From positions 124,001-188,000 of the forward strand of contig JAFKGR010000005.1 in NCBI GenBank assembly GCA_017307735.1: a stretch of DNA of 64,000 nt, in the 5' to 3' direction. The stretch is from Chitinophagaceae bacterium. Its GTDB lineage: Bacteria; Bacteroidota; Bacteroidia; Chitinophagales; Chitinophagaceae. The translations under genes and the position numbers were made by a program. A model generated the notes under the pieces. It had not been told where the DNA came from. It searched no databases and worked only from the letters and a program-made list of their open reading frames with translations. Below are positions 1 to 64,000 of the stretch, piece by piece. Positions within the stretch are counted from its first letter, which is position 1, and each line of letters starts with the position of its first letter.

Positions 1-157
1 ATTTTTAAAGTCGGGAAAAGATTCTTTTTTCGCTAATTTTAAGGGTGTAAAAGGAACGCCTAAAATTGGGGCAAAAGTTTCTTTCGATCTCACCGACAGC
101 TTTGACAAGAAAAAAAATAAACCTTCAAAAATGGCTATTAATATAAACGTTCTTTAG
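1..157 (+). CDS. C-terminal end of a gene with a cold-shock-like OB fold (partial)
   Basis: An open frame enters from the left edge (first full codon at base 2) and stops at TAG 155-157. It is too short to be a complete gene here. The visible ~51 residues resemble the second half of a cold-shock domain: a GKDSFF-like strand, a KGTPKIGAKVSFDL segment and a basic DKKKNKPSKMAI end. That suggests an RNA- or ssDNA-binding OB fold at the end of a larger protein. It lies 90 bp upstream of cas1 on the same strand, so it could be the last gene of a CRISPR interference operon, but nothing visible proves this. A stand-alone cold-shock protein is equally possible. The 90-bp gap contains three tandem TTTTTAA-type units just before cas1. 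Confidence 0.5.
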   Translation, partial: FLKSGKDSFFANFKGVKGTPKIGAKVSFDLTDSFDKKKNKPSKMAININVL

Positions 158-247
158 CTGTGAGCAATGAGCAATCAGCAAAAATTTCGTCACTTTTCAC
201 TTGCATCTCGTAATTCGTAATTTTTAATTTTTAATTTTTAATTCACA

Positions 248-1255
248 ATGAACCTCATCATCAACTCCTACGGCGCCACCCTTCAAAAAGAAAATAATCT
301 TTTTGTCATTACCACCGCCGAAGGAAAACAAACTTTCCCTCCCGATGTAGTGCGAAGTATTTCCATCAACAAAAGTGCACGCATCACCAGCGATGCCATT
401 TTGCTGGCCATCAAAAATCAGGTAGAAGTTCTTTTTGTTAATGAAATGGGCGAACCTGAAGGCCGTGTGTGGAGTGTGCGTTACGGCTCTATCAGCAACA
501 TCCGGAAAGGGCAGATTAATTTTCTCTATTCGCCCAAATGCACCCAATGGGTCAAAAGCCTCATAGCTTCTAAAATAGACAGCCAGATTGCCCTGTTACT
601 TGGTATTCAACCTGAGAAAGAATCTGATTTAAAAGGCCATAACATTTTTAAGTCGGCCATCAACAGCATGGAAGATTACAAATCGAAAACCAGCAAAATT
701 GAAGGGGAATTTGTGAGTGATATTGCCGCATCATTAAGAGGGTGGGAAGGCGCTGCCAGCAAAAAATATTTTTCATGCCTCGGATTATTTATGCCAGCCT
801 ATTACCAGTTTGCCATACGCGATCGGCAGCCAGCCAAAGACCCCTTTAATGCCCTGCTCAATTATGCCTATGGAATACTTTATGGCAAAGTCGAAGGCGC
901 GCTGATCAAAGCAGGGATAGATCCTTATATCGGAATTTTTCACCGCGACGAATACAACCGGCCGGCATTGGTCTTTGATTTCATAGAAAACTATCGTACA
1001 TGGATGGATTATGTAGTCTTTCAGCTTTGCACCCAGGAAGCCATTCCGCAGGAATCTTTTGAAAAATCGGAAGATACCGGAGCCATCCGCCTTTTACCAC
1101 TTGCCAAAAGAATCCTTATCCAGTCTGTCAACGATTTTCTTGATGAAATAGTCACGATGGATAAACCCCTGAGCCGGCTCTCACACATTGAATCGGCTGC
1201 TTATAAACTCGCCAATATTTTTATAAAAGAAGAAAACAATGCTGCTGATAGGTAA
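248..1255 (+). CDS. cas1: CRISPR-associated endonuclease/integrase Cas1
   Basis: Cas1 is the metal-dependent integrase that, with Cas2, inserts new spacers at the leader end of the array. At 335 aa it has the usual length. An N-terminal beta-rich domain is followed by the all-helical catalytic domain. The three expected metal ligands are visible: Glu167 in the RGWEGAASKKYF motif, His232 in IGIFHRDEYNRPA, and Asp244 in LVFDFIENYR. The neighbouring VirE_N-type gene and the repeat 3' end ATTAAGAC (similar to the 8-nt handle of type III crRNAs) suggest a type III-associated module. It overlaps the next gene by 17 bp, which implies translational coupling. No reverse-transcriptase domain is fused to it. 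Subtype assignment is inference. Confidence 0.95.
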   Translation: MNLIINSYGATLQKENNLFVITTAEGKQTFPPDVVRSISINKSARITSDAILLAIKNQVEVLFVNEMGEPEGRVWSVRYGSISNIRKGQINFLYSPKCTQWVKSLIASKIDSQIALLLGIQPEKESDLKGHNIFKSAINSMEDYKSKTSKIEGEFVSDIAASLRGWEGAASKKYFSCLGLFMPAYYQFAIRDRQPAKDPFNALLNYAYGILYGKVEGALIKAGIDPYIGIFHRDEYNRPALVFDFIENYRTWMDYVVFQLCTQEAIPQESFEKSEDTGAIRLLPLAKRILIQSVNDFLDEIVTMDKPLSRLSHIESAAYKLANIFIKEENNAADR

Positions 1256-2267
1256 ACACATTACAACGCCCGGAGATCCCCTTCAACCCGCTTCGGTTGA
1301 AAAAATTTATCAGGCACTCATAAACACGGAAGGGGATGTTGCCATTTTGCAAAGGAGATTACAGGCTATAAAAATAATTGACATACACCAATATCGTAAA
1401 CTGAAAACAGGATTACCTTATTTAGTATGTGCCTATTTTGAACCCAAAATCAGGAGAAAAGAAAATTTCGTTTATACATCCCGGTTTATTGTGGACATTG
1501 ACCATTTGTCAGAATTCGGATTGAATGCAATTGATTTAAAAGCAAAACTGAAAAACGATTCACGCGTGGAGCTTATGTTTACATCTCCTGGTGGGGATGG
1601 ACTCAAAATACTTTTTTTACTTAAAGATAAAATCAGTGACAGCGGTTTTTACGCCTTGTTTTATAAAACATTTTGCTTGCAGTTTGCCCGTCAATATGAA
1701 TTGGCCGGGGCCGTGGATACCAAAACCAATGATGTGTCCCGGTGTTGTTTTGTAAGCCACGACCCGGATGCATTTTTCAATCCTGATCCGGAAAAGATAG
1801 AAGCAGCCGCTTTTCTTCCAGAAGAAGATTCGGCGGATATCCCTTTTATCAGTAAAGAATTAAATGAACAGGAAAAAAATAACGAAGCGCTGCGCAAAGA
1901 AGCCACAGCCGGAAATCAGGATTCCGCCCCTCTTACAGATGAAGTACTCAACCAAATAAAACAAAAAGTGGGAATGAGGGTGAAGATGCCTGCTAAAAAG
2001 GAATATGAACAACCGGAGGAGCTCGGTCACCTCATGGATGAAGTAGCCGAACAGGTACGCCAGGTAGGTGCTGAGGTCGTTCAGTCGCTGCCAATTTCAT
2101 ATGGACGGAAGATAAAAATCGGGGCTGGTAAATACTGGGCTGAAATCAACTTATTTTATGGACAAAAAGGGGTAAGCATTGTAGGCACATCCAAAACAGG
2201 AAGCAATAAAGAGCTGTGCACAAGTATCGTGGCATTATTAAAAAGTTACTTCAACGTTAACCATTAA
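1239..2267 (+). CDS. BT4734/VirE_N-like (primase-fold) CRISPR-associated protein
   Basis: A 342-aa protein encoded between cas1 and cas2. Residues ~80-185 resemble the BT4734-like VirE N-terminal domain, a relative of archaeo-eukaryotic primases. An acidic DxD motif is visible in RFIVDIDHL, a glycine-rich TSPGGDGLKILF segment sits where primases carry the sxH motif, and a third acidic/Arg-rich stretch reads VDTKTNDVSRCCFVSHDPD. The canonical motif-II histidine appears replaced by Leu/Lys, so catalysis is uncertain. A charged linker (~190-245) leads to a small C-terminal alpha/beta domain that is not recognised. The overlap with cas1 and the 8-bp gap to cas2 argue for a role in spacer acquisition, for example processing or filling in prespacer ends. 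That role is inferred from position and by analogy with CRISPR-associated primase-polymerases. Confidence 0.65.
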   Translation: MLLIGKHITTPGDPLQPASVEKIYQALINTEGDVAILQRRLQAIKIIDIHQYRKLKTGLPYLVCAYFEPKIRRKENFVYTSRFIVDIDHLSEFGLNAIDLKAKLKNDSRVELMFTSPGGDGLKILFLLKDKISDSGFYALFYKTFCLQFARQYELAGAVDTKTNDVSRCCFVSHDPDAFFNPDPEKIEAAAFLPEEDSADIPFISKELNEQEKNNEALRKEATAGNQDSAPLTDEVLNQIKQKVGMRVKMPAKKEYEQPEELGHLMDEVAEQVRQVGAEVVQSLPISYGRKIKIGAGKYWAEINLFYGQKGVSIVGTSKTGSNKELCTSIVALLKSYFNVNH

Positions 2268-2275
2268 AGCAGATT

Positions 2276-2767
2276 ATGCCCAAACCTCCTAAAAAAGAGT
2301 TTGACCTGAAGGAAAGAATTGAACGCCTGAAAGCGGCGGGTTTTACTTTTTGGAGCGCCCCAAAAGAAGGTTCCGCCTCCGGGTCAGAGGAGATGCAGAT
2401 CAAACCATTGACCGAAAGAATTCAGTTTATACTAAAAATTATTCAGAACAATCCCATCAAATCAACCACTATGAATTATCTGATCTTGTACGATATTGAG
2501 AAAGACAAAGTACGGAATCTGATTGCCAAATTTTTATTGCAGAATGGATGTATCCGGATTCAGAAATCCGTATTTTTGGCCCATACGGACAATAAGAAGT
2601 TTGACGAAATCAGAAAAACGCTGAAGGAGATTAATGAGGTGTACGACAATGAAGACAGTATCATAATGGTGCCAATGAATGTGAGTGACGCAAGGAGTAT
2701 GAAACTGATTGGCCGGAATGTCAACATTGATCAGATAGTGGATCCGCCGAATACAGTTTTTATATAA
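2276..2767 (+). CDS. cas2: Cas2 with an N-terminal extension
   Basis: Cas2 forms the central dimer of the Cas1-Cas2 integrase. Residues 66-163 are a normal-length Cas2 (~98 aa): the ferredoxin-like fold starts with MNYLILYDIEKDKVR, followed by IAKFLLQNGCIRIQKSVFLA, and ends in a strand containing SIIMVPMN. The reading frame continues 65 residues upstream to an ATG 8 bp after the previous stop. The extension has a basic start, a WSAP segment and a helix (LTERIQFILKIIQNNP) running into Cas2, so it looks like real coding sequence. An internal start at base 2471 would give the minimal protein. The longer start is preferred because of its tight operon spacing. The array leader begins immediately after the stop codon. 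Confidence 0.9.
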   Translation: MPKPPKKEFDLKERIERLKAAGFTFWSAPKEGSASGSEEMQIKPLTERIQFILKIIQNNPIKSTTMNYLILYDIEKDKVRNLIAKFLLQNGCIRIQKSVFLAHTDNKKFDEIRKTLKEINEVYDNEDSIIMVPMNVSDARSMKLIGRNVNIDQIVDPPNTVFI

Positions 2768-2857
2768 AATGACCCGGTTTATTTTTGAGAGAACGTACAG
2801 AATTAAAAGATATTTGAAATATAATAGCGTGATTTGCAGAATATTATAAGAAGAACT
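2768..2857 (+). promoter_or_regulatory. CRISPR leader with possible promoter
   Basis: This 90-bp AT-rich stretch separates the cas2 stop from the first repeat. It is the likely leader because the opposite end of the array has a degenerate terminal repeat, and because the + strand repeat ends in ATTAAGAC, resembling the 5' handle of type III/I crRNAs. A TTTG at 2784-2787 and GATATTTG at 2809-2816 are 21 bp apart and weakly resemble the Bacteroidota -33/-7 promoter elements. The promoter assignment is tentative. Confidence 0.5.
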
Positions 2858-5800
2858 CCCTGAAAAGGGCATCCAGTAAAACAAGGATTAAGACCTGAAA
2901 TTCATCATCTGTGTAGTGCTCAATGCACCACCCTGAAAAGGGCATCCAGTAAAACAAGGATTAAGACCCGAATTTTGTGTTCCCTTTACCTTCTGTTGTT
3001 TTGAACCCTGAAAAGGGCATCCAGTAAAACAAGGATTAAGACTTTATAAAATCTGTTGTCTTTTCAATCAAAAAATACCCTGAAAAGGGCATCCAGTAAA
3101 ACAAGGATTAAGACACAACATCAAGCATATGCAAGTATGTTTCTTTTGCAGTCCCTGAAAAGGGCATCCAGTAAAACAAGGATTAAGACTCTTCTCTGAT
3201 TTTCTTAGCCCATGCAATCTGTTTTCCCTGAAAAGGGCATCCAGTAAAACAAGGATTAAGACGTCTTCCCCGTCTTCTTTATAATAATGACGTAAAATTG
3301 CCCTGAAAAGGGCATCCAGTAAAACAAGGATTAAGACGTAGTGCTTTAATCGGCTGACGTGCTTCTATTTTCCCCCTGAAAAGGGCATCCAGTAAAACAA
3401 GGATTAAGACTTGTTGAGTTGTCATGATTCTTTATTTTAAAGTTGCCCTGAAAAGGGCATCCAGTAAAACAAGGATTAAGACTTTTCTGTAAATTTTGTT
3501 GAAGTCCTGTCTGTTGTCCCTGAAAAGGGCATCCAGTAAAACAAGGATTAAGACTTTGATTAACAAGTCCGACAAAGAATGACAGCAACCCTGAAAAGGG
3601 CATCCAGTAAAACAAGGATTAAGACAGCTCGGGTCAACCATGTGACCCGAAATTTTTGCCCCTGAAAAGGGCATCCAGTAAAACAAGGATTAAGACAATC
3701 CTGTACCCAATTTTAAAAGGCAGCTGTGCAGTACCCTGAAAAGGGCATCCAGTAAAACAAGGATTAAGACCGGCTCAATAGCTTCGCAAGTACAGCGGCC
3801 ATGTCCCTGAAAAGGGCATCCAGTAAAACAAGGATTAAGACCGCGAAGAGCTAAAGGCAAAGCAGCTTCGGCTCCGGTCCCTGAAAAGGGCATCCAGTAA
3901 AACAAGGATTAAGACTACGGATACCCAGCAGTGTCGCTATTTTCCCTTGAACCCTGAAAAGGGCATCCAGTAAAACAAGGATTAAGACTATTGTAGTTTT
4001 GCCTGTTCCAGACTTGCCGACAATCCCTGAAAAGGGCATCCAGTAAAACAAGGATTAAGACTATCCCAACTCTTCCTTTAAGAGTTTAAGAACCGACCCT
4101 GAAAAGGGCATCCAGTAAAACAAGGATTAAGACTTAAATGTTACTAAGATGGCAGATTTATTAATTAACGTCCCTGAAAAGGGCATCCAGTAAAACAAGG
4201 ATTAAGACTTCTTTGCAAATATCTTCTTCATTCCTTTTGTCGCCCCCTGAAAAGGGCATCCAGTAAAACAAGGATTAAGACTTATTTTCACCTTGAATCC
4301 CCCTTCGCACATAAGGTATCCCTGAAAAGGGCATCCAGTAAAACAAGGATTAAGACACGTCAAATTGTTTACCGACGGGTAACCCGTTTACCGGGCCCTG
4401 AAAAGGGCATCCAGTAAAACAAGGATTAAGACACACTGCCTTTACTAACTTTTTATCGTAACAATCTTCCCCCCTGAAAAGGGCATCCAGTAAAACAAGG
4501 ATTAAGACTTTTGCGTCAAAGCCCTGACCTATCCTCACCTTGAATCCCTGAAAAGGGCATCCAGTAAAACAAGGATTAAGACCCCCCTACCCATTTCTGA
4601 GTAAGGGAAAATACTCTATTCCCTGAAAAGGGCATCCAGTAAAACAAGGATTAAGACGCAATTTCAAATAACCTATCCAATCTTTTATTTTTACCCTGAA
4701 AAGGGCATCCAGTAAAACAAGGATTAAGACTTATGGGAGATTATGTCATGCAATATCTCTATTGCCCTGAAAAGGGCATCCAGTAAAACAAGGATTAAGA
4801 CTTAATAATATTAAGCATATCTGTATAAATACTCAACTCCCTGAAAAGGGCATCCAGTAAAACAAGGATTAAGACTTCAAAATCGTATCTATCCAAAGTA
4901 AATTTTGAAACCCCTGAAAAGGGCATCCAGTAAAACAAGGATTAAGACAACTGTTGCGCGCGCAAGAATAATCTCATTCTCGACCCTGAAAAGGGCATCC
5001 AGTAAAACAAGGATTAAGACATTAAGACCTATTAAAGCTCCAATTTCATTAATAGCATCCCTGAAAAGGGCATCCAGTAAAACAAGGATTAAGACCATTG
5101 AATATTGATTCAGTTAATTCCTTATCGTAACCCCTGAAAAGGGCATCCAGTAAAACAAGGATTAAGACAATTCATCGCGGCCTGTTCATTGTCGCATTTC
5201 ATCCCCTGAAAAGGGCATCCAGTAAAACAAGGATTAAGACATTTTCATAAATTAATCATTATCAACATGCATTAACCCCCTGAAAAGGGCATCCAGTAAA
5301 ACAAGGATTAAGACGGACTTGAACCCTGTGCATGCCTGGATACATGCAACGCCCTGAAAAGGGCATCCAGTAAAACAAGGATTAAGACACCGTACTCGTC
5401 GCCCGGTTATGTTCTTTGGTGAACGCCCTGAAAAGGGCATCCAGTAAAACAAGGATTAAGACACATGTCCAGGTCTTGACCCTACAAGGTCTGGTCGTCA
5501 ACCCTGAAAAGGGCATCCAGTAAAACAAGGATTAAGACTCTTTTCTGATTTTTCTTTTTCAGATTCATCATTAACCCTGAAAAGGGCATCCAGTAAAACA
5601 AGGATTAAGACGCTTTGTAGAGAGTCCAGGACTCTCCGTCCATCCTCCCTGAAAAGGGCATCCAGTAAAACAAGGATTAAGACAATAAAACGTTACCATT
5701 CAAGGTAACGTCAAACGTCTTCCCTGAAAAGGGCATCCAGTAAAACAAGGATTAAGACCCAGGTCTTAACCCTACAAGGTCTGGTCGTCAACGACCCTGA

Positions 5801-7855
5801 AAAGGGCATCCAGTAAAACAAGGATTAAGACGATTCAATCAATTCTTTAATGTTCTTTTTCATAATCCCCTGAAAAGGGCATCCAGTAAAACAAGGATTA
5901 AGACAGAACAGCAATCACGGCCATCACCACAGCGGCGATCCCTGAAAAGGGCATCCAGTAAAACAAGGATTAAGACTGCTTGCACTTGAAGGCTGGACAG
6001 ACGCCAGCGCCCCCTGAAAAGGGCATCCAGTAAAACAAGGATTAAGACCATTTCTGAGTAGGGGAAAATATCACTCTATAACCCTGAAAAGGGCATCCAG
6101 TAAAACAAGGATTAAGACAACTCATTTATTTTCCTTTGGCTTTTGAATTCTAAACCCCTGAAAAGGGCATCCAGTAAAACAAGGATTAAGACGGTTTTGC
6201 GCTAAGTTTTTCAATTAAAAACTTGTAGGCCCCTGAAAAGGGCATCCAGTAAAACAAGGATTAAGACTCTTATTAACATAAGAAACACACGCCTCGCCAG
6301 CCGCCCTGAAAAGGGCATCCAGTAAAACAAGGATTAAGACTTGTGTTAATGAATTGATACTAAAATCATTTAACAAATACCCTGAAAAGGGCATCCAGTA
6401 AAACAAGGATTAAGACTGTGTTAATGAATTGATACTAAAATCATTTAACAAATACCCTGAAAAGGGCATCCAGTAAAACAAGGATTAAGACTGACGACCT
6501 CCTTACCCTTGGGTTGTGTGGCAACCGCCCTGAAAAGGGCATCCAGTAAAACAAGGATTAAGACCCGTTTAAGGTAACGTCAAACTGTTTTCCAACTGCC
6601 CTGAAAAGGGCATCCAGTAAAACAAGGATTAAGACAATATACATTTTTTTATTCCCTGAATGTTATGCCAATACCCTGAAAAGGGCATCCAGTAAAACAA
6701 GGATTAAGACTCATGTGGGCAGTCGTGAATGGTATTAAGGTACCGCCCTGAAAAGGGCATCCAGTAAAACAAGGATTAAGACTTATATTGTCTCTCTTTT
6801 CCCGTTTTTTCATTCACCCTGAAAAGGGCATCCAGTAAAACAAGGATTAAGACCACTCTGTAACGAAGGAAAGATACTTGTATTGTCTCCCCTGAAAAGG
6901 GCATCCAGTAAAACAAGGATTAAGACTGTAAAATTTACTGACAAGCCGAGGCCTGGCCGCGCTCCCTGAAAAGGGCATCCAGTAAAACAAGGATTAAGAC
7001 CCCTATTTTCTATTCTTCTCGTAATCCCGCAGCGCCCCTGAAAAGGGCATCCAGTAAAACAAGGATTAAGACTCACCAAATTTTGTGTTGCCTTTACCCT
7101 CTGTTGTCCCTGAAAAGGGCATCCAGTAAAACAAGGATTAAGACAAGCTATCTCAACACTATGTCGAATTTGAGAAAAAACCCTGAAAAGGGCATCCAGT
7201 ACCCACAACAATTTTGTTGGGGCGCGAAACAAGGATTAAGACCCTTGTTTTGTTTTAAACTGTGAATAAAAATTACGTTGCCCTGAAAAGGGCATCCAGT
7301 AAAACAAGGATTAAGACCCGTTAATTTAAAGTTAGGCCAGTGAGGTTTATAAATGCCCTGAAAAGGGCATCCAGTACCCACAACAATTTTGTTGGGGCGC
7401 GAAACAAGGATTAAGACTCCCAAATTTTGCCGGTTTCAATGTTGATGAACACCCTGAAAAGGGCATCCAGTACCCACAACAATTTTGTTGGGGCGCGAAA
7501 CAAGGATTAAGACGAGAGACGCGTTTGGTAGACCCGCATCTCTTGAGACCCTGAGAAGGGCATCCAGTACCCACAACAATTTTGTTGGGGCGCGAAACAA
7601 GGATTAAGACTATGCAGTTTTTAGTGTTTTAAGAAAATAATGTCCTGCCCTGAGAAGGGCATCCAGTACCCACAACAATTCTGTTGGGGCGCGAAACAAG
7701 GATTAAGACAAATAGCCTCCTTTTTGTGAAGAACTGCTCCGGCTCCCTGAAAAGGGCATCCAGTACCCACAACAATTCTGTTGGGGCGCGAAACAAGGAT
7801 TAAGACTCATCCATCAGTGCAAGTGCACTGTGTACTTACGTTCCCTGAGAGTGGC
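2858..7855 (+). CRISPR. CRISPR array, 66 full repeats plus a degenerate terminal repeat
   Basis: Sixty repeats are 37 nt (first at 2858-2894; starts CCCTGAAAAGGG, ends GGATTAAGAC). Six repeats near the far end are 62 nt. A decayed repeat starts at 7843 and keeps only about its first 13 bases. Spacers are about 33-39 nt, giving 66 spacers. The repeat begins with a 4-bp stem CCCT/AGGG closed by a GAAA (GNRA) loop. The repeat is essentially invariant over ~4.3 kb (2858-7144), which indicates an active or recently expanded array. Polarity (leader left, trailer right) follows from cas2 proximity, the handle-like 3' end and the decayed right end. Several spacers are related to one another and one encodes an antisense P-loop (see findings). 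Effector type is not determined because no interference genes are in the window. Confidence 0.98.
7181..7806 (+). repeat. Block containing six 62-nt chimeric repeats with a hairpin insert
   Basis: Repeats at 7181-7242, 7356-7417, 7452-7513, 7549-7610, 7648-7709 and 7745-7806 carry a 25-nt insertion between ..CCAGTA and AAACAAGG of the normal repeat. The insert contains CAACAATTTTGTTGGGG preceded by CCCA. It can fold into a stem of about 8-9 bp with one bulged A, and it ends in GCGCG. A normal 37-nt repeat (7281-7317) is interspersed. The units at 7549 and 7648 change the first hairpin loop from GAAA to GAGA. The units at 7648 and 7745 share a T-to-C change in the insert loop. Spacers between these units have ordinary length. 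Confidence 0.95.
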
Positions 7856-8395
7856 AAACTTTTTATTTCCCGCGAATGCTGAAATAAATTCTTTGAAAAT
7901 GAAAAAGAAATCAGGCTAACCGGTGAATACTTTTATTAGCAAAACGGTTAGCGAAATCAATCGATCCCAATAAAAAAGATACTACGCAAAGATGAATTCT
8001 GTACAATGAAAACCGGGAAGAGAAAGAGTACTTTTTTAACCCGTGCACACCTTGGGACATTCGTTTTCCGCCGGTATTGTTGTTCTTAAAACGCCATTCC
8101 ACCTGAAATATTTCATCCCAGTTTTCTTCGCCCTTTCTCCGCCCCTTGTCCGTACCATTCCGTATATCCGGGCGGAGATGGTACGGCACAGGTATAGCGC
8201 AGGTATAGGAAATTACCGGAGAAGTAATTCACGGATTTCTGATTTTTTATTTTGTCCTTTTTCATACAAGATTCGGTAGAGCTACGCAAAGATTCAGTAC
8301 CGGTACGCAAAAATATCAGCTACTAAATGGCTTCTTTTGTATAAGAACAAAATCCGGAAATTTTTATACTGGTGTTCCTCTTCAAAAAGATTGTC
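7856..8395. other. Gene-poor trailer region beyond the CRISPR array
   Basis: About 540 bp with no convincing coding sequence; the open frames here lack any recognisable protein pattern. The words TACGCAAAGAT near 7983 and 8282, and GTACGCAAAAAT near 8303, recur but form no clear element. No CRISPR-associated genes, tRNA or transposon ends were recognised. Confidence 0.6.
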
Positions 8396-8539
8396 ATGGA
8401 AAATGTAATCAGCTTTCTGAACCGCCTGCATCCACTGCCGCCTGCACTTATAGCAGAGCTGATGCAGGTATTGCAGTACACCCGAAAAAGAAAAAACGAA
8501 TGGCTTGTTCGCGAAGGAGAGATATGCAAGTATGTATAT
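8396..8539 (+). pseudogene. Truncated Crp/Fnr-family regulator fragment
   Basis: The frame from ATG 8396 encodes about 48 residues resembling the N-terminus of Bacteroidota Crp/Fnr cyclic-nucleotide-binding regulators: MENVISFLNRLHPLPPALIA, then RKRKNEWLVREGEICKYVY, where full-length members continue into the beta-roll. Here the similarity stops near 8537 and the frame runs into AT-rich sequence, with a stop at 8588-8590. The remaining cNMP and HTH domains are not visible downstream or at the far edge of the following island. It is read as a gene cut by an insertion or deletion, so 8537-8600 probably marks the left boundary of the island. Confidence 0.6.
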
Positions 8540-8619
8540 ATACCAATTTATAGTATAATACATGATACATATATAATGAAATATTTTTAAAGATATTTCT
8601 TAATATAAAATGAATTACA

Positions 8620-8637
8620 TACATTTGTACAAATGTA
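8620..8637 (+). promoter_or_regulatory. 18-bp perfect palindrome overlapping a -7 box
   Basis: TACATTTGTACAAATGTA is a perfect palindrome. Its left half TACATTTG matches the Bacteroidota -7 consensus TAnnTTTG. Transcription would start around 8633-8640, just before the ATG at 8643. This suggests a repressor operator on the promoter of the putative effector operon, and it supports the downstream start over the ATG at 8610. No obvious -33 element was found. Confidence 0.5.
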
Positions 8638-8642
8638 AAAAC

Positions 8643-8885
8643 ATGAAAAGACCAGAAGGAAAACCAAAAACAAAAAAAGAAAGATTTAATGAGGTTGCTG
8701 GAAGACGAGTCCAGAAGGTTCTAAACGATTTGGATAATCTCTCTAAATGTGCTAATAAGAACAGTTATGAATACACGGAGGAAGAAACAAAAAAAATGGT
8801 AAAGGCAATTAGTGATAAACTAGCTGTATTAAAAGCATCCTTTTCTGCTAACAGTAAATCCGGTAAACAAACTTTTGAATTTTAA
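8643..8885 (+). CDS. Small basic protein, first gene of the ATPase operon
   Basis: An 80-aa Lys-rich, predicted mainly helical protein: a KRPEGKPKTKKERFNEVAGRR start, then a helix with NDLDNLSKCANK and a second helix EETKKMVKAISDKLAVLKASF. No family is recognised. An in-frame ATG at 8610 would add 11 residues, but it lies upstream of the palindromic promoter box, so ATG 8643 is preferred. It ends 10 bp before the GHKL ATPase gene and is presumably co-transcribed. Small proteins at this position in defence operons are often antitoxin-, adaptor- or DNA-binding-like; that is speculation here. It is AT-rich like the rest of the island. Confidence 0.6.
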   Translation: MKRPEGKPKTKKERFNEVAGRRVQKVLNDLDNLSKCANKNSYEYTEEETKKMVKAISDKLAVLKASFSANSKSGKQTFEF

Positions 8886-8895
8886 ATAGTAACGA

Positions 8896-10875
8896 ATGAT
8901 CGAATGGAAATTTACTCCTTACGGGCAGGGAGAAATGAAAACAAATCCAACTAATTCAGAATTTTTCACTACAACAGAAATTGGCAATATTGCTACGAGT
9001 TTAGTTAGAGAGGGAATTCAGAATTCCTTAGATGAGTGGATATATCGAAATTCTAAAAATGAGAAAAAGCCGGTTCATATTGTAATCTCCAATTCCGGTG
9101 ATAAGTATGCGCTTAACCCAAACCAGTATAAGGAATATTTAATTGGATTGGAAGATCACTTAAAAGCCAAGTTAAATGGAATCAGAAACTTACCTGATTT
9201 TCAAAATGAAAAAATGAAATATTTAACTTTTGAGGATTTTAATACAAATGGCTTGGTCGGCAATCCTGATGAATGTGAAGATGTCGAAATTGAAGATAAA
9301 ACTAAAGACCATAACTTTTATCATTTTTGGAGAAATGTTGGAATAACAGGAAAGCCAGAAGATAAACTAGGTCGCTGGGGTGTGGGCAAAACAGTATTTC
9401 CTGTTTCTTCCAAGATTAATTCGTTTTTTGGTCTTACAACTCAGAAAGGCAATGCCCAGCCCTATTTGTTGGGACAATCAGTTTTGAAATCGCACAACTT
9501 GGAATCAGTTTATCAACCTTACGGTTACAGGCCATATGGTTACTTTGCAGAATATAAGGACTCTCTTTTCCCATACGCCATTGCTGATACAGATACAATT
9601 CAGAAATTTATGCGGTCTTTTCGTCTAAAAAGAAATATCACCGATTCAGGTCTGTCGATTATTTTACCTTTTATTCGCGAGGAAATCAATAATATTTCAA
9701 TTTTTAAAGCTGTCGTACTGCAATACTATTTTCCAATAATTAAAAATGAGCTTACCGTCGATGTGGTTTATGAAGACAATATAATCTCTATTAGATCAGA
9801 AACCATTAAAGAAGTAGTAGATGAATATTGGGACGATAGTAATAATGATACACCAGATAAAATTTCTGTAATCAAACTTTTTGACTTTGTCAGTTGGGCA
9901 TTAGGCCTAGGTTTAGCAGAATTCTATTCTTTAAAGGAACAGCCTGTAAGAAATCAACCAAAATGGAGTGATAAACTTTGGGAAAATATAGACCAGGATG
10001 AAATAATAGAACATTTTGAAAAAGAAGGAAAAATTGCTTTTCGGGTGCCGGTAAAGTTTGGTAAATCTGATGAACCGAATGAAGCCAAAATCTCTTGGTT
10101 TAAAGTTGTTTTTGAAAAAGATGAAAGTCTAAAAACTGCTGAAACTCATTATATACGTGAGAATATTACCATTGTGGACATTAAATCGATTAGGAACCCA
10201 GCGATTAGAGCAATGGTGCTTATTGAAGACAAGGATCTATCAAATTTATTAGGGGATTCAGAAAATCCAGCACACACCCAATGGCAAAAGGGTTCCCAGA
10301 ATTTCCTTGACAAGTACATTGACGGTGATAAATGTATAACGTTTGTGATAAATAGCATTATTAGTATTTATCAAAAGCTCCAGAAACCCGCTAAAGGTTT
10401 AGAGAAAGATATTTTAAAAAATATTTTCTTTATTAGAACAAATGAAGAAGATGGTAATTCAGATATTTTTGACGATGACTCTTACAAAGACAAAAAAGAT
10501 ATTGGCAAAAAAGATGTGCCCGAAATTCCAGCGTCCCGTAGAGAAATGGTTCGTGTTAATAAGATTCCCGGAGGGCTGAAAGTATTTCCTTATGGAATCT
10601 CAAAGGATAACTTGCCTCAGATAGAACTAGAAATCGCGTATGATACAACTCGAGGCAATCCATTAAAAAAATATCAAAAATTTGATTTCCAGCTCAATAA
10701 AGTTCCGATTAAGACGATTCCGAAAAATTGCCACTTTGGGTTTCCCGAGGCTAACATTATTAGATTAAACCCGTATAAAGAGGATTTTGAATTAACAATA
10801 ACAGGATTTGATGAAAACAGAGATTTATATTTTAATTTAAAAACACAATATCCAGAACATGATTCGGAGATATAA
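8896..10875 (+). CDS. GHKL-type ATPase (MutL/MORC-like), putative defence effector
   Basis: A 659-aa protein whose first ~180 residues carry a GHKL/HATPase signature. The N-box reads SLVREGIQNSLDE (Glu39, Asn43, Asp46). A G1-like motif is FEDFNTNGL (Asp114, Gly119), and a glycine-rich lid is LGRWGVGKTVF (159-168). The remaining ~450 residues are not recognised; they include a conserved-looking WFKVVFEKDE segment and an acidic stretch before residue 550. GHKL ATPases of the MutL/MORC group are known from comparative genomics to be linked to cytosine methyltransferases in predicted restriction systems. Here the gene faces a C5 methyltransferase, a C-like regulator and Vsr, which fits that theme. 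It overlaps the following gene by 17 bp. The start at 8896 is supported by MIEWKFTPYG and the 10-bp gap to the previous gene. Its biochemical role (DNA clamp or nuclease activator) is inference. Confidence 0.75.
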   Translation: MIEWKFTPYGQGEMKTNPTNSEFFTTTEIGNIATSLVREGIQNSLDEWIYRNSKNEKKPVHIVISNSGDKYALNPNQYKEYLIGLEDHLKAKLNGIRNLPDFQNEKMKYLTFEDFNTNGLVGNPDECEDVEIEDKTKDHNFYHFWRNVGITGKPEDKLGRWGVGKTVFPVSSKINSFFGLTTQKGNAQPYLLGQSVLKSHNLESVYQPYGYRPYGYFAEYKDSLFPYAIADTDTIQKFMRSFRLKRNITDSGLSIILPFIREEINNISIFKAVVLQYYFPIIKNELTVDVVYEDNIISIRSETIKEVVDEYWDDSNNDTPDKISVIKLFDFVSWALGLGLAEFYSLKEQPVRNQPKWSDKLWENIDQDEIIEHFEKEGKIAFRVPVKFGKSDEPNEAKISWFKVVFEKDESLKTAETHYIRENITIVDIKSIRNPAIRAMVLIEDKDLSNLLGDSENPAHTQWQKGSQNFLDKYIDGDKCITFVINSIISIYQKLQKPAKGLEKDILKNIFFIRTNEEDGNSDIFDDDSYKDKKDIGKKDVPEIPASRREMVRVNKIPGGLKVFPYGISKDNLPQIELEIAYDTTRGNPLKKYQKFDFQLNKVPIKTIPKNCHFGFPEANIIRLNPYKEDFELTITGFDENRDLYFNLKTQYPEHDSEI

Positions 10876-11611
10876 TTATACTGGTCGCAAGAAACTATTT
10901 ACTGAAAAGATAAAAATTAATGAGGTAGCAAAAAATGGGAGAAAACAGTTTCAGGTATCTTTTGATTTAAAAGATTCTGGTTTCCCGGATGACGCTTGTA
11001 TTTACATTGAACCTTATTTTAAATCTTCTTTTTTAAGGTTTCATTTTGGGACCATTGCAAGGATTCTGCTTCCAGATACTACTGATGTAAGTGATTTGCC
11101 TACCACAGATCAATTACTGTATAGAGTTAAAATAGTAGATGAAAAGTTTAAACATGGTTTAATCCTAGCGACTGCCGACATTAAAGGTACTTTAACTGAC
11201 AACCCGGATGCAGGAAAGCAATCTATCCTTCCTGTTGATTTTGTAGACTTGGGAAACAGGGTCTGGGCCTTAGATTTTAGAATAAATGGACCAGTTCTAG
11301 CCGTTAACAGTCTTTTGAATAAAATAAATATTAGAGAGAAAATAAAGCAAGAAGAATTTTTCAGTCTGGTTTATCCTGAAGTAATAAAGAGAATCGCTTT
11401 GAAACTGGCCAAAACAGCTGGTTTTTTTCAAGATGAACTATCCGGTTGGCAGTCTGAATGGCTGACATTTTTCAGAGAGGTATTAATGAAAGCAGATAAG
11501 CCACAAAATGATGATGACTTAATTGAAGAATGGTGCAATGATATGTCAGATGCTTTTGCAAGGAAATATCAGGTTTTTCAACTTTATACTGAATTAAATA
11601 AAATAAAATGA
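10859..11611 (+). CDS. Unrecognised 250-aa protein of the ATPase operon
   Basis: The gene overlaps the ATPase by 17 bp and the next gene by 4 bp, so translational coupling is very likely and the three products probably act together. The first ~150 residues look beta-rich (FQVSFDLKDSGF, CIYIEPYFKSSFLRFHFGT, NRVWALDFRINGPVLAVN). The last ~90 are helical (REKIKQEEFFSLVYPEVIKR, LSGWQSEWLTFFREVL, ending VFQLYTELNKIK). No nuclease, helicase or membrane motif is visible. No family is recognised. A structural or adaptor role within a complex with the ATPase is the simplest guess from context. Confidence 0.7.
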   Translation: MIRRYNYTGRKKLFTEKIKINEVAKNGRKQFQVSFDLKDSGFPDDACIYIEPYFKSSFLRFHFGTIARILLPDTTDVSDLPTTDQLLYRVKIVDEKFKHGLILATADIKGTLTDNPDAGKQSILPVDFVDLGNRVWALDFRINGPVLAVNSLLNKINIREKIKQEEFFSLVYPEVIKRIALKLAKTAGFFQDELSGWQSEWLTFFREVLMKADKPQNDDDLIEEWCNDMSDAFARKYQVFQLYTELNKIK

Positions 11612-12324
11612 TAATTAGAATATTAAACGAAAAGGGCATTGATGAATTTCGCAAACAATTACAAGAGATAAGAATAGGAGCAAGACAGGAATTGAATACT
11701 GATTTTTTGATAAATAAAGATTTTACTACTTGCTTTGAAAACGACGTAGAAATTGAAGAAATGCCATTTAAAAACAAGCAGGAGATTATTGAATACCTCT
11801 GTGAAAAGATTGATTTAAAAAACCACAAGCATTTATATTATCATCGTGGGTTGTGGACTTGGCTTGCTGCTTTTTATTTCAAAAGTTTAACTTCTACAAA
11901 AGATGGGAAACGAAAGGTTAATGAGGATGCAAAGTATATACTAATGGAACCTAAGAACTGGAGAAGATACTACAGACATTTGCTCGCTTCTTTTGCCCGG
12001 GTATATTGTGAACTTGATGTTTTAGCTATTCCTTACCTTTCCTACCCAATTTCAATTTGGAGTGATCTTCATGAACAGTTGTTTGCATATCAACGAATCG
12101 CTACTAATCGACCACTAATCGAGGCGGCGAATAAACTATACTGGGACAATAAGAATTTAAAGATTAAAAAAGGCGCTGGATCAAGCGGATCAGGTACCCC
12201 TCGCAGGTTCTCAGCTATTGTAGGGCAATTCGAATTAACCTTTGATTTGAATGCAATGAACTATAATGATATTTTATCACTTTTCCCTCAACAAGAATTT
12301 AAGAAATGGGAATCTGCTGCATAA
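11608..12324 (+). CDS. 238-aa protein of the ATPase operon, possibly DUF6339-like
   Basis: The last gene of the putative effector operon; its ATG overlaps the preceding stop. A central helical region includes WTWLAAFYFKSL and NWRRYYRHLLASFARVYCEL. The C-terminal third has LYWDNKNLKIKKGAG, a Gly/Ser-rich turn, then GTPRRFSAIVGQFELTFDLNAMNYNDILSLFP. This C-terminal pattern (LYWD, then a QFDLTYDL-type strand and ILxLxP) resembles what I recall of the DUF6339 family, but the match is from memory. No catalytic motif is evident. Its 3' end overlaps the convergent methyltransferase gene by 26 bp. Confidence 0.65.
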   Translation: MIIRILNEKGIDEFRKQLQEIRIGARQELNTDFLINKDFTTCFENDVEIEEMPFKNKQEIIEYLCEKIDLKNHKHLYYHRGLWTWLAAFYFKSLTSTKDGKRKVNEDAKYILMEPKNWRRYYRHLLASFARVYCELDVLAIPYLSYPISIWSDLHEQLFAYQRIATNRPLIEAANKLYWDNKNLKIKKGAGSSGSGTPRRFSAIVGQFELTFDLNAMNYNDILSLFPQQEFKKWESAA

Positions 12325-13861
12325 GAGCTTTTACTATTATCGCAATTTGATTTGCCAATAAGGGAGGCACAGCATTTCCTACCTGATGAAATTGTGAAGT
12401 TCTAGGTCCACAAAAAAAATAATTATCAGGAAAGGTTTGAATCCTCGCAGCCTCTCTCACTGTTAGACTTCTGCATTGTGTTGAATCCGGATGAATGAAA
12501 TAATGACCATCTTTTGAAATATGACTCGTAACGGTTTTAGAAGGCTGTCCGTACAATTGGACTCTAAACCGATCTGCAAATTTCCCCTCTTTTGCATTAA
12601 GGTGGTTTGGCAAAAGAAAATCAGGAAAATCTGATAATTTGGGGGACCGCCCTTTTACTTTTGCAAAACAGGAAACAAAAAGATACCGGTGCAAATCTTC
12701 TTTGATATGACTCCGGCTTTCATGATTACAAACGCCATCGAGATTATTATCCAGATACCAGGATTTATTGTAATTGATATTTGCCGCATATTCAATATAA
12801 TCATTCCCTTTTCCTTTTTGAGGCATCGATAAATTATCAATTATCTTTTTCATCCTATTCCAGACTTCGGCATCAATCTGATTACCGGTATTGATGGTTA
12901 GTAACTCTTCTATTGCCCTTTTCCAATTCTGCTTGTTATCTGTTTCTTTTGATAAACCACTTCTGATAGTTGGCAGACCACTCAAGACATCGTCAACAGG
13001 AATCAATGCTTTAGCTTTTGTCAATAGGGAAGGAACTATTTGTATATCAGTGCGGATCCCTAATAATATTACCCTATGTCTCGTTTGTGGTATTCCAAAC
13101 TCTTCTGACCGTATAATAAAATCTGTTGGATCAAACAGTTCTTCCCCAAACATATTTTTATCCGGTCGTTTAACTAAGGAATATATTTTATACCTGATTT
13201 TGCTTTTTTCTATGTTCGCTTTTCCTTCCAGTTTTTTGTAAGATTCTACAGGATTTTTCAGATCACTTATAATTTCTTTGAATACACCTACATTATCCAC
13301 TTTTGACGAAAGAATTCCTTTTACATTTTCCATTATAAACACCGGAGGTTGGTAAACAGCAAGAATTCTATAATATTCTCTGTATAAATAAACCCGCGGA
13401 TCTTTTTTATTTAATCCTTCCGTTTCCCGCCTTCTTGCACGTCCCACTATCGAATATGCCTGGCAAGGTGGACCTCCAATTAAAAGGAAATCTTTTTTAC
13501 CTTTCAGGCTTTCCTGAATTCTTTCATCTATAAAAGAATGATTTTCAGCCTTACCCATTTCGAATTTCCACGCTTCATTCTTTGCTTTTTCAGCCTGCAC
13601 AGGATATTTCTGAAAGAGTGCTTCAACATCTTTTTCTTCTGACTTCAGGAAACCGTAATATTCAGGGGGGAACTTTTTATAAGGAAATTGTCGGAGAAAA
13701 CTTCTCAATGTAAGAGTCTTATGTGCATATTCATCTTTCTCAATTGACAGTGCGATTTTAAAAAAACGATTATTATCATCATCGACAATGGAAGTAAAAC
13801 CTTCACCGAGACCGCCTGGTCCGGCAAATAAATCTATAATAGGAATTTGTTTGTCTTTCAT
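12299..13861 (-). CDS. dcm: DNA (cytosine-5) methyltransferase, Dcm-type
   Basis: A 520-aa C5-cytosine methyltransferase with all landmark motifs in order: motif I IIDLFAGPGGLGEGF (SAM binding), motif IV LIGGPPCQAYSIVG with the catalytic Cys, motif VI IMENVKG, motif VIII EEFGIPQTRHRVILLG, motif IX CRSLTVREAARIQTFPD, and motif X QVGNAVPPLLANQIA. The variable region before motif IX is the target-recognition domain; the recognised sequence cannot be read from it. The protein is long for the family because of extra sequence between motifs I and IV. It lies 17 bp downstream of the HTH regulator in the same operon. It probably protects host DNA against the partner activity encoded on the opposite strand. 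Confidence 0.95.
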   Translation of the reverse strand: MKDKQIPIIDLFAGPGGLGEGFTSIVDDDNNRFFKIALSIEKDEYAHKTLTLRSFLRQFPYKKFPPEYYGFLKSEEKDVEALFQKYPVQAEKAKNEAWKFEMGKAENHSFIDERIQESLKGKKDFLLIGGPPCQAYSIVGRARRRETEGLNKKDPRVYLYREYYRILAVYQPPVFIMENVKGILSSKVDNVGVFKEIISDLKNPVESYKKLEGKANIEKSKIRYKIYSLVKRPDKNMFGEELFDPTDFIIRSEEFGIPQTRHRVILLGIRTDIQIVPSLLTKAKALIPVDDVLSGLPTIRSGLSKETDNKQNWKRAIEELLTINTGNQIDAEVWNRMKKIIDNLSMPQKGKGNDYIEYAANINYNKSWYLDNNLDGVCNHESRSHIKEDLHRYLFVSCFAKVKGRSPKLSDFPDFLLPNHLNAKEGKFADRFRVQLYGQPSKTVTSHISKDGHYFIHPDSTQCRSLTVREAARIQTFPDNYFFCGPRTSQFHQVGNAVPPLLANQIAIIVKALMQQIPIS

Positions 13862-13878
13862 TTTACAGGAACCTGTAC

Positions 13879-14130
13879 TTAAATCCTTTTCCGTTTCTTA
13901 GCTGGAGTATCAAAAAGTTTTTCGTCTTCAAAAAAGACTTTAAAGCTTGTATTTAATCCGTCGCAGATTATTTTTGTGAGCGTATCAACTGAAACATTTC
14001 TTTTACCATTTTCAACATGGTTCATAAATGTTCTGTCCACCTCTGCTTTCCAGGCTACAGCTTCCTGTGTTAGTTCTTTTTTAGTACGGAGTTCTTTTAT
14101 CCGTAAACCGATTTTGGTTTTTATGTCCAT
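13879..14130 (-). CDS. XRE-family HTH regulator, C-protein-like
   Basis: An 83-aa helix-turn-helix protein: GLRIKELRTKKELTQEAVAW, the recognition region EVDRTFMNHVENGKRNVSVD, then LTKIICDGLNTSFKVFF. The pattern RTxxxxxExGKRNxS is typical of restriction-modification controller (C) proteins, which time expression of methyltransferase and nuclease. It sits immediately upstream of the methyltransferase gene (17-bp gap). A long inverted repeat ~100 bp upstream (14232-14264) is a candidate operator. An ordinary Xre regulator unrelated to restriction is less likely given the context. Confidence 0.85.
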   Translation of the reverse strand: MDIKTKIGLRIKELRTKKELTQEAVAWKAEVDRTFMNHVENGKRNVSVDTLTKIICDGLNTSFKVFFEDEKLFDTPAKKRKRI

Positions 14131-14231
14131 AATGAAACATATTTTATGTTGTCCCTAAAATCTATATGTTTAAAAACACAGCGCAAATGCAAAAAATCTT
14201 GAGCAAATAATAGGTAGGCAATACTATTTCA

Positions 14232-14264
14232 TGTGACTTAAAGTATATTTGCTTTTAAGTCACA
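14232..14264. promoter_or_regulatory. 11-bp inverted repeat upstream of the C-like regulator
   Basis: TGTGACTTAAA at 14232-14242 and TTTAAGTCACA at 14254-14264 are perfect inverted repeats separated by 11 bp. They lie between vsr (ends 14287) and the regulator (starts 14130, both on the minus strand). No T-tract follows on the minus strand, so an operator is more likely than an intrinsic terminator. The GACTTAAAGT half-site loosely resembles GACT/AGTC C-protein boxes. Confidence 0.5.
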
Positions 14265-14286
14265 CACGCTGGTTAGTTTATTGGAA

Positions 14287-14700
14287 TCAGCCGATTTGAT
14301 GAACCAGTTTCCGGAGCGTGGATGAAATGATTTTGGGGTTCAACTTACATTCCCAAATGATAATTACTTTCCACCCATCTTTTTTCAGGGCAGCATATAC
14401 TTTCTTATCATGGGCGATATTGCCATTGATTTTGTGTAACCACCAGTCAGTTCTTGTTTTGGGGACTACAAAGTATTTGCAGTTTTTATGCCCATGCCAA
14501 AAGCACCCATTTATAAAAATGACAGTTTTGTATTTGGGCAGGACAATGTCAGGTTTACCGGGCAGTTTCTTATCATACAGCCGGTAATGAAAGCCATTTG
14601 CGTGCAGAAATCTGCGCACCAGCATCTCCGGTTTAGTATCCCTGCCTTTGATGGCCGTCATGTTTTTGCTCCGGATTTCTTTGGTGTGCACATCTGCCAT
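14287..14700 (-). CDS. vsr: Very short patch repair endonuclease (Vsr)
   Basis: A 137-aa Vsr-family nuclease, a PD-(D/E)XK-like fold that nicks at T:G mismatches arising from deamination of 5-methylcytosine. Visible family landmarks are RSKNMTAIKGRDTKPEMLVR near the N-terminus, YRLYDKKLPGKPDIVLPKYK with the catalytic Asp, and the zinc-site FINGCFWHGHKNCKYF, followed by KKDGWKVIIIWECKL. Length and order are normal. Its location beside a C5 methyltransferase is classical. It could also serve as the nuclease of the island, because some Vsr-like proteins act in predicted restriction systems; that is inference. Confidence 0.95.
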   Translation of the reverse strand: MADVHTKEIRSKNMTAIKGRDTKPEMLVRRFLHANGFHYRLYDKKLPGKPDIVLPKYKTVIFINGCFWHGHKNCKYFVVPKTRTDWWLHKINGNIAHDKKVYAALKKDGWKVIIIWECKLNPKIISSTLRKLVHQIG

Positions 14701-14853
14701 TGTACAAAAGTAATGATCCGACAGTACCGGTTTTTAAACACGGAATTTGAAATTGTGAAAATCTGTCAAACGGTCGGATATCGGGATCATGCACCTAACA
14801 CTCTAATATGAGGTCAAGCCTGTCACACCATGAGCATGCAAAAAACCATCCAC

Positions 14854-14887
14854 AAAGTGTAAAGTAAAATGTCCCAAAGTGTAAAGT
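14854..14887. repeat. Pair of AAAGTGTAAAGT direct repeats (possible IS end remnant)
   Basis: AAAGTGTAAAGT occurs at 14854-14865 and 14876-14887, separated by AAAATGTCCC. This arrangement resembles the multiple terminal repeats at ends of IS21-like elements, but no transposase gene is nearby. It lies at the right edge of the defence island, so it may be a relic of the element that brought it. Weak evidence. Confidence 0.3.
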
Positions 14888-14963
14888 GAATATTTTTCCT
14901 GGCAGCTCCGGGGAGGTGATTTTTAATTTGAATTCTGAATAGCATAAAGAATTCTTACAATTT

Positions 14964-15866
14964 TCACCACACCAACCCCATCCCGAACAAAAGCGAAAAG
15001 GCGAGCGTGCTGACAGATAATCTTTTCAACTCCGGATACAAATCTCCCGGCGTTTCATTTTTTCGGACAACGACTATGCTGCGGATGATTCCGATAAATG
15101 AAATCACATAAATCCATTTCAAAACAGAAGCGGAAATTATCAGGCTATATACAATGGCAGTCAGCATACCCAGGGTTAATAAAGCCGCGTGATACAACCG
15201 GGCATTTTTTAATCCGAGTTTGACCACCAATGTGTGTTTGCCATGGGCGGCATCGTTTTCGCGGTCGCGCAGATTGTTCAGGTTCAAAACTCCGGTACTG
15301 AAACAACCCATGGATATCGCAGGTAAAAATTCAGCGGCAGTCAGTTTATGTGTATGCAGAAAATAAGTTCCCATCACGCCCACCATCCCGAAAAATACAA
15401 ACACAAAAAAATCGCCGAATCCTTTGTAGCCATACGGATTTTTTCCCATGGTATATTTCACGGCTGCGGCAATGGCTCCCAATCCAAGAATAAAAAATAA
15501 AATACCGTAAGAAAATTCCAGATCTCTGGTGCCTTCAACAATCAGAAGAACGCCGCTCACCAGCGAAAGAATCACAAAAAGGATAATTGCATTTCTCATT
15601 TGCCGGGGTGTAATGTCGCCTGCCTGCAAACCCCGTTTCGGACCAATGCGCTGCTCGTTGTCCACGCCTTTTACTGCATCGCCATAATCATTGGCAAGGT
15701 TGCTCACCGTCTGTAAAAAAAGTGTGGTGAGCACAGCCAGAATAAAAATGTTCAAATGAAATTCATTATGAAAAGCCGCGAGAAAACTTCCCATTATCAC
15801 GGTCGACAAAGAGAGTGGCAAAGTGTGCAATCGGAATGATTCGATCCAGGCGGAGACAGAAGCCAT
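14964..15866 (-). CDS. menA: 1,4-dihydroxy-2-naphthoate polyprenyltransferase
   Basis: A 300-aa integral membrane UbiA-family prenyltransferase that attaches the polyprenyl tail to DHNA in menaquinone synthesis. The first Asp-rich motif is NLANDYGDAVKGVDNEQRIG and the second, Asp/Arg motif is NLNNLRDRENDAAHGKHTLV; both bind the Mg-diphosphate. About eight hydrophobic segments are visible. MASVSAWIESFRLHTLPLSL is a typical MenA start. It lies downstream of menB on the same strand after a 151-bp gap containing TTTAG-rich repeats. Confidence 0.93.
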   Translation of the reverse strand: MASVSAWIESFRLHTLPLSLSTVIMGSFLAAFHNEFHLNIFILAVLTTLFLQTVSNLANDYGDAVKGVDNEQRIGPKRGLQAGDITPRQMRNAIILFVILSLVSGVLLIVEGTRDLEFSYGILFFILGLGAIAAAVKYTMGKNPYGYKGFGDFFVFVFFGMVGVMGTYFLHTHKLTAAEFLPAISMGCFSTGVLNLNNLRDRENDAAHGKHTLVVKLGLKNARLYHAALLTLGMLTAIVYSLIISASVLKWIYVISFIGIIRSIVVVRKNETPGDLYPELKRLSVSTLAFSLLFGMGLVW

Positions 15867-15871
15867 TTGGG

Positions 15872-15960
15872 AGTTTAGGGTTTAGGGTTTAATAGTTTAG
15901 AGGTTTAGATTGGAGTTTATTTGTTTTGAGGTTTTTATTTTATACGTTTAGAAGTTTAGG
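15872..15960. repeat. Low-complexity GTTTAG-rich stretch
   Basis: Degenerate repeats of AGTTTAGGG/GTTTAGA fill most of the gap between menB and menA. A similar GGGTTTGGGGTTAG stretch occurs at about 50486-50501. No function is recognised. Confidence 0.5.
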
Positions 15961-16017
15961 AGCCTGGCTGCCGCGGTGGATTTAGCGGATCAGGCGTCTG
16001 TATGTTGATTGTAAAGG

Positions 16018-16863
16018 TTATGGGAATTTTGGAAATTTTTGGAAATTGCGCTTTCTTTTTTCGAGAAAAGCATTTCTTCCCTCTTTTGCTTCGTCGGTCA
16101 TATACAACAACCGTGTTGCTTCACCGGCATACACCTGTTGGCCCACCAAGCCGTCATCAATCAGATTCAACGAAAACTTGGCGAGCTTGATCGCCGTCGG
16201 ACTTTTGGTCATAATTTCCTGTGCCCACTCGTATGCTGTCTGCTCCAGTTTTTCATGAGTCACCACAGCATTCACCATGCCCATTTCATAACCCTCCTGT
16301 GCGGAATAAGATCTGCCCAGAAAGAAAATTTCTCTCGCTCTCTTTTGTCCGACCTGACGCGAAAGATAGGCCGATCCAAATCCGCCATCTATACTGGCCA
16401 CATCCAAATCTGTTTGTTTGAAAATGGCGTGTTCGCGGCTGGCGATGGTCAGGTCGCACACCACGTGCAAACTATGTCCGCCACCCACAGCCCATCCGGG
16501 CACAACGGCGATGACCACTTTATTCATAAAGCGGATTTCACGCTGCACATCCAGGATATTAAACCGGTTGACGCCGTCTTTCCCTTTGTAACCTGTCGTT
16601 GATCTTACCCGCTGATCTCCTCCTGAACAAAAAGCCCACACCCCATCTTTTGGCGAAGGACCTTCGCCGGTCAGCAACACCACGCCAATTTTTTGCGACT
16701 CGTGTGCAATGACAAGCGCATTCAATAATTCATCCACTGTTTCGGGACGAAAGGCATTGCGCACTTCCGGACGGTTAAAAGCAATCCTTGCCACGCCATT
16801 GCATTGTCTGAATGTGATGTCTTTATATTCTTTGACCGTCTTCCAGTTAATTTTTTTTGCCAT
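16018..16863 (-). CDS. menB: 1,4-dihydroxy-2-naphthoyl-CoA synthase
   Basis: A 281-aa crotonase-fold enzyme that cyclises o-succinylbenzoyl-CoA in menaquinone synthesis. It shows ITFRQCNGVARIAFNRPEVR, the MenB-type FCSGGDQRVR, and the oxyanion-hole region VAVVPGWAVGGGHSLHVVCD, then DVASIDGGFGSAYLSRQVG and REIFFLGRSYSAQEGYEMGM. The GGDQ motif and length distinguish it from ordinary enoyl-CoA hydratases such as the paaG product elsewhere in the window. Its start overlaps the menD end by 17 bp, indicating an operon menF-menD-menB. Confidence 0.95.
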   Translation of the reverse strand: MAKKINWKTVKEYKDITFRQCNGVARIAFNRPEVRNAFRPETVDELLNALVIAHESQKIGVVLLTGEGPSPKDGVWAFCSGGDQRVRSTTGYKGKDGVNRFNILDVQREIRFMNKVVIAVVPGWAVGGGHSLHVVCDLTIASREHAIFKQTDLDVASIDGGFGSAYLSRQVGQKRAREIFFLGRSYSAQEGYEMGMVNAVVTHEKLEQTAYEWAQEIMTKSPTAIKLAKFSLNLIDDGLVGQQVYAGEATRLLYMTDEAKEGRNAFLEKRKRNFQKFPKFP

Positions 16864-18559
16864 GCTGCTGTTTTTCTTTTAAAAAATTCCAGTACCGGCT
16901 CAGCACTTCGGGATTCTTTTCAGCGCCGGTAAATATTTCCAGAATGGTTCTTCGGGTTGAATTTCTGAAAAATTCTTTGAATGCTTCTTCCAAAGAACTT
17001 TCATCGCTGGCAGAAAGGTAATTCCATTTAAAATGCTCAGCGATTTTCTGAACATTGTGATGAAGCGAGGTTTCAAGAAATTTTTCCATCTCCGGAGCCG
17101 ATTCCGGACCGGAAATAATTCTGAAAATCCCTCCCCCGCCGTTGTTGATGACAATGATATTCAGGTTCTGAATATCCGATTCATTCCACAACCCGTTGAT
17201 GTCATAAGAAAAAGCGACGTCGCCTGTAATCAGCAAAAACTTTTTATCCGGCGATGCCGAAGCAGACCCCATTGCCGTACTTGTGCATCCGTCTATACCA
17301 CTTGTGCCACGGTTGCTCCAGCAAAATTCAGTCTTGTCATATTTGAATAATTGGCCGTAGCGAACCGGCGAACTGTTAGCCAGATATACATTCAGATTTT
17401 GCGTAAGATGCTGATAAATTTTATGGAAAACAAAGAAGTCGCTGTACCCGCAATCCTGCGCAAATTGTTCATGCCATTTCTCAAATTTCGAATTCCATTT
17501 TGTCCACGCAGATTTGTATCCGTCCGGAACATTTTCAATTCCCTTTGAAAGCGAATTAAAAAATTTTGCAGCATCCAGGGGAATGGAATGGGTCAGCGAT
17601 TGATAGGTATCCATCGAAGAATTATACCGGTCCACATTCCAATGTTGTTTTGGAGAATATTTTCTCAACATGGCTTTGATCCTTTTCGAAACTACAGCAC
17701 CACCGCAGGTGATCAGTAAATCAGGCATCAGACGCACAGCATCTTTCTCACTCATGTTCGTAATACATCTATCGATGTGTTCTACAAAATCAGCATCATG
17801 AATATTGGAGGTAGATTCTGTCAGCACAATGACATTCGGAAAAGAAGCCATTTTCCTGATTGACTTTTCAAAATTTTTATCAGGTAAATACTGGCCCGCC
17901 AGAATCATCACTTTTTCAGAAGAAACAAATTCTTTTTGAAAAGATTTTAATTCATTTGGAGAAAGAGAAATCTCTGTTTCAATTTGCCTGAAAACCCCGG
18001 GATGAATTTCCTTCACTTCTTCCGTTACGTATAAGGGTTCATGCAGGGGAATATTGAAGTGAACAGGACCTTTGTCTTTCTGCGTAGCTACAGCCCATCC
18101 TTCACAAATGGATCGCGAAATATCCCAGAGCGATTCTTTATCTGATGCATCTCCGTTCAATTCGTAAGAAGCACGGATAATATTTTTATAAACGTTGGTT
18201 TGATTAATGGTTTGGCCATCGCCCTGTCCTGTCCAGGCTTTGGGACGATCCGCCGTTATTGCAATCAACGGCAGTCTCTGATAAAAAGCTTCTGAAATAG
18301 CCGGCGCAAAATTCAAGGACGCAGAACCGCTGGTGCAAACCACCGCAACGGGTTCATGCAACTGAATAATTTTTCCAAGTGCAAAAAATGCTGCACTTCT
18401 TTCATCTCTGATACTTGTACAATGAAATGCGGGATGCCTGTTGAATGATATGGTGAGTGGTGCATTGCGCGATCCCGGACAAATAACTACTTCTCTCAAT
18501 CCCAACGCGGCCAGCGTTGCTACAATTTCCTGAATCCCTTTTTTATCTGACAGTTTCAT
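16847..18559 (-). CDS. menD: SEPHCHC synthase
   Basis: A 570-aa thiamine-diphosphate enzyme catalysing 2-oxoglutarate decarboxylation and addition to isochorismate. Family landmarks are LREVVICPGSRNAPLTISF, RDERSAAFFALGKI and PVAVVCTSGSASLNFAPA at the N-terminus, and the C-terminal ThDP-binding segment ITGDVAFSYDINGLWN to IIVINNGGGGIF. Length is normal. It overlaps menF upstream and menB downstream by 17 bp each. Confidence 0.95.
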   Translation of the reverse strand: MKLSDKKGIQEIVATLAALGLREVVICPGSRNAPLTISFNRHPAFHCTSIRDERSAAFFALGKIIQLHEPVAVVCTSGSASLNFAPAISEAFYQRLPLIAITADRPKAWTGQGDGQTINQTNVYKNIIRASYELNGDASDKESLWDISRSICEGWAVATQKDKGPVHFNIPLHEPLYVTEEVKEIHPGVFRQIETEISLSPNELKSFQKEFVSSEKVMILAGQYLPDKNFEKSIRKMASFPNVIVLTESTSNIHDADFVEHIDRCITNMSEKDAVRLMPDLLITCGGAVVSKRIKAMLRKYSPKQHWNVDRYNSSMDTYQSLTHSIPLDAAKFFNSLSKGIENVPDGYKSAWTKWNSKFEKWHEQFAQDCGYSDFFVFHKIYQHLTQNLNVYLANSSPVRYGQLFKYDKTEFCWSNRGTSGIDGCTSTAMGSASASPDKKFLLITGDVAFSYDINGLWNESDIQNLNIIVINNGGGGIFRIISGPESAPEMEKFLETSLHHNVQKIAEHFKWNYLSASDESSLEEAFKEFFRNSTRRTILEIFTGAEKNPEVLSRYWNFLKEKQQHGKKN

Positions 18560-19712
18560 TCTCGTGCAAATCTACCATTGTATCCAGCATTGTTTTACAT
18601 TTTTGTTTGGTTTCATCCCACTCTTCCCGTGGATCTGAACCTGCTGTAATGCCGCCGCCGCAATACACGGCTATTTTTTCTTTGCCCACCTGCATGCATC
18701 GCAGATTCATATACAACCGTGCATAATTTGAAAAATCCGTTTCACCGATGAATCCTGCGTAATATTTCCTGTCATATCCTTCCACATCATGAATACATTT
18801 CAGCGATTCGGCTACAGGCAATCCGCCGACAGCAGGCGTTGGATGCAATCTGGCGAGCAACTTTTTTAAATCTACCGGAGATGTTTCTTCAAATTCATAA
18901 TCTGTTTTCAAATGAACTACCGGGCCTGCTTCCACCGTCAGCGGCCCATGTTTGAAAGATATTTTACAACCGAATTTGGAAAAAACTGATTCAATATGTT
19001 CCTGTACCATTTCCTGTTCCTGCAATTCCTTTTTTCTCCAGTGGTAGTCATTTCCCTTTTTTAAAGGTTGCGTCCCCGCCAGCGCCATTGTTTTATATTC
19101 CGAACCGTTTTTCAGCAAAAGAAGTTCCGGTGTCGCACCCAGCCATAAGCCGGCATCCTGATGAAAAAGAAGATGTACAAATGCGCCTTTGTGACGGCTG
19201 CATAATTTTTTAAAACATTTCAGCGGATCAAAATAATCCCGTTTTTCTATCAGATCAATTCTCGAAAGAACAGCTTTTCTGATATGCTTTTGCCTGATCT
19301 CTTTCAGAATTTTTTCTACCTGTTCAAAATATGTTTTTTGCCCCGTGTATGCGGGCATGCGCGACCATGAAAAACTTTCCCCGGGAAGGGATTCAATCTG
19401 TTTAACCAGATCATGATTCACTTTATCCCCCGGAATCACATCAAAAAATACTTCATGCGCCGAAGAAGATTGAACAAACGGAGCCAGCCAGAAAACTTTC
19501 CCTGTTTCATTGGGCAAAACACCTTTTTTCAGTCCGATATTCAGATCATCTCCAAACGGAAAACGATAGATACAAAAGGGAATATTTTTATTGAGTAATG
19601 TGCGTGCAATAGAAAAAACCAAATCCTTCACCTCATTAAAATTTAAGTTTACAAAATTAGGAAGAATGTATGGTTGGCGGCGGGCGGAATGAGCAATATC
19701 ATGTTCTTTCAA
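18543..19712 (-). CDS. menF: Isochorismate synthase
   Basis: A 389-aa chorismate-binding enzyme making isochorismate, the first committed step of menaquinone synthesis. The family core is visible: KAVLSRIDLI, LGATPELLL, the LAGTQPLKKG segment, EEMVQEHI-type helix, LHPTPAVGGLP, and YAGFIGETDFSNYARLYMNLR with a C-terminal YCGGGITAGSDPREEWDET. It is the first gene of the operon. The N-terminal ~20 residues up to LPNFVNLNFNEV are poorly constrained, so the true start could be slightly downstream. Some homologues are annotated entC/dhbC, but the menD/menB context favours menF. Confidence 0.92.
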   Translation of the reverse strand: MKEHDIAHSARRQPYILPNFVNLNFNEVKDLVFSIARTLLNKNIPFCIYRFPFGDDLNIGLKKGVLPNETGKVFWLAPFVQSSSAHEVFFDVIPGDKVNHDLVKQIESLPGESFSWSRMPAYTGQKTYFEQVEKILKEIRQKHIRKAVLSRIDLIEKRDYFDPLKCFKKLCSRHKGAFVHLLFHQDAGLWLGATPELLLLKNGSEYKTMALAGTQPLKKGNDYHWRKKELQEQEMVQEHIESVFSKFGCKISFKHGPLTVEAGPVVHLKTDYEFEETSPVDLKKLLARLHPTPAVGGLPVAESLKCIHDVEGYDRKYYAGFIGETDFSNYARLYMNLRCMQVGKEKIAVYCGGGITAGSDPREEWDETKQKCKTMLDTMVDLHENETVR

Positions 19713-19940
19713 TCAATGTGCATCTTAATCATAAGGATCTGAAATAATATGAGGGGTTCCTTACCAAAATGCACTTCGCACGGAATTTTGATTCAAGCAA
19801 ACCAACTACCATTCGTTTTGATCCGGGGCAAAATTTCTTTCACAATTAATTACTTCGATTACTTTTCGCAAAATAAATTTCAAAAGGTGATATTAAAAAA
19901 AGGTGAAAACCCTCACTTCCCTTGACATTGACAGCTCCTG

Positions 19941-19954
19941 TTGATAACAATCAG
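19941..19954. promoter_or_regulatory. FNR-type palindrome upstream of the MgtA gene
   Basis: TTGATAACAATCAG matches the FNR/Crp-type consensus TTGAT-N4-ATCAA except for the last base. It lies 118 bp before the ATPase ATG in a 359-bp intergenic region (19713-20071) that otherwise shows no gene and no riboswitch I can recognise. Similar palindromes precede other stress genes in the window. Confidence 0.5.
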
Positions 19955-20071
19955 CAAAATCCCTGACAGTTAACATCATTTTCAAGCATCGTAATTATTA
20001 TTTTTCAGCACGATTTTAGCCGCCATATTTTGACGGAGACTTTGTTATAAAATCATCCATAAAATCCGGTT

Positions 20072-22786
20072 ATGGTCAAAGAAGCGCCACCGAAGTCAAT
20101 GAAAAATATCTTTTTCAAAAAGAAAGAATTTTTCAGAGGATTAGAAGAAAAGGCGACAAGGCGGTTGAAAGAAGTTGCAAAAAGTGAAAAAAACACCTAT
20201 TTCACTTTTCTGGAAAGCAATCCGGAAGGATTGACCAATGAAGAAGCAGAGGACAGGCAAAATGTTTACGGGCGCAATATCGTTGTCAGGGAAAAAGCAC
20301 CCTCGTGGTTCATTCAATTTTTAGAAGCTTTTTTAAACCCTTTTACCGGAATTCTTATTGCAATAGCTGCCATTTCCTTGTTTACAGAAGTGCTTACTTC
20401 CGACCCCGGCCAGCGCGATTATAACACGGTCATTGTGATTGCTGTCCTGATTTTGATGAGTTCCTTTTTGCGGTTCTGGCAGGAATTCAGAAGCAACCGT
20501 GCAGCAGAACAATTAAAAAACCTTGTGAGCAATACCACATTGGTATTGAGAAAAGGCGAAGGGAAAAATGAACTCGATTTCAAAGAAATCGTCCCGGGTG
20601 ATATTGTTTTTCTTTCTGCGGGCGATATGATTCCTGCCGATTGCCGGATCATTGATTCCAAAGATTTATTTATAAGCCAGGCAGCGCTCACCGGCGAAAC
20701 GATGCCGGTTGAAAAACGCGGGATAACCATTCCGGATGCAGATGCAAAATCTCCCCTTGAACTGGAAAATATTTGTTTTATGGGAACCACTGTGATCAGT
20801 GGTGCAGCATCCATCATTGTGGTAAATACCGGGCAGCATACCTATTTTGGAACCATCAGCAGAACAATGACTGAAAAACGTGCTGAAACAAGTTTCGACA
20901 AAGGTGTGAACAATGTCAGCCGGCTCCTCATCCGGTTTATGCTGGTGATGGTTCCGATTATTTTTCTGATTAATGGAATTATAAAACAAGATTGGATTGA
21001 AGCCCTGTTGTTTGCGATTGCTGTGGCTGTAGGGCTTACCCCCGAAATGTTGCCCATGATTGTGACTACCAACCTGGCCAGGGGCGCAATAAGCATGAGC
21101 CGGAAAAAAGTAATTGTAAAACGGCTGAATGCTATTCAGAATATCGGTGCAATGGATATCCTGTGTACCGATAAAACCGGAACGCTGACTCTCGATAAAA
21201 TTGTTTTGGAAGCTTACCTGAACATTTTTGGCGATCGCGACAAAGAAGTATTGAAATGGGCTTACCTGAATAGTTTTCATCAAACAGGATTAAGAAATAT
21301 CATGGATGCCGCCATTCTGGAACACATGGAAGTGGAAGAGCATATTCATGCTGATACCGATTATACAAAGGTGGATGAAATCCCATTCGATTTTGAAAGA
21401 AGGAGAATGTCGGTTATCCTGCAAAGACGCGATGGAAAACATTTGTTGATTTGCAAAGGAGCTGTAGAAGAAATGCTGGATTTATGTTCCCATGCTTTTG
21501 ACCCCGGAGCGGACAAAGAATTGCATATAGAAAATGACGAGATTGTTTCCCTTGACGCTTCCCTGCGGGAAAAAGTTTCCTACACATCTCAAAAACTAAA
21601 TGAGGACGGATTAAAAGTTTTGCTGGTAGCCATCAGGGTGTTCGATGAAAGAGAACTGACCTATTCGGTAAAAGACGAAAAGGATATGACGCTTGCAGGA
21701 TTTATCGGATTTCTGGATCCGGCAAAACCGTCTGCAAAACCCGCCATTGAAGAACTTCATCAATTAGGATTGGAGTTAAAAGTATTGACCGGAGACAATG
21801 CACTTGTAACAAAAAAAATTTGCAAGGATGTCGGAATCCCAATCAACAACATTGTTCTTGGCCATGAACTGGATCATATTTCTGATGAAGAGTTGACCCG
21901 CCGGATAAACGAAATAAGCATTTTTGCAAAACTCAATCCTCTTCAAAAAAGCCGGATCGTGCGTGTGCTGAAAGCGAAAGGCCACACTGTTGGTTTCCTC
22001 GGAGATGGCATCAATGACGGGCCTGCTCTGCGCGAAGCCGATGTCGGAATTTCCGTTGACAACGCGACCGATATCGCCAAGGAAGGAGCTGATATTATTT
22101 TGCTTGAAAAAGACCTGATGGTTTTGCGAAGAGGGGTAATTTATGGAAGAAGGACTTTTGGCAACACCAGCAAGTATATCAAAATGGCCACCAGCAGCAA
22201 CTTTGGCAACATGTTCAGCATGCTGGGGGCAAGTATATTTTTGCCTTTTCTGCCCATGCTCCCCATTCAGATTTTGGTTCAAAATCTTTTGTACGACATT
22301 TCGCAGGTTTCTATTCCGTGGGACCGCATGGAAAAGGAGTACATTGAAAAACCTAAAAAATGGAACGCGTCAGGATTATTGCGTTTCATGCTTTTTATCG
22401 GGCCAACAAGCTCCATTTTTGATTATGTCACTTTTGCTTTAATGTTTTTCTTTTTCAAAGCCAATTCTCCTGAACATCAATCTCTGTTTCAAACAGGCTG
22501 GTTTGTGGAAGGGTTACTTTCCCAAACATTGATTGTGCATATGATACGAACGAAGAAAATCCCCTTCATTCAAAGCTGGGCAACGGCGCCCGTCATTGCA
22601 CTTACCTCCCTTATTATGCTGGTGGGAATTGCCATTCCCTTTGTTCCGTTTTTGGCAGATGCTTTTCAGATGCAGCCCCTGCCCTTCAGTTATTTCCCGT
22701 TTCTTCTGCTCATTTTAATAAGCTATTGCCTGCTCACACAATTGGTGAAAGTGTGGTTTATCAGGAAATTCGGGTATTGGTTATAA
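20072..22786 (+). CDS. mgtA: P-type Mg2+ transport ATPase (MgtA/MgtB type)
   Basis: A 904-aa type III P-type ATPase that imports Mg2+ across the inner membrane. It shows the actuator motif ALTGETMPVEKR, the phosphorylation site DKTGTLT with Asp367, and the hinge VGFLGDGINDGPALREADVG. Ten or so transmembrane segments are suggested: two before the actuator, two around residues 285-330, and the rest at the C-terminus. The segment ATSSNFGNMFSMLGASIFLP and LYDISQVSIPWD are characteristic of MgtA/B rather than Ca2+ or Na+/K+ pumps. It stands alone between men genes and small stress-type genes. The FNR-like box upstream suggests stress or oxygen control instead of, or in addition to, Mg2+ control. 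Confidence 0.93.
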   Translation: MVKEAPPKSMKNIFFKKKEFFRGLEEKATRRLKEVAKSEKNTYFTFLESNPEGLTNEEAEDRQNVYGRNIVVREKAPSWFIQFLEAFLNPFTGILIAIAAISLFTEVLTSDPGQRDYNTVIVIAVLILMSSFLRFWQEFRSNRAAEQLKNLVSNTTLVLRKGEGKNELDFKEIVPGDIVFLSAGDMIPADCRIIDSKDLFISQAALTGETMPVEKRGITIPDADAKSPLELENICFMGTTVISGAASIIVVNTGQHTYFGTISRTMTEKRAETSFDKGVNNVSRLLIRFMLVMVPIIFLINGIIKQDWIEALLFAIAVAVGLTPEMLPMIVTTNLARGAISMSRKKVIVKRLNAIQNIGAMDILCTDKTGTLTLDKIVLEAYLNIFGDRDKEVLKWAYLNSFHQTGLRNIMDAAILEHMEVEEHIHADTDYTKVDEIPFDFERRRMSVILQRRDGKHLLICKGAVEEMLDLCSHAFDPGADKELHIENDEIVSLDASLREKVSYTSQKLNEDGLKVLLVAIRVFDERELTYSVKDEKDMTLAGFIGFLDPAKPSAKPAIEELHQLGLELKVLTGDNALVTKKICKDVGIPINNIVLGHELDHISDEELTRRINEISIFAKLNPLQKSRIVRVLKAKGHTVGFLGDGINDGPALREADVGISVDNATDIAKEGADIILLEKDLMVLRRGVIYGRRTFGNTSKYIKMATSSNFGNMFSMLGASIFLPFLPMLPIQILVQNLLYDISQVSIPWDRMEKEYIEKPKKWNASGLLRFMLFIGPTSSIFDYVTFALMFFFFKANSPEHQSLFQTGWFVEGLLSQTLIVHMIRTKKIPFIQSWATAPVIALTSLIMLVGIAIPFVPFLADAFQMQPLPFSYFPFLLLILISYCLLTQLVKVWFIRKFGYWL

Positions 22787-22869
22787 TTTCTCCGGAAATA
22801 AAATATAAAAGTTTTTATTAAGGATGAATCCGCAAGACGTAAATCCAACAATCAGACACCTTTCAAACA

Positions 22870-22883
22870 TTGACGAAGTTCAT
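22870..22883. promoter_or_regulatory. Weak FNR-type palindrome (TTGA-N6-TCA)
   Basis: TTGACGAAGTTCAT keeps the TTGA-N6-TCA core. A second, poorer half-match, ATGAGCGAAGTCAT, follows at 22901-22914. It lies about 100 bp before the ATG at 22984. Weaker than the other boxes. Confidence 0.3.
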
Positions 22884-22983
22884 CCACATCAATGAGCGAA
22901 GTCATCATTACGCTCCTATTGCTGTTTTAATTTTGAGTTTTTACTGATCTCAAAAAAGAATTATTCATCCATAAAGAAAAGAC

Positions 22984-23382
22984 ATGAAACTCCTGATCGA
23001 CGCAAACACAAGGATCATCGACCTGCAGAAAAAATTCAACGAAGTGTACCCTTATTTGAAAGTGGAATTCCATAAAAGAGGCTATTTCGAAAAAAGTGTA
23101 TCATCAGGCAAAGACAGGATCCCTTCAGACAGATTGTTCAGCGCAGAGTCGGAAATTTTTCAGCCCGGCAGCATTGATATCAACCGGCACAGGAGCGTGG
23201 GAGAAGTTGAAAAAGACTTTTTCGAAAATTTCGGAATTGCCATGCAGATTTCCAGAAAATCAGGCAACATCTGGATTGAAACTTCAAGGACAGATGACAG
23301 AACCCTTAAAGCTCAAAATTTATTGGGGAAAATGAATTCTCTTCCTGTTGGCGTTGAACGAGAAAGAATGGACGTGGATTAA
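22984..23382 (+). CDS. Conserved-looking hypothetical protein
   Basis: A 132-aa soluble protein with an alpha/beta pattern: KLLIDANTRIIDLQKKFNEV, YPYLKVEFHKRGYF, then EKDFFENFGIAMQISRKSGN and IWIETSRTDDRTLKAQN. No signal peptide or membrane segment. The composition and amphipathic strands argue it is a real gene. I do not recognise the family. It sits between mgtA and ytxH-like genes in what looks like a stress-gene group. An ATG at 23348 in another frame overlaps its end, but the downstream gene more likely starts at 23465. Confidence 0.65.
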   Translation: MKLLIDANTRIIDLQKKFNEVYPYLKVEFHKRGYFEKSVSSGKDRIPSDRLFSAESEIFQPGSIDINRHRSVGEVEKDFFENFGIAMQISRKSGNIWIETSRTDDRTLKAQNLLGKMNSLPVGVERERMDVD

Positions 23383-23464
23383 AGTATTTTTTTCGGATCC
23401 AAAAAGGGAGAAATGGGCCTTTTATATAAATGAAATTATTTTTTTGAACCAAAAAACAACGACC

Positions 23465-23710
23465 ATGAAAGATTTTTCAAAAATTGCGATCGCCGCATCC
23501 GCAGGATTAATTGCAGGCGCCGTTTTGGGAGTTTTATTCGCTCCTGCCAAAGGAGAAAGAACCAGAGAGGACATCACCAAAAAAACCAAAAAACTTTTCC
23601 GGGAAATCAATGAACAGGGATCGGAGAAACTCGGCGAGTTAAAAGAAAAGTTTGAAGACCAGCTCGGGAAAATCAATGAAAAAATAAGAGAATTTGCGGG
23701 AGTGAGTTAG
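23465..23710 (+). CDS. YtxH-domain (gas-vesicle-like) stress protein
   Basis: An 81-aa protein with one glycine/alanine-rich membrane-associated N-terminal helix (IAIAASAGLIAGAVLGVLFA), then PAKGERTREDITKKTKK and a charged amphipathic C-terminus. This is the classic YtxH layout, often induced in general stress. The longer frame starting at 23348 overlaps the preceding gene by 35 bp and adds an unrelated-looking segment, so ATG 23465 is chosen. A paralogue lies at 24693. Confidence 0.8.
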   Translation: MKDFSKIAIAASAGLIAGAVLGVLFAPAKGERTREDITKKTKKLFREINEQGSEKLGELKEKFEDQLGKINEKIREFAGVS

Positions 23711-24598
23711 ACCCCGGGAAACCGGATTTTCATTGTGAATGCGCGAAAATTTTTAATTTGCGAATCATTCTTTTTATCCTCCACATTAATATTACTGAGA
23801 CGATTATTCTGTTTAACCAGAGGCATGGTTAATTAGTATTTTTACGCACTGTATTTTAATGAAGCATTCAGTTTTAATCACCGATATCTTTCCCTGAAAA
23901 AAGAATTTCTGTTCTGCAGCAACATACATGGTTGGAAAATGATTCAGAGAGTAGTACCTCATTCCGCAGAAACCTTTTTTGAACGATGCGGTATGTTAAA
24001 TCCAAACTAAGGATACTTTTCATAAAAGGAAACTTTTCAAAATAATTACCGATACCTGCTAATGTGATTTGAGGCAGAATATAAAGACCAATACATTTTA
24101 AAAACTCTCCATCATCCCTGGCATTGCCAGCGGAAAGAAATTCTTTTTACCATTAAGTCTTCAACTGATCCCAATTTCATTTAATCTGACGGGAGCAAAA
24201 AACAATGCAATAATTGTTTTATGAATTGAGAAGAGCATGGAAAACCCTTGGCTCCCTTTCCCATTTTTTTAATCGCGAACCCTTTTTTATCAAAACTATT
24301 TCTCAATGCTTTCAAAAAAAACTTTTTCATCATTCCACTTATTTTGTACCAATGAGTTAATTCCAAAAAACATTAACCACAATCATCGGTTTTGCTGACT
24401 CAGGTCATTGCAAAGTGGCGTGTCTGCTATTATTTTTGCCTCGGTTTTTATTGGTTTTTCATAGGATATTGGATAAAGTACAGAGCTGGAATTCTTTCCG
24501 GCTCTCTATTTTTAAAGAAGCCTCCCAGCCCGTTTTCTGTACAATCTGAATTTGTTGGCAATTTTTAAAAAATCAACTCTTTTTAAAATTTCACGCCG
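23711..24598. other. Long intergenic region without a recognised gene
   Basis: About 890 bp. The only open frame of note (minus strand, 24181-24366) has no recognisable pattern and a Lys/Phe-rich composition typical of chance. One terminator-like hairpin is present on the plus strand at 24482-24505 with nothing obvious upstream, so an unannotated small RNA is possible. Confidence 0.5.
24482..24513 (+). terminator. Terminator-like hairpin
   Basis: AGAGCTGGAA (24482-24491) pairs with TTCCGGCTCT (24496-24505) across a 4-nt loop with one U.G pair, followed by CTATTTTT. No gene ends close upstream on the plus strand (ytxH ends at 23710). Confidence 0.5.
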
Positions 24599-24612
24599 GT
24601 GATTATGATCAC
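24599..24612. promoter_or_regulatory. FNR/Crp-type palindrome upstream of the second YtxH gene
   Basis: GTGATTATGATCAC has the TGAT-N4-ATCA core, with symmetrical G and C at the ends. It lies 81 bp before the ATG at 24693. Confidence 0.45.
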
Positions 24613-24692
24613 TGCCTGCACTAAGAGACATCATTGCCGAAAGTATAATTCCGGATTAGCTTGCATGGGTTGAAAACTAAAAAACTCTTTTT

Positions 24693-24935
24693 ATGAATGG
24701 GAATAACAAAATACTTATCTCCATGACAGTAGGAATTGGCCTCGGTGCGATTCTCGGAATTTTGCTGTCAGCAGATAAAGAGGAAAAGTGCAAGGCCATT
24801 AAACAGGACAAAAAGTTTGTTCAGAATTTGGTGGAAAATCTGCACAGGAAATTCAATAACACACCCGGAGTAAAAGAAAAATTTGAAGAAGCCGTTGATG
24901 AAGCTTTTGCTGAAAACCCCTCTGAATACATTTAG
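24693..24935 (+). CDS. YtxH-like small membrane protein
   Basis: An 80-aa paralogue of the 23465 gene: an N-terminal glycine-rich hydrophobic helix (ILISMTVGIGLGAILGILLS), then ADKEEKCKAIKQDKKFVQ and an acidic C-terminus. A single membrane anchor with a cytoplasmic charged tail is predicted. It is preceded by an FNR-type palindrome. Function is unknown beyond stress association of the family. Confidence 0.7.
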   Translation: MNGNNKILISMTVGIGLGAILGILLSADKEEKCKAIKQDKKFVQNLVENLHRKFNNTPGVKEKFEEAVDEAFAENPSEYI

Positions 24936-25059
24936 CACATAATTCAGCGGATCTTCAAACCAATTGGCAGCGTGGGGGTTGTGCGGGGTATTAACCAAAA
25001 GAGATTCAAAAGGAAAAAATTGAAGCTGCATTTTTTTTAATTCAACTCAAACTCAGGAT

Positions 25060-25503
25060 ATGGAACAAACTATTCAACAACCCTTCACAACAAGTGTCAC
25101 CTATGCCGGTTTCTGGGTACGCGCATCGGCTTTTATTGCCGACCTGCTTATTGCAGGGGCCCTGTCGGGAATTACATCAAGGGTACTTTTGGGAAATTAT
25201 TACCTGGCAGATGATCCCGACGGATTCCAGTGGCCCGGAATTGTTTTTCTGATTGTAAACTGGCTTTATTTTTCCCTTCAGGAAAGCTCTGCAAGGCAGG
25301 CAACCATCGGAAAATTGTCGGCCGGTATCAAGGTTTGCACCGAAAATTACGAGCGGCTTTCCTTTGCGAATGCAACAGGAAGATTTTTTGCAAAAATACT
25401 TTCTGCCGCTGTGTTGTTTACCGGTTTCATCATGGTGGCCTTCAACGATAAAAAGCGTGGGTTGCACGACAGGATTTCAAAAACATTTGTCATTTACCGG
25501 TAA
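25060..25503 (+). CDS. RDD-family membrane protein
   Basis: A 147-aa inner-membrane protein with the RDD signature: YAGFWVRASAFIADLLI with the conserved Arg and Asp, a second membrane segment WPGIVFLIVNWLYFSL, QATIGKLSAGIKV, and a third segment ending KRGLHDRISKTFVIY. The conserved C-terminal RGLHD motif supports the call. The family is sometimes linked to transport or to salt stress, but no specific substrate can be stated. A good intrinsic terminator follows at 25572. Confidence 0.88.
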   Translation: MEQTIQQPFTTSVTYAGFWVRASAFIADLLIAGALSGITSRVLLGNYYLADDPDGFQWPGIVFLIVNWLYFSLQESSARQATIGKLSAGIKVCTENYERLSFANATGRFFAKILSAAVLFTGFIMVAFNDKKRGLHDRISKTFVIYR

Positions 25504-25571
25504 TGGTTATCCGAAATTTTGCCTTCATCATAGGAAATAAACAATAGGTCACATCTTTCACACAAAGTGCG

Positions 25572-25598
25572 GGTTCGGTCAAAGCTGAACCTCTTTTT
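25572..25598 (+). terminator. Intrinsic terminator after the RDD gene
   Basis: GGTTCGG (25572-25578) pairs with the right arm GCTGAACC (25584-25591) around a 5-nt loop, followed by TCTTTTT. Confidence 0.7.
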
Positions 25599-25660
25599 AT
25601 CGCATAGAATATTTTGCAGTAAGATAATTTGAATTCTTTTTGTCAGCTATTTTTGATTTC

Positions 25661-27691
25661 CTAAAACTTAAAAATCAAATTGGAATAAATATTTCTGCCC
25701 ATCCTCGGAATTCCGGACCAGTCATCAAACGTTGAATAATAACGGTCAAACAAATTTTCCACCCCGAGTTTCAGAATCAACTTCTGATTTCCCAAAACGA
25801 AATTCTTAGATAGCGCGGCATTTGCAATGAAATATCCCGGTTTCTGCGTTTCTCCAAATTCAATGCTGTTTCTGTTTTTGGAACTTCCCTCTACCGAGGC
25901 TTCTGCGAAGTAACTTTTTCTTGCAAACCGAAGGTTCATTTTGTAAACGAAGGGTTGCATCAATGGCAAAATCGTATTGCCGGTTCCCTCGCCATAGCGA
26001 TAAGATGCATTTGCAGAAAATATCCAGTTTGTAAACATCTTGTAATCCAGATTCATGCCTGCATTTAAAATGGAGGCATGATTGAGTTGCTCATAAATTT
26101 TAACTCCATTTGCCCCCATGCTCATGGGTGATATTCTCTCATTCTTCTTCGGAATGATATAGTCTGTTATGTAGAAGCAGGTAACCTTTCCTTTTACCGA
26201 AACCTTAGCTGTCTCAAACGTAGCTGCCGCATTGAAATTGATTGTTTCCTCATTTTTCAAATCAGGATTCCCAACGTAATCATAATTGTCATTTACATTC
26301 AGTAAATAAAAACCATAACCCTCAGAAACCGATGGGGCACGGTCACCATATCCAATCCCAAATTGATATAAAAACTTCTTGTGTTGATACGATATTTCTG
26401 AATATAAACTTCGCAACATACGTGTTTTTGCAGATTTAAGTTTTGGATAAAAAAGTTGTAAACTATTCAACCCCGATTCACTTGCTATTTTATTTTGGTG
26501 CATGCCCAAACCTCCCTGAACAAGCAACCCCAGTGAAGAACTGAAAGAAATGTTGTCTGCTACATTCAAACCGCTGTACATCGTGTTCACATCGGGCCAC
26601 GTGAGCATAAACATCTCCGGCTCCCGGGGGTTTTCAGGATACATGGTCATCTCTGCCAATGAATTATTCTTATAGCCGGAAAGCGTTGTACTAAAAGTTT
26701 GGTTTTTGTAATTCCCTTTCAGTTTGGTATAGAATCCTTTTGTCTTGCTCCATCCTGGCATATCCATGTGCATCGGAACAGACGGGCGATGACTGTCGTC
26801 CATAACATGGGTAATTGTATTAAAATAAATCTTTGTTTCCCAGAGCAACCCTTCATATTTTGAAGGAATTCTGTAACGGTATTCCAAAGAAGCAATAGTT
26901 GCTTTTGCCAGAGAAGCATCCATGGGCAATCCCGGATAACCCACATCAGTGGCCTTGTCATAAATAAGGGAACCCTGTAATTCCTGGTTTTCATTTATCT
27001 TAAATCCCGTTATTGCAGACAAGTTATTTTTGGTAAACTGAGAGAAATTAACCTCGCTGCTTTGTCCTTTTCTAAATCCTGCTCTGTAATTATCTGCTTC
27101 CCGGTGCGTAAAATCTATGTCAGTAAAAAATCTCTTGTCTGAATAATTCAGCGTGGAGCCGTAAATCTGTTGTTTATTGTTGCTTTCAAAACCAACAAAC
27201 GCTGAACCTCCTGATTTCCTGCCGGAATTAAATCCGGATTTTCTTCTCATTAAATCAATACTTCCGGCAATCGTTCCTCCAAATTCAGTACCCGACTGGC
27301 CGTCATTTATTTTAGCTCTCGATAAATTTGTGTTTTCAACGTAAGAGGTGACAGGATCCATTTTATCAGTGCATGCCTGGAAAATCCGCATACCATCAAT
27401 GGTAACCACGCTTCTTTCAGTTGCCATTCCGTTCAGCATCGGCTCCCATGCATAAGCTCCCCTCCTGATCATATTAATCGAACTGGAACTTTCCAGGTAG
27501 CTATCCAGACTTCCCAATGCTTTGTTTTCTCTAAGATAATTGGAAGATGGATTGGCTATGATGACGACCTCGTCTAATTTCTTGGTTTTAAGTGTGTCAG
27601 AAAAGGAAACGACCAGGCTATCCTTGTATTGTTGTGCTGATAAAGGATCGGCCATATAGGTTAGAAATAAAATCAAAATTATCTTTTTCAT
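25661..27691 (-). CDS. TonB-dependent outer-membrane receptor
   Basis: A 676-aa outer-membrane protein: a signal peptide (MKKIILILFLTYMADPLSAQ), a plug domain beginning KKLDEVVIIANPSSNYLREN with SVVTIDGMRIFQAC, and a long beta-barrel ending in an aromatic-rich strand (NIYSNLIFKF). The plug includes the usual GTEFGGTIAGSIDLM segment. It is downstream of a lipoprotein and a small Cys-containing membrane protein on the same strand. Met-rich stretches (SVPMHMDMPGW, MTMYPENPREPEMFM) and a CTDKMDP segment in the plug suggest a metal such as copper as substrate; this is inference. It is shorter than typical SusC proteins and no SusD partner is present, so glycan uptake is unlikely. Confidence 0.88.
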   Translation of the reverse strand: MKKIILILFLTYMADPLSAQQYKDSLVVSFSDTLKTKKLDEVVIIANPSSNYLRENKALGSLDSYLESSSSINMIRRGAYAWEPMLNGMATERSVVTIDGMRIFQACTDKMDPVTSYVENTNLSRAKINDGQSGTEFGGTIAGSIDLMRRKSGFNSGRKSGGSAFVGFESNNKQQIYGSTLNYSDKRFFTDIDFTHREADNYRAGFRKGQSSEVNFSQFTKNNLSAITGFKINENQELQGSLIYDKATDVGYPGLPMDASLAKATIASLEYRYRIPSKYEGLLWETKIYFNTITHVMDDSHRPSVPMHMDMPGWSKTKGFYTKLKGNYKNQTFSTTLSGYKNNSLAEMTMYPENPREPEMFMLTWPDVNTMYSGLNVADNISFSSSLGLLVQGGLGMHQNKIASESGLNSLQLFYPKLKSAKTRMLRSLYSEISYQHKKFLYQFGIGYGDRAPSVSEGYGFYLLNVNDNYDYVGNPDLKNEETINFNAAATFETAKVSVKGKVTCFYITDYIIPKKNERISPMSMGANGVKIYEQLNHASILNAGMNLDYKMFTNWIFSANASYRYGEGTGNTILPLMQPFVYKMNLRFARKSYFAEASVEGSSKNRNSIEFGETQKPGYFIANAALSKNFVLGNQKLILKLGVENLFDRYYSTFDDWSGIPRMGRNIYSNLIFKF

Positions 27692-27758
27692 TTCTGAAAA
27701 GTTGTAACCCCAACTACACTTTGAATGCAGTTGGGATTTGTATTAAACAATGAATGTG

Positions 27759-28631
27759 TTAGAATTCTAATTTAAAATTCAGGCTGCTCTCGGGATTTGT
27801 TTCGGTGATGGATTCTCCTTTCACTACCTCTCCTGAGCTGTTTTGAAGTATCATATTTATCACCCAGCTCCCCGTCATTGAAAAGCCGACCTTGCCATGA
27901 TATAAACCATCCGATCCCTGTATCATGTCTTCGTTTCCCATGGCGCTGTGATTTCCCATGCCGGGCATTCTTGAATCTACTTTAATTTTATAATTGCCGG
28001 CAATCGGAAAATCTCCGTTTTCTCCTTTATAAAAAAGGCCCGCAACAAAATCGTTTATGCCAACCCTGGGGTTAGCAGGTTCAACAAAAGCAAGCATATA
28101 TGTCATTCCATCATTTCCCGTTACTGAAGTATATAACTTTTGAAATTGGGAAATTGTGGAAACCACATTCACCTTATCATTGATGTCAATGGTTTGGCCA
28201 CCGGCAGTAAAATTGATTTTCAAATTCCACGAATCACCCGGTTCATTGCTTGCCATCACAAACACAATGTATCCTTCAAACAATGTTTGTTTGTTGGCGG
28301 TTTTTGTGATGCCGGAAAACGGGCAACTGTGGCTTTTAATCATGCCATTCATGTTCATGGTCATCATTGGCAACCAATTGACAGATGCATTGCTGATGTA
28401 ATTGCCACTCTTATCGGTCAGGCGCAGAAAAATCTTATTGTAACCTACTACCAACTGTCCTGAACTTTTAAATAATTCGACCTTGAACCCATTGTCTGAA
28501 AAGGTTTTTATTAATTTCAGATTTTCAACTTCATTTTCTTTGTCCGGTGAAATGTAGTCGGTCTTATTGCAAGACATCAATGTGAATAATGATGCGGCGA
28601 GCAACATCATGCTCAATACAGAATGTTTCAT
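27759..28631 (-). CDS. Lipoprotein with Ig-like/FixH-like domains
   Basis: A 290-aa predicted lipoprotein: signal sequence and lipobox with Cys (LFTLMSCNKTD). The mature protein is beta-rich with two similar modules, one containing VNWLPMMTMNMNGMIKSHSCP and the other VDSRMPGMGNHSAMGNED. Each has a Met/His-rich loop of the kind that binds Cu(I). Modules of this sort resemble YtkA/FixH-like domains. It lies 67 bp upstream of the TonB receptor and is presumably co-transcribed with it, suggesting capture of a metal at the cell surface. The metal assignment rests only on residue composition. Confidence 0.75.
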   Translation of the reverse strand: MKHSVLSMMLLAASLFTLMSCNKTDYISPDKENEVENLKLIKTFSDNGFKVELFKSSGQLVVGYNKIFLRLTDKSGNYISNASVNWLPMMTMNMNGMIKSHSCPFSGITKTANKQTLFEGYIVFVMASNEPGDSWNLKINFTAGGQTIDINDKVNVVSTISQFQKLYTSVTGNDGMTYMLAFVEPANPRVGINDFVAGLFYKGENGDFPIAGNYKIKVDSRMPGMGNHSAMGNEDMIQGSDGLYHGKVGFSMTGSWVINMILQNSSGEVVKGESITETNPESSLNFKLEF

Positions 28632-28674
28632 TCTATTTATTTTTAGTTTAATACCTGATTAAATGTTTATTGCA

Positions 28675-28710
28675 CGGGAATAATATCCCGGCAGGGATGG
28701 CATTCATCCC
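28675..28710. other. Two adjacent hairpins in the metal-gene operon
   Basis: CGGGAATAATATCCCG (28675-28690) and GGGATG/CATCCC (28694-28710) are consecutive inverted repeats in the gap between the 126-aa gene and the lipoprotein gene. There is no T-tract on the minus-strand exit side, so they may be RNA processing or attenuation structures rather than a simple terminator. Confidence 0.35.
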
Positions 28711-28737
28711 TCAAAAAAGATCAATTCAAAAAATGTA

Positions 28738-29118
28738 TTAAACCAAAACAGGCGGGTGGAAAATTTCTCTTAAATATTGGGAATTGGAAAATTTCGGGTA
28801 ATAGGAATTATTGTGAATCACATTGGTATTTGAATCGTTCAGGCTGAAATCAACATCCTGCACATAAAAGTGCACTTGTACCGGAACGCTGTCAGGGGTT
28901 ACGGGTTTATTGGTGTCGCGGTCCTTTTGCTCATCAAGATGTGTAAGCATACAAGAGCCATTGCAGTGCATTTGAGGTTTATCCTTGTTTACACAAAAAA
29001 GTTCAACGAAGAGCGGTTGGTCAACTGAATAAAGTCCGAAAAGCGCGCTGGTTCCAAGGTAATGAACAGACAGAATGATTATCGTAAGCCATGCGAATAT
29101 TTTTCTGTTCACTTTCAT
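28738..29118 (-). CDS. Small membrane protein with conserved CxNK...HCNGxCML motif
   Basis: A 126-aa protein with one N-terminal membrane segment (IFAWLTIIILSVHYLGTSALFG). A periplasmic loop contains FCVNKDKPQMHCNGSCMLTH, with three cysteines and a histidine closely spaced, and the C-terminus is rich in aromatic residues and prolines. The Cys/His/Met cluster is of a kind I associate with small proteins in Bacteroidota metal (especially copper) operons. It is the first gene of the set that leads into the lipoprotein and TonB receptor. Function is not established. Confidence 0.7.
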   Translation of the reverse strand: MKVNRKIFAWLTIIILSVHYLGTSALFGLYSVDQPLFVELFCVNKDKPQMHCNGSCMLTHLDEQKDRDTNKPVTPDSVPVQVHFYVQDVDFSLNDSNTNVIHNNSYYPKFSNSQYLREIFHPPVLV

Positions 29119-29212
29119 CTTCTATAAAACCCGGTTTAGCTTCTTTTAAACTCTTATCAGGGGTTGCGTAATTTAAATATTTGGAACTCTATTTTTTATC
29201 GCCCTGCTATTT

Positions 29213-29380
29213 TCATTTCTGAAAATTGTGTTGCAAAAATAATTCATAAAATTTTTCAAGTATAAACACGGCGAAGCTTTTAATCAAAGGAAGTCCTGTG
29301 ATGAAAAGAACTACTGCGACAAACCACGACAAACGCTTGTGTGGTGGCATTTTTTCCAAAGATGGAGTGATGGTTCGCAT
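29213..29380 (-). CDS. Possible small single-span membrane protein
   Basis: A 55-aa frame starting at ATG 29380 (a longer frame begins at 29416): MRTITPSLEKMPPHKRLSW, one hydrophobic segment FVAVVLFITGLPLIKSFAVF, and a basic/aromatic tail. The layout (positive-inside, one TM) is plausible for a genuine small protein, but there is no family match and it could be chance. Confidence 0.35.
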   Translation of the reverse strand: MRTITPSLEKMPPHKRLSWFVAVVLFITGLPLIKSFAVFILEKFYELFLQHNFQK

Positions 29381-29563
29381 GTGCAACAATTTTAAATTCG
29401 AAAATAAAATCAACAAAGAATACCCGGTTACTCAAATTTTACGCTTCAAAAATAGAATTGGCCAAATTGCTTTATTATGATCCCCATCAATCAAAATGAT
29501 GATTTAAATTCTATGATGAAAATAGCCCGTTGTGAAAATTTGGATTAACCCGTTTCCACGCAA

Positions 29564-32101
29564 TTAACGTTCCCAGAGAATCTGGTTATCTTCAAGAGGC
29601 ACTTTAATATTTCCATATTTTGGAATAACACGAACGGTGAAATCATTGGCATCTCTTTCTGTAAAAACCTGTGCCTGATAAATCTGTGAATAATTATTTT
29701 CTGCCGGCGATACAGCATTCATTTTGATCAATTCGTGATTTTTGTTATGCTCTCCATCCGCAAACAATTCAACACAAATTTTATCCCTGATTCCTTCATC
29801 CATATAAACAGGAACCTGAAAGAAAAATCCTTTCTCATTTTTTTTAACCTTCACTTCGCCGATCTTTAAGGAGTCCCATTTGCTATGCAAATCGTTTTTA
29901 ATGTCAATAATCCCGTTTGCTCCGGCACCTTTTTGTTCTGCTCTTTTCAAATATTCGGAAGCCGCGTTCAGATAAAATCTTTCGGTATATTCACGCACCG
30001 CCCTGTTCGCAGAAAAGTGCGAGGTCAGTTTGGCCATGCTGTTTCTCGACCTGTTCACCCATTTTTCAGGGATGCCTTTTTCATTTCGTTCATAAAATTC
30101 CGGAGCAATTTGTTGCTCAATCAGATCATATAATTCATCTGCTTCGATGGCATCCCAGGTATTATTATCCGAGTGCTCTTCGCCATTGCCCAATGCCCAT
30201 CCCACTTCCGGCGAATAGGCTTCTGCCCACCATCCATCCAGCACCGACAAATTCACACCTCCATTCACCAGCACTTTCATTCCGCTGGTACCACAGGCCT
30301 CCCACGGGCGGCGTGGGGTATTTATCCAAATATCCACACCCTGTACAAGCTCGGCAGTCAATTGCATATCAGAATCGCTCAGAAAAACCACATGTTGAAA
30401 CAGATTGTTCTGCTGAATAAACTGATTCCACTCACGAACCAGAGATTTTCCTCTTTCATCAAAGGGGGAAGCCTTGCCGGCGATGACCAGTTGAACAGGA
30501 AACTGCGAGCCGGTCAGTATCCTGATCAGCCTGCCAGGATCGCGCAACAACAAATTGGTTCTTTTGTATGGAACAAACCGCCGGGCAAATCCCAGCGTCA
30601 AAACGTTTGGATCAAATATTTTATCCGCCTGATCCGGAAAGGTGAATGGCAATCCCGATATCCGGGACTGTGTTTGGAATCGTTTACGGATCCAGGTTAC
30701 CAATTTCTTTCTTGATTTATTTCTAAAATCCCAAAGCGCCTCATCCGAAACTTCTGCAATATTTTTTTTGTTATCCTTCAATTCACCCCGCCATCTTTCC
30801 TTGCCGCACGCTTCCGTCCATAAATGATCTGCAAGTTCAGAATCCCAGGTCGGCATGTGAACGCCGTTGGTAATGTGCTCAACCGGAATTTCATCCATGG
30901 GCCATCGCGGAAAAAGAGTTGAAAACAATTTTCTGCTAACCTTGCCATGCAACTGACTGACACCATTTACAAAATTCGAACCGTTAATGGCCAGGATGGC
31001 TGTGTTAAAATATTCATCCTGATTGTATTTATTCTTGCGGCCCAATGCCATGAGTTCTTTGAAATCTATAGATATTTCTTTCACTGCATAATCACAAAAA
31101 TATTGCTCCATGAGCGCCGGGCTGAAATGGTCGAATCCTGCGTCAACGGCTGTATGAGTGGTAAAAATATTTCCCGCCCTTGTAGCTGTGAGCGCTGTTT
31201 CAAATGGCACTCCGTTGTCTTTCATGAATTGAGAAGCTCTCTCCAATACCAAAAAAGCGGAATGCCCTTCATTCAAATGACACACTTCAGGATGTATTTT
31301 TAAGACCTGAAGTAATTTGAAACCTCCGATTCCGAGAAGTATTTCCTGCCTGATACGCAACTCGGCATCACCACCATAAGTTTCACTTGTAATGCCCCTG
31401 TGCGCCGGCAGGTTTGCAGGGTCATTGCTATCCATCAAATACAACCTTATCCTGCCCACATGCACCTGCCACACTCTTACCCAAACCGGATGTCCCGATA
31501 AATAAACCTGAAACCGAAGCCATTCTCCATCGGGCAATCGCAGCGGCGTAATCGGCAATTGACCCGGGTCATTAAACGGAAATAAAGCTTGTTGCGATCC
31601 GTACCTGTCTATCTGTTGCCGGAAATATCCCTGCTGATATAAAAGCCCTATTCCAACGACAGGGATGCCCAGATCACTGGCAGATTTCAATTGATCACCT
31701 GATACATTTCCCAATCCTCCCGCATAAACAGGCAACGCTTCACTCAGCATATATTCCATGCTGAAAAAAGCAACCGTTTTCAGTTTTGAATCCGGATAAT
31801 TAATCTGGAACCATGCATCTGATAATTCGATTTTTTCCTGAGTGGAAAAAAATTTTTTGACCTTCTTTAGAAATACCAGGTCTTCCATTCGTTCTTTGAG
31901 GCGGGCTCTGGAAACGGTTTGCAGTACCACCCAGGGATTATGTGTTTGTTCCCAAAGTTCAGCATCCAAATCCTCCCACAACTGATCGGTCGCATGATTC
32001 CAAGACCATCTTAAATCCAATGCAAGATGGGCGAGCAATTCAATTCCCTGAATTCCTTCGGGCAACATGCCGTAAACATCTTTGCTGAAAGTTGCATCCA
32101 T
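29564..32101 (-). CDS. glgP: Alpha-glucan phosphorylase
   Basis: An 845-aa glycogen/maltodextrin phosphorylase of the bacterial/archaeal-type GlgP family (TIGR02094-like), releasing glucose-1-phosphate. The N-terminus contains LAHLALDLRWSWNHATDQLW (the DUF3417-type N-terminal segment). The core includes FSMEYMLSEALPVYAGGLG and CHLNEGHSAFLVLERA, and the PLP-binding region is WEACGTSGMKVLVNGGVNLS. The C-terminal ~100 residues form a beta-rich appendage. It is 32 bp downstream of the PEP synthase gene on the same strand, suggesting coordinated mobilisation of glycogen and gluconeogenesis or energy conservation. Confidence 0.93.
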   Translation of the reverse strand: MDATFSKDVYGMLPEGIQGIELLAHLALDLRWSWNHATDQLWEDLDAELWEQTHNPWVVLQTVSRARLKERMEDLVFLKKVKKFFSTQEKIELSDAWFQINYPDSKLKTVAFFSMEYMLSEALPVYAGGLGNVSGDQLKSASDLGIPVVGIGLLYQQGYFRQQIDRYGSQQALFPFNDPGQLPITPLRLPDGEWLRFQVYLSGHPVWVRVWQVHVGRIRLYLMDSNDPANLPAHRGITSETYGGDAELRIRQEILLGIGGFKLLQVLKIHPEVCHLNEGHSAFLVLERASQFMKDNGVPFETALTATRAGNIFTTHTAVDAGFDHFSPALMEQYFCDYAVKEISIDFKELMALGRKNKYNQDEYFNTAILAINGSNFVNGVSQLHGKVSRKLFSTLFPRWPMDEIPVEHITNGVHMPTWDSELADHLWTEACGKERWRGELKDNKKNIAEVSDEALWDFRNKSRKKLVTWIRKRFQTQSRISGLPFTFPDQADKIFDPNVLTLGFARRFVPYKRTNLLLRDPGRLIRILTGSQFPVQLVIAGKASPFDERGKSLVREWNQFIQQNNLFQHVVFLSDSDMQLTAELVQGVDIWINTPRRPWEACGTSGMKVLVNGGVNLSVLDGWWAEAYSPEVGWALGNGEEHSDNNTWDAIEADELYDLIEQQIAPEFYERNEKGIPEKWVNRSRNSMAKLTSHFSANRAVREYTERFYLNAASEYLKRAEQKGAGANGIIDIKNDLHSKWDSLKIGEVKVKKNEKGFFFQVPVYMDEGIRDKICVELFADGEHNKNHELIKMNAVSPAENNYSQIYQAQVFTERDANDFTVRVIPKYGNIKVPLEDNQILWER

Positions 32102-32133
32102 GGTTTATAACCTCTTTGGGTATTTATAAAATT

Positions 32134-34572
32134 TTAAAAAATCAACATCGAGTTTCTTCTTAGCGATGCCGTTCTTTTGCGGACAGGTTTTTTCTCCGCC
32201 CTTCTGATATTTTCAATTCCCTTCAGCAATGCATCCGCATTAAAAGAAATGCTGTCTATTCCGTTTCTTACAAGGAACCCTGCGAATTCAGGGTGGTCAC
32301 TTGGCGCTTGTCCGCATAACCCGATTTTTGCCCCGGCACGTTTTGCCTTCCTGATCATGGTTCCTATCATTTTGCGTGCAGCTTCATTTTGTTCGTTAAA
32401 CAAATTGCTCACAATCGAAGAATCCCGGTCAATGCCCAAAGTCAATTGCGTGAGGTCATTAGATCCAATTGAAAAACCATCAAAGATGGTTGCGAATTTT
32501 TCTGCCAGAAGCACATTGCTCGGAACCTCTGCCATCACATAAATCTCCAGGCCATCAACTCCCTGTTCAAGTCCATATTTTTTCATAACCGCAATGACTT
32601 TATTTCCTTCTTCCAAAGTACGGCAAAACGGGATCATCACTTTTACATTCGTAAGCCCCATTTCACCTCTCACCTTACGGATGGCTTCACATTCGAGGCG
32701 GAATCCTTCGCGGTACAAATCATTGTAATAGCGCGAAGCACCCCTGAAACCCAGCATCGGATTTTCTTCATTAGGTTCAAAATCTTTTCCGCCAAGGAGA
32801 TTTGCATATTCGTTGGTTTTGAAATCGCTCATCCTCACAATAACGTCTTTGGGATAAAACGCCGAAGCAATGGTGGCAACGCCTTCGGCAAGTGTATCCA
32901 CAAAATATTTTTCTTTATTCAGGTATTGAAATGTCAATGATTCAATCTTATCCTTAACTGCCTGATCTTTTATTTCATTAAATTTTACCAATGCCATCGG
33001 ATGAATTTGTACGGAATGATTAATGATAAATTCAATCCGCATAAGCCCTACGCCGTCATTGGGAAAGAAAGACAATTCAAAAGCTTTGTCAGGATCTCCC
33101 ACGATGAGCATGACCTCTGTGGTTTCTGGCTTCTCGATATCAGAAAAATCATGTTCTGTTGAAGTATATTTCAGCGCACCGCTATAAACAAAACCTGTTT
33201 TTCCCTCTCCGCAGGAAATGGTAATAATTTCTCCATCTGTAATTTTATCTGTTGCATTGCCGCATCCTACAATTGCCGGCACACCCAACTCCCTTGCAAC
33301 AATGGCGGCATGGCTGGTCCTTCCTCCTTTATTGGTGATGAGACCTGCAGACCTTTGAAGCAAAGGATCCCAATCAGGACTGGTGGTATCTGCAACAATA
33401 ATTTCTCCGTTTTTCAGAGATCCTGCTTCCGCAGATGAATGTAATATCCGGGCAACACCGGTTACAATCTTTGAACCTACAGCTTCACCACTGACAATTG
33501 CTTCTCCTTTCTCCATCAACCGGTATTCTTTTACGATCATTGGATTTTTTTGCGAATGAACCGTTTCGGGTCTTGCCTGAATAATAAATATCTCGCCGGT
33601 TTTCCCGTCTTTTGCCCATTCAATATCCATCGGCTTCTGGTAGTGGTCTTCTATAGTGAGCGCCCAATGTGCAAGCTTTACAACTTCCACATCATTCAAC
33701 ACAAACCGTTTTTGTTTTTCTTTCGGAGTGTCTGTGTTAACCACAGAATTACCATCTTCTGTATTGCCTTCAGGCTTATAAACCAATGTTTTAGTTTTGG
33801 ATCCCAGCATTCTGCGTACAATGGCATTTTTTCCTTCTCTCAAAGTGGGTTTAAAAATGAAAAATTCATCCGGCGTTACCGTTCCCTGTACGATGTTTTC
33901 ACCAAGTCCCCACACGCCACTCAGATGAATGATATCCCGGAATCCGGACTCGGGTTCGAGTGTAAAAATGACACCGGAAGAAGCCTTATCTGCACGCACC
34001 ATTTTTTGAACACCCACAGAAATTTTCACGTGGTGGTGTTCAAATCCGTTTTCCTCCCTGTATTTGATTGCCCTGTCGGTGTAAAGCGAAGCAAAACATT
34101 TTTTCACCGCGTTGAGCAATGCCGTTTCACCCTTTATATTCAGATAACTTTCGTGCTGGCCGGCAAAACTGGCGTGTGGCAAATCTTCGGCCGTAGCGCT
34201 GCTCCTTACGGCAACTTCTGTTTCCACTTCTCCACACAATTCTGCATACGCCCTTATTATCTCTGACTGAAAATTCTGAGATAGCTCGCCTGACAAAATC
34301 AATTCCCGTGCTTTTAATCCCGTTTCTTTCAGATTGGCATATCCTGGCCTGTCTAATTGATCCATCAAGGTCTTTAATGGATTGTTCAACGAATTTTCAT
34401 CTAAAAATTTTTCAAATGCATCGGCAGTAGTAGCAAATCCATCGGGGACCAGAATCCCTTCCTCCGAAAGGTTTGAAAACATTTCTCCGAGAGAAGAATT
34501 TTTCCCGCCCACCTGTGGTAAATCAGCTATTCCGATTTCTCCGAATTTTTTAATGTACTTATTCATAGCCAA
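32134..34572 (-). CDS. ppsA: Phosphoenolpyruvate synthase
   Basis: An 812-aa PEP synthase (pyruvate, water dikinase). The ATP-grasp N-terminus shows LPQVGGKNSSLGEMF, VAVRSSATAEDLPHASFAGQ and GVWGLGENIVQGTVTPDEF. The swivelling domain carries the phospho-His motif NKGGRTSHAAIVARELGVPA. The C-terminal TIM barrel has GLMRIEFIIN, MLGFRGASRYY, SIGSNDLTQLTLGIDRDS, and KIGLCGQAPSDHPE with the catalytic Cys. Length is normal. It is the first gene of the ppsA-glgP unit, with an FNR-type palindrome 45 bp upstream, and is divergent from hsp20. Confidence 0.95.
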   Translation of the reverse strand: MAMNKYIKKFGEIGIADLPQVGGKNSSLGEMFSNLSEEGILVPDGFATTADAFEKFLDENSLNNPLKTLMDQLDRPGYANLKETGLKARELILSGELSQNFQSEIIRAYAELCGEVETEVAVRSSATAEDLPHASFAGQHESYLNIKGETALLNAVKKCFASLYTDRAIKYREENGFEHHHVKISVGVQKMVRADKASSGVIFTLEPESGFRDIIHLSGVWGLGENIVQGTVTPDEFFIFKPTLREGKNAIVRRMLGSKTKTLVYKPEGNTEDGNSVVNTDTPKEKQKRFVLNDVEVVKLAHWALTIEDHYQKPMDIEWAKDGKTGEIFIIQARPETVHSQKNPMIVKEYRLMEKGEAIVSGEAVGSKIVTGVARILHSSAEAGSLKNGEIIVADTTSPDWDPLLQRSAGLITNKGGRTSHAAIVARELGVPAIVGCGNATDKITDGEIITISCGEGKTGFVYSGALKYTSTEHDFSDIEKPETTEVMLIVGDPDKAFELSFFPNDGVGLMRIEFIINHSVQIHPMALVKFNEIKDQAVKDKIESLTFQYLNKEKYFVDTLAEGVATIASAFYPKDVIVRMSDFKTNEYANLLGGKDFEPNEENPMLGFRGASRYYNDLYREGFRLECEAIRKVRGEMGLTNVKVMIPFCRTLEEGNKVIAVMKKYGLEQGVDGLEIYVMAEVPSNVLLAEKFATIFDGFSIGSNDLTQLTLGIDRDSSIVSNLFNEQNEAARKMIGTMIRKAKRAGAKIGLCGQAPSDHPEFAGFLVRNGIDSISFNADALLKGIENIRRAEKKPVRKRTASLRRNSMLIF

Positions 34573-34616
34573 ATAATTTTATTCATCAAAACTAAATTTA
34601 GAAAGCCGTCCGGGCA

Positions 34617-34630
34617 TTGATATTCATCAA
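34617..34630. promoter_or_regulatory. Perfect FNR-type box between ppsA and hsp20
   Basis: TTGATATTCATCAA is an exact TTGAT-N4-ATCAA palindrome, extended by one more pair on each side (34615-34632: CATTGAT/ATCAATG). It sits in the 200-bp divergent region, 45 bp from the ppsA start and 143 bp from the hsp20 start. A TACCTCTG -7-like box for hsp20 lies at 34728-34735. Confidence 0.6.
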
Positions 34631-34772
34631 TGTTTCAGATGATTCAAAGCATCTGTTTGTCCGTTGACCAGAATCATTACCCTCGCTGACAGCCCTCACT
34701 GATTTAATGAGGCTTCAGAGATAATTTTACCTCTGTAAACAACATTTCATCACATATAAAAATTAAATTATC

Positions 34773-35216
34773 ATGAGCACACAATTAGCAAGAAGGAATG
34801 ATGGATTTCCTTCTTTATTCAACGATTTTCTTCTGCGGCCTTTCGACAATTGGTTTGATCCGGCATTTAGCCTTCGCCTGAGCGATACGCCTCTCGTCAA
34901 CATCTCAGAGCGCAAGAATGATTACCTGGTTACCATGGCTGCCCCGGGATTGAAAAAAGAGGATTTCAAAATCGATGTAGAAGGCAATATGCTTAGCATC
35001 AGCAGTGAAAAAGAGGAAGACAAAGAAAAAAGTGACGAAAAATTCTCACGTCGCGAATACAGTTATTCTTCATTCTGCCGCAGTTTCACATTGCCTGAGG
35101 AGGTATTGAAGGATAAGATCGACGCTTCTTATAAGGATGGTGTTTTACAAATAACCATGCCCAAAAAAGAGGAGGCTAAAAAAGCCGCAATAACCAAAAA
35201 AATAATGGTTAAATAA
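34773..35216 (+). CDS. Small heat-shock protein (Hsp20/alpha-crystallin)
   Basis: A 147-aa ATP-independent chaperone. The alpha-crystallin domain runs from about residue 40: VNISERKNDYLVTMAAPGLK, KEDFKIDVEGNMLSISSEKE, REYSYSSFCRSFTLPEEV, then KIDASYKDGVLQITMPKKEE, where the A-x-x-x-x-G-V-L motif is diagnostic. The N-terminus includes FPSLFNDFLLRPFDNWFDP, normal for bacterial class A Hsp20. It is transcribed divergently from ppsA-glgP and followed by a terminator at 35243. Confidence 0.95.
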   Translation: MSTQLARRNDGFPSLFNDFLLRPFDNWFDPAFSLRLSDTPLVNISERKNDYLVTMAAPGLKKEDFKIDVEGNMLSISSEKEEDKEKSDEKFSRREYSYSSFCRSFTLPEEVLKDKIDASYKDGVLQITMPKKEEAKKAAITKKIMVK

Positions 35217-35242
35217 AAACAGAAACATCAGCACTCAGGCAT

Positions 35243-35270
35243 CCCTGTCATTTCTATGGCAGGGTATTTT
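35243..35270 (+). terminator. Intrinsic terminator after hsp20
   Basis: CCCTGTCAT (35243-35251) pairs with ATGGCAGGG (35256-35264) with one wobble and a TTCT loop, followed by TATTTT. Confidence 0.65.
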
Positions 35271-35362
35271 CTATATACCGCAATATCTGCGCGGTAAGTA
35301 TTCAAATCAATATTTTTCTGAAACGGAAAGAAATCCTTTTTAATAATTCACACTATAACGCT

Positions 35363-35803
35363 TTGAAAAATCCATTTACCACAAACGATCAAATACCTGA
35401 TAAAAACGAATGGGTATCCCGGCTGGATAATTACCTCGCCGAAGTAACCTGTTGGCAAAAAATGATCGCATGCAGAATTGAGAAAAACCTTTTGATGAAG
35501 GATGTCCTCTCCTGCATTTTACAAAACAACTCTAATAACGGATTCCTGGAAGAGATTGAAAATTTCCAGACAAGGTTTATCCTGGAAGATGAAACTTATA
35601 CTGCACTCAAAAGAAGTGCCGGCGATTTGGATGAATATCTGATGAAAACAAGAATGGAACCCGAAAAGAGAGAGACGCTGATTCAAATTGAAAAAGTAAT
35701 GGCGACCCTGCGCGGGGAAATCGAAAATTCAGACCGGCATTTTCAAATAGTTTGTACCTCTTTCAAACAATTCCAGTCTGTAGTACAAATTTGTGCTTCG
35801 TGA
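35363..35803 (+). CDS. Hypothetical helical protein with a TTG start
   Basis: A 146-aa protein; the start codon at 35363 is TTG, not ATG. It appears all-helical and soluble: EWVSRLDNYLAEVTCWQKMIA, GFLEEIENFQTRFILEDETY, ALKRSAGDLDEYL, then RETLIQIEKVMATLRGEIEN. The heptad-like spacing suggests coiled-coil or four-helix bundle character. No known family recognised. It is followed by the convergent regulator gene at 35830. A start further in (ATG in KMIACRIEK) would lose the first helix, so TTG is kept. Confidence 0.55.
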   Translation: MKNPFTTNDQIPDKNEWVSRLDNYLAEVTCWQKMIACRIEKNLLMKDVLSCILQNNSNNGFLEEIENFQTRFILEDETYTALKRSAGDLDEYLMKTRMEPEKRETLIQIEKVMATLRGEIENSDRHFQIVCTSFKQFQSVVQICAS

Positions 35804-35829
35804 TTTTGAGACGGCCATTATTCATCCGT

Positions 35830-36891
35830 TTAATCACGCATCGATTCCAGTTTTCCCTTTTTGAGAATCAAAATCCCGCCGTCTTCTTCGATGTCGATTA
35901 GCCCTTCACTCCTGAAATCACCCAGGGTTCTGATGAGCGATTCCTTTGCAGCGCCGACGATAGTGGCAAGGCTTCCGCGGCTGATGCTGATGGCTTTGGC
36001 TTTTTCTTCGTTCTGAATATATTTCTTTTCCAAAAGTACAAGTGCATTGGCAACCTTTCTTCGAAGGGAATTGTAGGTCAGATTCATTAATTGATTCTCT
36101 TTTTCGGACACATCTCTCGCCAGGAGTTGAATAAATTTTTGAGCTATGTCACGGTTATTAAAAATCAGTTTACTGAAAATATCTCCCGGAATTGTAACCA
36201 CTTCAGAATCTTCCATAGCGGATGCACTGTCCTGATACGTGGTTTCTTCCAGCATGGGAACGTATCCCAAAAAATCTCCGGGCCCGTATAATCCTGTAAT
36301 CAATTCTTTACCATTATCATTCGTTTTATACACTTTGACTTTCCCGCTCCTGATCAGGTAGAGAAAGTGTGGCCAGTTCCCTTCTGAAAAAATGATTTCC
36401 TTCTTTTTGAATTTATTCATCTTCCCTTCCTCTGCAAGCATGTCAAGGCTTTCTTTATCGAGATGGGATTCCATAAAATGCTGTACACCCTCAACTCCCG
36501 GAAGCAATTCGGTTTTCAACAATTCTATTTTCTTCAGCCTGCTGTCAATGGCGTTCAATATTTCGGTGCCTGAAAAAGGTTTGGTGATGTAATCATCGGC
36601 CCCCATTTCCATTCCCTTCCGAAAGTCATTGCGATCCGTTTTTGCCGTCAGAAAAATGAAAGGGACTTTTCGCAAATCTTTGTTTCGGTGAACCGCATGC
36701 AGCACTCCATATCCATCGAGTTCCGGCATCATGATATCGCAAATGATCAGATCGGGAAGGTGATTGATTGCTTTCTCAATTCCGGTTTTTCCATTCTCAG
36801 CGACAAATACTTCATAGTTGGAAAGTTCCAGGATCTCGGCCAGGTTCTCCCGGATATCTTTGTTGTCTTCAATTAATAAAATTTTCTTCAT
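35830..36891 (-). CDS. Response regulator with REC, cNMP-binding and Crp-type HTH domains
   Basis: A 353-aa fusion. The receiver domain (1-120) has KILLIEDNKDIRENL, the phospho-acceptor Asp in DLIICDIMMPELDG, and FLTAKTD / DDYITKPF. A Crp-like cyclic-nucleotide-binding beta-roll spans about 145-260 (KKKEIIFSEGNWPHFLYLIR, YGPGDFLGYVP). A Crp-type winged helix ends the protein (RKVANALVLLEKKY, SRGSLATIVGAAKESLIRTL). The family binds FNR/Crp-like palindromes, and such boxes occur before neighbouring stress genes. Its ATG overlaps the histidine-kinase stop by 4 bp, so the two form a cognate pair. The lack of an Fe-S-type Cys cluster suggests control by phosphorylation rather than direct oxygen sensing. 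Confidence 0.93.
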   Translation of the reverse strand: MKKILLIEDNKDIRENLAEILELSNYEVFVAENGKTGIEKAINHLPDLIICDIMMPELDGYGVLHAVHRNKDLRKVPFIFLTAKTDRNDFRKGMEMGADDYITKPFSGTEILNAIDSRLKKIELLKTELLPGVEGVQHFMESHLDKESLDMLAEEGKMNKFKKKEIIFSEGNWPHFLYLIRSGKVKVYKTNDNGKELITGLYGPGDFLGYVPMLEETTYQDSASAMEDSEVVTIPGDIFSKLIFNNRDIAQKFIQLLARDVSEKENQLMNLTYNSLRRKVANALVLLEKKYIQNEEKAKAISISRGSLATIVGAAKESLIRTLGDFRSEGLIDIEEDGGILILKKGKLESMRD

Positions 36892-38483
36892 ACCGGATCG
36901 GGGGTTTTGAATTTTATTTTGAATTCTGTTCCTTTTCCGAGTTCACTTTGAAACTCTAATGTTCCGTTGAGCATTTCCACATACCTGGATACGATGTGCA
37001 GTCCAAGTCCCGTGCCTTCAATGTTTTGAGCATTGGTTGCCCTGAAAAATCTTTCCATCAGGTGTTGCTGATCTTCTTTTGCAATGCCGATACCCTGATC
37101 GCTGACCACCAGTGTGGCAACTCCGTTATGCTGGCTGCTCCTGACCAGGATTGTGGCTGATTCCGGAGAGAATTTGCACGCATTTGAAATAAGATTGATG
37201 AGAATGTTTTTTAAGAAATTAGGGTCTAATGTTACCATCTGATTGCCTCCGTGCTCATATTGAATTTTCTGGTTCTTCCTGAGCGTCGCACTTATTTCGT
37301 CAATGGTGCTGTGAATATTTTCTTCCAAATTAAATTCCGAAAATTTGGGTTTGAGTTTTCCTTCTTCAATCTTGCCAAGATTCAGAAAATCATTCAGGAT
37401 AGACGTTAGTACATTCACTGATGAAATAATCCGGTTCAAATGTTTTTCACGTTTCGGCTGGTCTTCTGATGTTTTGTATTTTTCCAACAGATAGGTAGAA
37501 GAAAGAATTGTACTCAGTGGTGTCCTGAATTCGTGGGATGCCATAGATAAAAAGCGGGATTTGAGTTCGTTCAGTTCTTTTTCAAGTTTCAGGTCTTCGC
37601 GAAGCTTTTCTTCCGCCTCCTTCAATTTCGAAATATTTTTTATAATTATGCCTGCGTGATTTACGGTACCATCATCTTCTGTCAAAGGAAAGGCATCCAT
37701 GATATACAGCCCGTTGGCAACCGGAAAGGGAAATTCGAAATCTGTAATTGATACTTTTTCATTAAACACTTTACCAAGGTTTAAGGAAATAATTCTCCGG
37801 ATGGGTTCCGGAAAAAACGGATAAATGCTATTTCCGATCAACTTCCCAACATCCGCACTCAGCCGTCGGTGTAAAGCGCCTCCGGTATAAACAAATTCAT
37901 TTTGCCGGTTGATAATACTGATAACGCCATCCGGATAGTTGTGGAGTAATTGAAAGAAAAGGTTTTCCGCTTTTTGAAGTTTTTTCTCCGCCCTGAGCCT
38001 TTCGGATATATCCATGGCGATGAAAACGTATCCGGTGATTTCTTTATTCTTGTTTCGCAGCGCTGTAATTGTCAGGGAAACAGGAAATGTTTCTCCGTTT
38101 TTTCTCCGGTAATTATATTGTACCTCTTCATGAATGTTTTGCCTTGCATGGTTTACCAGAATATCAAAGTCGTCGCCGGTCTTTATCTCTGTGGTTTCCA
38201 AAACATTTGATTTCCTTGTTTTCAGATCTTCTTCCGTGTGAAACAAAAGCGGAGTTTCTTTTCGTACAATTTCCTCCTTATCGTATCCCAATTCTGTAAC
38301 GGCCTCTTTATTAAACTGGGTAATGATTCCTTTTTCATTTGTCGCCATAATGATGACTCCCGCTTTTTCAAGAAGCGCCTTCTGAAATGATAAAGCATCT
38401 TCAAGCACATCCCTGGATTTCTCCAGTTGGGCCATGGCCTTTTTAAACTCGATAGTCGCTTTCGCTATACTCTTATCTATCAT
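36888..38483 (-). CDS. PAS-domain sensor histidine kinase
   Basis: A 531-aa soluble kinase: a short coiled coil, PAS 1 (AGVIIMATNEKGIITQFNKE with ELGYDKEEIV) plus a PAC-like segment (YRRKNGETFPVSLTITAL), PAS 2 (about 170-290), HisKA with the H-box MASHEFRTPLSTILSS, and a HATPase_c domain with NLISNACKFSPESA, VSDQGIGIAKED and GTGLGLHIVSRY. No membrane segments, so it senses a cytoplasmic signal, possibly redox or energy state via PAS. It overlaps the REC-Crp regulator gene by 4 bp. Confidence 0.95.
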   Translation of the reverse strand: MIDKSIAKATIEFKKAMAQLEKSRDVLEDALSFQKALLEKAGVIIMATNEKGIITQFNKEAVTELGYDKEEIVRKETPLLFHTEEDLKTRKSNVLETTEIKTGDDFDILVNHARQNIHEEVQYNYRRKNGETFPVSLTITALRNKNKEITGYVFIAMDISERLRAEKKLQKAENLFFQLLHNYPDGVISIINRQNEFVYTGGALHRRLSADVGKLIGNSIYPFFPEPIRRIISLNLGKVFNEKVSITDFEFPFPVANGLYIMDAFPLTEDDGTVNHAGIIIKNISKLKEAEEKLREDLKLEKELNELKSRFLSMASHEFRTPLSTILSSTYLLEKYKTSEDQPKREKHLNRIISSVNVLTSILNDFLNLGKIEEGKLKPKFSEFNLEENIHSTIDEISATLRKNQKIQYEHGGNQMVTLDPNFLKNILINLISNACKFSPESATILVRSSQHNGVATLVVSDQGIGIAKEDQQHLMERFFRATNAQNIEGTGLGLHIVSRYVEMLNGTLEFQSELGKGTEFKIKFKTPDPV

Positions 38484-38981
38484 GATAAAAATATTTTAAG
38501 TTATAGCTTGCCGGCGGCACTTTTCAACAGGTAAAGTTATTTCATCGAATCGGTCTTTTTTCCTGTAATTCGTCATACTTTATTTGCCAGAAATTTTGTA
38601 AGCAAACTAAAATTTCAAAAAATCAGGCTTCCAAAATCTCATTTTTACATTGAACTGATTTTTCCCTGAAGCAGCATTTCACCGGGTTTTTATGTATCTG
38701 CCGGGTTTATAAAATTAAAGGATTTTCTTCTCTAAAATACCAGGCCGGGCTTTGCCTTTAAAATAAAAAATCCAAATGGAAAAAGGGTTGTGAATTCAAC
38801 AGGGAAAATTATCCATTTCAAAGAAAGACAGTTTGAAAAATTTCCTTTAAGAACCCAGATTTAAAACAGGAAAAAAGAGTTGTGAGATTATCTTCATTGT
38901 AAGGTTGTACTTCGTACAGGGTCTTGTGGCAAAATAAAAAAGGGTACGGAAAAAACACCGCCGGATTCATTAAGCTAATTA
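38484..38981. other. 498-bp intergenic region, no gene seen
   Basis: AT-rich, no convincing open frame, no FNR-like box and no strong hairpin. It presumably contains the promoter of the histidine-kinase/regulator operon near its left end. Confidence 0.5.
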
Positions 38982-40106
38982 TCATATTGTTTCTTCAAGA
39001 ATGGCCATAGGGCCAGCATTTTTTAAGACCATACGACTTACGGATTCCACAGTTCCCCCGTTTTTCAACATCTTTTCAATCAATTTGTCGAGGGGGTTTT
39101 TAACACACGAAAATTTGTTGAAAGTTCCAAAGAATTTATAATTCTCTCCGAAAAAGCCCCAGGAAGAGGGATCATTCAAATAATCTCTTTCAATCAGTAA
39201 AAGACCGCGATTCCCCTCCATAACATGATTCCAAACATTTATAACACTCCTGATGAGCTGTTTATTTTTGGCGGCTTCTTTTACCCGGTTGCGCACATAT
39301 TTTTCTCTGATCAGTTTCCAATCACCAGGCAAAGGCCCCAGGGTTTTTATAAGGTCTCCGTACTTAGGATTATTCTTTACTTCCAAAACATATTGAACAA
39401 TTGCGCTATTGTGAATGGTTTTATCTCTAAACTCCGAAACCATTTCCGGGCTGCCCATAACAAATAAAGGAAGAGGGGAAGACATTAATCTCTGTGACAA
39501 CATTTGATCGACATTACTCAGATAATCTTTTTCAACGCTTTCCATTTCCCCCGTAATTATTGAATCATTAAATACTGATTTCAGGCCTGCATGAAAAAAA
39601 GTATTCTCATTCAAATGGCTTTCAGATTTTATTCTTATGCGGCTGTGTCCATTGTCAAAAAACAGGATACTTTCATTTTCCTTCAATAACAAAACATAAA
39701 ACTCCTGAGCGGTCGCTTTGTAATTGACTATGTCGCGGATTTGAAACGTATTACCCACCATCGTTTTATCTTCCATCGGCATATTCAGATAATAAACTTC
39801 TTCGAAAACGGGCGACACAAAAACGGCAAGTCCTTTTTTGTTTCCGGTATAATCAATGGAAGCAATTATGTTCCTGAGCTTGATTAAAACAAGTTCTGAC
39901 ATTTCACCGGGAAATTTGATTCTCAATTCCTCTTCAGCCTTTTTCATTTTGTCTTCCAATCTCTTTTTTAACTGGCTTTTGGGAACCATCATGGGATTGA
40001 AATTCATAAACAATGAGACCGAAGGAAACTCATACATTTCTTCCGGCCTGATGCGGACATAACGATTGCGGGCTATGCTTTGTTCGGATAATGGTTGTTG
40101 AATCAT
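38982..40106 (-). CDS. baeRF (bacterial eRF1-like) domain protein
   Basis: A 374-aa protein if started at ATG 40106 (MIQQPLSEQSIARNRYVRIR); a longer frame to 40205 adds 33 unlikely residues. Features include VSLFMNFNPMMVPKSQLKKR, AVFVSPVFEEVYYLNMPM, QEFYVLLLKENESILFFDNG, and SSPLPLFVMGSPEMVSEFRD, which resemble the archaeo-eukaryotic release-factor-like baeRF3/peptide-release family found in stress and dormancy gene clusters. It is divergent from the universal stress protein gene and shares an FNR-like box. The role (ribosome-associated stress factor) is inferred from the family. Confidence 0.65.
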   Translation of the reverse strand: MIQQPLSEQSIARNRYVRIRPEEMYEFPSVSLFMNFNPMMVPKSQLKKRLEDKMKKAEEELRIKFPGEMSELVLIKLRNIIASIDYTGNKKGLAVFVSPVFEEVYYLNMPMEDKTMVGNTFQIRDIVNYKATAQEFYVLLLKENESILFFDNGHSRIRIKSESHLNENTFFHAGLKSVFNDSIITGEMESVEKDYLSNVDQMLSQRLMSSPLPLFVMGSPEMVSEFRDKTIHNSAIVQYVLEVKNNPKYGDLIKTLGPLPGDWKLIREKYVRNRVKEAAKNKQLIRSVINVWNHVMEGNRGLLLIERDYLNDPSSWGFFGENYKFFGTFNKFSCVKNPLDKLIEKMLKNGGTVESVSRMVLKNAGPMAILEETI

Positions 40107-40176
40107 GACTATCAGATAAAGAACCCAAATTAATTCTGTCCGGTTTCTTCGCCAATGACCTGTGTTAAGCCTCTTG

Positions 40177-40190
40177 TTGATTGTAATCAG
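40177..40190. promoter_or_regulatory. FNR-type palindrome between baeRF and USP genes
   Basis: TTGATTGTAATCAG matches TTGAT-N4-ATCAA except the last base, identical in pattern to the mgtA box. A second weaker TGAT-TAAA-GTCA lies at 40242-40253. It serves the divergent baeRF (71 bp) and universal stress protein (154 bp) starts. Confidence 0.5.
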
Positions 40191-40343
40191 CGTGAATCCA
40201 GCCACTGAAAAGATTTTTTCTTCAGAAAAAAACTGCTAAAATGATTAAAGTCATTCTCAACTATGACGAAAGATAGCTTTTGAAAAGGTACCGGGTCATA
40301 CTTTTACTTCTGTGATTATTATTCATTTGTCAATTTATTTTTT

Positions 40344-41168
40344 ATGAAGAATATTCTGGTTCCTGTTGATTTTTCGGAAGCATCTCATAATGCTTCTTTG
40401 TATGCGCTATCTCTGGCACATCATTTTGACGCAAAACTCCACTTTGTAAATGCCGTTACTCCTCCTGTAACCCTTGAGGATTCCGTTCTTGCCTCCGTTA
40501 TGATCACCCAGGGCGAAATAATAAGAGACAATACAAACCAGATGTATCAGGAAATTGAAGCACTTTCCAGAATTCATCCCGTAAAAATGGATTCTTTCGT
40601 AGATCAGGGATTCCCGTCAGACCTCATCCGGAAGATCGCCGATGAAACAGATTCCGAATTGATTGTTATGGGAATGAAGGGCAAGGGAAAAAGCAACTCT
40701 ATTTTTGGAAGCACCACTACTGCGGTTGTCCGCCGGCTTGATTATCCGGTATTTGTAATCCCCGAAAAGGCCTCATTTGAACCTATTTCCAACATCACCC
40801 TTGCATCGGATTATGATTCTGAAACGGAATCAAAAAGCTATTCCCCTCTTTTGGAAATAGCCAAAAAATTCAATTCTAAAATAAAAATTATCAATGTGAC
40901 CGGAAAACGTGCGGAATTAAAACACGACGAGGTTATTGGAAAAATGAAAACGGATCACACCTTTTCGGGTTTCCCAACAGAGTTTCATACAGTCCAGAGT
41001 GAAAATGTGGAAGAAGGGATTGACAAATTTCTTCAGAAATATCCACATGATATCCTGGTGATGATGGCGCGCAGCCATTCTTTCATTGAAAGGTTGTTTG
41101 GAAAAATACATACGAAAGAGATGAGTTACAGAACGAAAAAACCACTTTTAATACTTCGGGGGAAATAG
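40344..41168 (+). CDS. Universal stress protein, two UspA-like domains
   Basis: A 274-aa tandem USP. Domain 1 has KNILVPVDFSEASHNASLYA, DSELIVMGMKGKGKSNSIFG with the ATP-binding G-x2-G-x9-G-S/T pattern (GMKGKGKSNSIFGSTTTAVV), and YPVFVIPEK. Domain 2 is more divergent and ends HDILVMMARSHSFIERLFGK and KPLLILRGK. The family is induced by starvation and oxygen limitation. The gene is near Hsp20, PEP synthase and the REC-Crp pair, typical of a coordinated stress set. Confidence 0.93.
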   Translation: MKNILVPVDFSEASHNASLYALSLAHHFDAKLHFVNAVTPPVTLEDSVLASVMITQGEIIRDNTNQMYQEIEALSRIHPVKMDSFVDQGFPSDLIRKIADETDSELIVMGMKGKGKSNSIFGSTTTAVVRRLDYPVFVIPEKASFEPISNITLASDYDSETESKSYSPLLEIAKKFNSKIKIINVTGKRAELKHDEVIGKMKTDHTFSGFPTEFHTVQSENVEEGIDKFLQKYPHDILVMMARSHSFIERLFGKIHTKEMSYRTKKPLLILRGK

Positions 41169-41273
41169 CAGGATGGTTTAGGAACGAAATCAGTTTACTA
41201 TTATTTAACCCTGAACCAAACGGTTTCGTCCAAATCTTCCTAAAAAAATTTTCTACGATTCAAATAAATAAAA

Positions 41274-42032
41274 ATGAAAAAAGATTCAGCAGTTGGCACT
41301 GTCATCATAACCGGAGCGGCTTCGGGAATCGGAGAAGCCACCGCACTTTTATTTGCATCGAATGGAACCAATGTTATTGTTTCAGATATTGATGAGGGAA
41401 AGGGAAACGCGATTACAGAAAAAATAAAATCTTCAGGAGGAAATGCCATTTTTGTAAAAACGGATGTGAGCGACCCGGCGCAATGCAAATCATTGGTAGA
41501 AGCCGGAGTACAGGCATTTGGCAGTATTGAGTATTGCTTCAACAATGCCGGAATCAGCGGAGAAAGTAATCCTGTCGGCGATATGAGCATTGAGGGGTGG
41601 AATAAAATGATTGCCACCAATCTCAGCAGTGTCTTTTACTGTATGAAATATCAGATTCAGCAAATGATGAAACAGGGCGGGGGAGCGATTGTAAATAATT
41701 CTTCCATTCTCGGATCTGTCGGATTTGCAAATGCATCTGCCTATGTGGCCGCTAAACACGGAGTGGTTGGATTGACTCAGGCAGCGGCGATTGAATATTC
41801 AAGATCAGGAATCCGGATCAATGCCATCGGACCCGGATTTATCAATACACCATTATTGGGCAAGGCCGGAATGGATGATTCTGCAAAAAAGGGATTGGTT
41901 CCCCTGCATCCCATCGGGCGCCTTGGTGAATCGAAAGAAGTGGCCGAATTAGTTTTCTGGCTTTGTTCCAATAAAGCCTCCTTTATTACCGGAAGCTATT
42001 ACCCGGTAGATGGCGGTTATCTGGCCCAATAA
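41274..42032 (+). CDS. Short-chain dehydrogenase/reductase
   Basis: A 252-aa classical SDR: the Rossmann motif TGAASGIGEATALLF, the NADP-region Asp in VSDIDEG, CFNNAGISGE, the catalytic Ser in NNSSILGSV and Tyr/Lys in ASAYVAAKHGVVGL, ending TGSYYPVDGGYLAQ. It is most similar in layout to glucose-1-dehydrogenase or 3-oxoacyl-ACP-reductase-like enzymes; substrate is unknown. Transcribed with the USP gene direction after a 105-bp gap and followed by a strong terminator. Confidence 0.9.
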   Translation: MKKDSAVGTVIITGAASGIGEATALLFASNGTNVIVSDIDEGKGNAITEKIKSSGGNAIFVKTDVSDPAQCKSLVEAGVQAFGSIEYCFNNAGISGESNPVGDMSIEGWNKMIATNLSSVFYCMKYQIQQMMKQGGGAIVNNSSILGSVGFANASAYVAAKHGVVGLTQAAAIEYSRSGIRINAIGPGFINTPLLGKAGMDDSAKKGLVPLHPIGRLGESKEVAELVFWLCSNKASFITGSYYPVDGGYLAQ

Positions 42033-42083
42033 AAGGGACCCCCGGCAACTCGTACAAGACAATCAAAATTCCGGGGTCCCTTT
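42032..42083 (+). terminator. Long-stem terminator after the SDR gene
   Basis: AAAGGGACCCCCGG (42032-42045) pairs with CCGGGGTCCCTTT (42071-42083) with one extra C and a 25-nt loop. It begins at the SDR stop codon and ends in a short T run. The rest of the 42084-42450 interval has no recognised feature. Confidence 0.6.
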
Positions 42084-42450
42084 CTTTCCGATAAAAAACT
42101 GTTACTCGGGTCTTCATTTGGTTAATTAATATTTTGATGCGATCAGGAATTAATTTTCTCTGATAACCGGGGGTTTTATATTTATCTTCAATAACCTTAA
42201 CAGAAAAATTATCTCAATGATTTTACCTTATTACCTTAAACATCGCACCCTTTTGAGAAATCAAAATCAAAATACGGTAGCACGCCGCAGGCAGCATAAA
42301 CTAACTTTTCCACTAAGGTTTTAAACATTCCGGCACATCAAAATATTAATCAGGTCTTCATTTTCCGTAAGGGAAAACTATTTTATTTTAAATTACATTT
42401 GCAGCCCCTTAGTGCCGAAGGGATAGTTTCTTTGCAAAGACAGGCTGAAT

Positions 42451-42522
42451 GGTCTCATAGTTCAAGGGATAGAATAGGAGTTTCCTAAACTCTAGATCCA
42501 AGTTCGAGTCTTGGTGAGACCA
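42451..42522 (+). tRNA. tRNA-Arg (anticodon CCT)
   Basis: A full cloverleaf can be drawn: acceptor GGTCTCA / TGAGACC, D arm GTTC...GAAT, anticodon stem GGAGT/ACTCT with loop TTCCTAA (anticodon CCT, 42484-42486), and T arm CCAAG/CTTGG with loop TTCGAGT. The discriminator base is A and no CCA is encoded. It reads AGG codons. Confidence 0.95.
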
Positions 42523-42664
42523 CTTTCTTTAAATTCAAAAATGAGAGAGTGTCCCTTTACCCAAAGGAAATTCTGGTGCGAAACAAATTGAAATTGAAGA
42601 ATACGCCACACCTGAAAATGGGAATTAAAAAGTCGTTCTCCTAATGTTTAATTAATCCGGTAGT

Positions 42665-43774
42665 ATGATCCGATCAGTTATTTTATTTTTTTTGTTTTCG
42701 ACAATCTCCTTTTACGGTACTGCTCAAAAAAAGGTTATCATCAATGGAAATATTCAAGGATTGAAGGATGGTTCAAAAGTGTATTTGGTTCCAAACACTC
42801 TTGAAAAATGGAGAGATTCTGCCATTGTACAGCGTGGGCAATTTCATTTCGAACGCCTCATTACACATGAAGCCAATTATAGTATTCGTTTAAGCAAAAA
42901 TTTTGAAGATGGTAAATGGATGGACTTTTACATCGCAGCCGGAACACTCAACATCACCGGGCGGGATGGAAATTTTTACCATTTACAAACTTCCGGGAGC
43001 CCCTATGCACAGCAATACAACGATTACCTTTCTTTCCTGAGAAAAGACGGTATAGATCGCAAATTGAATATCCTTTTTATTGAAAATGCAGATGCCGTTA
43101 AAAGAAAAGATTCGGTCGCTTCTGATCATTTGTTCAATGAATACAAATCGCTTTATGCAAAAAAAATTGAACTTATTAAAAAATGGATAACAGCGCATCC
43201 TTCTTCTCCTATCAGTGCTTATCTGCTCTACACAGAAATAAGATCCGGGTCAAAAGCAGATGAAATGGAAATACTGCTAAACAGACTTTTTGCAAATGCT
43301 AAAGACAATTATTTCGGCAAAACATTACAGAAAGAAATTACAGCAGAAAATGCCGGAACCATCGGCAAAATTGCAAGAGACTTTACACAAAATGATACTT
43401 CAGGGCATCCTGTTTCACTGCATAATTTCCGCGGGCGATATGTGCTCCTCGATTTCTGGGCAAGCTGGTGTCTGCCTTGCCGTGAAGAGAATCCCGAATT
43501 TGTCAGCGTTTACAACAAGTATAAGGACAAGAATTTTACAATATTGGGTGTTTCATTTGACAATGAGAGAAGTGCGTGGATAAAAGCTATCCAAACGGAT
43601 CATCTTCCCTGGACACAGGTTTCCGATTTAAAATCCTGGGACAATGTGGCGGGAAAAAAATATGATATACGATCTCTCCCCGCGAACTTTCTGTTGGATC
43701 CTCAAGGAAAAATTATAGCAAAATATCTGAATGGAGAAGAACTGAATAATGTGCTTTCAAAATACCTGAATTGA
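42665..43774 (+). CDS. Thioredoxin-like protein, DUF4369 plus TlpA/AhpC domain
   Basis: A 369-aa exported protein: signal peptide (MIRSVILFFLFSTISFYGTA), an N-terminal DUF4369-type region (VIINGNIQGLKDGSKVYLVP to about residue 200), then a thioredoxin fold with DFTQNDTSGHPVSLHNFRGR, active site WASWCLPCREENP (CxxC), and YDIRSLPANFLLDPQGKIIA. This architecture is typical of Bacteroidota periplasmic thiol-disulfide oxidoreductases. Substrate proteins cannot be inferred. Confidence 0.92.
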   Translation: MIRSVILFFLFSTISFYGTAQKKVIINGNIQGLKDGSKVYLVPNTLEKWRDSAIVQRGQFHFERLITHEANYSIRLSKNFEDGKWMDFYIAAGTLNITGRDGNFYHLQTSGSPYAQQYNDYLSFLRKDGIDRKLNILFIENADAVKRKDSVASDHLFNEYKSLYAKKIELIKKWITAHPSSPISAYLLYTEIRSGSKADEMEILLNRLFANAKDNYFGKTLQKEITAENAGTIGKIARDFTQNDTSGHPVSLHNFRGRYVLLDFWASWCLPCREENPEFVSVYNKYKDKNFTILGVSFDNERSAWIKAIQTDHLPWTQVSDLKSWDNVAGKKYDIRSLPANFLLDPQGKIIAKYLNGEELNNVLSKYLN

Positions 43775-43949
43775 TACGTTTTCTGTCATTCAGCCCGATT
43801 CAGAAATAAACAGCAGTTTTTCGGATTTCACTTTTTAAAATCCCTGGTAAACAAACTAAAAGATGAATATCATTTTCTTCTTCTGCCAGATCTTTTGAAT
43901 CCATTCCGGAATCACTTTTATTTTCACAAAACAATTTAATGGGATTGGT

Positions 43950-43957
43950 TATTTTTG
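43950..43957 (+). promoter_or_regulatory. -7 promoter box upstream of the split carB genes
   Basis: TATTTTTG matches the Bacteroidota TAnnTTTG -7 consensus, 25 bp before the carB start. No clear -33 element. Confidence 0.35.
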
Positions 43958-43982
43958 CACCCCGATATCATTTCCATAATAC

Positions 43983-45641
43983 ATGCCAATAGACAATTCC
44001 ATTAAAACCGTTCTAATCATCGGTTCTGGCCCCATTGTGATCGGTCAGGCCTGTGAATTTGATTACTCCGGTTCCCAGGCTTCACGCAGTCTGCGCGAAG
44101 AAGGAATCAAAGTGATTCTTCTCAACAATAATCCGGCAACCATCATGACCGACCCGATGACGGCGGATAAAGTATATCTGCTGCCTCTGACGGTTGAAAG
44201 TATTGAACAGATTATCGAAGAAAATCATATTGATGCCGTACTCGGAACGATGGGCGGTCAGACGGCGCTGAACCTCTGCAAAGAAGCCGACGAACTGGGT
44301 GTATGGGAACTGAATAATATCCGGCTGATTGGTGTTGACATCAAAGCCATCGATAAAGCAGAAGACCGCGAGCAGTTCCGTGAATGGATGATCCGTCTCG
44401 GAATTCCGGTAGCTCCTGCACACGTTGCCAATTCTCTTTTGGAAGGAAAAGACATTGCGCAGCAATTGGGATTGCCCATCGTTATCCGCCCTTCCTTCAC
44501 GCTCGGAGGTTCTGGTGGCGGTATTGTTTTCAACAGAAGTGAACTTGAACCTGCATTGGAACGCGGTTTAAATACCTCTCCGATGCATGAAGTGCTTGTA
44601 GAGAAAGCCCTGCTCGGATGGAAAGAATTTGAGCTGGAATTATTGCGCGATGCAAATGACAATGTGGTCATTATTTGTACTGTTGAAAATGTGGATCCGA
44701 TGGGGGTGCACACCGGCGACAGCATTACCGTGGCTCCGGCCATGACTTTGAGCGACACGGCTTTTCAGAAAATGCGTAACATGGGAATTCAGATTATGCG
44801 CGACCTCGGAAACTTTGCCGGTGGTTGCAATATTCAGTTTACCCTGAATCCGAAAGATGAAGAAATCCTTGCCATAGAAATCAATCCGCGTGTAAGCCGG
44901 TCTTCCGCATTGGCAAGTAAGGCCACCGGATACCCCATTGCAAAAATTGCCGCCAAACTCGCGATTGGATACACTTTGGACGAATTGAAGAATCAGATTA
45001 CAAAAACAACTTCCGCATATTTTGAACCTGCACTGGATTATGTCATTGTCAAAATACCGCGTTGGAATTTCGACAAATTCAAAGGGGCAGATGATACCCT
45101 CGGGTTGCAGATGAAATCGGTAGGAGAGGTGATGGGCATCGGCCGCAGTTTTGCAGAAGCCGTTCAGAAAGCCTGCCAGAGCCTGGAAAATGAAGCAGTC
45201 GGATTGGGTTATTATGGTAAGAGCCTGATGCATCCGGACGAAATTGCTGAATACATCAAAACTCCGAAATGGGACCGCATTTTCAGAATCAAAGATGCCC
45301 TGATGATGGGCGTGAGTGTAAAGAGAATCTGTGAATCCACCGGAATTGATCGTTGGTTTATTTATCAAATCCAGAAGATTTGCGATTGTGAAAAAGAAAT
45401 CGCAAAAAAGACACTCGCCGATTTTCCAAAACAATTGATGTCGGACGCCAAGCAACTCGGATTCAGTGATGAACAGATTGCCCGCATCATGCACGATGGC
45501 AGTACTGACGAGGATGTATATGCGAAAAGGAAAAGTATGGGTATCATGCGTGTCTATAAAATGGTGGATACCTGCAGCGCAGAATTCCAGGCAGAAACCC
45601 CATATTACTACAGCACTTTTGAATCAGCATCAAATCAATAA
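43983..45641 (+). CDS. carB: Carbamoyl-phosphate synthase large subunit, N-terminal half
   Basis: A 552-aa protein containing the carboxyphosphate synthetic domain (LIIGSGPIVIGQACEFDYSG, TMGGQTALNLC, IRPSFTLGGSGGGIVFN, AIEINPRVSRSSALASKATG) and the oligomerisation domain (SLMHPDEIAEYIKTPKWDRI, FSDEQIARIMHDGSTDEDVY). In E. coli these form residues 1 to about 553 of a single ~1073-aa CarB. It ends with a normal stop and the second half starts 15 bp later at its own ATG. The split falls exactly at the domain boundary, so it looks natural and not a frameshift. Function: carbamoyl phosphate for pyrimidine and arginine synthesis with CarA, which is not in this window. Confidence 0.95.
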   Translation: MPIDNSIKTVLIIGSGPIVIGQACEFDYSGSQASRSLREEGIKVILLNNNPATIMTDPMTADKVYLLPLTVESIEQIIEENHIDAVLGTMGGQTALNLCKEADELGVWELNNIRLIGVDIKAIDKAEDREQFREWMIRLGIPVAPAHVANSLLEGKDIAQQLGLPIVIRPSFTLGGSGGGIVFNRSELEPALERGLNTSPMHEVLVEKALLGWKEFELELLRDANDNVVIICTVENVDPMGVHTGDSITVAPAMTLSDTAFQKMRNMGIQIMRDLGNFAGGCNIQFTLNPKDEEILAIEINPRVSRSSALASKATGYPIAKIAAKLAIGYTLDELKNQITKTTSAYFEPALDYVIVKIPRWNFDKFKGADDTLGLQMKSVGEVMGIGRSFAEAVQKACQSLENEAVGLGYYGKSLMHPDEIAEYIKTPKWDRIFRIKDALMMGVSVKRICESTGIDRWFIYQIQKICDCEKEIAKKTLADFPKQLMSDAKQLGFSDEQIARIMHDGSTDEDVYAKRKSMGIMRVYKMVDTCSAEFQAETPYYYSTFESASNQ

Positions 45642-45656
45642 AACATTACAAAATTC

Positions 45657-46850
45657 ATGTCACAGGAAATTTCGCACAATGAATCCCATCCTTCTTCAAA
45701 AAAGAAAATCATCGTATTGGGCAGCGGGCCCAACCGGATCGGACAGGGGATAGAATTTGATTATTGTTGTGTGCACGGTTTGATTGCCATCAAAGAATGC
45801 GGCATGGAAGCTATCATGATCAATTGCAATCCGGAAACGGTTTCCACAGATTTTGACATTGCCGACAAACTTTATTTTGAACCCGTATTCTGGGAACACA
45901 TCTGGGAAATTATTGAGCTGGAAAAACCTGCCGGAGTGATTGTTCAGCTCGGCGGGCAAACAGCATTGAAACTGGCCAAACGGCTAAATGAAAAGGGAAT
46001 TAAAATTATCGGGACTTCTTTTGACAGCATGGACATCGCGGAAGACAGAGGCAGATTCAGCGATATGCTCAAAGAGCTCGATATCCCCTATCCGAGATAC
46101 GGCGTGGCCATGGGAACAGACGAAGCCATAGAGGTGGCACATCATGTGGGATATCCGGTATTGGTGAGGCCCAGTTATGTTTTGGGCGGACAGAGAATGC
46201 GGATTGTGATCAATGATGAAGAACTGGAATCCGGCGTATTGAATCTTCTTAAACATTTGCCGGGAAACAGAATCCTGATCGACCATTTCCTTGATCGTGC
46301 ACAGGAGGCTGAGATTGATGCCATCTTCGATGGAGAAACATTTCATGTGATGGGTGTTATGGAACACATTGAACCGGCCGGCATCCATAGTGGCGATAGC
46401 AATGCGGTTTTGCCGCAATTCAATCTGAGTCCGCTGATGGTGCAAACGATGGAAGAGTATGCAGAAAAGATTGCGCGGAAACTTGGCATTCTCGGACTCA
46501 TCAATATTCAATTTGCGATTAAGAACAACACCGTTTATGTGATAGAAGCCAATCCGAGAGCTTCGAGAACAACCCCGTTTATTGCAAAGGCCTATCAGAT
46601 TCCCTATCTGAATATTGCCACCAAAATCATGCTGAAGGAAGCCAGGCTGAAAGATTACAAATTCGAAAAGAAACTGAAAGGATTTGCCATCAAGGAACCG
46701 GTATTTTCATTTAATAAATTTCCTCATGTCAATAAGGAATTAGGTCCTGAAATGAAGAGCACCGGAGAAGCCATTCGTTTCATCAAAGATTTAAAAGATC
46801 CCTATTTCAGGCAACTGTACAAAGAAAGAAGTGTGTATTTGAGTAAGTAA
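45657..46850 (+). CDS. carB: Carbamoyl-phosphate synthase large subunit, C-terminal half, no allosteric domain
   Basis: A 397-aa protein holding the carbamoyl-phosphate synthetic ATP-grasp half: KKIIVLGSGPNRIGQGIEFD, VIVQLGGQTALKLAK, VRPSYVLGGQRMRIV, and VIEANPRASRTTPFIAKAY. It begins with an extra Ser/His-rich ~18-residue tail. It stops after FIKDLKDPYFRQLYKERS, about where the E. coli protein would enter its MGS-like allosteric domain. That ~135-residue regulatory domain is absent, so UMP/ornithine control would be lost or supplied elsewhere. Immediately downstream of, and co-directional with, the first half. Confidence 0.93.
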   Translation: MSQEISHNESHPSSKKKIIVLGSGPNRIGQGIEFDYCCVHGLIAIKECGMEAIMINCNPETVSTDFDIADKLYFEPVFWEHIWEIIELEKPAGVIVQLGGQTALKLAKRLNEKGIKIIGTSFDSMDIAEDRGRFSDMLKELDIPYPRYGVAMGTDEAIEVAHHVGYPVLVRPSYVLGGQRMRIVINDEELESGVLNLLKHLPGNRILIDHFLDRAQEAEIDAIFDGETFHVMGVMEHIEPAGIHSGDSNAVLPQFNLSPLMVQTMEEYAEKIARKLGILGLINIQFAIKNNTVYVIEANPRASRTTPFIAKAYQIPYLNIATKIMLKEARLKDYKFEKKLKGFAIKEPVFSFNKFPHVNKELGPEMKSTGEAIRFIKDLKDPYFRQLYKERSVYLSK

Positions 46851-46952
46851 TAATTACAAGTTTAGTTATCACATAAATATTTCGAAGCCCCGGTACGAGG
46901 CAATTGAAGGTCGTGTACGGTAAGAGAATATGATGAATACCCGGATCAAATC

Positions 46953-47214
46953 TCCTATTCGTGCGTCCGTGGCTCAATTATTTTTCCCCGTTTATTTACA
47001 AAATCAGTTTTGAAGCTTACAAAAGAGTATTATCGTTTCGCGACATTTCTTTTACTCTTCTAAAAAAAGCCACGAATGAAAAGTCCTATTCGTGTATTCG
47101 TGGCTCAATTATTTTTCCTTTTTTATTTACAAAACCAGTTTTGAAGCTTACAAAAGAGTATTATCGTTTCGCGACATTCCTTTTACTCTTCTAAAAAAAG
47201 CCACGAATGAACGA
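46953..47214. repeat. Tandem duplication of a 131-bp AT-rich element with inverted ends
   Basis: Two copies (46953-47083 and 47084-47214) are nearly identical, differing at a handful of bases. Each copy starts near ATTCGTG..CGTGGCTCAATTA and ends with AAAAAAGCCACGAATGA, so the ends form an inverted repeat (CGTGGCT/AGCCACG). It lies in the 386-bp gap between carB and the aminopeptidase gene. It resembles a small non-coding repeat element (MITE- or REP-like). Short open frames across it are not coding. Confidence 0.8.
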
Positions 47215-47236
47215 ATGAAGAAATCACATCCGATCC

Positions 47237-49120
47237 TCACTTCTTCTTCCACACATTATTATCCTGAAATTTATCCGGAATTAAATTTGTCCCGAGAACA
47301 ACAGAATCCAGATTCTTAAAACTAACAGGCAGGGTTACACTAAATATCTTCTGTCCTTTTTCCCAAACTGACGGTGAATATTTTTTCTCAATCGTTTTAC
47401 CATTGTTTGTCTGGATTGTAAGTACGACCGGCAGCGGAAGGCCTCCTGTATTTTTCACAACCGCAATGGCGTTTTTGGTTTTTTGTGACTTCACTGTCAC
47501 CGACATTTCCGGATATTCCCATTCGAAAAACCATTTTTTCCAAAACCAATTCAGATTCTTGTTTGTGCCCTTGTTGAAACTATAAAAGAAATCATACGGG
47601 TTAGGATGTTTGCCATTCCAGGTTTTCATGTAATAATGCAATCCTTTAAAGTACAATTCATCTCCGAGTAATTGTTGCAACACATAATAGCAAACTCCTG
47701 GTTTCCCATAAGAGTTGGCGAGGTAAGTCAACCCGCTGTACAATTTTGTATTTGTTATCAGCGGAACATTCTGATCTGTGCCGGAAACCTTTACAAATCG
47801 CGTCTTGCTGAAAATGCCATCATCTTCCGGTTCGCCCATCAAAGGGGAAATTACCGATTCGCCGATTGTGGCCCATCCTTCATCCATCCAACTGTCCTGC
47901 GTTTCATTGGTTCCCATAAAGAAAGGAAAGTAAGAGTGGAAAATCTCATGTGTCGTCAGTTGCACTGCGTCTTTGCGATTGGGCAACGGATTATCATTCG
48001 CCATCATCGGATATTCCATCTGATCAGTTCCGTCAAATACCGTGATGTGCGGAAAAGGAAACGGATATTTGGGGTAATAATGACTGGAGTAATAAACCGT
48101 CTGCCGTGCCTGGTCCGCTACATCAAAGTAATCTTTATGAATCGGATTGAATACCGCTTCGGCAACAGTCCTTCTTCCTGTAGAAGAATCTACAACGACG
48201 GCACTTGCCTCCCACAGATAATGATTGCTCAGCGCAAAAGCGAAATCCGTGACATGAGTTGCATTGAATTCCCATCGTCCTGATTCGTTCTCTTTGAAAA
48301 CTTTATTTTGAGCATAATCCGTTGAATCGATAACAAAAATAATTTTGTTGGAAGAGGAAGCTTTGTTGATTTTGTTTAAAGTATTTTGACTAAAGTTTTC
48401 GGCGGCATTTTCTCTGTTGCCCGTAGCCCATGCTACATAACCTTTTGGCAATTGAATGCTGACATTAAAGTTTCCGAAGTCGTTGTAAAATTCCTGTGCG
48501 CCATTATAGCTCCATGTATCCCATCCGTCTATATCATCATAAACGGCTATACGCGGAAAAAAGTAGGCAATAAAATATGAACCACTGTCCACCATACCTG
48601 TTCTCACCGGAGAACCCGTATTCACTTTGTAATTCCAGTTAATTTCAAGCTGGGTTTCTGAATGCGGTAATACAGGTTTATCAGGTTTTATAAAAAGGTT
48701 GGTGTTGACATGAAAGGCCTTATTCTCATCAGAAAAATTTGAAATCACTTCATCTCCGATTTTGAAATAAGTAATCTGAACTCCACCCGTCAAATCTTTG
48801 TCAGCAATATGACTCTGCCTTTCAACACCTTTTTTATACAGATCGGGGTACAATCGTATGATTATCTCCTTCAGAGAATCCGGACTGTTGTTCAGATAAG
48901 AAATTATTTCCGTTCCCTTTAATTCCTGCGTAACCGGATCAAAAGAAATCTGCATGTTGTAGTCGGCCCTGTTTTGCCAATAATTTTTTCCGGGAATTCC
49001 ATTTTCGGTGCGGGTGCCTCTTACAACGGCTTTTTGGAAATTGGTATTGGTGAAAAGAGTTTGGGCATGGAGAAAAGAGACGAGGCAAATCAAAATTGGG
49101 AGAGATAGGATTTTTTTCAT
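47237..49120 (-). CDS. M1-family zinc metallopeptidase
   Basis: A 627-aa secreted/periplasmic peptidase: signal peptide (MKKILSLPILICLVSFLHAQ), a beta-rich N-terminal domain, and the catalytic site HEIFH followed 18 residues later by Glu (HEXXH-x18-E, in DEGWATIGES). The M1 GxMEN-equivalent appears as DGTDQMEYPMMAND. The C-terminal ~100 residues form an Ig-like domain (VTVKSQKTKNAIAVVKNTGG). No ERAP-like large C-terminal helical domain, so it is the shorter leukotriene-hydrolase/M1-like form. The preceding segment LFPRIAVYDDIDGW-type strands fit the family. Confidence 0.92.
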   Translation of the reverse strand: MKKILSLPILICLVSFLHAQTLFTNTNFQKAVVRGTRTENGIPGKNYWQNRADYNMQISFDPVTQELKGTEIISYLNNSPDSLKEIIIRLYPDLYKKGVERQSHIADKDLTGGVQITYFKIGDEVISNFSDENKAFHVNTNLFIKPDKPVLPHSETQLEINWNYKVNTGSPVRTGMVDSGSYFIAYFFPRIAVYDDIDGWDTWSYNGAQEFYNDFGNFNVSIQLPKGYVAWATGNRENAAENFSQNTLNKINKASSSNKIIFVIDSTDYAQNKVFKENESGRWEFNATHVTDFAFALSNHYLWEASAVVVDSSTGRRTVAEAVFNPIHKDYFDVADQARQTVYYSSHYYPKYPFPFPHITVFDGTDQMEYPMMANDNPLPNRKDAVQLTTHEIFHSYFPFFMGTNETQDSWMDEGWATIGESVISPLMGEPEDDGIFSKTRFVKVSGTDQNVPLITNTKLYSGLTYLANSYGKPGVCYYVLQQLLGDELYFKGLHYYMKTWNGKHPNPYDFFYSFNKGTNKNLNWFWKKWFFEWEYPEMSVTVKSQKTKNAIAVVKNTGGLPLPVVLTIQTNNGKTIEKKYSPSVWEKGQKIFSVTLPVSFKNLDSVVLGTNLIPDKFQDNNVWKKK

Positions 49121-49224
49121 AGATACAAAAGTAAAAGATGATTTTTTATACAGCCCTTGCAGAAGACCGAGGGAGGAGAGATGTTTGTATTCTAAAGCAG
49201 TTCCGGGTAACTGAAAAATATTTC

Positions 49225-49638
49225 TTAAATCACACTCTTACCTGTCCTGAAACAAACCCCTTTGAAAAATGCAACTTCTTTGTTGTCCTGATTTTTAATG
49301 ATGACCTGATACAATCCTGACGATTTTCCGTCATGCACCTCGATTGCCTCCGCTGTCAACACATCCTTCGGTTTGACCGGTTTTACAAAATTGATAGACG
49401 TATCTATCGCCAGTGAAAGTACATTCCTGTTGTTACACGCAAAAGCAAATGTACTGTCGGCCAGGCTGAATGCAATACCGCCATGGGCAACGCCTAGTCC
49501 ATTCATCATGTCTGCACGCACGGTCATCCGCGTTTTGGCATATCCTTCCTTCAATTCCAGGATTTCGATACCCAGCCATCGGCTGAAGGCATCTTTCTGC
49601 ATCATGTGATGAACGACTTCTTTAGGTGAAACTGACAT
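49225..49638 (-). CDS. paaI: Phenylacetate-pathway hotdog thioesterase PaaI
   Basis: A 137-aa hotdog-fold acyl-CoA thioesterase; it hydrolyses dead-end CoA intermediates of phenylacetate breakdown. Core: YAKTRMTVRADMMNGLGVAH, then GGIAFSLADSTFAFACN with the conserved HGG and Asp, and AIDTSINFVKPVKPKDVLTA. The frame could extend upstream to 49752 but that part overlaps paaG; the start MSVSPKEVVHHM (49638) gives the normal length and a 13-bp gap from paaG. It is the last gene of the paaG-paaI unit. Confidence 0.9.
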   Translation of the reverse strand: MSVSPKEVVHHMMQKDAFSRWLGIEILELKEGYAKTRMTVRADMMNGLGVAHGGIAFSLADSTFAFACNNRNVLSLAIDTSINFVKPVKPKDVLTAEAIEVHDGKSSGLYQVIIKNQDNKEVAFFKGVCFRTGKSVI

Positions 49639-49651
49639 CTTGCTAATAGTT

Positions 49652-50428
49652 TTATTTTCCTTTAAAAACCGGCGCCCTTTTTTCCAGAAAAGCCCGCACA
49701 CCTTCAGCAAAGTCTGCTGTGTGTGCAGCCTTCTCCTGCCACCCGGCTTCATTATCTAATTGTTGTTCAAATGTAGCGTTCATAGATTGTTCAACCGCTT
49801 TTCTCGCGAAGTAAAGTGCGCGCGTGGGCATGGCAGCCAGTATCTTGGCGAGTTTCTCAACTTCAAAACTAAACCTTTCGTCCGGGAAGTATTTATAAAT
49901 CATACCCATTTTTTCGGCCTCGTGAGCACCCACCTTCTCAGCAGTCATCATGAGCGCAGTGGCCCTTTGCAAACCAACAAGCCGTGGAAGAATATAGGTA
50001 CCGCCGCTATCCGATATCAAACCGATTTTGCTGAATGCCTGAATAAGCGTTGCAGATTCCGCAGCCACCACAATATCACAACTCAGCGCGATGTTGGCGC
50101 CCGCGCCTGCGGCAATTCCTTTCACAGCAGCAATGACAGGCTTTTCAATATTTCTCAGGATATTTACAATAGGATTCAATTGTTCCGGAAGTATCCGTCT
50201 CATTTCGGGGCCGGTCGGGTCTTTTATTTCTCTAAGATCCTGTCCCGAACAAAAGGCTTTCCCCTTTCCGGTAAGAATAACACAACGAATATTTTCATCG
50301 GCGCCCGCTTCCAACAATTTTCTTTGAAGAGCAAGGGCCATTTCTCTGTTTATCGCATTGAATTTGTCGGGGCGGTTCAGAAGAAGTGTTGCCACACCGT
50401 CCTTCACTTCCATTAAAACTGCATCCAT
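49652..50428 (-). CDS. paaG: Enoyl-CoA hydratase/isomerase family protein PaaG
   Basis: A 258-aa crotonase-fold enzyme: VATLLLNRPDKFNAINREMA, VILTGKGKAFCSGQDLREI, the oxyanion-hole KGIAAGAGANIALSCDIVVA, SKIGLISDSGGTYILPRLVG with the catalytic Asp region, and GMIYKYFPDERFSFEVEKLA. In the phenylacetate pathway PaaG isomerises ring-1,2-epoxyphenylacetyl-CoA to the oxepin. The paaI neighbour and paaABCD upstream support this over generic fatty-acid hydratases. It starts its own transcription unit: a 421-bp gap separates it from paaD and a paaA-like promoter motif lies at 50452-50464. Confidence 0.88.
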   Translation of the reverse strand: MDAVLMEVKDGVATLLLNRPDKFNAINREMALALQRKLLEAGADENIRCVILTGKGKAFCSGQDLREIKDPTGPEMRRILPEQLNPIVNILRNIEKPVIAAVKGIAAGAGANIALSCDIVVAAESATLIQAFSKIGLISDSGGTYILPRLVGLQRATALMMTAEKVGAHEAEKMGMIYKYFPDERFSFEVEKLAKILAAMPTRALYFARKAVEQSMNATFEQQLDNEAGWQEKAAHTADFAEGVRAFLEKRAPVFKGK

Positions 50429-50451
50429 ATTCTTTTTGTTGATTCAATTTC

Positions 50452-50464
50452 AAGGTAAGAAATT
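50452..50464 (-). promoter_or_regulatory. Promoter motif shared with paaA
   Basis: The plus-strand word AAGGTAAGAAATT (minus: AATTTCTTACCTT) occurs here and at 53415-53427, each 22-23 bp before the paaG and paaA start codons. The TTACCTT core resembles a -7 box (TACCTTG). Confidence 0.5.
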
Positions 50465-50614
50465 TAGTGAAGAGTGTAGGGTTTGGGGTTAGATAATACG
50501 TTTAATATTTAAGGTTAGAAAATTATCTGACGAAATGGAGAACAAAAACTTTTTACACAGGAGGAGATAAAGAATCACAATAAAAAAGAAAGTCGTTACC
50601 TCTATACCCAACAA

Positions 50615-50728
50615 CTAATACCAAAGTGAATTTTAATATAAGCCATAAATCATTAGTATTATACCGGTGTGATAGCCGTTTAGACCAATTTTATTGGGCT
50701 ATTACGGATATCCTTTCGGTATAAATAG
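50615..50728. repeat. Possible MITE-like palindromic element
   Basis: About 114 bp between paaG and paaD. The left end CTAATACCAAAG (50615-50626) is inverted at the right as CTTTCGGTATAAATAG. Inside is a nested palindrome: TTATACCG .. CGGTATAA around CCAAT/ATTGG. It has no coding capacity. It may be a mobile non-autonomous element or a long hairpin ending transcription of paaABCD. Confidence 0.45.
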
Positions 50729-50849
50729 TCCTAAAAATATTTAATCAAAAAACCCACAACCGGGAATTTGCCACTGCAGAAGGGATCCGGAATCCGCCAC
50801 GGCGAACATGCTCCGGAACTCAAGACCCGGAACTCGAAACTTTAACTGC

Positions 50850-51344
50850 TTAGTGGCACTTGAAATACTCAAACGGTTCCCTGCAATCATTACATTTAAA
50901 AAGGGCTTTGCAAGCGGTAGTGCCAAACGCGGTAACGAGTATGGTGTCCATAGAATGGCAATGAGGGCAGCGCGGGTGTTTCTTTTCCAGAACTTCGGTG
51001 GCAGAAGAACCTTCGGGAGGCGCAATACCAAATCTTTTCAATTTGGCTTTGCACTCATCAGTCATCCAGTCGGTAGTCCATGCCGGTGACAACTGTGTTA
51101 CCACATGGAAGTTTTCTATTTTGTTGTCGCGCAATTTTTTGATGACACTCAATGTAATCATGTCCGTCGCAGGGCAACCGCTATAAGTCGGAGTGAGAAT
51201 TACAATAAATTTACCCTCTTCTTTTCTGACATCTCTCAGAATTCCGAGATCTGCAATTGTAACAACCGGAATTTCCGGATCCACAACTTCACTCAGCATT
51301 TTCCGAATATCCTCTACTGTTATTTCTTTATCTGCAATAATCAT
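50850..51344 (-). CDS. paaD: Phenylacetate-CoA epoxidase complex protein PaaD
   Basis: A 164-aa protein with an N-terminal MIP18/DUF59-type domain (VEDIRKMLSEVVDPEIPVVT, LTPTYSGCPATDMITLSV) and a C-terminal zinc-ribbon (PRCPHCHSMDTILVTAFG to CKALFKCNDCREPFEYFKC). PaaD (PaaJ in some organisms) helps assemble or maintain the iron site of the PaaABCE epoxidase. The fourth gene of the paaABCD operon. Confidence 0.92.
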   Translation of the reverse strand: MIIADKEITVEDIRKMLSEVVDPEIPVVTIADLGILRDVRKEEGKFIVILTPTYSGCPATDMITLSVIKKLRDNKIENFHVVTQLSPAWTTDWMTDECKAKLKRFGIAPPEGSSATEVLEKKHPRCPHCHSMDTILVTAFGTTACKALFKCNDCREPFEYFKCH

Positions 51345-51360
51345 AGGCTATAATTTTATG

Positions 51361-52137
51361 CTACCATTCGCATCCCGGATATGCCCTCTGTAAAAACTGC
51401 ATTTCTGCAAGCAGGTGGCCGAGGTGTTCTGTGTGCAACCCTTTCTTTCCGCCTTTGCGCATGTAAGTATGGGATTCTGGTAACGTCAGGGAGGCCTCCG
51501 TCAAAACCAATGATACTTCTTTGTTCCACCCGGCCTTCATATTTTCAAAAAAATCTTCGCCGGCATTTTCAAAAATTCCATCCCACTCGTATCCTTCCGG
51601 TTCAAAGAACTCCTGTGTATAGGGCCAAAGATATTCCAGCGCTTTTTGCATTCTTCCCCGGCTTTCTTCAGTACCATCTCCAAGACGCCGGACCCAATCG
51701 CTGCTCCAACGCACATGATAAGTCACTTCTTTCAATGCTTTTTCTGCCACATCTGAGAGGTTCTTAATTGGAGAATAAATCAGTTTCCCATACATCTGAC
51801 GTTGCCAATGAGCTAAGAAAAAAATCTTGAGAACAGATTGTCCCCAATCACCATTGGGCAGTTCGGAAATTTGAAGGTTCTTAAAATCCCATGCATCACG
51901 CAAAAATGCAATCGTATCTTCTGTAGCCTTACTTCCCGGTTCCTGTTTATTCTTCAGCTCCGCCGCAAATTGATACAACAGCCTGGCCTGGCCTATTTCA
52001 TCCAATGCAATGTTGGTGATAGCTATGTCGAGTTCAAGTATCGGGCCGTGCCCGGTCCATTCGCTAAGTCTTTGACCCATGATGAGAGAACTGTCGGCCA
52101 ACATCAATGTATATTCGTAAATATTTTTGTCTTCCAT
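51361..52137 (-). CDS. paaC: Phenylacetyl-CoA epoxidase structural subunit PaaC
   Basis: A 258-aa ferritin-like helical-bundle subunit that forms the PaaAC heterodimer core without its own diiron centre. Landmarks: LMLADSSLIMGQRLSEWTGH, LDIAITNIALDEIGQARLLY, ALKEVTYHVRWSSDWVRRLG with EESRGRMQKALEYLWPYTQE. The gene starts 3 bp after paaB ends (52141) and ends 16 bp before paaD starts. Confidence 0.93.
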   Translation of the reverse strand: MEDKNIYEYTLMLADSSLIMGQRLSEWTGHGPILELDIAITNIALDEIGQARLLYQFAAELKNKQEPGSKATEDTIAFLRDAWDFKNLQISELPNGDWGQSVLKIFFLAHWQRQMYGKLIYSPIKNLSDVAEKALKEVTYHVRWSSDWVRRLGDGTEESRGRMQKALEYLWPYTQEFFEPEGYEWDGIFENAGEDFFENMKAGWNKEVSLVLTEASLTLPESHTYMRKGGKKGLHTEHLGHLLAEMQFLQRAYPGCEW

Positions 52138-52140
52138 AAC

Positions 52141-52422
52141 TTACATGTATTGTACCTCGTCAGGCAGTTTGTAAAAAGTGGGGTGACGATATACCTTGTC
52201 ATTGGCCGGGTCAAAGAAACTTCCCGAATCTTCCGGGCTGGAAGCATGAATATATCTGGATTCTACCACCCAGATACTGATCCCCTCCATTCTGCGGGTA
52301 TATACATCCCTTGCGCTTTCGAGCGCTGTCCGGGCATCTGCCGCATGCAGGCTCCCTACATGTTTGTGATCCAGTCCCTGCTTGTTGCGGATGAAAACTT
52401 CCCAAAGTGGTTGCTCATTCAT
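52141..52422 (-). CDS. paaB: Phenylacetyl-CoA epoxidase subunit PaaB
   Basis: A 93-aa subunit bridging PaaAC dimers. Landmarks: [60 protein letters not shown]. The frame extends upstream to 52503 but that part is inside paaA; the start [12 protein letters not shown] at 52422 gives normal size and overlaps the paaA stop by 8 bp (translational coupling). Confidence 0.93.
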
Positions 52423-53392
52423 TTTTGCTGATTTTAGTTGATGTTTTATCTGTTGAACTTTTTGACTTTGCGTCCTGTTTTGCTGCGTACGCCATCGCTG
52501 CATCCCTTACCCATTTTCCGTTTTCGTGCGCCGCAATACGGGCACTCATTCTCTCCTCATTGCACGGCCCATAACCTTTTACCACGCTCCAGAATTCATC
52601 CCAATCGATTTCTCCAAAATCATAGTGTTTTCTTTCTTCATTCCATTTCAAATCCGGATCCGGAATTTTTAATCCAAGAACCTCCACCTGTTGTGCGCAC
52701 ATATCAATAAACTTTTGACGAAGTTCATCATTGCTAAACCGTTTAATTTTCCATGCCATGCTTTGTTTAGTATGAGGAGAATCTGCATCTCGCGGCCCGA
52801 ACATCATTACGCTTGGCCACCACCATCTGTTAATGGCGTCCTGTGCCATTGCCTTCTGTTCTTTGGAACCCTGTGCAAGTGTGAGTAAAATCTGATATCC
52901 CTGTCTCTGATGAAAACTTTCTTCTTTGCAAATACGAATCATACCTCTTGAGTAAGGGGCAAATGAGGTGCGGCACAGTGGTATCTGGTTAATGATGGCT
53001 GCGCCATCCACCAGCCAGCCTATGGCTCCCATATCGGCCCATGTCAAAGTAGGATAATTGAAAATGGAACTATACTTGGCTTTTCCGCTCAGCAGTTGTT
53101 CCTGCATTTCTTCGCGGGTGATGTTCAGCGTTTCTGCTGCGCAATACAAATACAATCCATGCCCGGCTTCGTCCTGCACTTTTGCTATCAAAATGAGTTT
53201 CCTGTTTAGCGTGGGCGCCCTTGTGATCCAGTTTGCTTCGGGAAGCATCCCGACAATTTCGCTGTGGGCGTGCTGGCTGATTTGTCGAATTAACGTCTTT
53301 CGATATTCGGCCGGCATCCAGTCCTTAGGTTCAATCTTGATATCCTTTTCGATTTTTTCATCGAACTCTTTTTGCAGGGCTTCTGTGTCCAT
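52415..53392 (-). CDS. paaA: Phenylacetyl-CoA epoxidase catalytic subunit PaaA
   Basis: A 325-aa diiron oxygenase subunit that epoxidises the phenyl ring of phenylacetyl-CoA. Diiron ligand motifs are visible in [19 protein letters not shown] (E..H) and [16 protein letters not shown] (E..H), within a ferritin-like fold; also [20 protein letters not shown]. It is the first gene of paaABCD; a promoter-like motif lies at 53415-53427. Together with PaaB, C and D, and the reductase PaaE (54062-55138), it makes a complete epoxidase set. Confidence 0.95.
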
Positions 53393-53414
53393 TTTCGGTA
53401 TATTTTCTTTCCGT

Positions 53415-53427
53415 AAGGTAAGAAATT
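53415..53427 (-). promoter_or_regulatory. paaA promoter motif shared with paaG
   Basis: AAGGTAAGAAATT on the plus strand, 22 bp before the paaA start; identical to the word upstream of paaG at 50452. Confidence 0.5.
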
Positions 53428-53492
53428 CCGCTTATTGCCGTTCACATTTAAATGAAAAAAGATATTTTGGTATCAAATAAATCTGGAGAAAG

Positions 53493-54026
53493 ATGCCCGC
53501 TGTACAACTTTATATGGCTGCCCTGGAACCGCCCGAAAAAGTATCTTCTGAAATACGGATGCTGCAAACAGAATTTGTGGAAAAATTCGGATCCGCTGCC
53601 GCCCTGAAACCGCCCGTACACATTACGTTCAGCCCGCCAGAACAACTATCAGAAACTGAACTTGAAACATATAGACGCCAAATAAAAAACATCTCTCAAA
53701 AATATGGTCCAATGAATATTGAGATAGACGGATTTGATTTCTTTGAAAAAAACAGGGTGCTATTTCTCCGTGTGAAAGAGAATGCCCAACTTCTCGAGAT
53801 GCAAAACAGCTTTGCTTTCGGAAAAACAAATCCTGATCGCAGGACTTATCACCCACACATTACCATTGGATATCGCAAAATATTACCCGAAATTTTTGAA
53901 AACATTATCCGCGAATATCAGGACAGGGATTTTCACAAAATATTTCAGGTGAACAGCATTCAATTGTGGAGATATGAAAACAAATCCTGGAATACAATTC
54001 AACGGTTTCCATTTTATGAAAAATAA
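53493..54026 (+). CDS. 2H phosphoesterase / 2'-5' RNA ligase family protein
   Basis: A 177-aa protein of the 2H phosphoesterase superfamily with two HxT motifs: PPVHITFSPPEQ and YHPHITIGYRK, spaced by about 75 residues. Strands resemble the LigT fold (MPAVQLYMAALEPPEKV). It is on the opposite strand between the paaABCD operon and paaE, so it interrupts the paa cluster and is probably unrelated to phenylacetate. Substrate (a cyclic phosphodiester or RNA end) is unknown. Confidence 0.85.
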   Translation: MPAVQLYMAALEPPEKVSSEIRMLQTEFVEKFGSAAALKPPVHITFSPPEQLSETELETYRRQIKNISQKYGPMNIEIDGFDFFEKNRVLFLRVKENAQLLEMQNSFAFGKTNPDRRTYHPHITIGYRKILPEIFENIIREYQDRDFHKIFQVNSIQLWRYENKSWNTIQRFPFYEK

Positions 54027-54061
54027 AAGAAACTTATTTTGCTAAAAATGAAGGCTGTTTT

Positions 54062-55138
54062 TTATTGATCGTAATCGACCTTAACTTTTTCGGTTCGCGG
54101 ATGCGATTGGCAGGTAAGAATATATCCCTGTTCAACTTCGTAATCTTCCAATCCATAATTGCAATCCATTTCTACTTTCCCCTCAAGCAACTTTGCCCTG
54201 CAAGTGGTACAAACCCCGCCTTTGCAAGAATAGGGAAGATTGATTCCCTGATCAAGCCCGGCATCCAGGATGGTTACTTTTTTGAAGGGAACATTCACCT
54301 CATAGGTATTTCCGTCCACGGTTATAGTCACCTGGCTGCCTTCCTTTGTGGCGCCATTTCCATTTTCTGCACCCGCTTCGGCTTTCTTAATAGCGCTATC
54401 GCCCGGGGTAGTAAATAATTCAAAGTGGATTTTATTCTGTTCTATTCCAAGGTTCTTCAGATACTCATTGATGGAAAAAATCATTTGTTCGGGACCGCAA
54501 ATAAAAAATTCATCTGCTGACGGGTAATCGAGAAGAGGTTTCAGCCGTTGTAGCTTTTCCACATCCACCCTGCCGGTATTAATAGGGGAGTCCGTTTGCT
54601 CGCGGCTCAATACATAAGTAATATTAACCCTGTCCGGGTATTTATTTTTCAACCCTTCCAATTCTTCCCTGAAAATAATGGATTGGACATTCTTGCTTCC
54701 ATACAACAATTGTACTTTGCTTTCTTTTTCGGTGGCCAACACCGTTTTCATAATCGATATGATTGGTGTAATCCCGCTGCCTGCTGCAAAAAAAATGTAC
54801 CTTTTCTTATTTGCCGGATTCACTTCTGAATAAAACTTGCCCCCCGGTTGCATGATTTCCAACACATCCCCGTCTTTCAGTCTTTCAAGGGCATACGTGC
54901 TGAAAACCCCGTTGGGAATACGTTTGACTGCCACGACAAGTTTTTTCTCAAGCGGACTGCTGCAAATGGAATAAGAACGGTGGCCGCCATCCTGATCGCT
55001 CTTTATGCTGATACTTTGTCCCTGTTTAAACTGAAAGTCAGACCACAGATCATCCTTAATATCAAATTCAATGGAAACACAATCTTGCGTCTCTCTGATT
55101 ATTTTTTTAATCTTTACTTTATAAAAATGTTTTGCCAA
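54062..55138 (-). CDS. paaE: Phenylacetyl-CoA epoxidase reductase PaaE
   Basis: A 358-aa ferredoxin-NADP reductase: FAD domain (HRSYSICSSPLEKKLVVAVK with the RxYSxx motif), NAD(P) domain (YIFFAAGSGITPIISIMKTV, FFICGPEQMIFSINEYL), and a C-terminal plant-type 2Fe-2S domain (LPYSCKGGVCTTCRAKLLEG and a distal ILTCQSHP Cys). It feeds electrons to PaaABC. It has its own promoter (TACATTTG on the minus strand at 55162-55169, 24 bp upstream). Confidence 0.95.
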   Translation of the reverse strand: MAKHFYKVKIKKIIRETQDCVSIEFDIKDDLWSDFQFKQGQSISIKSDQDGGHRSYSICSSPLEKKLVVAVKRIPNGVFSTYALERLKDGDVLEIMQPGGKFYSEVNPANKKRYIFFAAGSGITPIISIMKTVLATEKESKVQLLYGSKNVQSIIFREELEGLKNKYPDRVNITYVLSREQTDSPINTGRVDVEKLQRLKPLLDYPSADEFFICGPEQMIFSINEYLKNLGIEQNKIHFELFTTPGDSAIKKAEAGAENGNGATKEGSQVTITVDGNTYEVNVPFKKVTILDAGLDQGINLPYSCKGGVCTTCRAKLLEGKVEMDCNYGLEDYEVEQGYILTCQSHPRTEKVKVDYDQ

Positions 55139-55161
55139 GATTTTATCTTATTTGTGGATTG

Positions 55162-55169
55162 CAAATGTA
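55162..55169 (-). promoter_or_regulatory. -7 box of paaE
   Basis: TACATTTG read on the minus strand, an exact TAnnTTTG match, 24 bp before the paaE start. No clear -33 element. Confidence 0.45.
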
Positions 55170-55283
55170 ATATTTCCTTTTGGCGCAGCATTCCGCGATT
55201 GGGAAGGGTTTACCTTTTCTTTGGGAAACCTTCGGTTTTGAACCGGAGTGAATTCCTAATTTTGTCAACCGAAAAAAAATGCC

Positions 55284-56171
55284 ATGAACTTGCAGCCTGT
55301 AGATAAAATGGGAGCCATTTCCCCGAAAGAATTCAGAAATAATTATTATGATACCATGACGCCAGTAGTGCTCACTGAGCTTGCAAAAGATTGGCCTGCC
55401 TATACCAAATGGACCTGGGATTATCTCAAGGAGCTTGTTGGAAATGTACGCGTTCCATTGTATAATAATGTAAAGAGTGATGCCTATACACCCATTAATA
55501 AGGCCGACGATTACAAGACCTTTGGAGAATATGTGGATATGATCAGAAAAGGGCCTGCAGGATGGCGGATTTTTTTGTTTAATATTTTTGACCACGCACC
55601 TCAGTTAAAACAGGATTTTATTTGGCCGGAGCACCTGATGAAGGGATTTATAAAAAAATATCCCATGTTGTTTACCGGCGGTGCAGGGTCTATCACACAC
55701 ATGCATTTTGATATCGATCTGAGCCATATCGTACACACCCAGTTTGCCGGAAGAAAAAGAGTGCTGTTGTTTGAATTTTCTGAAAAAAATAAACTGTATC
55801 ACAAACCTTTTGAAGTATTAAGCCTTGCAGATTTTTCACATTATGCCGATGAGAACAGCGGGCATCCGGATTATGAAAAATTTCCTGCATTAAAATATGC
55901 ACAGGGGTATGAAGTGATTCTGAATCCTGGTGATACTTTGTTCATGCCCGCCGGCTATTGGCACCACATGGAATATCTTGATAGCGGATTTGCCATGAGC
56001 CTGAGGGCCTTTCAAAAATCATTTTCAGGAAAACTACACGGCGCCTGGAATCTCTTTGGTATGCGCAACATCGACAACCTGATGAAGAGGACTTCTCCAC
56101 GGTGGTGGTACAATTATAAGCTCAAAACAATTAACCGGCTTGCAAAGGAAGAATTATCCAAAATACATTAA
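55284..56171 (+). CDS. JmjC/cupin_8-like Fe(II)/2-oxoglutarate oxygenase
   Basis: A 295-aa cupin_8/JmjC-type protein with the metal triad THMHFDIDLSHIVHTQFAGR (His-x-Asp) and FMPAGYWHHMEYLD (distal His), between which lies EFSEKNKLYHKPFEVLSL. N-terminal PVVLTELAKDWPAYTKWTWDYL is typical of the family. Such enzymes hydroxylate proteins or small molecules; the substrate is not known. Divergent from paaE. Confidence 0.88.
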   Translation: MNLQPVDKMGAISPKEFRNNYYDTMTPVVLTELAKDWPAYTKWTWDYLKELVGNVRVPLYNNVKSDAYTPINKADDYKTFGEYVDMIRKGPAGWRIFLFNIFDHAPQLKQDFIWPEHLMKGFIKKYPMLFTGGAGSITHMHFDIDLSHIVHTQFAGRKRVLLFEFSEKNKLYHKPFEVLSLADFSHYADENSGHPDYEKFPALKYAQGYEVILNPGDTLFMPAGYWHHMEYLDSGFAMSLRAFQKSFSGKLHGAWNLFGMRNIDNLMKRTSPRWWYNYKLKTINRLAKEELSKIH

Positions 56172-56361
56172 GAAAAAAGATTATTTTTAAATTAGATTTT
56201 TCCTTATTTTAGCATTCGATACCAATCCCTTCCTATTATTTAAAGCCAGATTAAAGTTCAGGTCCTGCGATTTCTCCTGGTCGGCAATTGATTCCTCATT
56301 ATTTAAAATATTTTCTTACCAGAAATAAAATTTTTTTTCTTGTGGTTTCAGAGGTAAGCAA

Positions 56362-56397
56362 GGCCGGTGATTTTAATCACTGGCCGTCTTTTTTTTA
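56362..56397 (+). terminator. Strong intrinsic terminator, 190 bp past the cupin gene
   Basis: GGCCGGTGAT (56362-56371), loop TTTA, ATCACTGGCC (56376-56385) with one wobble, followed by GTCTTTTTTTT. The 56172-56361 interval before it has no open frame. The remainder up to 56578 is AT-rich with no recognised feature. Confidence 0.8.
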
Positions 56398-56578
56398 TCC
56401 TGAGATGAAGGAATCTTTATAAAATATTTTCCACACAGAATAGAAAAATTCGATGGTGTGAAAGTTTCTAAAAAAAATGAACCTATAATATTTTTCGAAA
56501 TAGTGCCGGTTGATAAACCCGAACCTTTTTCATGCACGCAACGTAATCAACTTCAAAAAAAATTTAAATATTTATTGC

Positions 56579-57139
56579 CTAAATATTTCCCCAGCTTTCA
56601 CCGCGCTGGATACGATAAATGGTCATTTCACTGACATCATATTTCTGGGCAAGTTGTCGGTTGGTCATTTTTCGTTTTGTGCCTGACAATTGATTCTTTA
56701 TTGTTTTCACCTGGGAAATGGTCAGCTTTAATCCTTTTGTACGCGAGCGTTGTCTTTCCTTGAAAGCTTTTCTTGCCGGGCTTTTTTGTTGATGTTGAAT
56801 AGATTGGTCTAAGTTGACCCAGCGAAGATTTTTACTCCTGTTGTCCGTTTTGTCATGATTGTTATGAATAACAATGCCTTCTTTTTTTCCTCCTTTTGGA
56901 AGAAAATATTTGGCTACTTCGCGGTGGATGTACAGTGTATGGCTTTTGCCATCTGCGTGAATATTCAGCGTTCTGTATCCGGAAGTCAGGGATCCCTTAA
57001 GCAGTTTACCGTCTTCAAAAATATCTTGCTTGTAGCTGGCCACACGCCCAAGAGAACTGACGGCATATTTATTTCGCAATACCTTATGACCTTTGAATTC
57101 CAGCGCTTTCCAGGATTCACCGGCTATCTTTTTGATCAT
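56579..57139 (-). CDS. NUMOD4 / HNH-type endonuclease-like protein
   Basis: A 186-aa protein: NUMOD4-like start ESWKALEFKGHKVLRNKYAV with SSLGRVASYK, an HNH-like core (YIHREVAKYFLP, IVIHNNHDKTDNRSKNLRWV), a basic linker and a C-terminal HTH (MTNRQLAQKYDVSEMTIYRI). The layout matches stand-alone or phage-type homing endonucleases and their regulatory derivatives. One HNH His (usually xHxDG) appears as HNNHDK, so activity is uncertain. It is 25 bp downstream of the ligA stop, same strand. Confidence 0.8.
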   Translation of the reverse strand: MIKKIAGESWKALEFKGHKVLRNKYAVSSLGRVASYKQDIFEDGKLLKGSLTSGYRTLNIHADGKSHTLYIHREVAKYFLPKGGKKEGIVIHNNHDKTDNRSKNLRWVNLDQSIQHQQKSPARKAFKERQRSRTKGLKLTISQVKTIKNQLSGTKRKMTNRQLAQKYDVSEMTIYRIQRGESWGNI

Positions 57140-57163
57140 ATAAATTGGCTTTACTATATAAAA

Positions 57164-59239
57164 TTATGAATTGCTTTTAATTAAATTCAAAAATTCTTCT
57201 TCCGTAATAATCTGGATGCTCTTGTATTTTTTTGCTTTTTCCAGTTTGCTTCCTGCTGCCTCTCCGGTAACAAGGTAATTCAAATTTGCACTCACCGATG
57301 AAAGTAGTTTTCCACCATGATCTTCAGCCAGCTTTTCTGCATCGCCCCGTTTCATCGATGAAAGGGTGCCGGTAAACAAAAATGTTTTGCCTGAAAGGCC
57401 TCCTTCCACAGCAGTTTCCCTGATTCCTTTGATGTTTACCCCATAAGATTCGAGTGCTTTAATTAACGATATGTTATGGGCATCATGAAAAAATTCAAAT
57501 ATCGTCTCACTCACCTTCTGGCCGATGTCTTTCATTTGCTGAAGCCGTTCTACATTCATTTCTGTCAAATCATAAATCGCATTCACATTTTTTGCAAGTT
57601 CTTTGGCAGTGGCCTCGCCCACATAGCGCACCCCCAACCCGAAAATAAGACGATTCAATGGTTGAGACTTCGATTTTTCAATTGCTGTTCGCAGGTTGTC
57701 GACCGATTTCTTTCCAAACCCTTCCAGTTTCCCAATTGCACCAAAATCCATTTTGTAAATTGATGGGATATCTGTAATCAATTTCAGATCGTGAAACTTG
57801 CGGATATTAGATTCACCAAGGCTGCGGATATCCATGGCATCCTTGCTGACAAAATGAATCAACCGTTCGATTACCTGTGCAGGGCAATCAATATTGGTAC
57901 ACCTCCAGACCACTTCGCTATCGGGCTTCACCAGTTTATGATTACATACCGGGCAATTTTGCGGGAATACAATTTCCTTTTCACTGCCATCTCTTAATTC
58001 GGTCAAAGACTTCACAATATTGGGTATAACATCTCCGGCCCTTTGCACTATAACAGTATCTCCTATACGTAAATCTTTTTCTCTTAATATTCCTTCATTG
58101 AACAATGAAACAGAAGAAACAGTCACCCCCCCGATATGAACCGGTTCTATTTTAGCAACCGGAGTGACGGCTCCCGTTCGTCCTACCTGAAAGTCCACAT
58201 TCAACAGTTTGGAAGTAGCTTCTCTCGCTTTAAATTTATAAGCCATTGCCCAGCGGGGATGATGGCTTGTGCTGCCCGCTTCCCGCTGATATTTAAATTC
58301 ATTTACTTTAATTACCAACCCGTCAATTTCATAAGGAAGCGTGTCTCTTTGCGATTCAAAGTCGTTGCAATATTGCACAACGTCTTCCACTTTTTCAAAA
58401 ACCTTCATCGTATCTGCGGGCGTTTTAAATCCCAAATCAGCCAGCGCTCTAATTGTTTTTGATTGGGTTTCGAACTCCGGATGTGTCTTGCCTTCAAATT
58501 CAATAAAACTTACGTGATATAATACCGCTTCAAGTTTTCTTTTTCTTACCGCCGCCGGATCTTTCATCCGCAGGGAACCTGCCGCTGCATTTCTGGGGTT
58601 GGCAAGCGGGGCAATCCCTTCCTGGACCAAAGACTCGTTGAACAGTCTGAAATTTTGTTTATTCAGTAAACATTCTCCCCTGATTTCAATTTTTTTTATT
58701 CCATAATCAGAAAAAGATGCCGATAGTGGAATACTTCCGATTTGTCGAAGATTGGCTGTGATGTCATCTCCTTCAATTCCGTCTCCACGGGTAGCCCCGC
58801 GCACAAGCAAATTGTTTTCATAAATAAGAGAAATTCCTGCTCCATCATATTTGGGTTCCACGCTGAAATGTACCGGTTGACGACCGATAATTCCGGTCAG
58901 CCGCCCATTCCATTCCAACACATCACGGGTATTATAACTGTTTTCCAGGCTGAGCATGGGAACAAGGTGGCTTACCGTCTGAAAATCTTTATTCAGATCA
59001 GCGCCCACCCTTTGCGTTGGTGAATCCGGGGTGATTAATTCGGGATGATCTTTCTCTAATTTTTCCAGGTTTTTGTACAGGCTGTCATATTCCGGATCGC
59101 TGATCAACGGGTCATTTTCCACATAATATTTGTATTCGTGAAAACGAAGTATTTTTCGCAAGGCTTCAATATCCTCCGTTCCTTTAAAAAGAGCTTTGGT
59201 CTCGGCCATCAATTCATGAATGTCCTCTTTAGAATACAT
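57164..59239 (-). CDS. ligA: NAD-dependent DNA ligase
   Basis: A 691-aa bacterial replicative ligase: domain Ia (YYVENDPLISDPEYDSLYKN), nucleotidyltransferase with catalytic Lys in EPKYDGAGISL, GIEGDDITANLRQIGSIP, OB fold (VGRTGAVTPVAKIEPVHIGG), a four-Cys zinc finger (CPVCNHKLVKP, CTNIDCPAQ), HhH repeats and a C-terminal BRCT domain (GLSGKTFLFTGTLSSMKRGD). Length and order are normal; an essential gene. Confidence 0.98.
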   Translation of the reverse strand: MYSKEDIHELMAETKALFKGTEDIEALRKILRFHEYKYYVENDPLISDPEYDSLYKNLEKLEKDHPELITPDSPTQRVGADLNKDFQTVSHLVPMLSLENSYNTRDVLEWNGRLTGIIGRQPVHFSVEPKYDGAGISLIYENNLLVRGATRGDGIEGDDITANLRQIGSIPLSASFSDYGIKKIEIRGECLLNKQNFRLFNESLVQEGIAPLANPRNAAAGSLRMKDPAAVRKRKLEAVLYHVSFIEFEGKTHPEFETQSKTIRALADLGFKTPADTMKVFEKVEDVVQYCNDFESQRDTLPYEIDGLVIKVNEFKYQREAGSTSHHPRWAMAYKFKAREATSKLLNVDFQVGRTGAVTPVAKIEPVHIGGVTVSSVSLFNEGILREKDLRIGDTVIVQRAGDVIPNIVKSLTELRDGSEKEIVFPQNCPVCNHKLVKPDSEVVWRCTNIDCPAQVIERLIHFVSKDAMDIRSLGESNIRKFHDLKLITDIPSIYKMDFGAIGKLEGFGKKSVDNLRTAIEKSKSQPLNRLIFGLGVRYVGEATAKELAKNVNAIYDLTEMNVERLQQMKDIGQKVSETIFEFFHDAHNISLIKALESYGVNIKGIRETAVEGGLSGKTFLFTGTLSSMKRGDAEKLAEDHGGKLLSSVSANLNYLVTGEAAGSKLEKAKKYKSIQIITEEEFLNLIKSNS

Positions 59240-59309
59240 AAGTAAAAAAATTTACCGTATTCAAAGGTACGCCACTAATCAACACTAACTTTTTAGGAGA
59301 ACCCCGCTT

Positions 59310-61535
59310 TCAGTCGCCGGCATTGTCTTTCTGATATGCTTTTATAAACAAAGCGCCCAGATTTTTTTGAGGTGGGATGTAATCATCAAATGTTTCCTTG
59401 AGGGATTTGGGGGCTTTGTTAAACTGGGCCGTCAGGGAATCCCACATCTGGCGCCAGTCAATATTCTTTCCCTCCCTCAGTGTGTTATCAAGATAATCGA
59501 TAATGGGTTTGTTTACATTCATGGCGCCGGTCTGCTTGGTGCTGATGATATGTGCTTCGGGAGCGTAGTCAAGAATGGTTTTCAGATTTTGATATCCGCC
59601 GCAGCTTCCAAGCATAATGATCTTGGTGTTTTCGGGAAGCTGCTGAATGGTGTATTGCAAATGATAGCTGTGCCCGCGGTGAATAACGATGGAAGGAATG
59701 AGCCCCTGATTTTGTAAATAGTCGTCCAGTTTATGCTGGGCTTCATCATCTTTGTTGGTCTCATTGTCCAATGGTTTATTGGCATAAATCCAGATGGGTT
59801 TTCCTACTCTGGATCTGATTTCTATCCAGTATTTTTTGTCGGTAATTGTCCAGTCGTTGGAAGGGAAACTGGTAAGATAGCTCTGATAAGACATGATCCC
59901 GTCTTTATCTCCATAAAAGAAAACCTGTTCGATAATCCTGCCGCTGTCATCCTGCAAATATTTATTTGAAACCGTGTAAACCGGAGGAATCCCGATTTCT
60001 TTGCTCAGATCAATATTGTTTTTAGGATCGGCACTCAGGAAAATCATTTTCAAAACACTGTAAATTTTTTCACCGCGGATATTGTCTTCTTTTTTACAAC
60101 GGTTCAGATTCCAGTCCACATTGGCCAGCATAGACTTTTGTAAAACCGGATTGGTGATGCTTCCATAACTGTCGGCCACATCGACCGCATCTTCCAGCGA
60201 ATTTGTTTTTTCCAAATTCAAAACAAATGCCTGCATTAATTTCTCCGAATTTTCGGGGGCCATCGTTCGCAAAAATTCATCCAGCTTGTTGTATCCTGCC
60301 GCCATCTTGATAAACTTTTTGAACTTGTCAAAATTCAGTGACAGCAAAAAAGAATCTGCATGTGGATCGGGCCCCATCATTTGCATCATCCGGTCAAAAC
60401 TGTACTTATAACTGGATGTATAAATATCATTTTCTCCCAAAACCATCATGTAGTACAAATCCTGTGCACTCAGTGGTTCAATGGCTTTAAAGCGGATGGC
60501 ATTACTTGGGTTTTCGTGCAAATCATTGATGGGGGTAATGAAATGTTGAAGGGCTTTGCGGTAAAGCATGTCCAGCAATCCGTCAGAGCCATACATAGCT
60601 ACCGGGGTATCGCCATGAATTACTCTTCCGTAATATCCAATTTCTGTTTTGACAAGTAATTTGTAATATCCAACGCTATCGTAAGAATTGTCGCTGAAGC
60701 CGGCTACTTTTTTAATTTCATCAATGGTCTGTTTTCCGCTGATCAAATTATCCAGAAACGGAAAATAAAACAATGCCCGCGGTTGCTTACTTAATTCAAC
60801 CACCGTTTTAATGCGTGGATCCTGAATATTGTTGATCAGTTTTCCTTGTTTGCTCTGGGTACTTTGTGCATAGGTGTATAATTGGCTCGGGCTGTTTTTG
60901 AAAGCGTCTATTACCAAAGAATCAGCAAATGGTTCATCCACATACGGCCCGATATTAGCCAAAATCTGATCGGGGTGAAGGACACAGAATTTCCTGAACA
61001 GAATAACTTTTGCCCTTGCATACCCCGGGTTGTCGGTAAAAATAGATGCATTGATTTTCCCGATTTCATAGGGGGCTTTTTCAATCTCCGGAATCATACT
61101 TTTCCCCCGGATATTGTCATAAAATATATTGGAGAAATTTTCTACCAATGCCGGAGCCATGGATGGGGGCAGACTATGATCTTTCCATGAATTTATAAAA
61201 CCCCTCACCAGATTTTGCAGGTACCTGAGATACCTCACTTTATCATTATTGGTCGGGATATTTTTATTGATTTCTATTTCATTTCTCAATGCATTCACTC
61301 TCCTGAAAATGGCATCTGACACCTGAAGGTTTATTTCTTCATTATTGCCCACTTTTATCATGCCATCAAGGCGGCCATCCATTTTATCTGCCAACCTTTG
61401 TTCCTCGATAATATTTTCATGGAATACCTGGCGTGTGACAGGGATGTTGGTGGTATCTGAAGCCAAAGAACTCAGAGGTGCCATCAAAATAAACAGAACC
61501 AATACATGTATTATTTTCATAACTAAAGTACGCAA
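59310..61535 (-). CDS. Large secreted protein with a C-terminal caspase-like His/Cys signature
   Basis: A 741-aa protein with a signal peptide (HVLVLFILMAPLSSLAS; translation may begin at the first or the sixth residue, both Met). The long central region is mainly helical with no recognised domain. Near the C-terminus a clan-CD-like pair is visible: a hydrophobic strand followed by histidines (SIVIHRGHSYHL; His619, His622, His625) and, after another hydrophobic strand, KIIMLGSCGGYQ with Cys645. This order and spacing (about 23 residues from GHS to SCGG) resemble the caspase/gingipain H...C dyad. No matching family is recalled. The protein is presumably periplasmic or exported and lies upstream of ligA but is functionally unrelated to it. 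Confidence 0.75.
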   Translation of the reverse strand: MRTLVMKIIHVLVLFILMAPLSSLASDTTNIPVTRQVFHENIIEEQRLADKMDGRLDGMIKVGNNEEINLQVSDAIFRRVNALRNEIEINKNIPTNNDKVRYLRYLQNLVRGFINSWKDHSLPPSMAPALVENFSNIFYDNIRGKSMIPEIEKAPYEIGKINASIFTDNPGYARAKVILFRKFCVLHPDQILANIGPYVDEPFADSLVIDAFKNSPSQLYTYAQSTQSKQGKLINNIQDPRIKTVVELSKQPRALFYFPFLDNLISGKQTIDEIKKVAGFSDNSYDSVGYYKLLVKTEIGYYGRVIHGDTPVAMYGSDGLLDMLYRKALQHFITPINDLHENPSNAIRFKAIEPLSAQDLYYMMVLGENDIYTSSYKYSFDRMMQMMGPDPHADSFLLSLNFDKFKKFIKMAAGYNKLDEFLRTMAPENSEKLMQAFVLNLEKTNSLEDAVDVADSYGSITNPVLQKSMLANVDWNLNRCKKEDNIRGEKIYSVLKMIFLSADPKNNIDLSKEIGIPPVYTVSNKYLQDDSGRIIEQVFFYGDKDGIMSYQSYLTSFPSNDWTITDKKYWIEIRSRVGKPIWIYANKPLDNETNKDDEAQHKLDDYLQNQGLIPSIVIHRGHSYHLQYTIQQLPENTKIIMLGSCGGYQNLKTILDYAPEAHIISTKQTGAMNVNKPIIDYLDNTLREGKNIDWRQMWDSLTAQFNKAPKSLKETFDDYIPPQKNLGALFIKAYQKDNAGD

Positions 61536-61824
61536 GGCATTTTATATCCAGACAATCAAAACCTTTGGATCGTTGCAAAATTAGACGATCTCGAATCAAG
61601 ATAGTGAAAATTGATTCTAAATCAACCCGCAACAAAGTGCATTAACCTTTCTTTATCATGCGGTTTTATTTTTTAAAATAAATTTTACCCTGAATTAAAC
61701 TTTTGGCTTATCAAAAAATATTTCAATATGCATTTCAAATCTGTAATTTGTCAAAGGTCAAAATATTCCGAAATAATAAGAATGAATTAATCTTCCGCTT
61801 ATCAAAGGGCGAACCTCTTTTATG

Positions 61825-61832
61825 TAAATTTG
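61825..61832 (+). promoter_or_regulatory. -7 promoter box almost at the helicase start
   Basis: TAAATTTG, an exact TAnnTTTG match, ends only 4 bp before the ATG at 61837. If used, the mRNA would be leaderless or nearly so. Confidence 0.3.
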
Positions 61833-61836
61833 TCGC

Positions 61837-64000
61837 ATGCAGAATTATTTAGAGGGATTGAATGATGCGCAACGCGAAGCGGTATTACAAACTGAAGGCC
61901 CTGTGATGATTGTGGCGGGCGCCGGCAGTGGAAAAACAAGAGTGCTTACTACGCGGATTGCACATCTGCTGGCGAAAGGCGTGGATGCATTCCGAATCCT
62001 GGCTTTGACCTTTACCAACAAAGCCGCGGCCGAAATGAAAGAAAGAGTTGAAAAAATACTTGGAGATCATACGGCTCGCAATCTGTATATCGGCACTTTT
62101 CATTCCGTCTTTGCACGAATACTCAGGGCCGAAGCCGATAAACTGGGCTATCCCAAAAATTTTTCTATCTACGACACAGAGGATACCAAAAATGTATTGA
62201 AAGCTGTAATTAAAGAAATGGGCCTGAGTGATAAACACTACAAGCCATCCACCGTTTACAACCGTATTTCCAATGCAAAAAATAACCTGATTACCGCTCA
62301 GGAATACCTGAACGATTTTGTATTGCAAAATGAAGATCTCAAAGCAACCCGCCCGCTGATAGGTAAGATTTATGCGGCATACGCAGAAAGATGCCTTCGA
62401 AACGGAGCGATGGATTTTGATGATCTGCTGATGAAATTTTATCAGCTACTGGTTACCTTTCCTGAAAGCCTGAGTAAGTATCAACGCAAGTTTCAGTACA
62501 TCATGATTGATGAATTTCAGGACACCAACCATTCGCAATACCAAATTATCAAACTGCTCGGAGCGATGCACGAAAACATTGCCGTGGTAGGCGATGATGC
62601 ACAAAGTATTTACAGTTTTCGCGGAGCAACCATTGAAAATATCCTGAAATTTCAGAAAGATTATGAAGATGCCAGGGTGATCAAACTGGAACAAAACTAT
62701 CGCAGCTCACAAAATATTTTAAACGCTGCCAACATCGTCATTTCAAAAAACAAGGGTCAGATTCCAAAAAAACTTTGGACGAGCAATGTCGTCGGTGAAA
62801 AAATAAAACTGGTCAGGACAAATACCGATGGAGAAGAGGGGAAGTTTGTGGCCGATCAGATCCAGGAGCAAAAATTACGCAACCATTATCTCAATAAGGA
62901 TTTCGCTATTCTTTACAGAACCAATGCGCAGAGCCGCAGTTTTGAAGAAAATCTTCGAAGGATGAATATTCCCTATAAAATTTATGGCGGCATCAGTTTT
63001 TACCAAAGAAAAGAAATCAAGGATTTTCTGGCCTATCTGCGTATTATCATCAATCCGCACGACGAAGAAGCTTTGAAGAGAATTATCAATTATCCCGCAA
63101 GGGGAATCGGGAAAACAACGATTGAGCGGGCTATCTTATCTGCCAATCAAAACCATATTTCACTCTGGGAAGTCTTGAAGAATGCATCTCAGGCGAGCCT
63201 AAAAGGGGCAATGGCCGGCGCTATCAAAAGTTTTGTGCTGATGATCGAAATGTTTCAAAGTGAGCTTACCAGAAAAAACGCATACGACGTGGCAGTGCTT
63301 GTGGGCAAACATACGGGCCTGGATAAGGAACTTTTTAATGACAAAACCACCGAAGGCCTGGCGCGCTATGAAAACGTGCAGGAATTACTCAACGCCATCA
63401 AAGAGTTTACCACAACGCCTACGGAGGACGGAGAGCTGCTCGACAAAAGCTTAGGAAGTTATCTGCAACAAATCACTTTGCTGACTGATGCCGATGAAGA
63501 AAAAGAAAATTCAGATGTGGTTAAACTAATGACCATCCATGCTGCCAAGGGACTTGAATTCCCGGTAATTTTTGTCGGGGGATTGGAAGAAAATCTTTTT
63601 CCGAGCGCCATGTCCATCAACACGCTTGATGAGTTGGAAGAGGAAAGGAGGTTGTTTTATGTAGCCATTACCCGGGCAAAATCCCGGCTGTTTCTCACCT
63701 ATGCTAACAACCGTTACCGTTTCGGAAATCTTATTCAGAACGATCCAAGCCGCTTTGTGGAAGAATTGCCGGAAGAGCAGGTGGACCGGTCTTTTGCCGG
63801 ATTCCAGGGAAGTGCTTTTCAAAGCCCTCATTCTGGGAGATTCAATTCAGATTATAACCCTGGTTGGAATAAAAATTTTTCTACAAAGAAAGAAACACCA
63901 GCTCATTTGGTGATAACCAAATCTGAAAGGGAAAAAATGCATACACCCTCTCCCAATTTCACACCGAGTGATGTGGAGCAAATTACTGCCGGACAAAGAG
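61837..64000 (+). CDS. pcrA: UvrD/PcrA-type superfamily 1A DNA helicase (3' end outside window)
   Basis: An open frame from ATG 61837 to the window edge with no stop (721 codons). Helicase motifs in order: Q-motif LNDAQREAVLQTEGPVMIVA, Walker A AGAGSGKTRVL, Ia LALTFTNKAAAEMKERV, II MIDEFQDTNHSQYQ, III GDDAQSIYSFRGA, IV LEQNYRSSQNIL, V VVKLMTIHAAKGLEFPVIFV and VI ERRLFYVAITRAKSRL. The visible part already spans all motor domains; only the C-terminal tail is missing. Role: repair and recombination helicase. uvrD and pcrA names are used interchangeably for this group. Confidence 0.95.
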   Translation, partial: MQNYLEGLNDAQREAVLQTEGPVMIVAGAGSGKTRVLTTRIAHLLAKGVDAFRILALTFTNKAAAEMKERVEKILGDHTARNLYIGTFHSVFARILRAEADKLGYPKNFSIYDTEDTKNVLKAVIKEMGLSDKHYKPSTVYNRISNAKNNLITAQEYLNDFVLQNEDLKATRPLIGKIYAAYAERCLRNGAMDFDDLLMKFYQLLVTFPESLSKYQRKFQYIMIDEFQDTNHSQYQIIKLLGAMHENIAVVGDDAQSIYSFRGATIENILKFQKDYEDARVIKLEQNYRSSQNILNAANIVISKNKGQIPKKLWTSNVVGEKIKLVRTNTDGEEGKFVADQIQEQKLRNHYLNKDFAILYRTNAQSRSFEENLRRMNIPYKIYGGISFYQRKEIKDFLAYLRIIINPHDEEALKRIINYPARGIGKTTIERAILSANQNHISLWEVLKNASQASLKGAMAGAIKSFVLMIEMFQSELTRKNAYDVAVLVGKHTGLDKELFNDKTTEGLARYENVQELLNAIKEFTTTPTEDGELLDKSLGSYLQQITLLTDADEEKENSDVVKLMTIHAAKGLEFPVIFVGGLEENLFPSAMSINTLDELEEERRLFYVAITRAKSRLFLTYANNRYRFGNLIQNDPSRFVEELPEEQVDRSFAGFQGSAFQSPHSGRFNSDYNPGWNKNFSTKKETPAHLVITKSEREKMHTPSPNFTPSDVEQITAGQR

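Follow-up and report, generated by a model that had tools for sequence, protein, structure and literature searches.

Gene content and organization of the locus

The window analysed here is a 64,000-nt stretch of contig JAFKGR010000005.1 from a member of the Chitinophagaceae (positions 124,001–188,000), and its first eighth is taken up by the adaptation genes and array of a CRISPR-Cas system, laid out as follows.

1–157, + strand: 3′ end of the gene for a 426-aa TPR and S1/cold-shock (OB) protein (PADLOC PDLC01170, E 1e-54; its homologues match S1CSD-TOTE-1/2 and PDC-M16B)
248–1255, + strand: cas1, 335 aa, with the catalytic E (GWEG), H and D conserved (PF01867, E 1.3e-64)
1239–2267, + strand: CRISPR-associated primase-polymerase type B (CAPP_B), 342 aa, ATG start (NF040562, PF08800 and a model of the AEP core)
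2276–2767, + strand: cas2, 163 aa, with an N-terminal extension of ~65 aa (2276–2470; PF09827 at residues 66–136)
2768–2857, + strand: probable leader between cas2 and the first repeat (from its position, the repeat orientation and the same layout in the related locus L009)
2858–7806, + strand: CRISPR array of 66 repeats; six of them, 62 nt long, carry a 25-nt insert, and the other 60 measure 37 nt

The overlap with cas1 and adjacency to cas2 that had drawn attention to the third of these genes in the initial annotation amount to 17 nt shared with the 3′ end of cas1 and a gap of 8 nt to cas2. The window begins inside the operon, and 16 kb more of the same contig were added to it (the extended locus is L008). 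So extended, the operon reads cas6, cas10, csm2, csm3, csm4, csm5, genes for a Card1-type CARF nuclease, a Csx1-type CARF-HEPN protein, a 116-aa protein, an AAA ATPase, a RecD/PIF1-like helicase and the TPR-cold-shock protein (L008:14877–16157, starting 1124 nt upstream of the window), and then cas1, CAPP_B, cas2 and the CRISPR array. Judged by this gene content, the CAPP_B gene lies at the end of a type III-A CRISPR-Cas operon, in the setting of cas1 and cas2, a type III system and a Bacteroidota genome that marks CAPP_B operons; the nearest named relative, L009, comes from a Bacteroidetes MAG.

Two further features of the operon may be recorded. The AAA ATPase gene (L008:12078–13241), placed between the CARF genes and the helicase, encodes a protein 90% identical to its counterpart in L009 and was not detected in any of the remaining CAPP_B loci; it is perhaps a local insertion. 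The N-terminal extension of Cas2 has no Pfam match, is kept in most CAPP_B operons according to the alignment, and is a candidate contact for CAPP or Cas1.

A full-length member of the CAPP_B family

The protein encoded at 1239–2267 matches the NCBIfam model NF040562, "CRISPR-associated primase-polymerase type B" (PrimPol_Db), with 418.2 bits (E 2.4e-125) against a cut-off of 200, and the match is full length, running from residue 2 to residue 337 on a model of 335 positions. The Pfam family BT4734-like_N (PF08800) is found within it at residues 55–180 (63 bits, E 3.9e-17). On these profile matches the protein is a full-length member of a characterised family, and the core finding is in that respect already known. 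Zabrady et al. (2021; PMC8211822) defined the CAPP_A and CAPP_B families and purified DbCAPP, a CAPP_B protein of a Dysgonamonadaceae bacterium encoded between cas1 and cas2, which proved to be a DNA-dependent DNA polymerase and primase whose polymerase activity was abolished by the D86A/D88A substitutions. DbCAPP was also shown to interact with Cas1 and Cas2, as was Cas1 with RecD, and CAPPs to have strand-displacement activity (PMC8211822). The initial annotation had thus correctly seen an AEP primase of the BT4734 type encoded with cas1 and cas2, but its statement that this version was not functionally characterised is wrong, since DbCAPP, a CAPP_B in the equivalent position, was assayed in 2021 (PMC8211822).

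The correspondence between DbCAPP and the window protein is drawn through the family model and the identical numbering of D86 and D88, and the two further share their position between cas1 and cas2, a RecD-like helicase in the operon, a type III system and a Bacteroidota host. They differ in that the present operon additionally has the TPR-S1/CSD protein; the DbCAPP C-terminus was described as a 'diverse smaller C-terminus' (PMC8211822), whereas here it is assigned to a TBP-lobe family (see below). By analogy with DbCAPP, the window protein would have polymerase and primase activity and would bind Cas1. The role in spacer acquisition proposed for it earlier is plausible, and the gene provides one more example of a known CRISPR polymerase. 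The Marinitoga CAPP (PDB 7nqd/7p9j), of the CAPP_A family, is likewise an AEP primase-polymerase adjoining cas1 and cas2, but CAPP_A proteins are distant in sequence (VIA Z about 6) and carry TPR, RT or helicase fusions, and no N-terminal fusion of any of these kinds was detected by Pfam in the window protein.

The CAPP_B gene is rare, since NF040562 exceeded its cut-off in only 3 of 395, 6 of 395, 3 of 291 and 6 of 198 Bacteroidota genomes in overlapping draws. Relatives nevertheless keep the gene beside cas1, on which the initial annotation had made its proposal depend: the order cas1-CAPP-cas2 is found in all 14 relatives taken with their flanks from the genome collection. Two plasmid members, both annotated as CAPP type B, depart from it, with the order CAPP-cas2-cas1 in Runella and, in Persicobacter, a divergent cas2 and a cas1 about 3 kb off, so the family is not bound to one gene order. 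A search for close relatives of CAPP_B in viral contigs found none; alignment search of these contigs returned distant BT4734-type proteins only, which were added to deepen the alignment for fold prediction.

Catalytic motifs and the predicted AEP fold

Within the gene, the following elements can be placed.

1494–1502, + strand: motif I, D86-x-D88, invariant in 14 homologues and bearing the same numbers as D86/D88 of DbCAPP
1584–1607, + strand: motif II, S116-P-G-G-D-G-L-K123, with an invariant Lys in place of the usual His
1716–1742, + strand: motif III, D160-xxTxD-xxR168, with D160, T163, D165 and R168 invariant
2007–2252, + strand: predicted TBP-like lobe, residues about 257–338, helix-four strands-helix (Foldseek/VIA, hhalign, Pfam TBP-TOTE and reciprocal HMM)

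The three motifs on which a primase fold had originally been suspected, a DxD motif, a GGDG-type loop and a third acidic/basic motif (D160...D165..R168), are all borne out by the alignment of 14 homologues, across which D86, D88, S116, P117, G119, G121, K123, D160, T163, D165 and R168 are invariant. The suspected replacement of the motif II His, a residue usual but not universal in AEPs, is also real, and the residue found instead is Lys123, unchanged in 22 sequences that include distant viral BT4734 proteins. Because Lys123 is invariant throughout the BT4734 clade sampled, the alignment identifies the substitution as a family-wide clade trait, not a loss. Nor can it be read as a sign of lost activity, since the family includes an active enzyme, a conclusion that would extend to the window protein.

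A PDB sequence search with the whole protein gave no match at E up to 1, and the fold was approached through a model built from 22 sequences (pLDDT 77.6 on average, and over 90 in most of the AEP core). The top row of the VIA-align comparison was 6zp9, the AEP domain of the cyanophage S-2L PrimPol (Z 9.8, 4.5 Å, 145 residues), followed by Prim-PolC (Z 7.6) and, lower, the Marinitoga CAPP 7p9j (Z 6.0), while Foldseek with the whole model placed LigD polymerase domains on top (E about 0.003). The S-2L PrimPol, Prim-PolC and LigD-Pol rows together point to a fold of the AEP/Prim-Pol superfamily. A fold unrelated to primases, named in the initial annotation as the outcome that would overturn it, is therefore not what the model predicts.

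A predicted TBP-like lobe at the C-terminus

The initial annotation had left the C-terminal domain as unknown, and both structure and sequence profiles now assign it, by prediction, to the TBP-like lobes, domains that resemble one half of the TATA-binding protein (TBP). Folded alone, the tail gave a model with pLDDT 76.7 for which E. coli RnlA took each of the top six Foldseek rows (probability 1.00, E between 0.016 and 0.046), and in VIA it aligned with residues 13–95 of RnlA 4i8o at Z 8.5 and 2.7 Å over 78 of 92 residues. Among Pfam families, the two best for the 15 CAPP_B tails were TBP-TOTE (6 of 15, best E 3.9e-4) and RnlA_toxin_N (3 of 15, best E 3.1e-3), all matches lying below the curated cut-offs. 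Profile comparison by hhalign of the CAPP_B tails with 15 TBP-TOTE lobes from Bacteroidota reached 96.4% (E 1.4e-9, 75 columns), against 0.8% for a control with the Cas2 alignment, and aligned the invariant Tyr288 of CAPP_B with a nearly invariant Tyr of the TBP-TOTE lobes. The relationship is reciprocal: against six-frame ORFs of the loci, the TBP-TOTE lobe profile retrieved TOTE helicases first and, after them, CAPP_B proteins with few exceptions; the CAPP_B tail profile retrieved 15 of 15 CAPP_B proteins and then TOTE helicases only. Besides Tyr288, with Gly289, the invariant residues of the lobe are Asn304, Gly308 and Gly311.

The assignment is made from the CAPP_B family profile and the fold, and it concerns the family, because the window tail as a single sequence is a weak match to the TBP-lobe HMM (E 0.17); the window protein by itself matched no Pfam TBP model. 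A PDB search with the tail profile gave non-significant matches only, DUF3378 (the RNase H3 N-domain) was not found in 40 class relatives, and RnlA_toxin had one match there, too few for a profile comparison. The tail could instead have another α-β4-α fold, KA1-like for example, that is not homologous to TBP lobes, as KA1 domains (the nearest at 7.9) and the VCR domains of METTL16 reach Z values of 7 to 8 in VIA, within about 1 of RnlA; we consider this improbable, given that RnlA is clearly first in Foldseek and that sequence profiles independently select TBP-TOTE and RnlA_toxin_N.

As in the N-domains of RnlA and RNase H3, the CAPP_B lobe would be a monopartite TBP-like lobe joined to a nucleic-acid enzyme, the partner there being a ribonuclease and here a primase. 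The RnlA and RNase H3 lobes have been described as TBP-like modules that bind double-stranded nucleic acid, and that of RNase H3 binds across the minor groove of an RNA/DNA hybrid (PMC4132731). By analogy with RNase H3 and TBP, the CAPP_B lobe probably binds double-stranded nucleic acid as well, which offers a role in duplex binding, open to testing, for a region of these enzymes that had lacked an explanation. Within the literature searched, the assignment of the tail to TBP-like lobes appears new.

One relative separates the lobe from catalysis. L063:8435–9502, from an 82% complete genome (G532), encodes a CAPP_B between cas1 and cas2 in which motif I reads VQFTN, motif II reads LPSATEVIALL and motif III is lost; the ORF nevertheless remains open (355 aa), the TBP-like lobe is conserved, and the E, H and D of Cas1 are intact. 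With its catalytic motifs gone, synthesis cannot be the function of CAPP_B in this lineage, and the sequence suggests that the lobe does something without it. L063 is a single case, and may be regarded as a natural separation-of-function variant.

Parts shared with TOTE-type defence systems

TOTE denotes TPR, OB, TBP and Effector (PMC12458937). In Bacteroidota, the TBP-TOTE lobes found in this analysis occur singly or in pairs at the C-termini of RecD-like helicases, which match PADLOC PDC-M16A along their length and adjoin a TPR gene. The helicase of the window operon (469 aa) is an SF1 RecD-like enzyme of this kind (PDC-M16A, E 1.4e-115), but matches positions 13–485 of 721 only, ends at UvrD_C_2, and has no TBP lobe by Pfam or the lobe HMM, whereas TOTE helicases have one or two C-terminal lobes. 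S1CSD-TOTE-1/-2 domains are present in the TPR proteins beside cas1 and cas2 in three other loci (L059, L064 and L065), of which the L059 and L064 proteins also match PDC-M16B (E down to 1e-101 among relatives); the window TPR protein belongs by profile (PDLC01170) to the same TPR-S1/CSD family, its S1/CSD part alone not being recognised by Pfam. The helicase is found in 9 of 15 CAPP_B loci, the TPR-S1/CSD protein in 5 and either in 11; several of the contigs are truncated. Two plasmid loci that lay outside the set used for building profiles have the TPR-S1/CSD gene, and one has the helicase too.

With these two genes often present in its operons, the CAPP_B adaptation module contains parts of a TOTE system, the lobe being carried by the primase. 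The likeness extends to the TPR-S1/CSD protein, the helicase and a TOTE-type TBP lobe; the differences are that the single lobe of CAPP_B is fused to the primase and that cas1 and cas2 are present. It is enticing to speculate that CAPP_B modules descended from, or swapped parts with, TOTE/PDC-M16 systems, the TPR-S1/CSD and helicase genes having moved beside cas1-cas2 and the lobe having come to sit on a BT4734-type primase and not on the helicase, to build a complex that makes and delivers spacer DNA and in which the lobe has a job separate from catalysis. We regard this scenario as evenly poised between right and wrong; descent from TOTE, like any direction of exchange, is a matter of inference. 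The shared parts tie CRISPR adaptation to TOTE-type innate defence. Literature searches for work joining Prim-Pol with TBP and CRISPR, or primases with TOTE, returned no paper that makes this connection, and the TOTE-type operon partners of CAPP_B appear to go beyond the papers searched; since these did not include the original TOTE paper, priority for the link is not established.

A proposed role in spacer acquisition

The reading that we favour, and consider probable, starts from the family membership, motifs, operon and TOTE-type partners established above and from the lobe as established by prediction and profile. It holds that CAPP_B is the Cas1-associated primase-polymerase of the type III-A system and works with Cas1-Cas2, the SF1 RecD-like helicase and the TPR-S1/CSD (OB) protein to make or fill in spacer DNA, while its lobe probably holds on to the duplex. 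In this scheme the helicase and OB protein would expose or hold single-stranded invader DNA; the AEP domain, with D86xD88, SPGGDGLK123 and D160...R168, would start and extend DNA strands, so that CAPP might prime on this single-stranded DNA and copy it into a duplex prespacer, and/or fill gaps by strand displacement after integration by Cas1-Cas2. The TBP-like lobe would grip the duplex product or the primer-template and help to pass the duplex to Cas1. The order of these steps, their role in vivo and duplex binding by the lobe are what we infer. Against this reading stand the CAPP_B loci from which helicase and TPR partners are missing, and the loss of catalytic motifs in L063.

CAPP_B might instead act only after integration, as a gap-filling, strand-displacing polymerase that completes repeat duplication, its priming being incidental. 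Such a role, which is among the proposals of PMC8211822, would make use of the strand displacement reported for CAPPs and suits an array in which even 62-nt repeats have been copied, but we hold it to be somewhat unlikely, as the homologue has kept its primase activity and the operon encodes a RecD-like helicase and an OB protein, all of which suggests that single-stranded DNA is handled before integration. That CAPP_B is mainly a structural adaptor, its lobe binding the duplex prespacer or leader and recruiting Cas1 while catalysis is secondary, is what one might conclude from L063, which keeps the lobe, the position between cas1 and cas2 and the Cas1 active site with all AEP motifs gone; yet this is one incomplete genome, the remaining 14 members have kept their motifs, and the homologue that was purified polymerises DNA and loses this activity on D86A/D88A mutation, all of which makes the adaptor role quite unlikely. 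Scarcely credible, and set aside here, is the notion that a BT4734/VirE mobile element brought the gene in as a passenger without a CRISPR role: many proteins of phages and mobile elements contain BT4734-like domains and share an AEP domain with an SPxGxGLK motif II, but those proteins are mostly 600–1000 aa long, with longer C-terminal regions and without cas1 or cas2, whereas CAPP_B has a family-specific tail, a conserved position with cas1 and cas2 and a full-length match to the CRISPR-specific model NF040562.

The CRISPR array and neighbouring genes

The six 62-nt repeats lie at the cas-distal end of the array (7181–7806), with one normal repeat (7281) among them, and each has its own spacer of normal length. 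Their 25-nt insert, CCCACAACAATTTTGTTGGGGCGCG, falls within the loop of the hairpin predicted for the repeat, and the rest of the genome has no further copy of it; the 62-nt repeat had no plasmid match, and the repeats of relatives are of 37 nt. The longer repeat seems to have been copied by spacer acquisition or by conversion between repeats. Elsewhere in the array, spacers at 6341–6491, 4582–4690, 5462–5791 and 6048–6118 overlap or come close to duplicating each other, with their ends offset, a pattern that looks like repeated sampling of the same targets; a doubled spacer motif sought in viral contigs was not found there.

Beyond the array lies a three-gene cluster (8896–12324) whose second and third proteins had no matches and whose first matches the PADLOC candidate PDC-M33A (E 1.5e-19), and next to it, on the − strand at 12299–13861, is a gene for a DrmMII-like cytosine DNA methyltransferase (E 2e-98).
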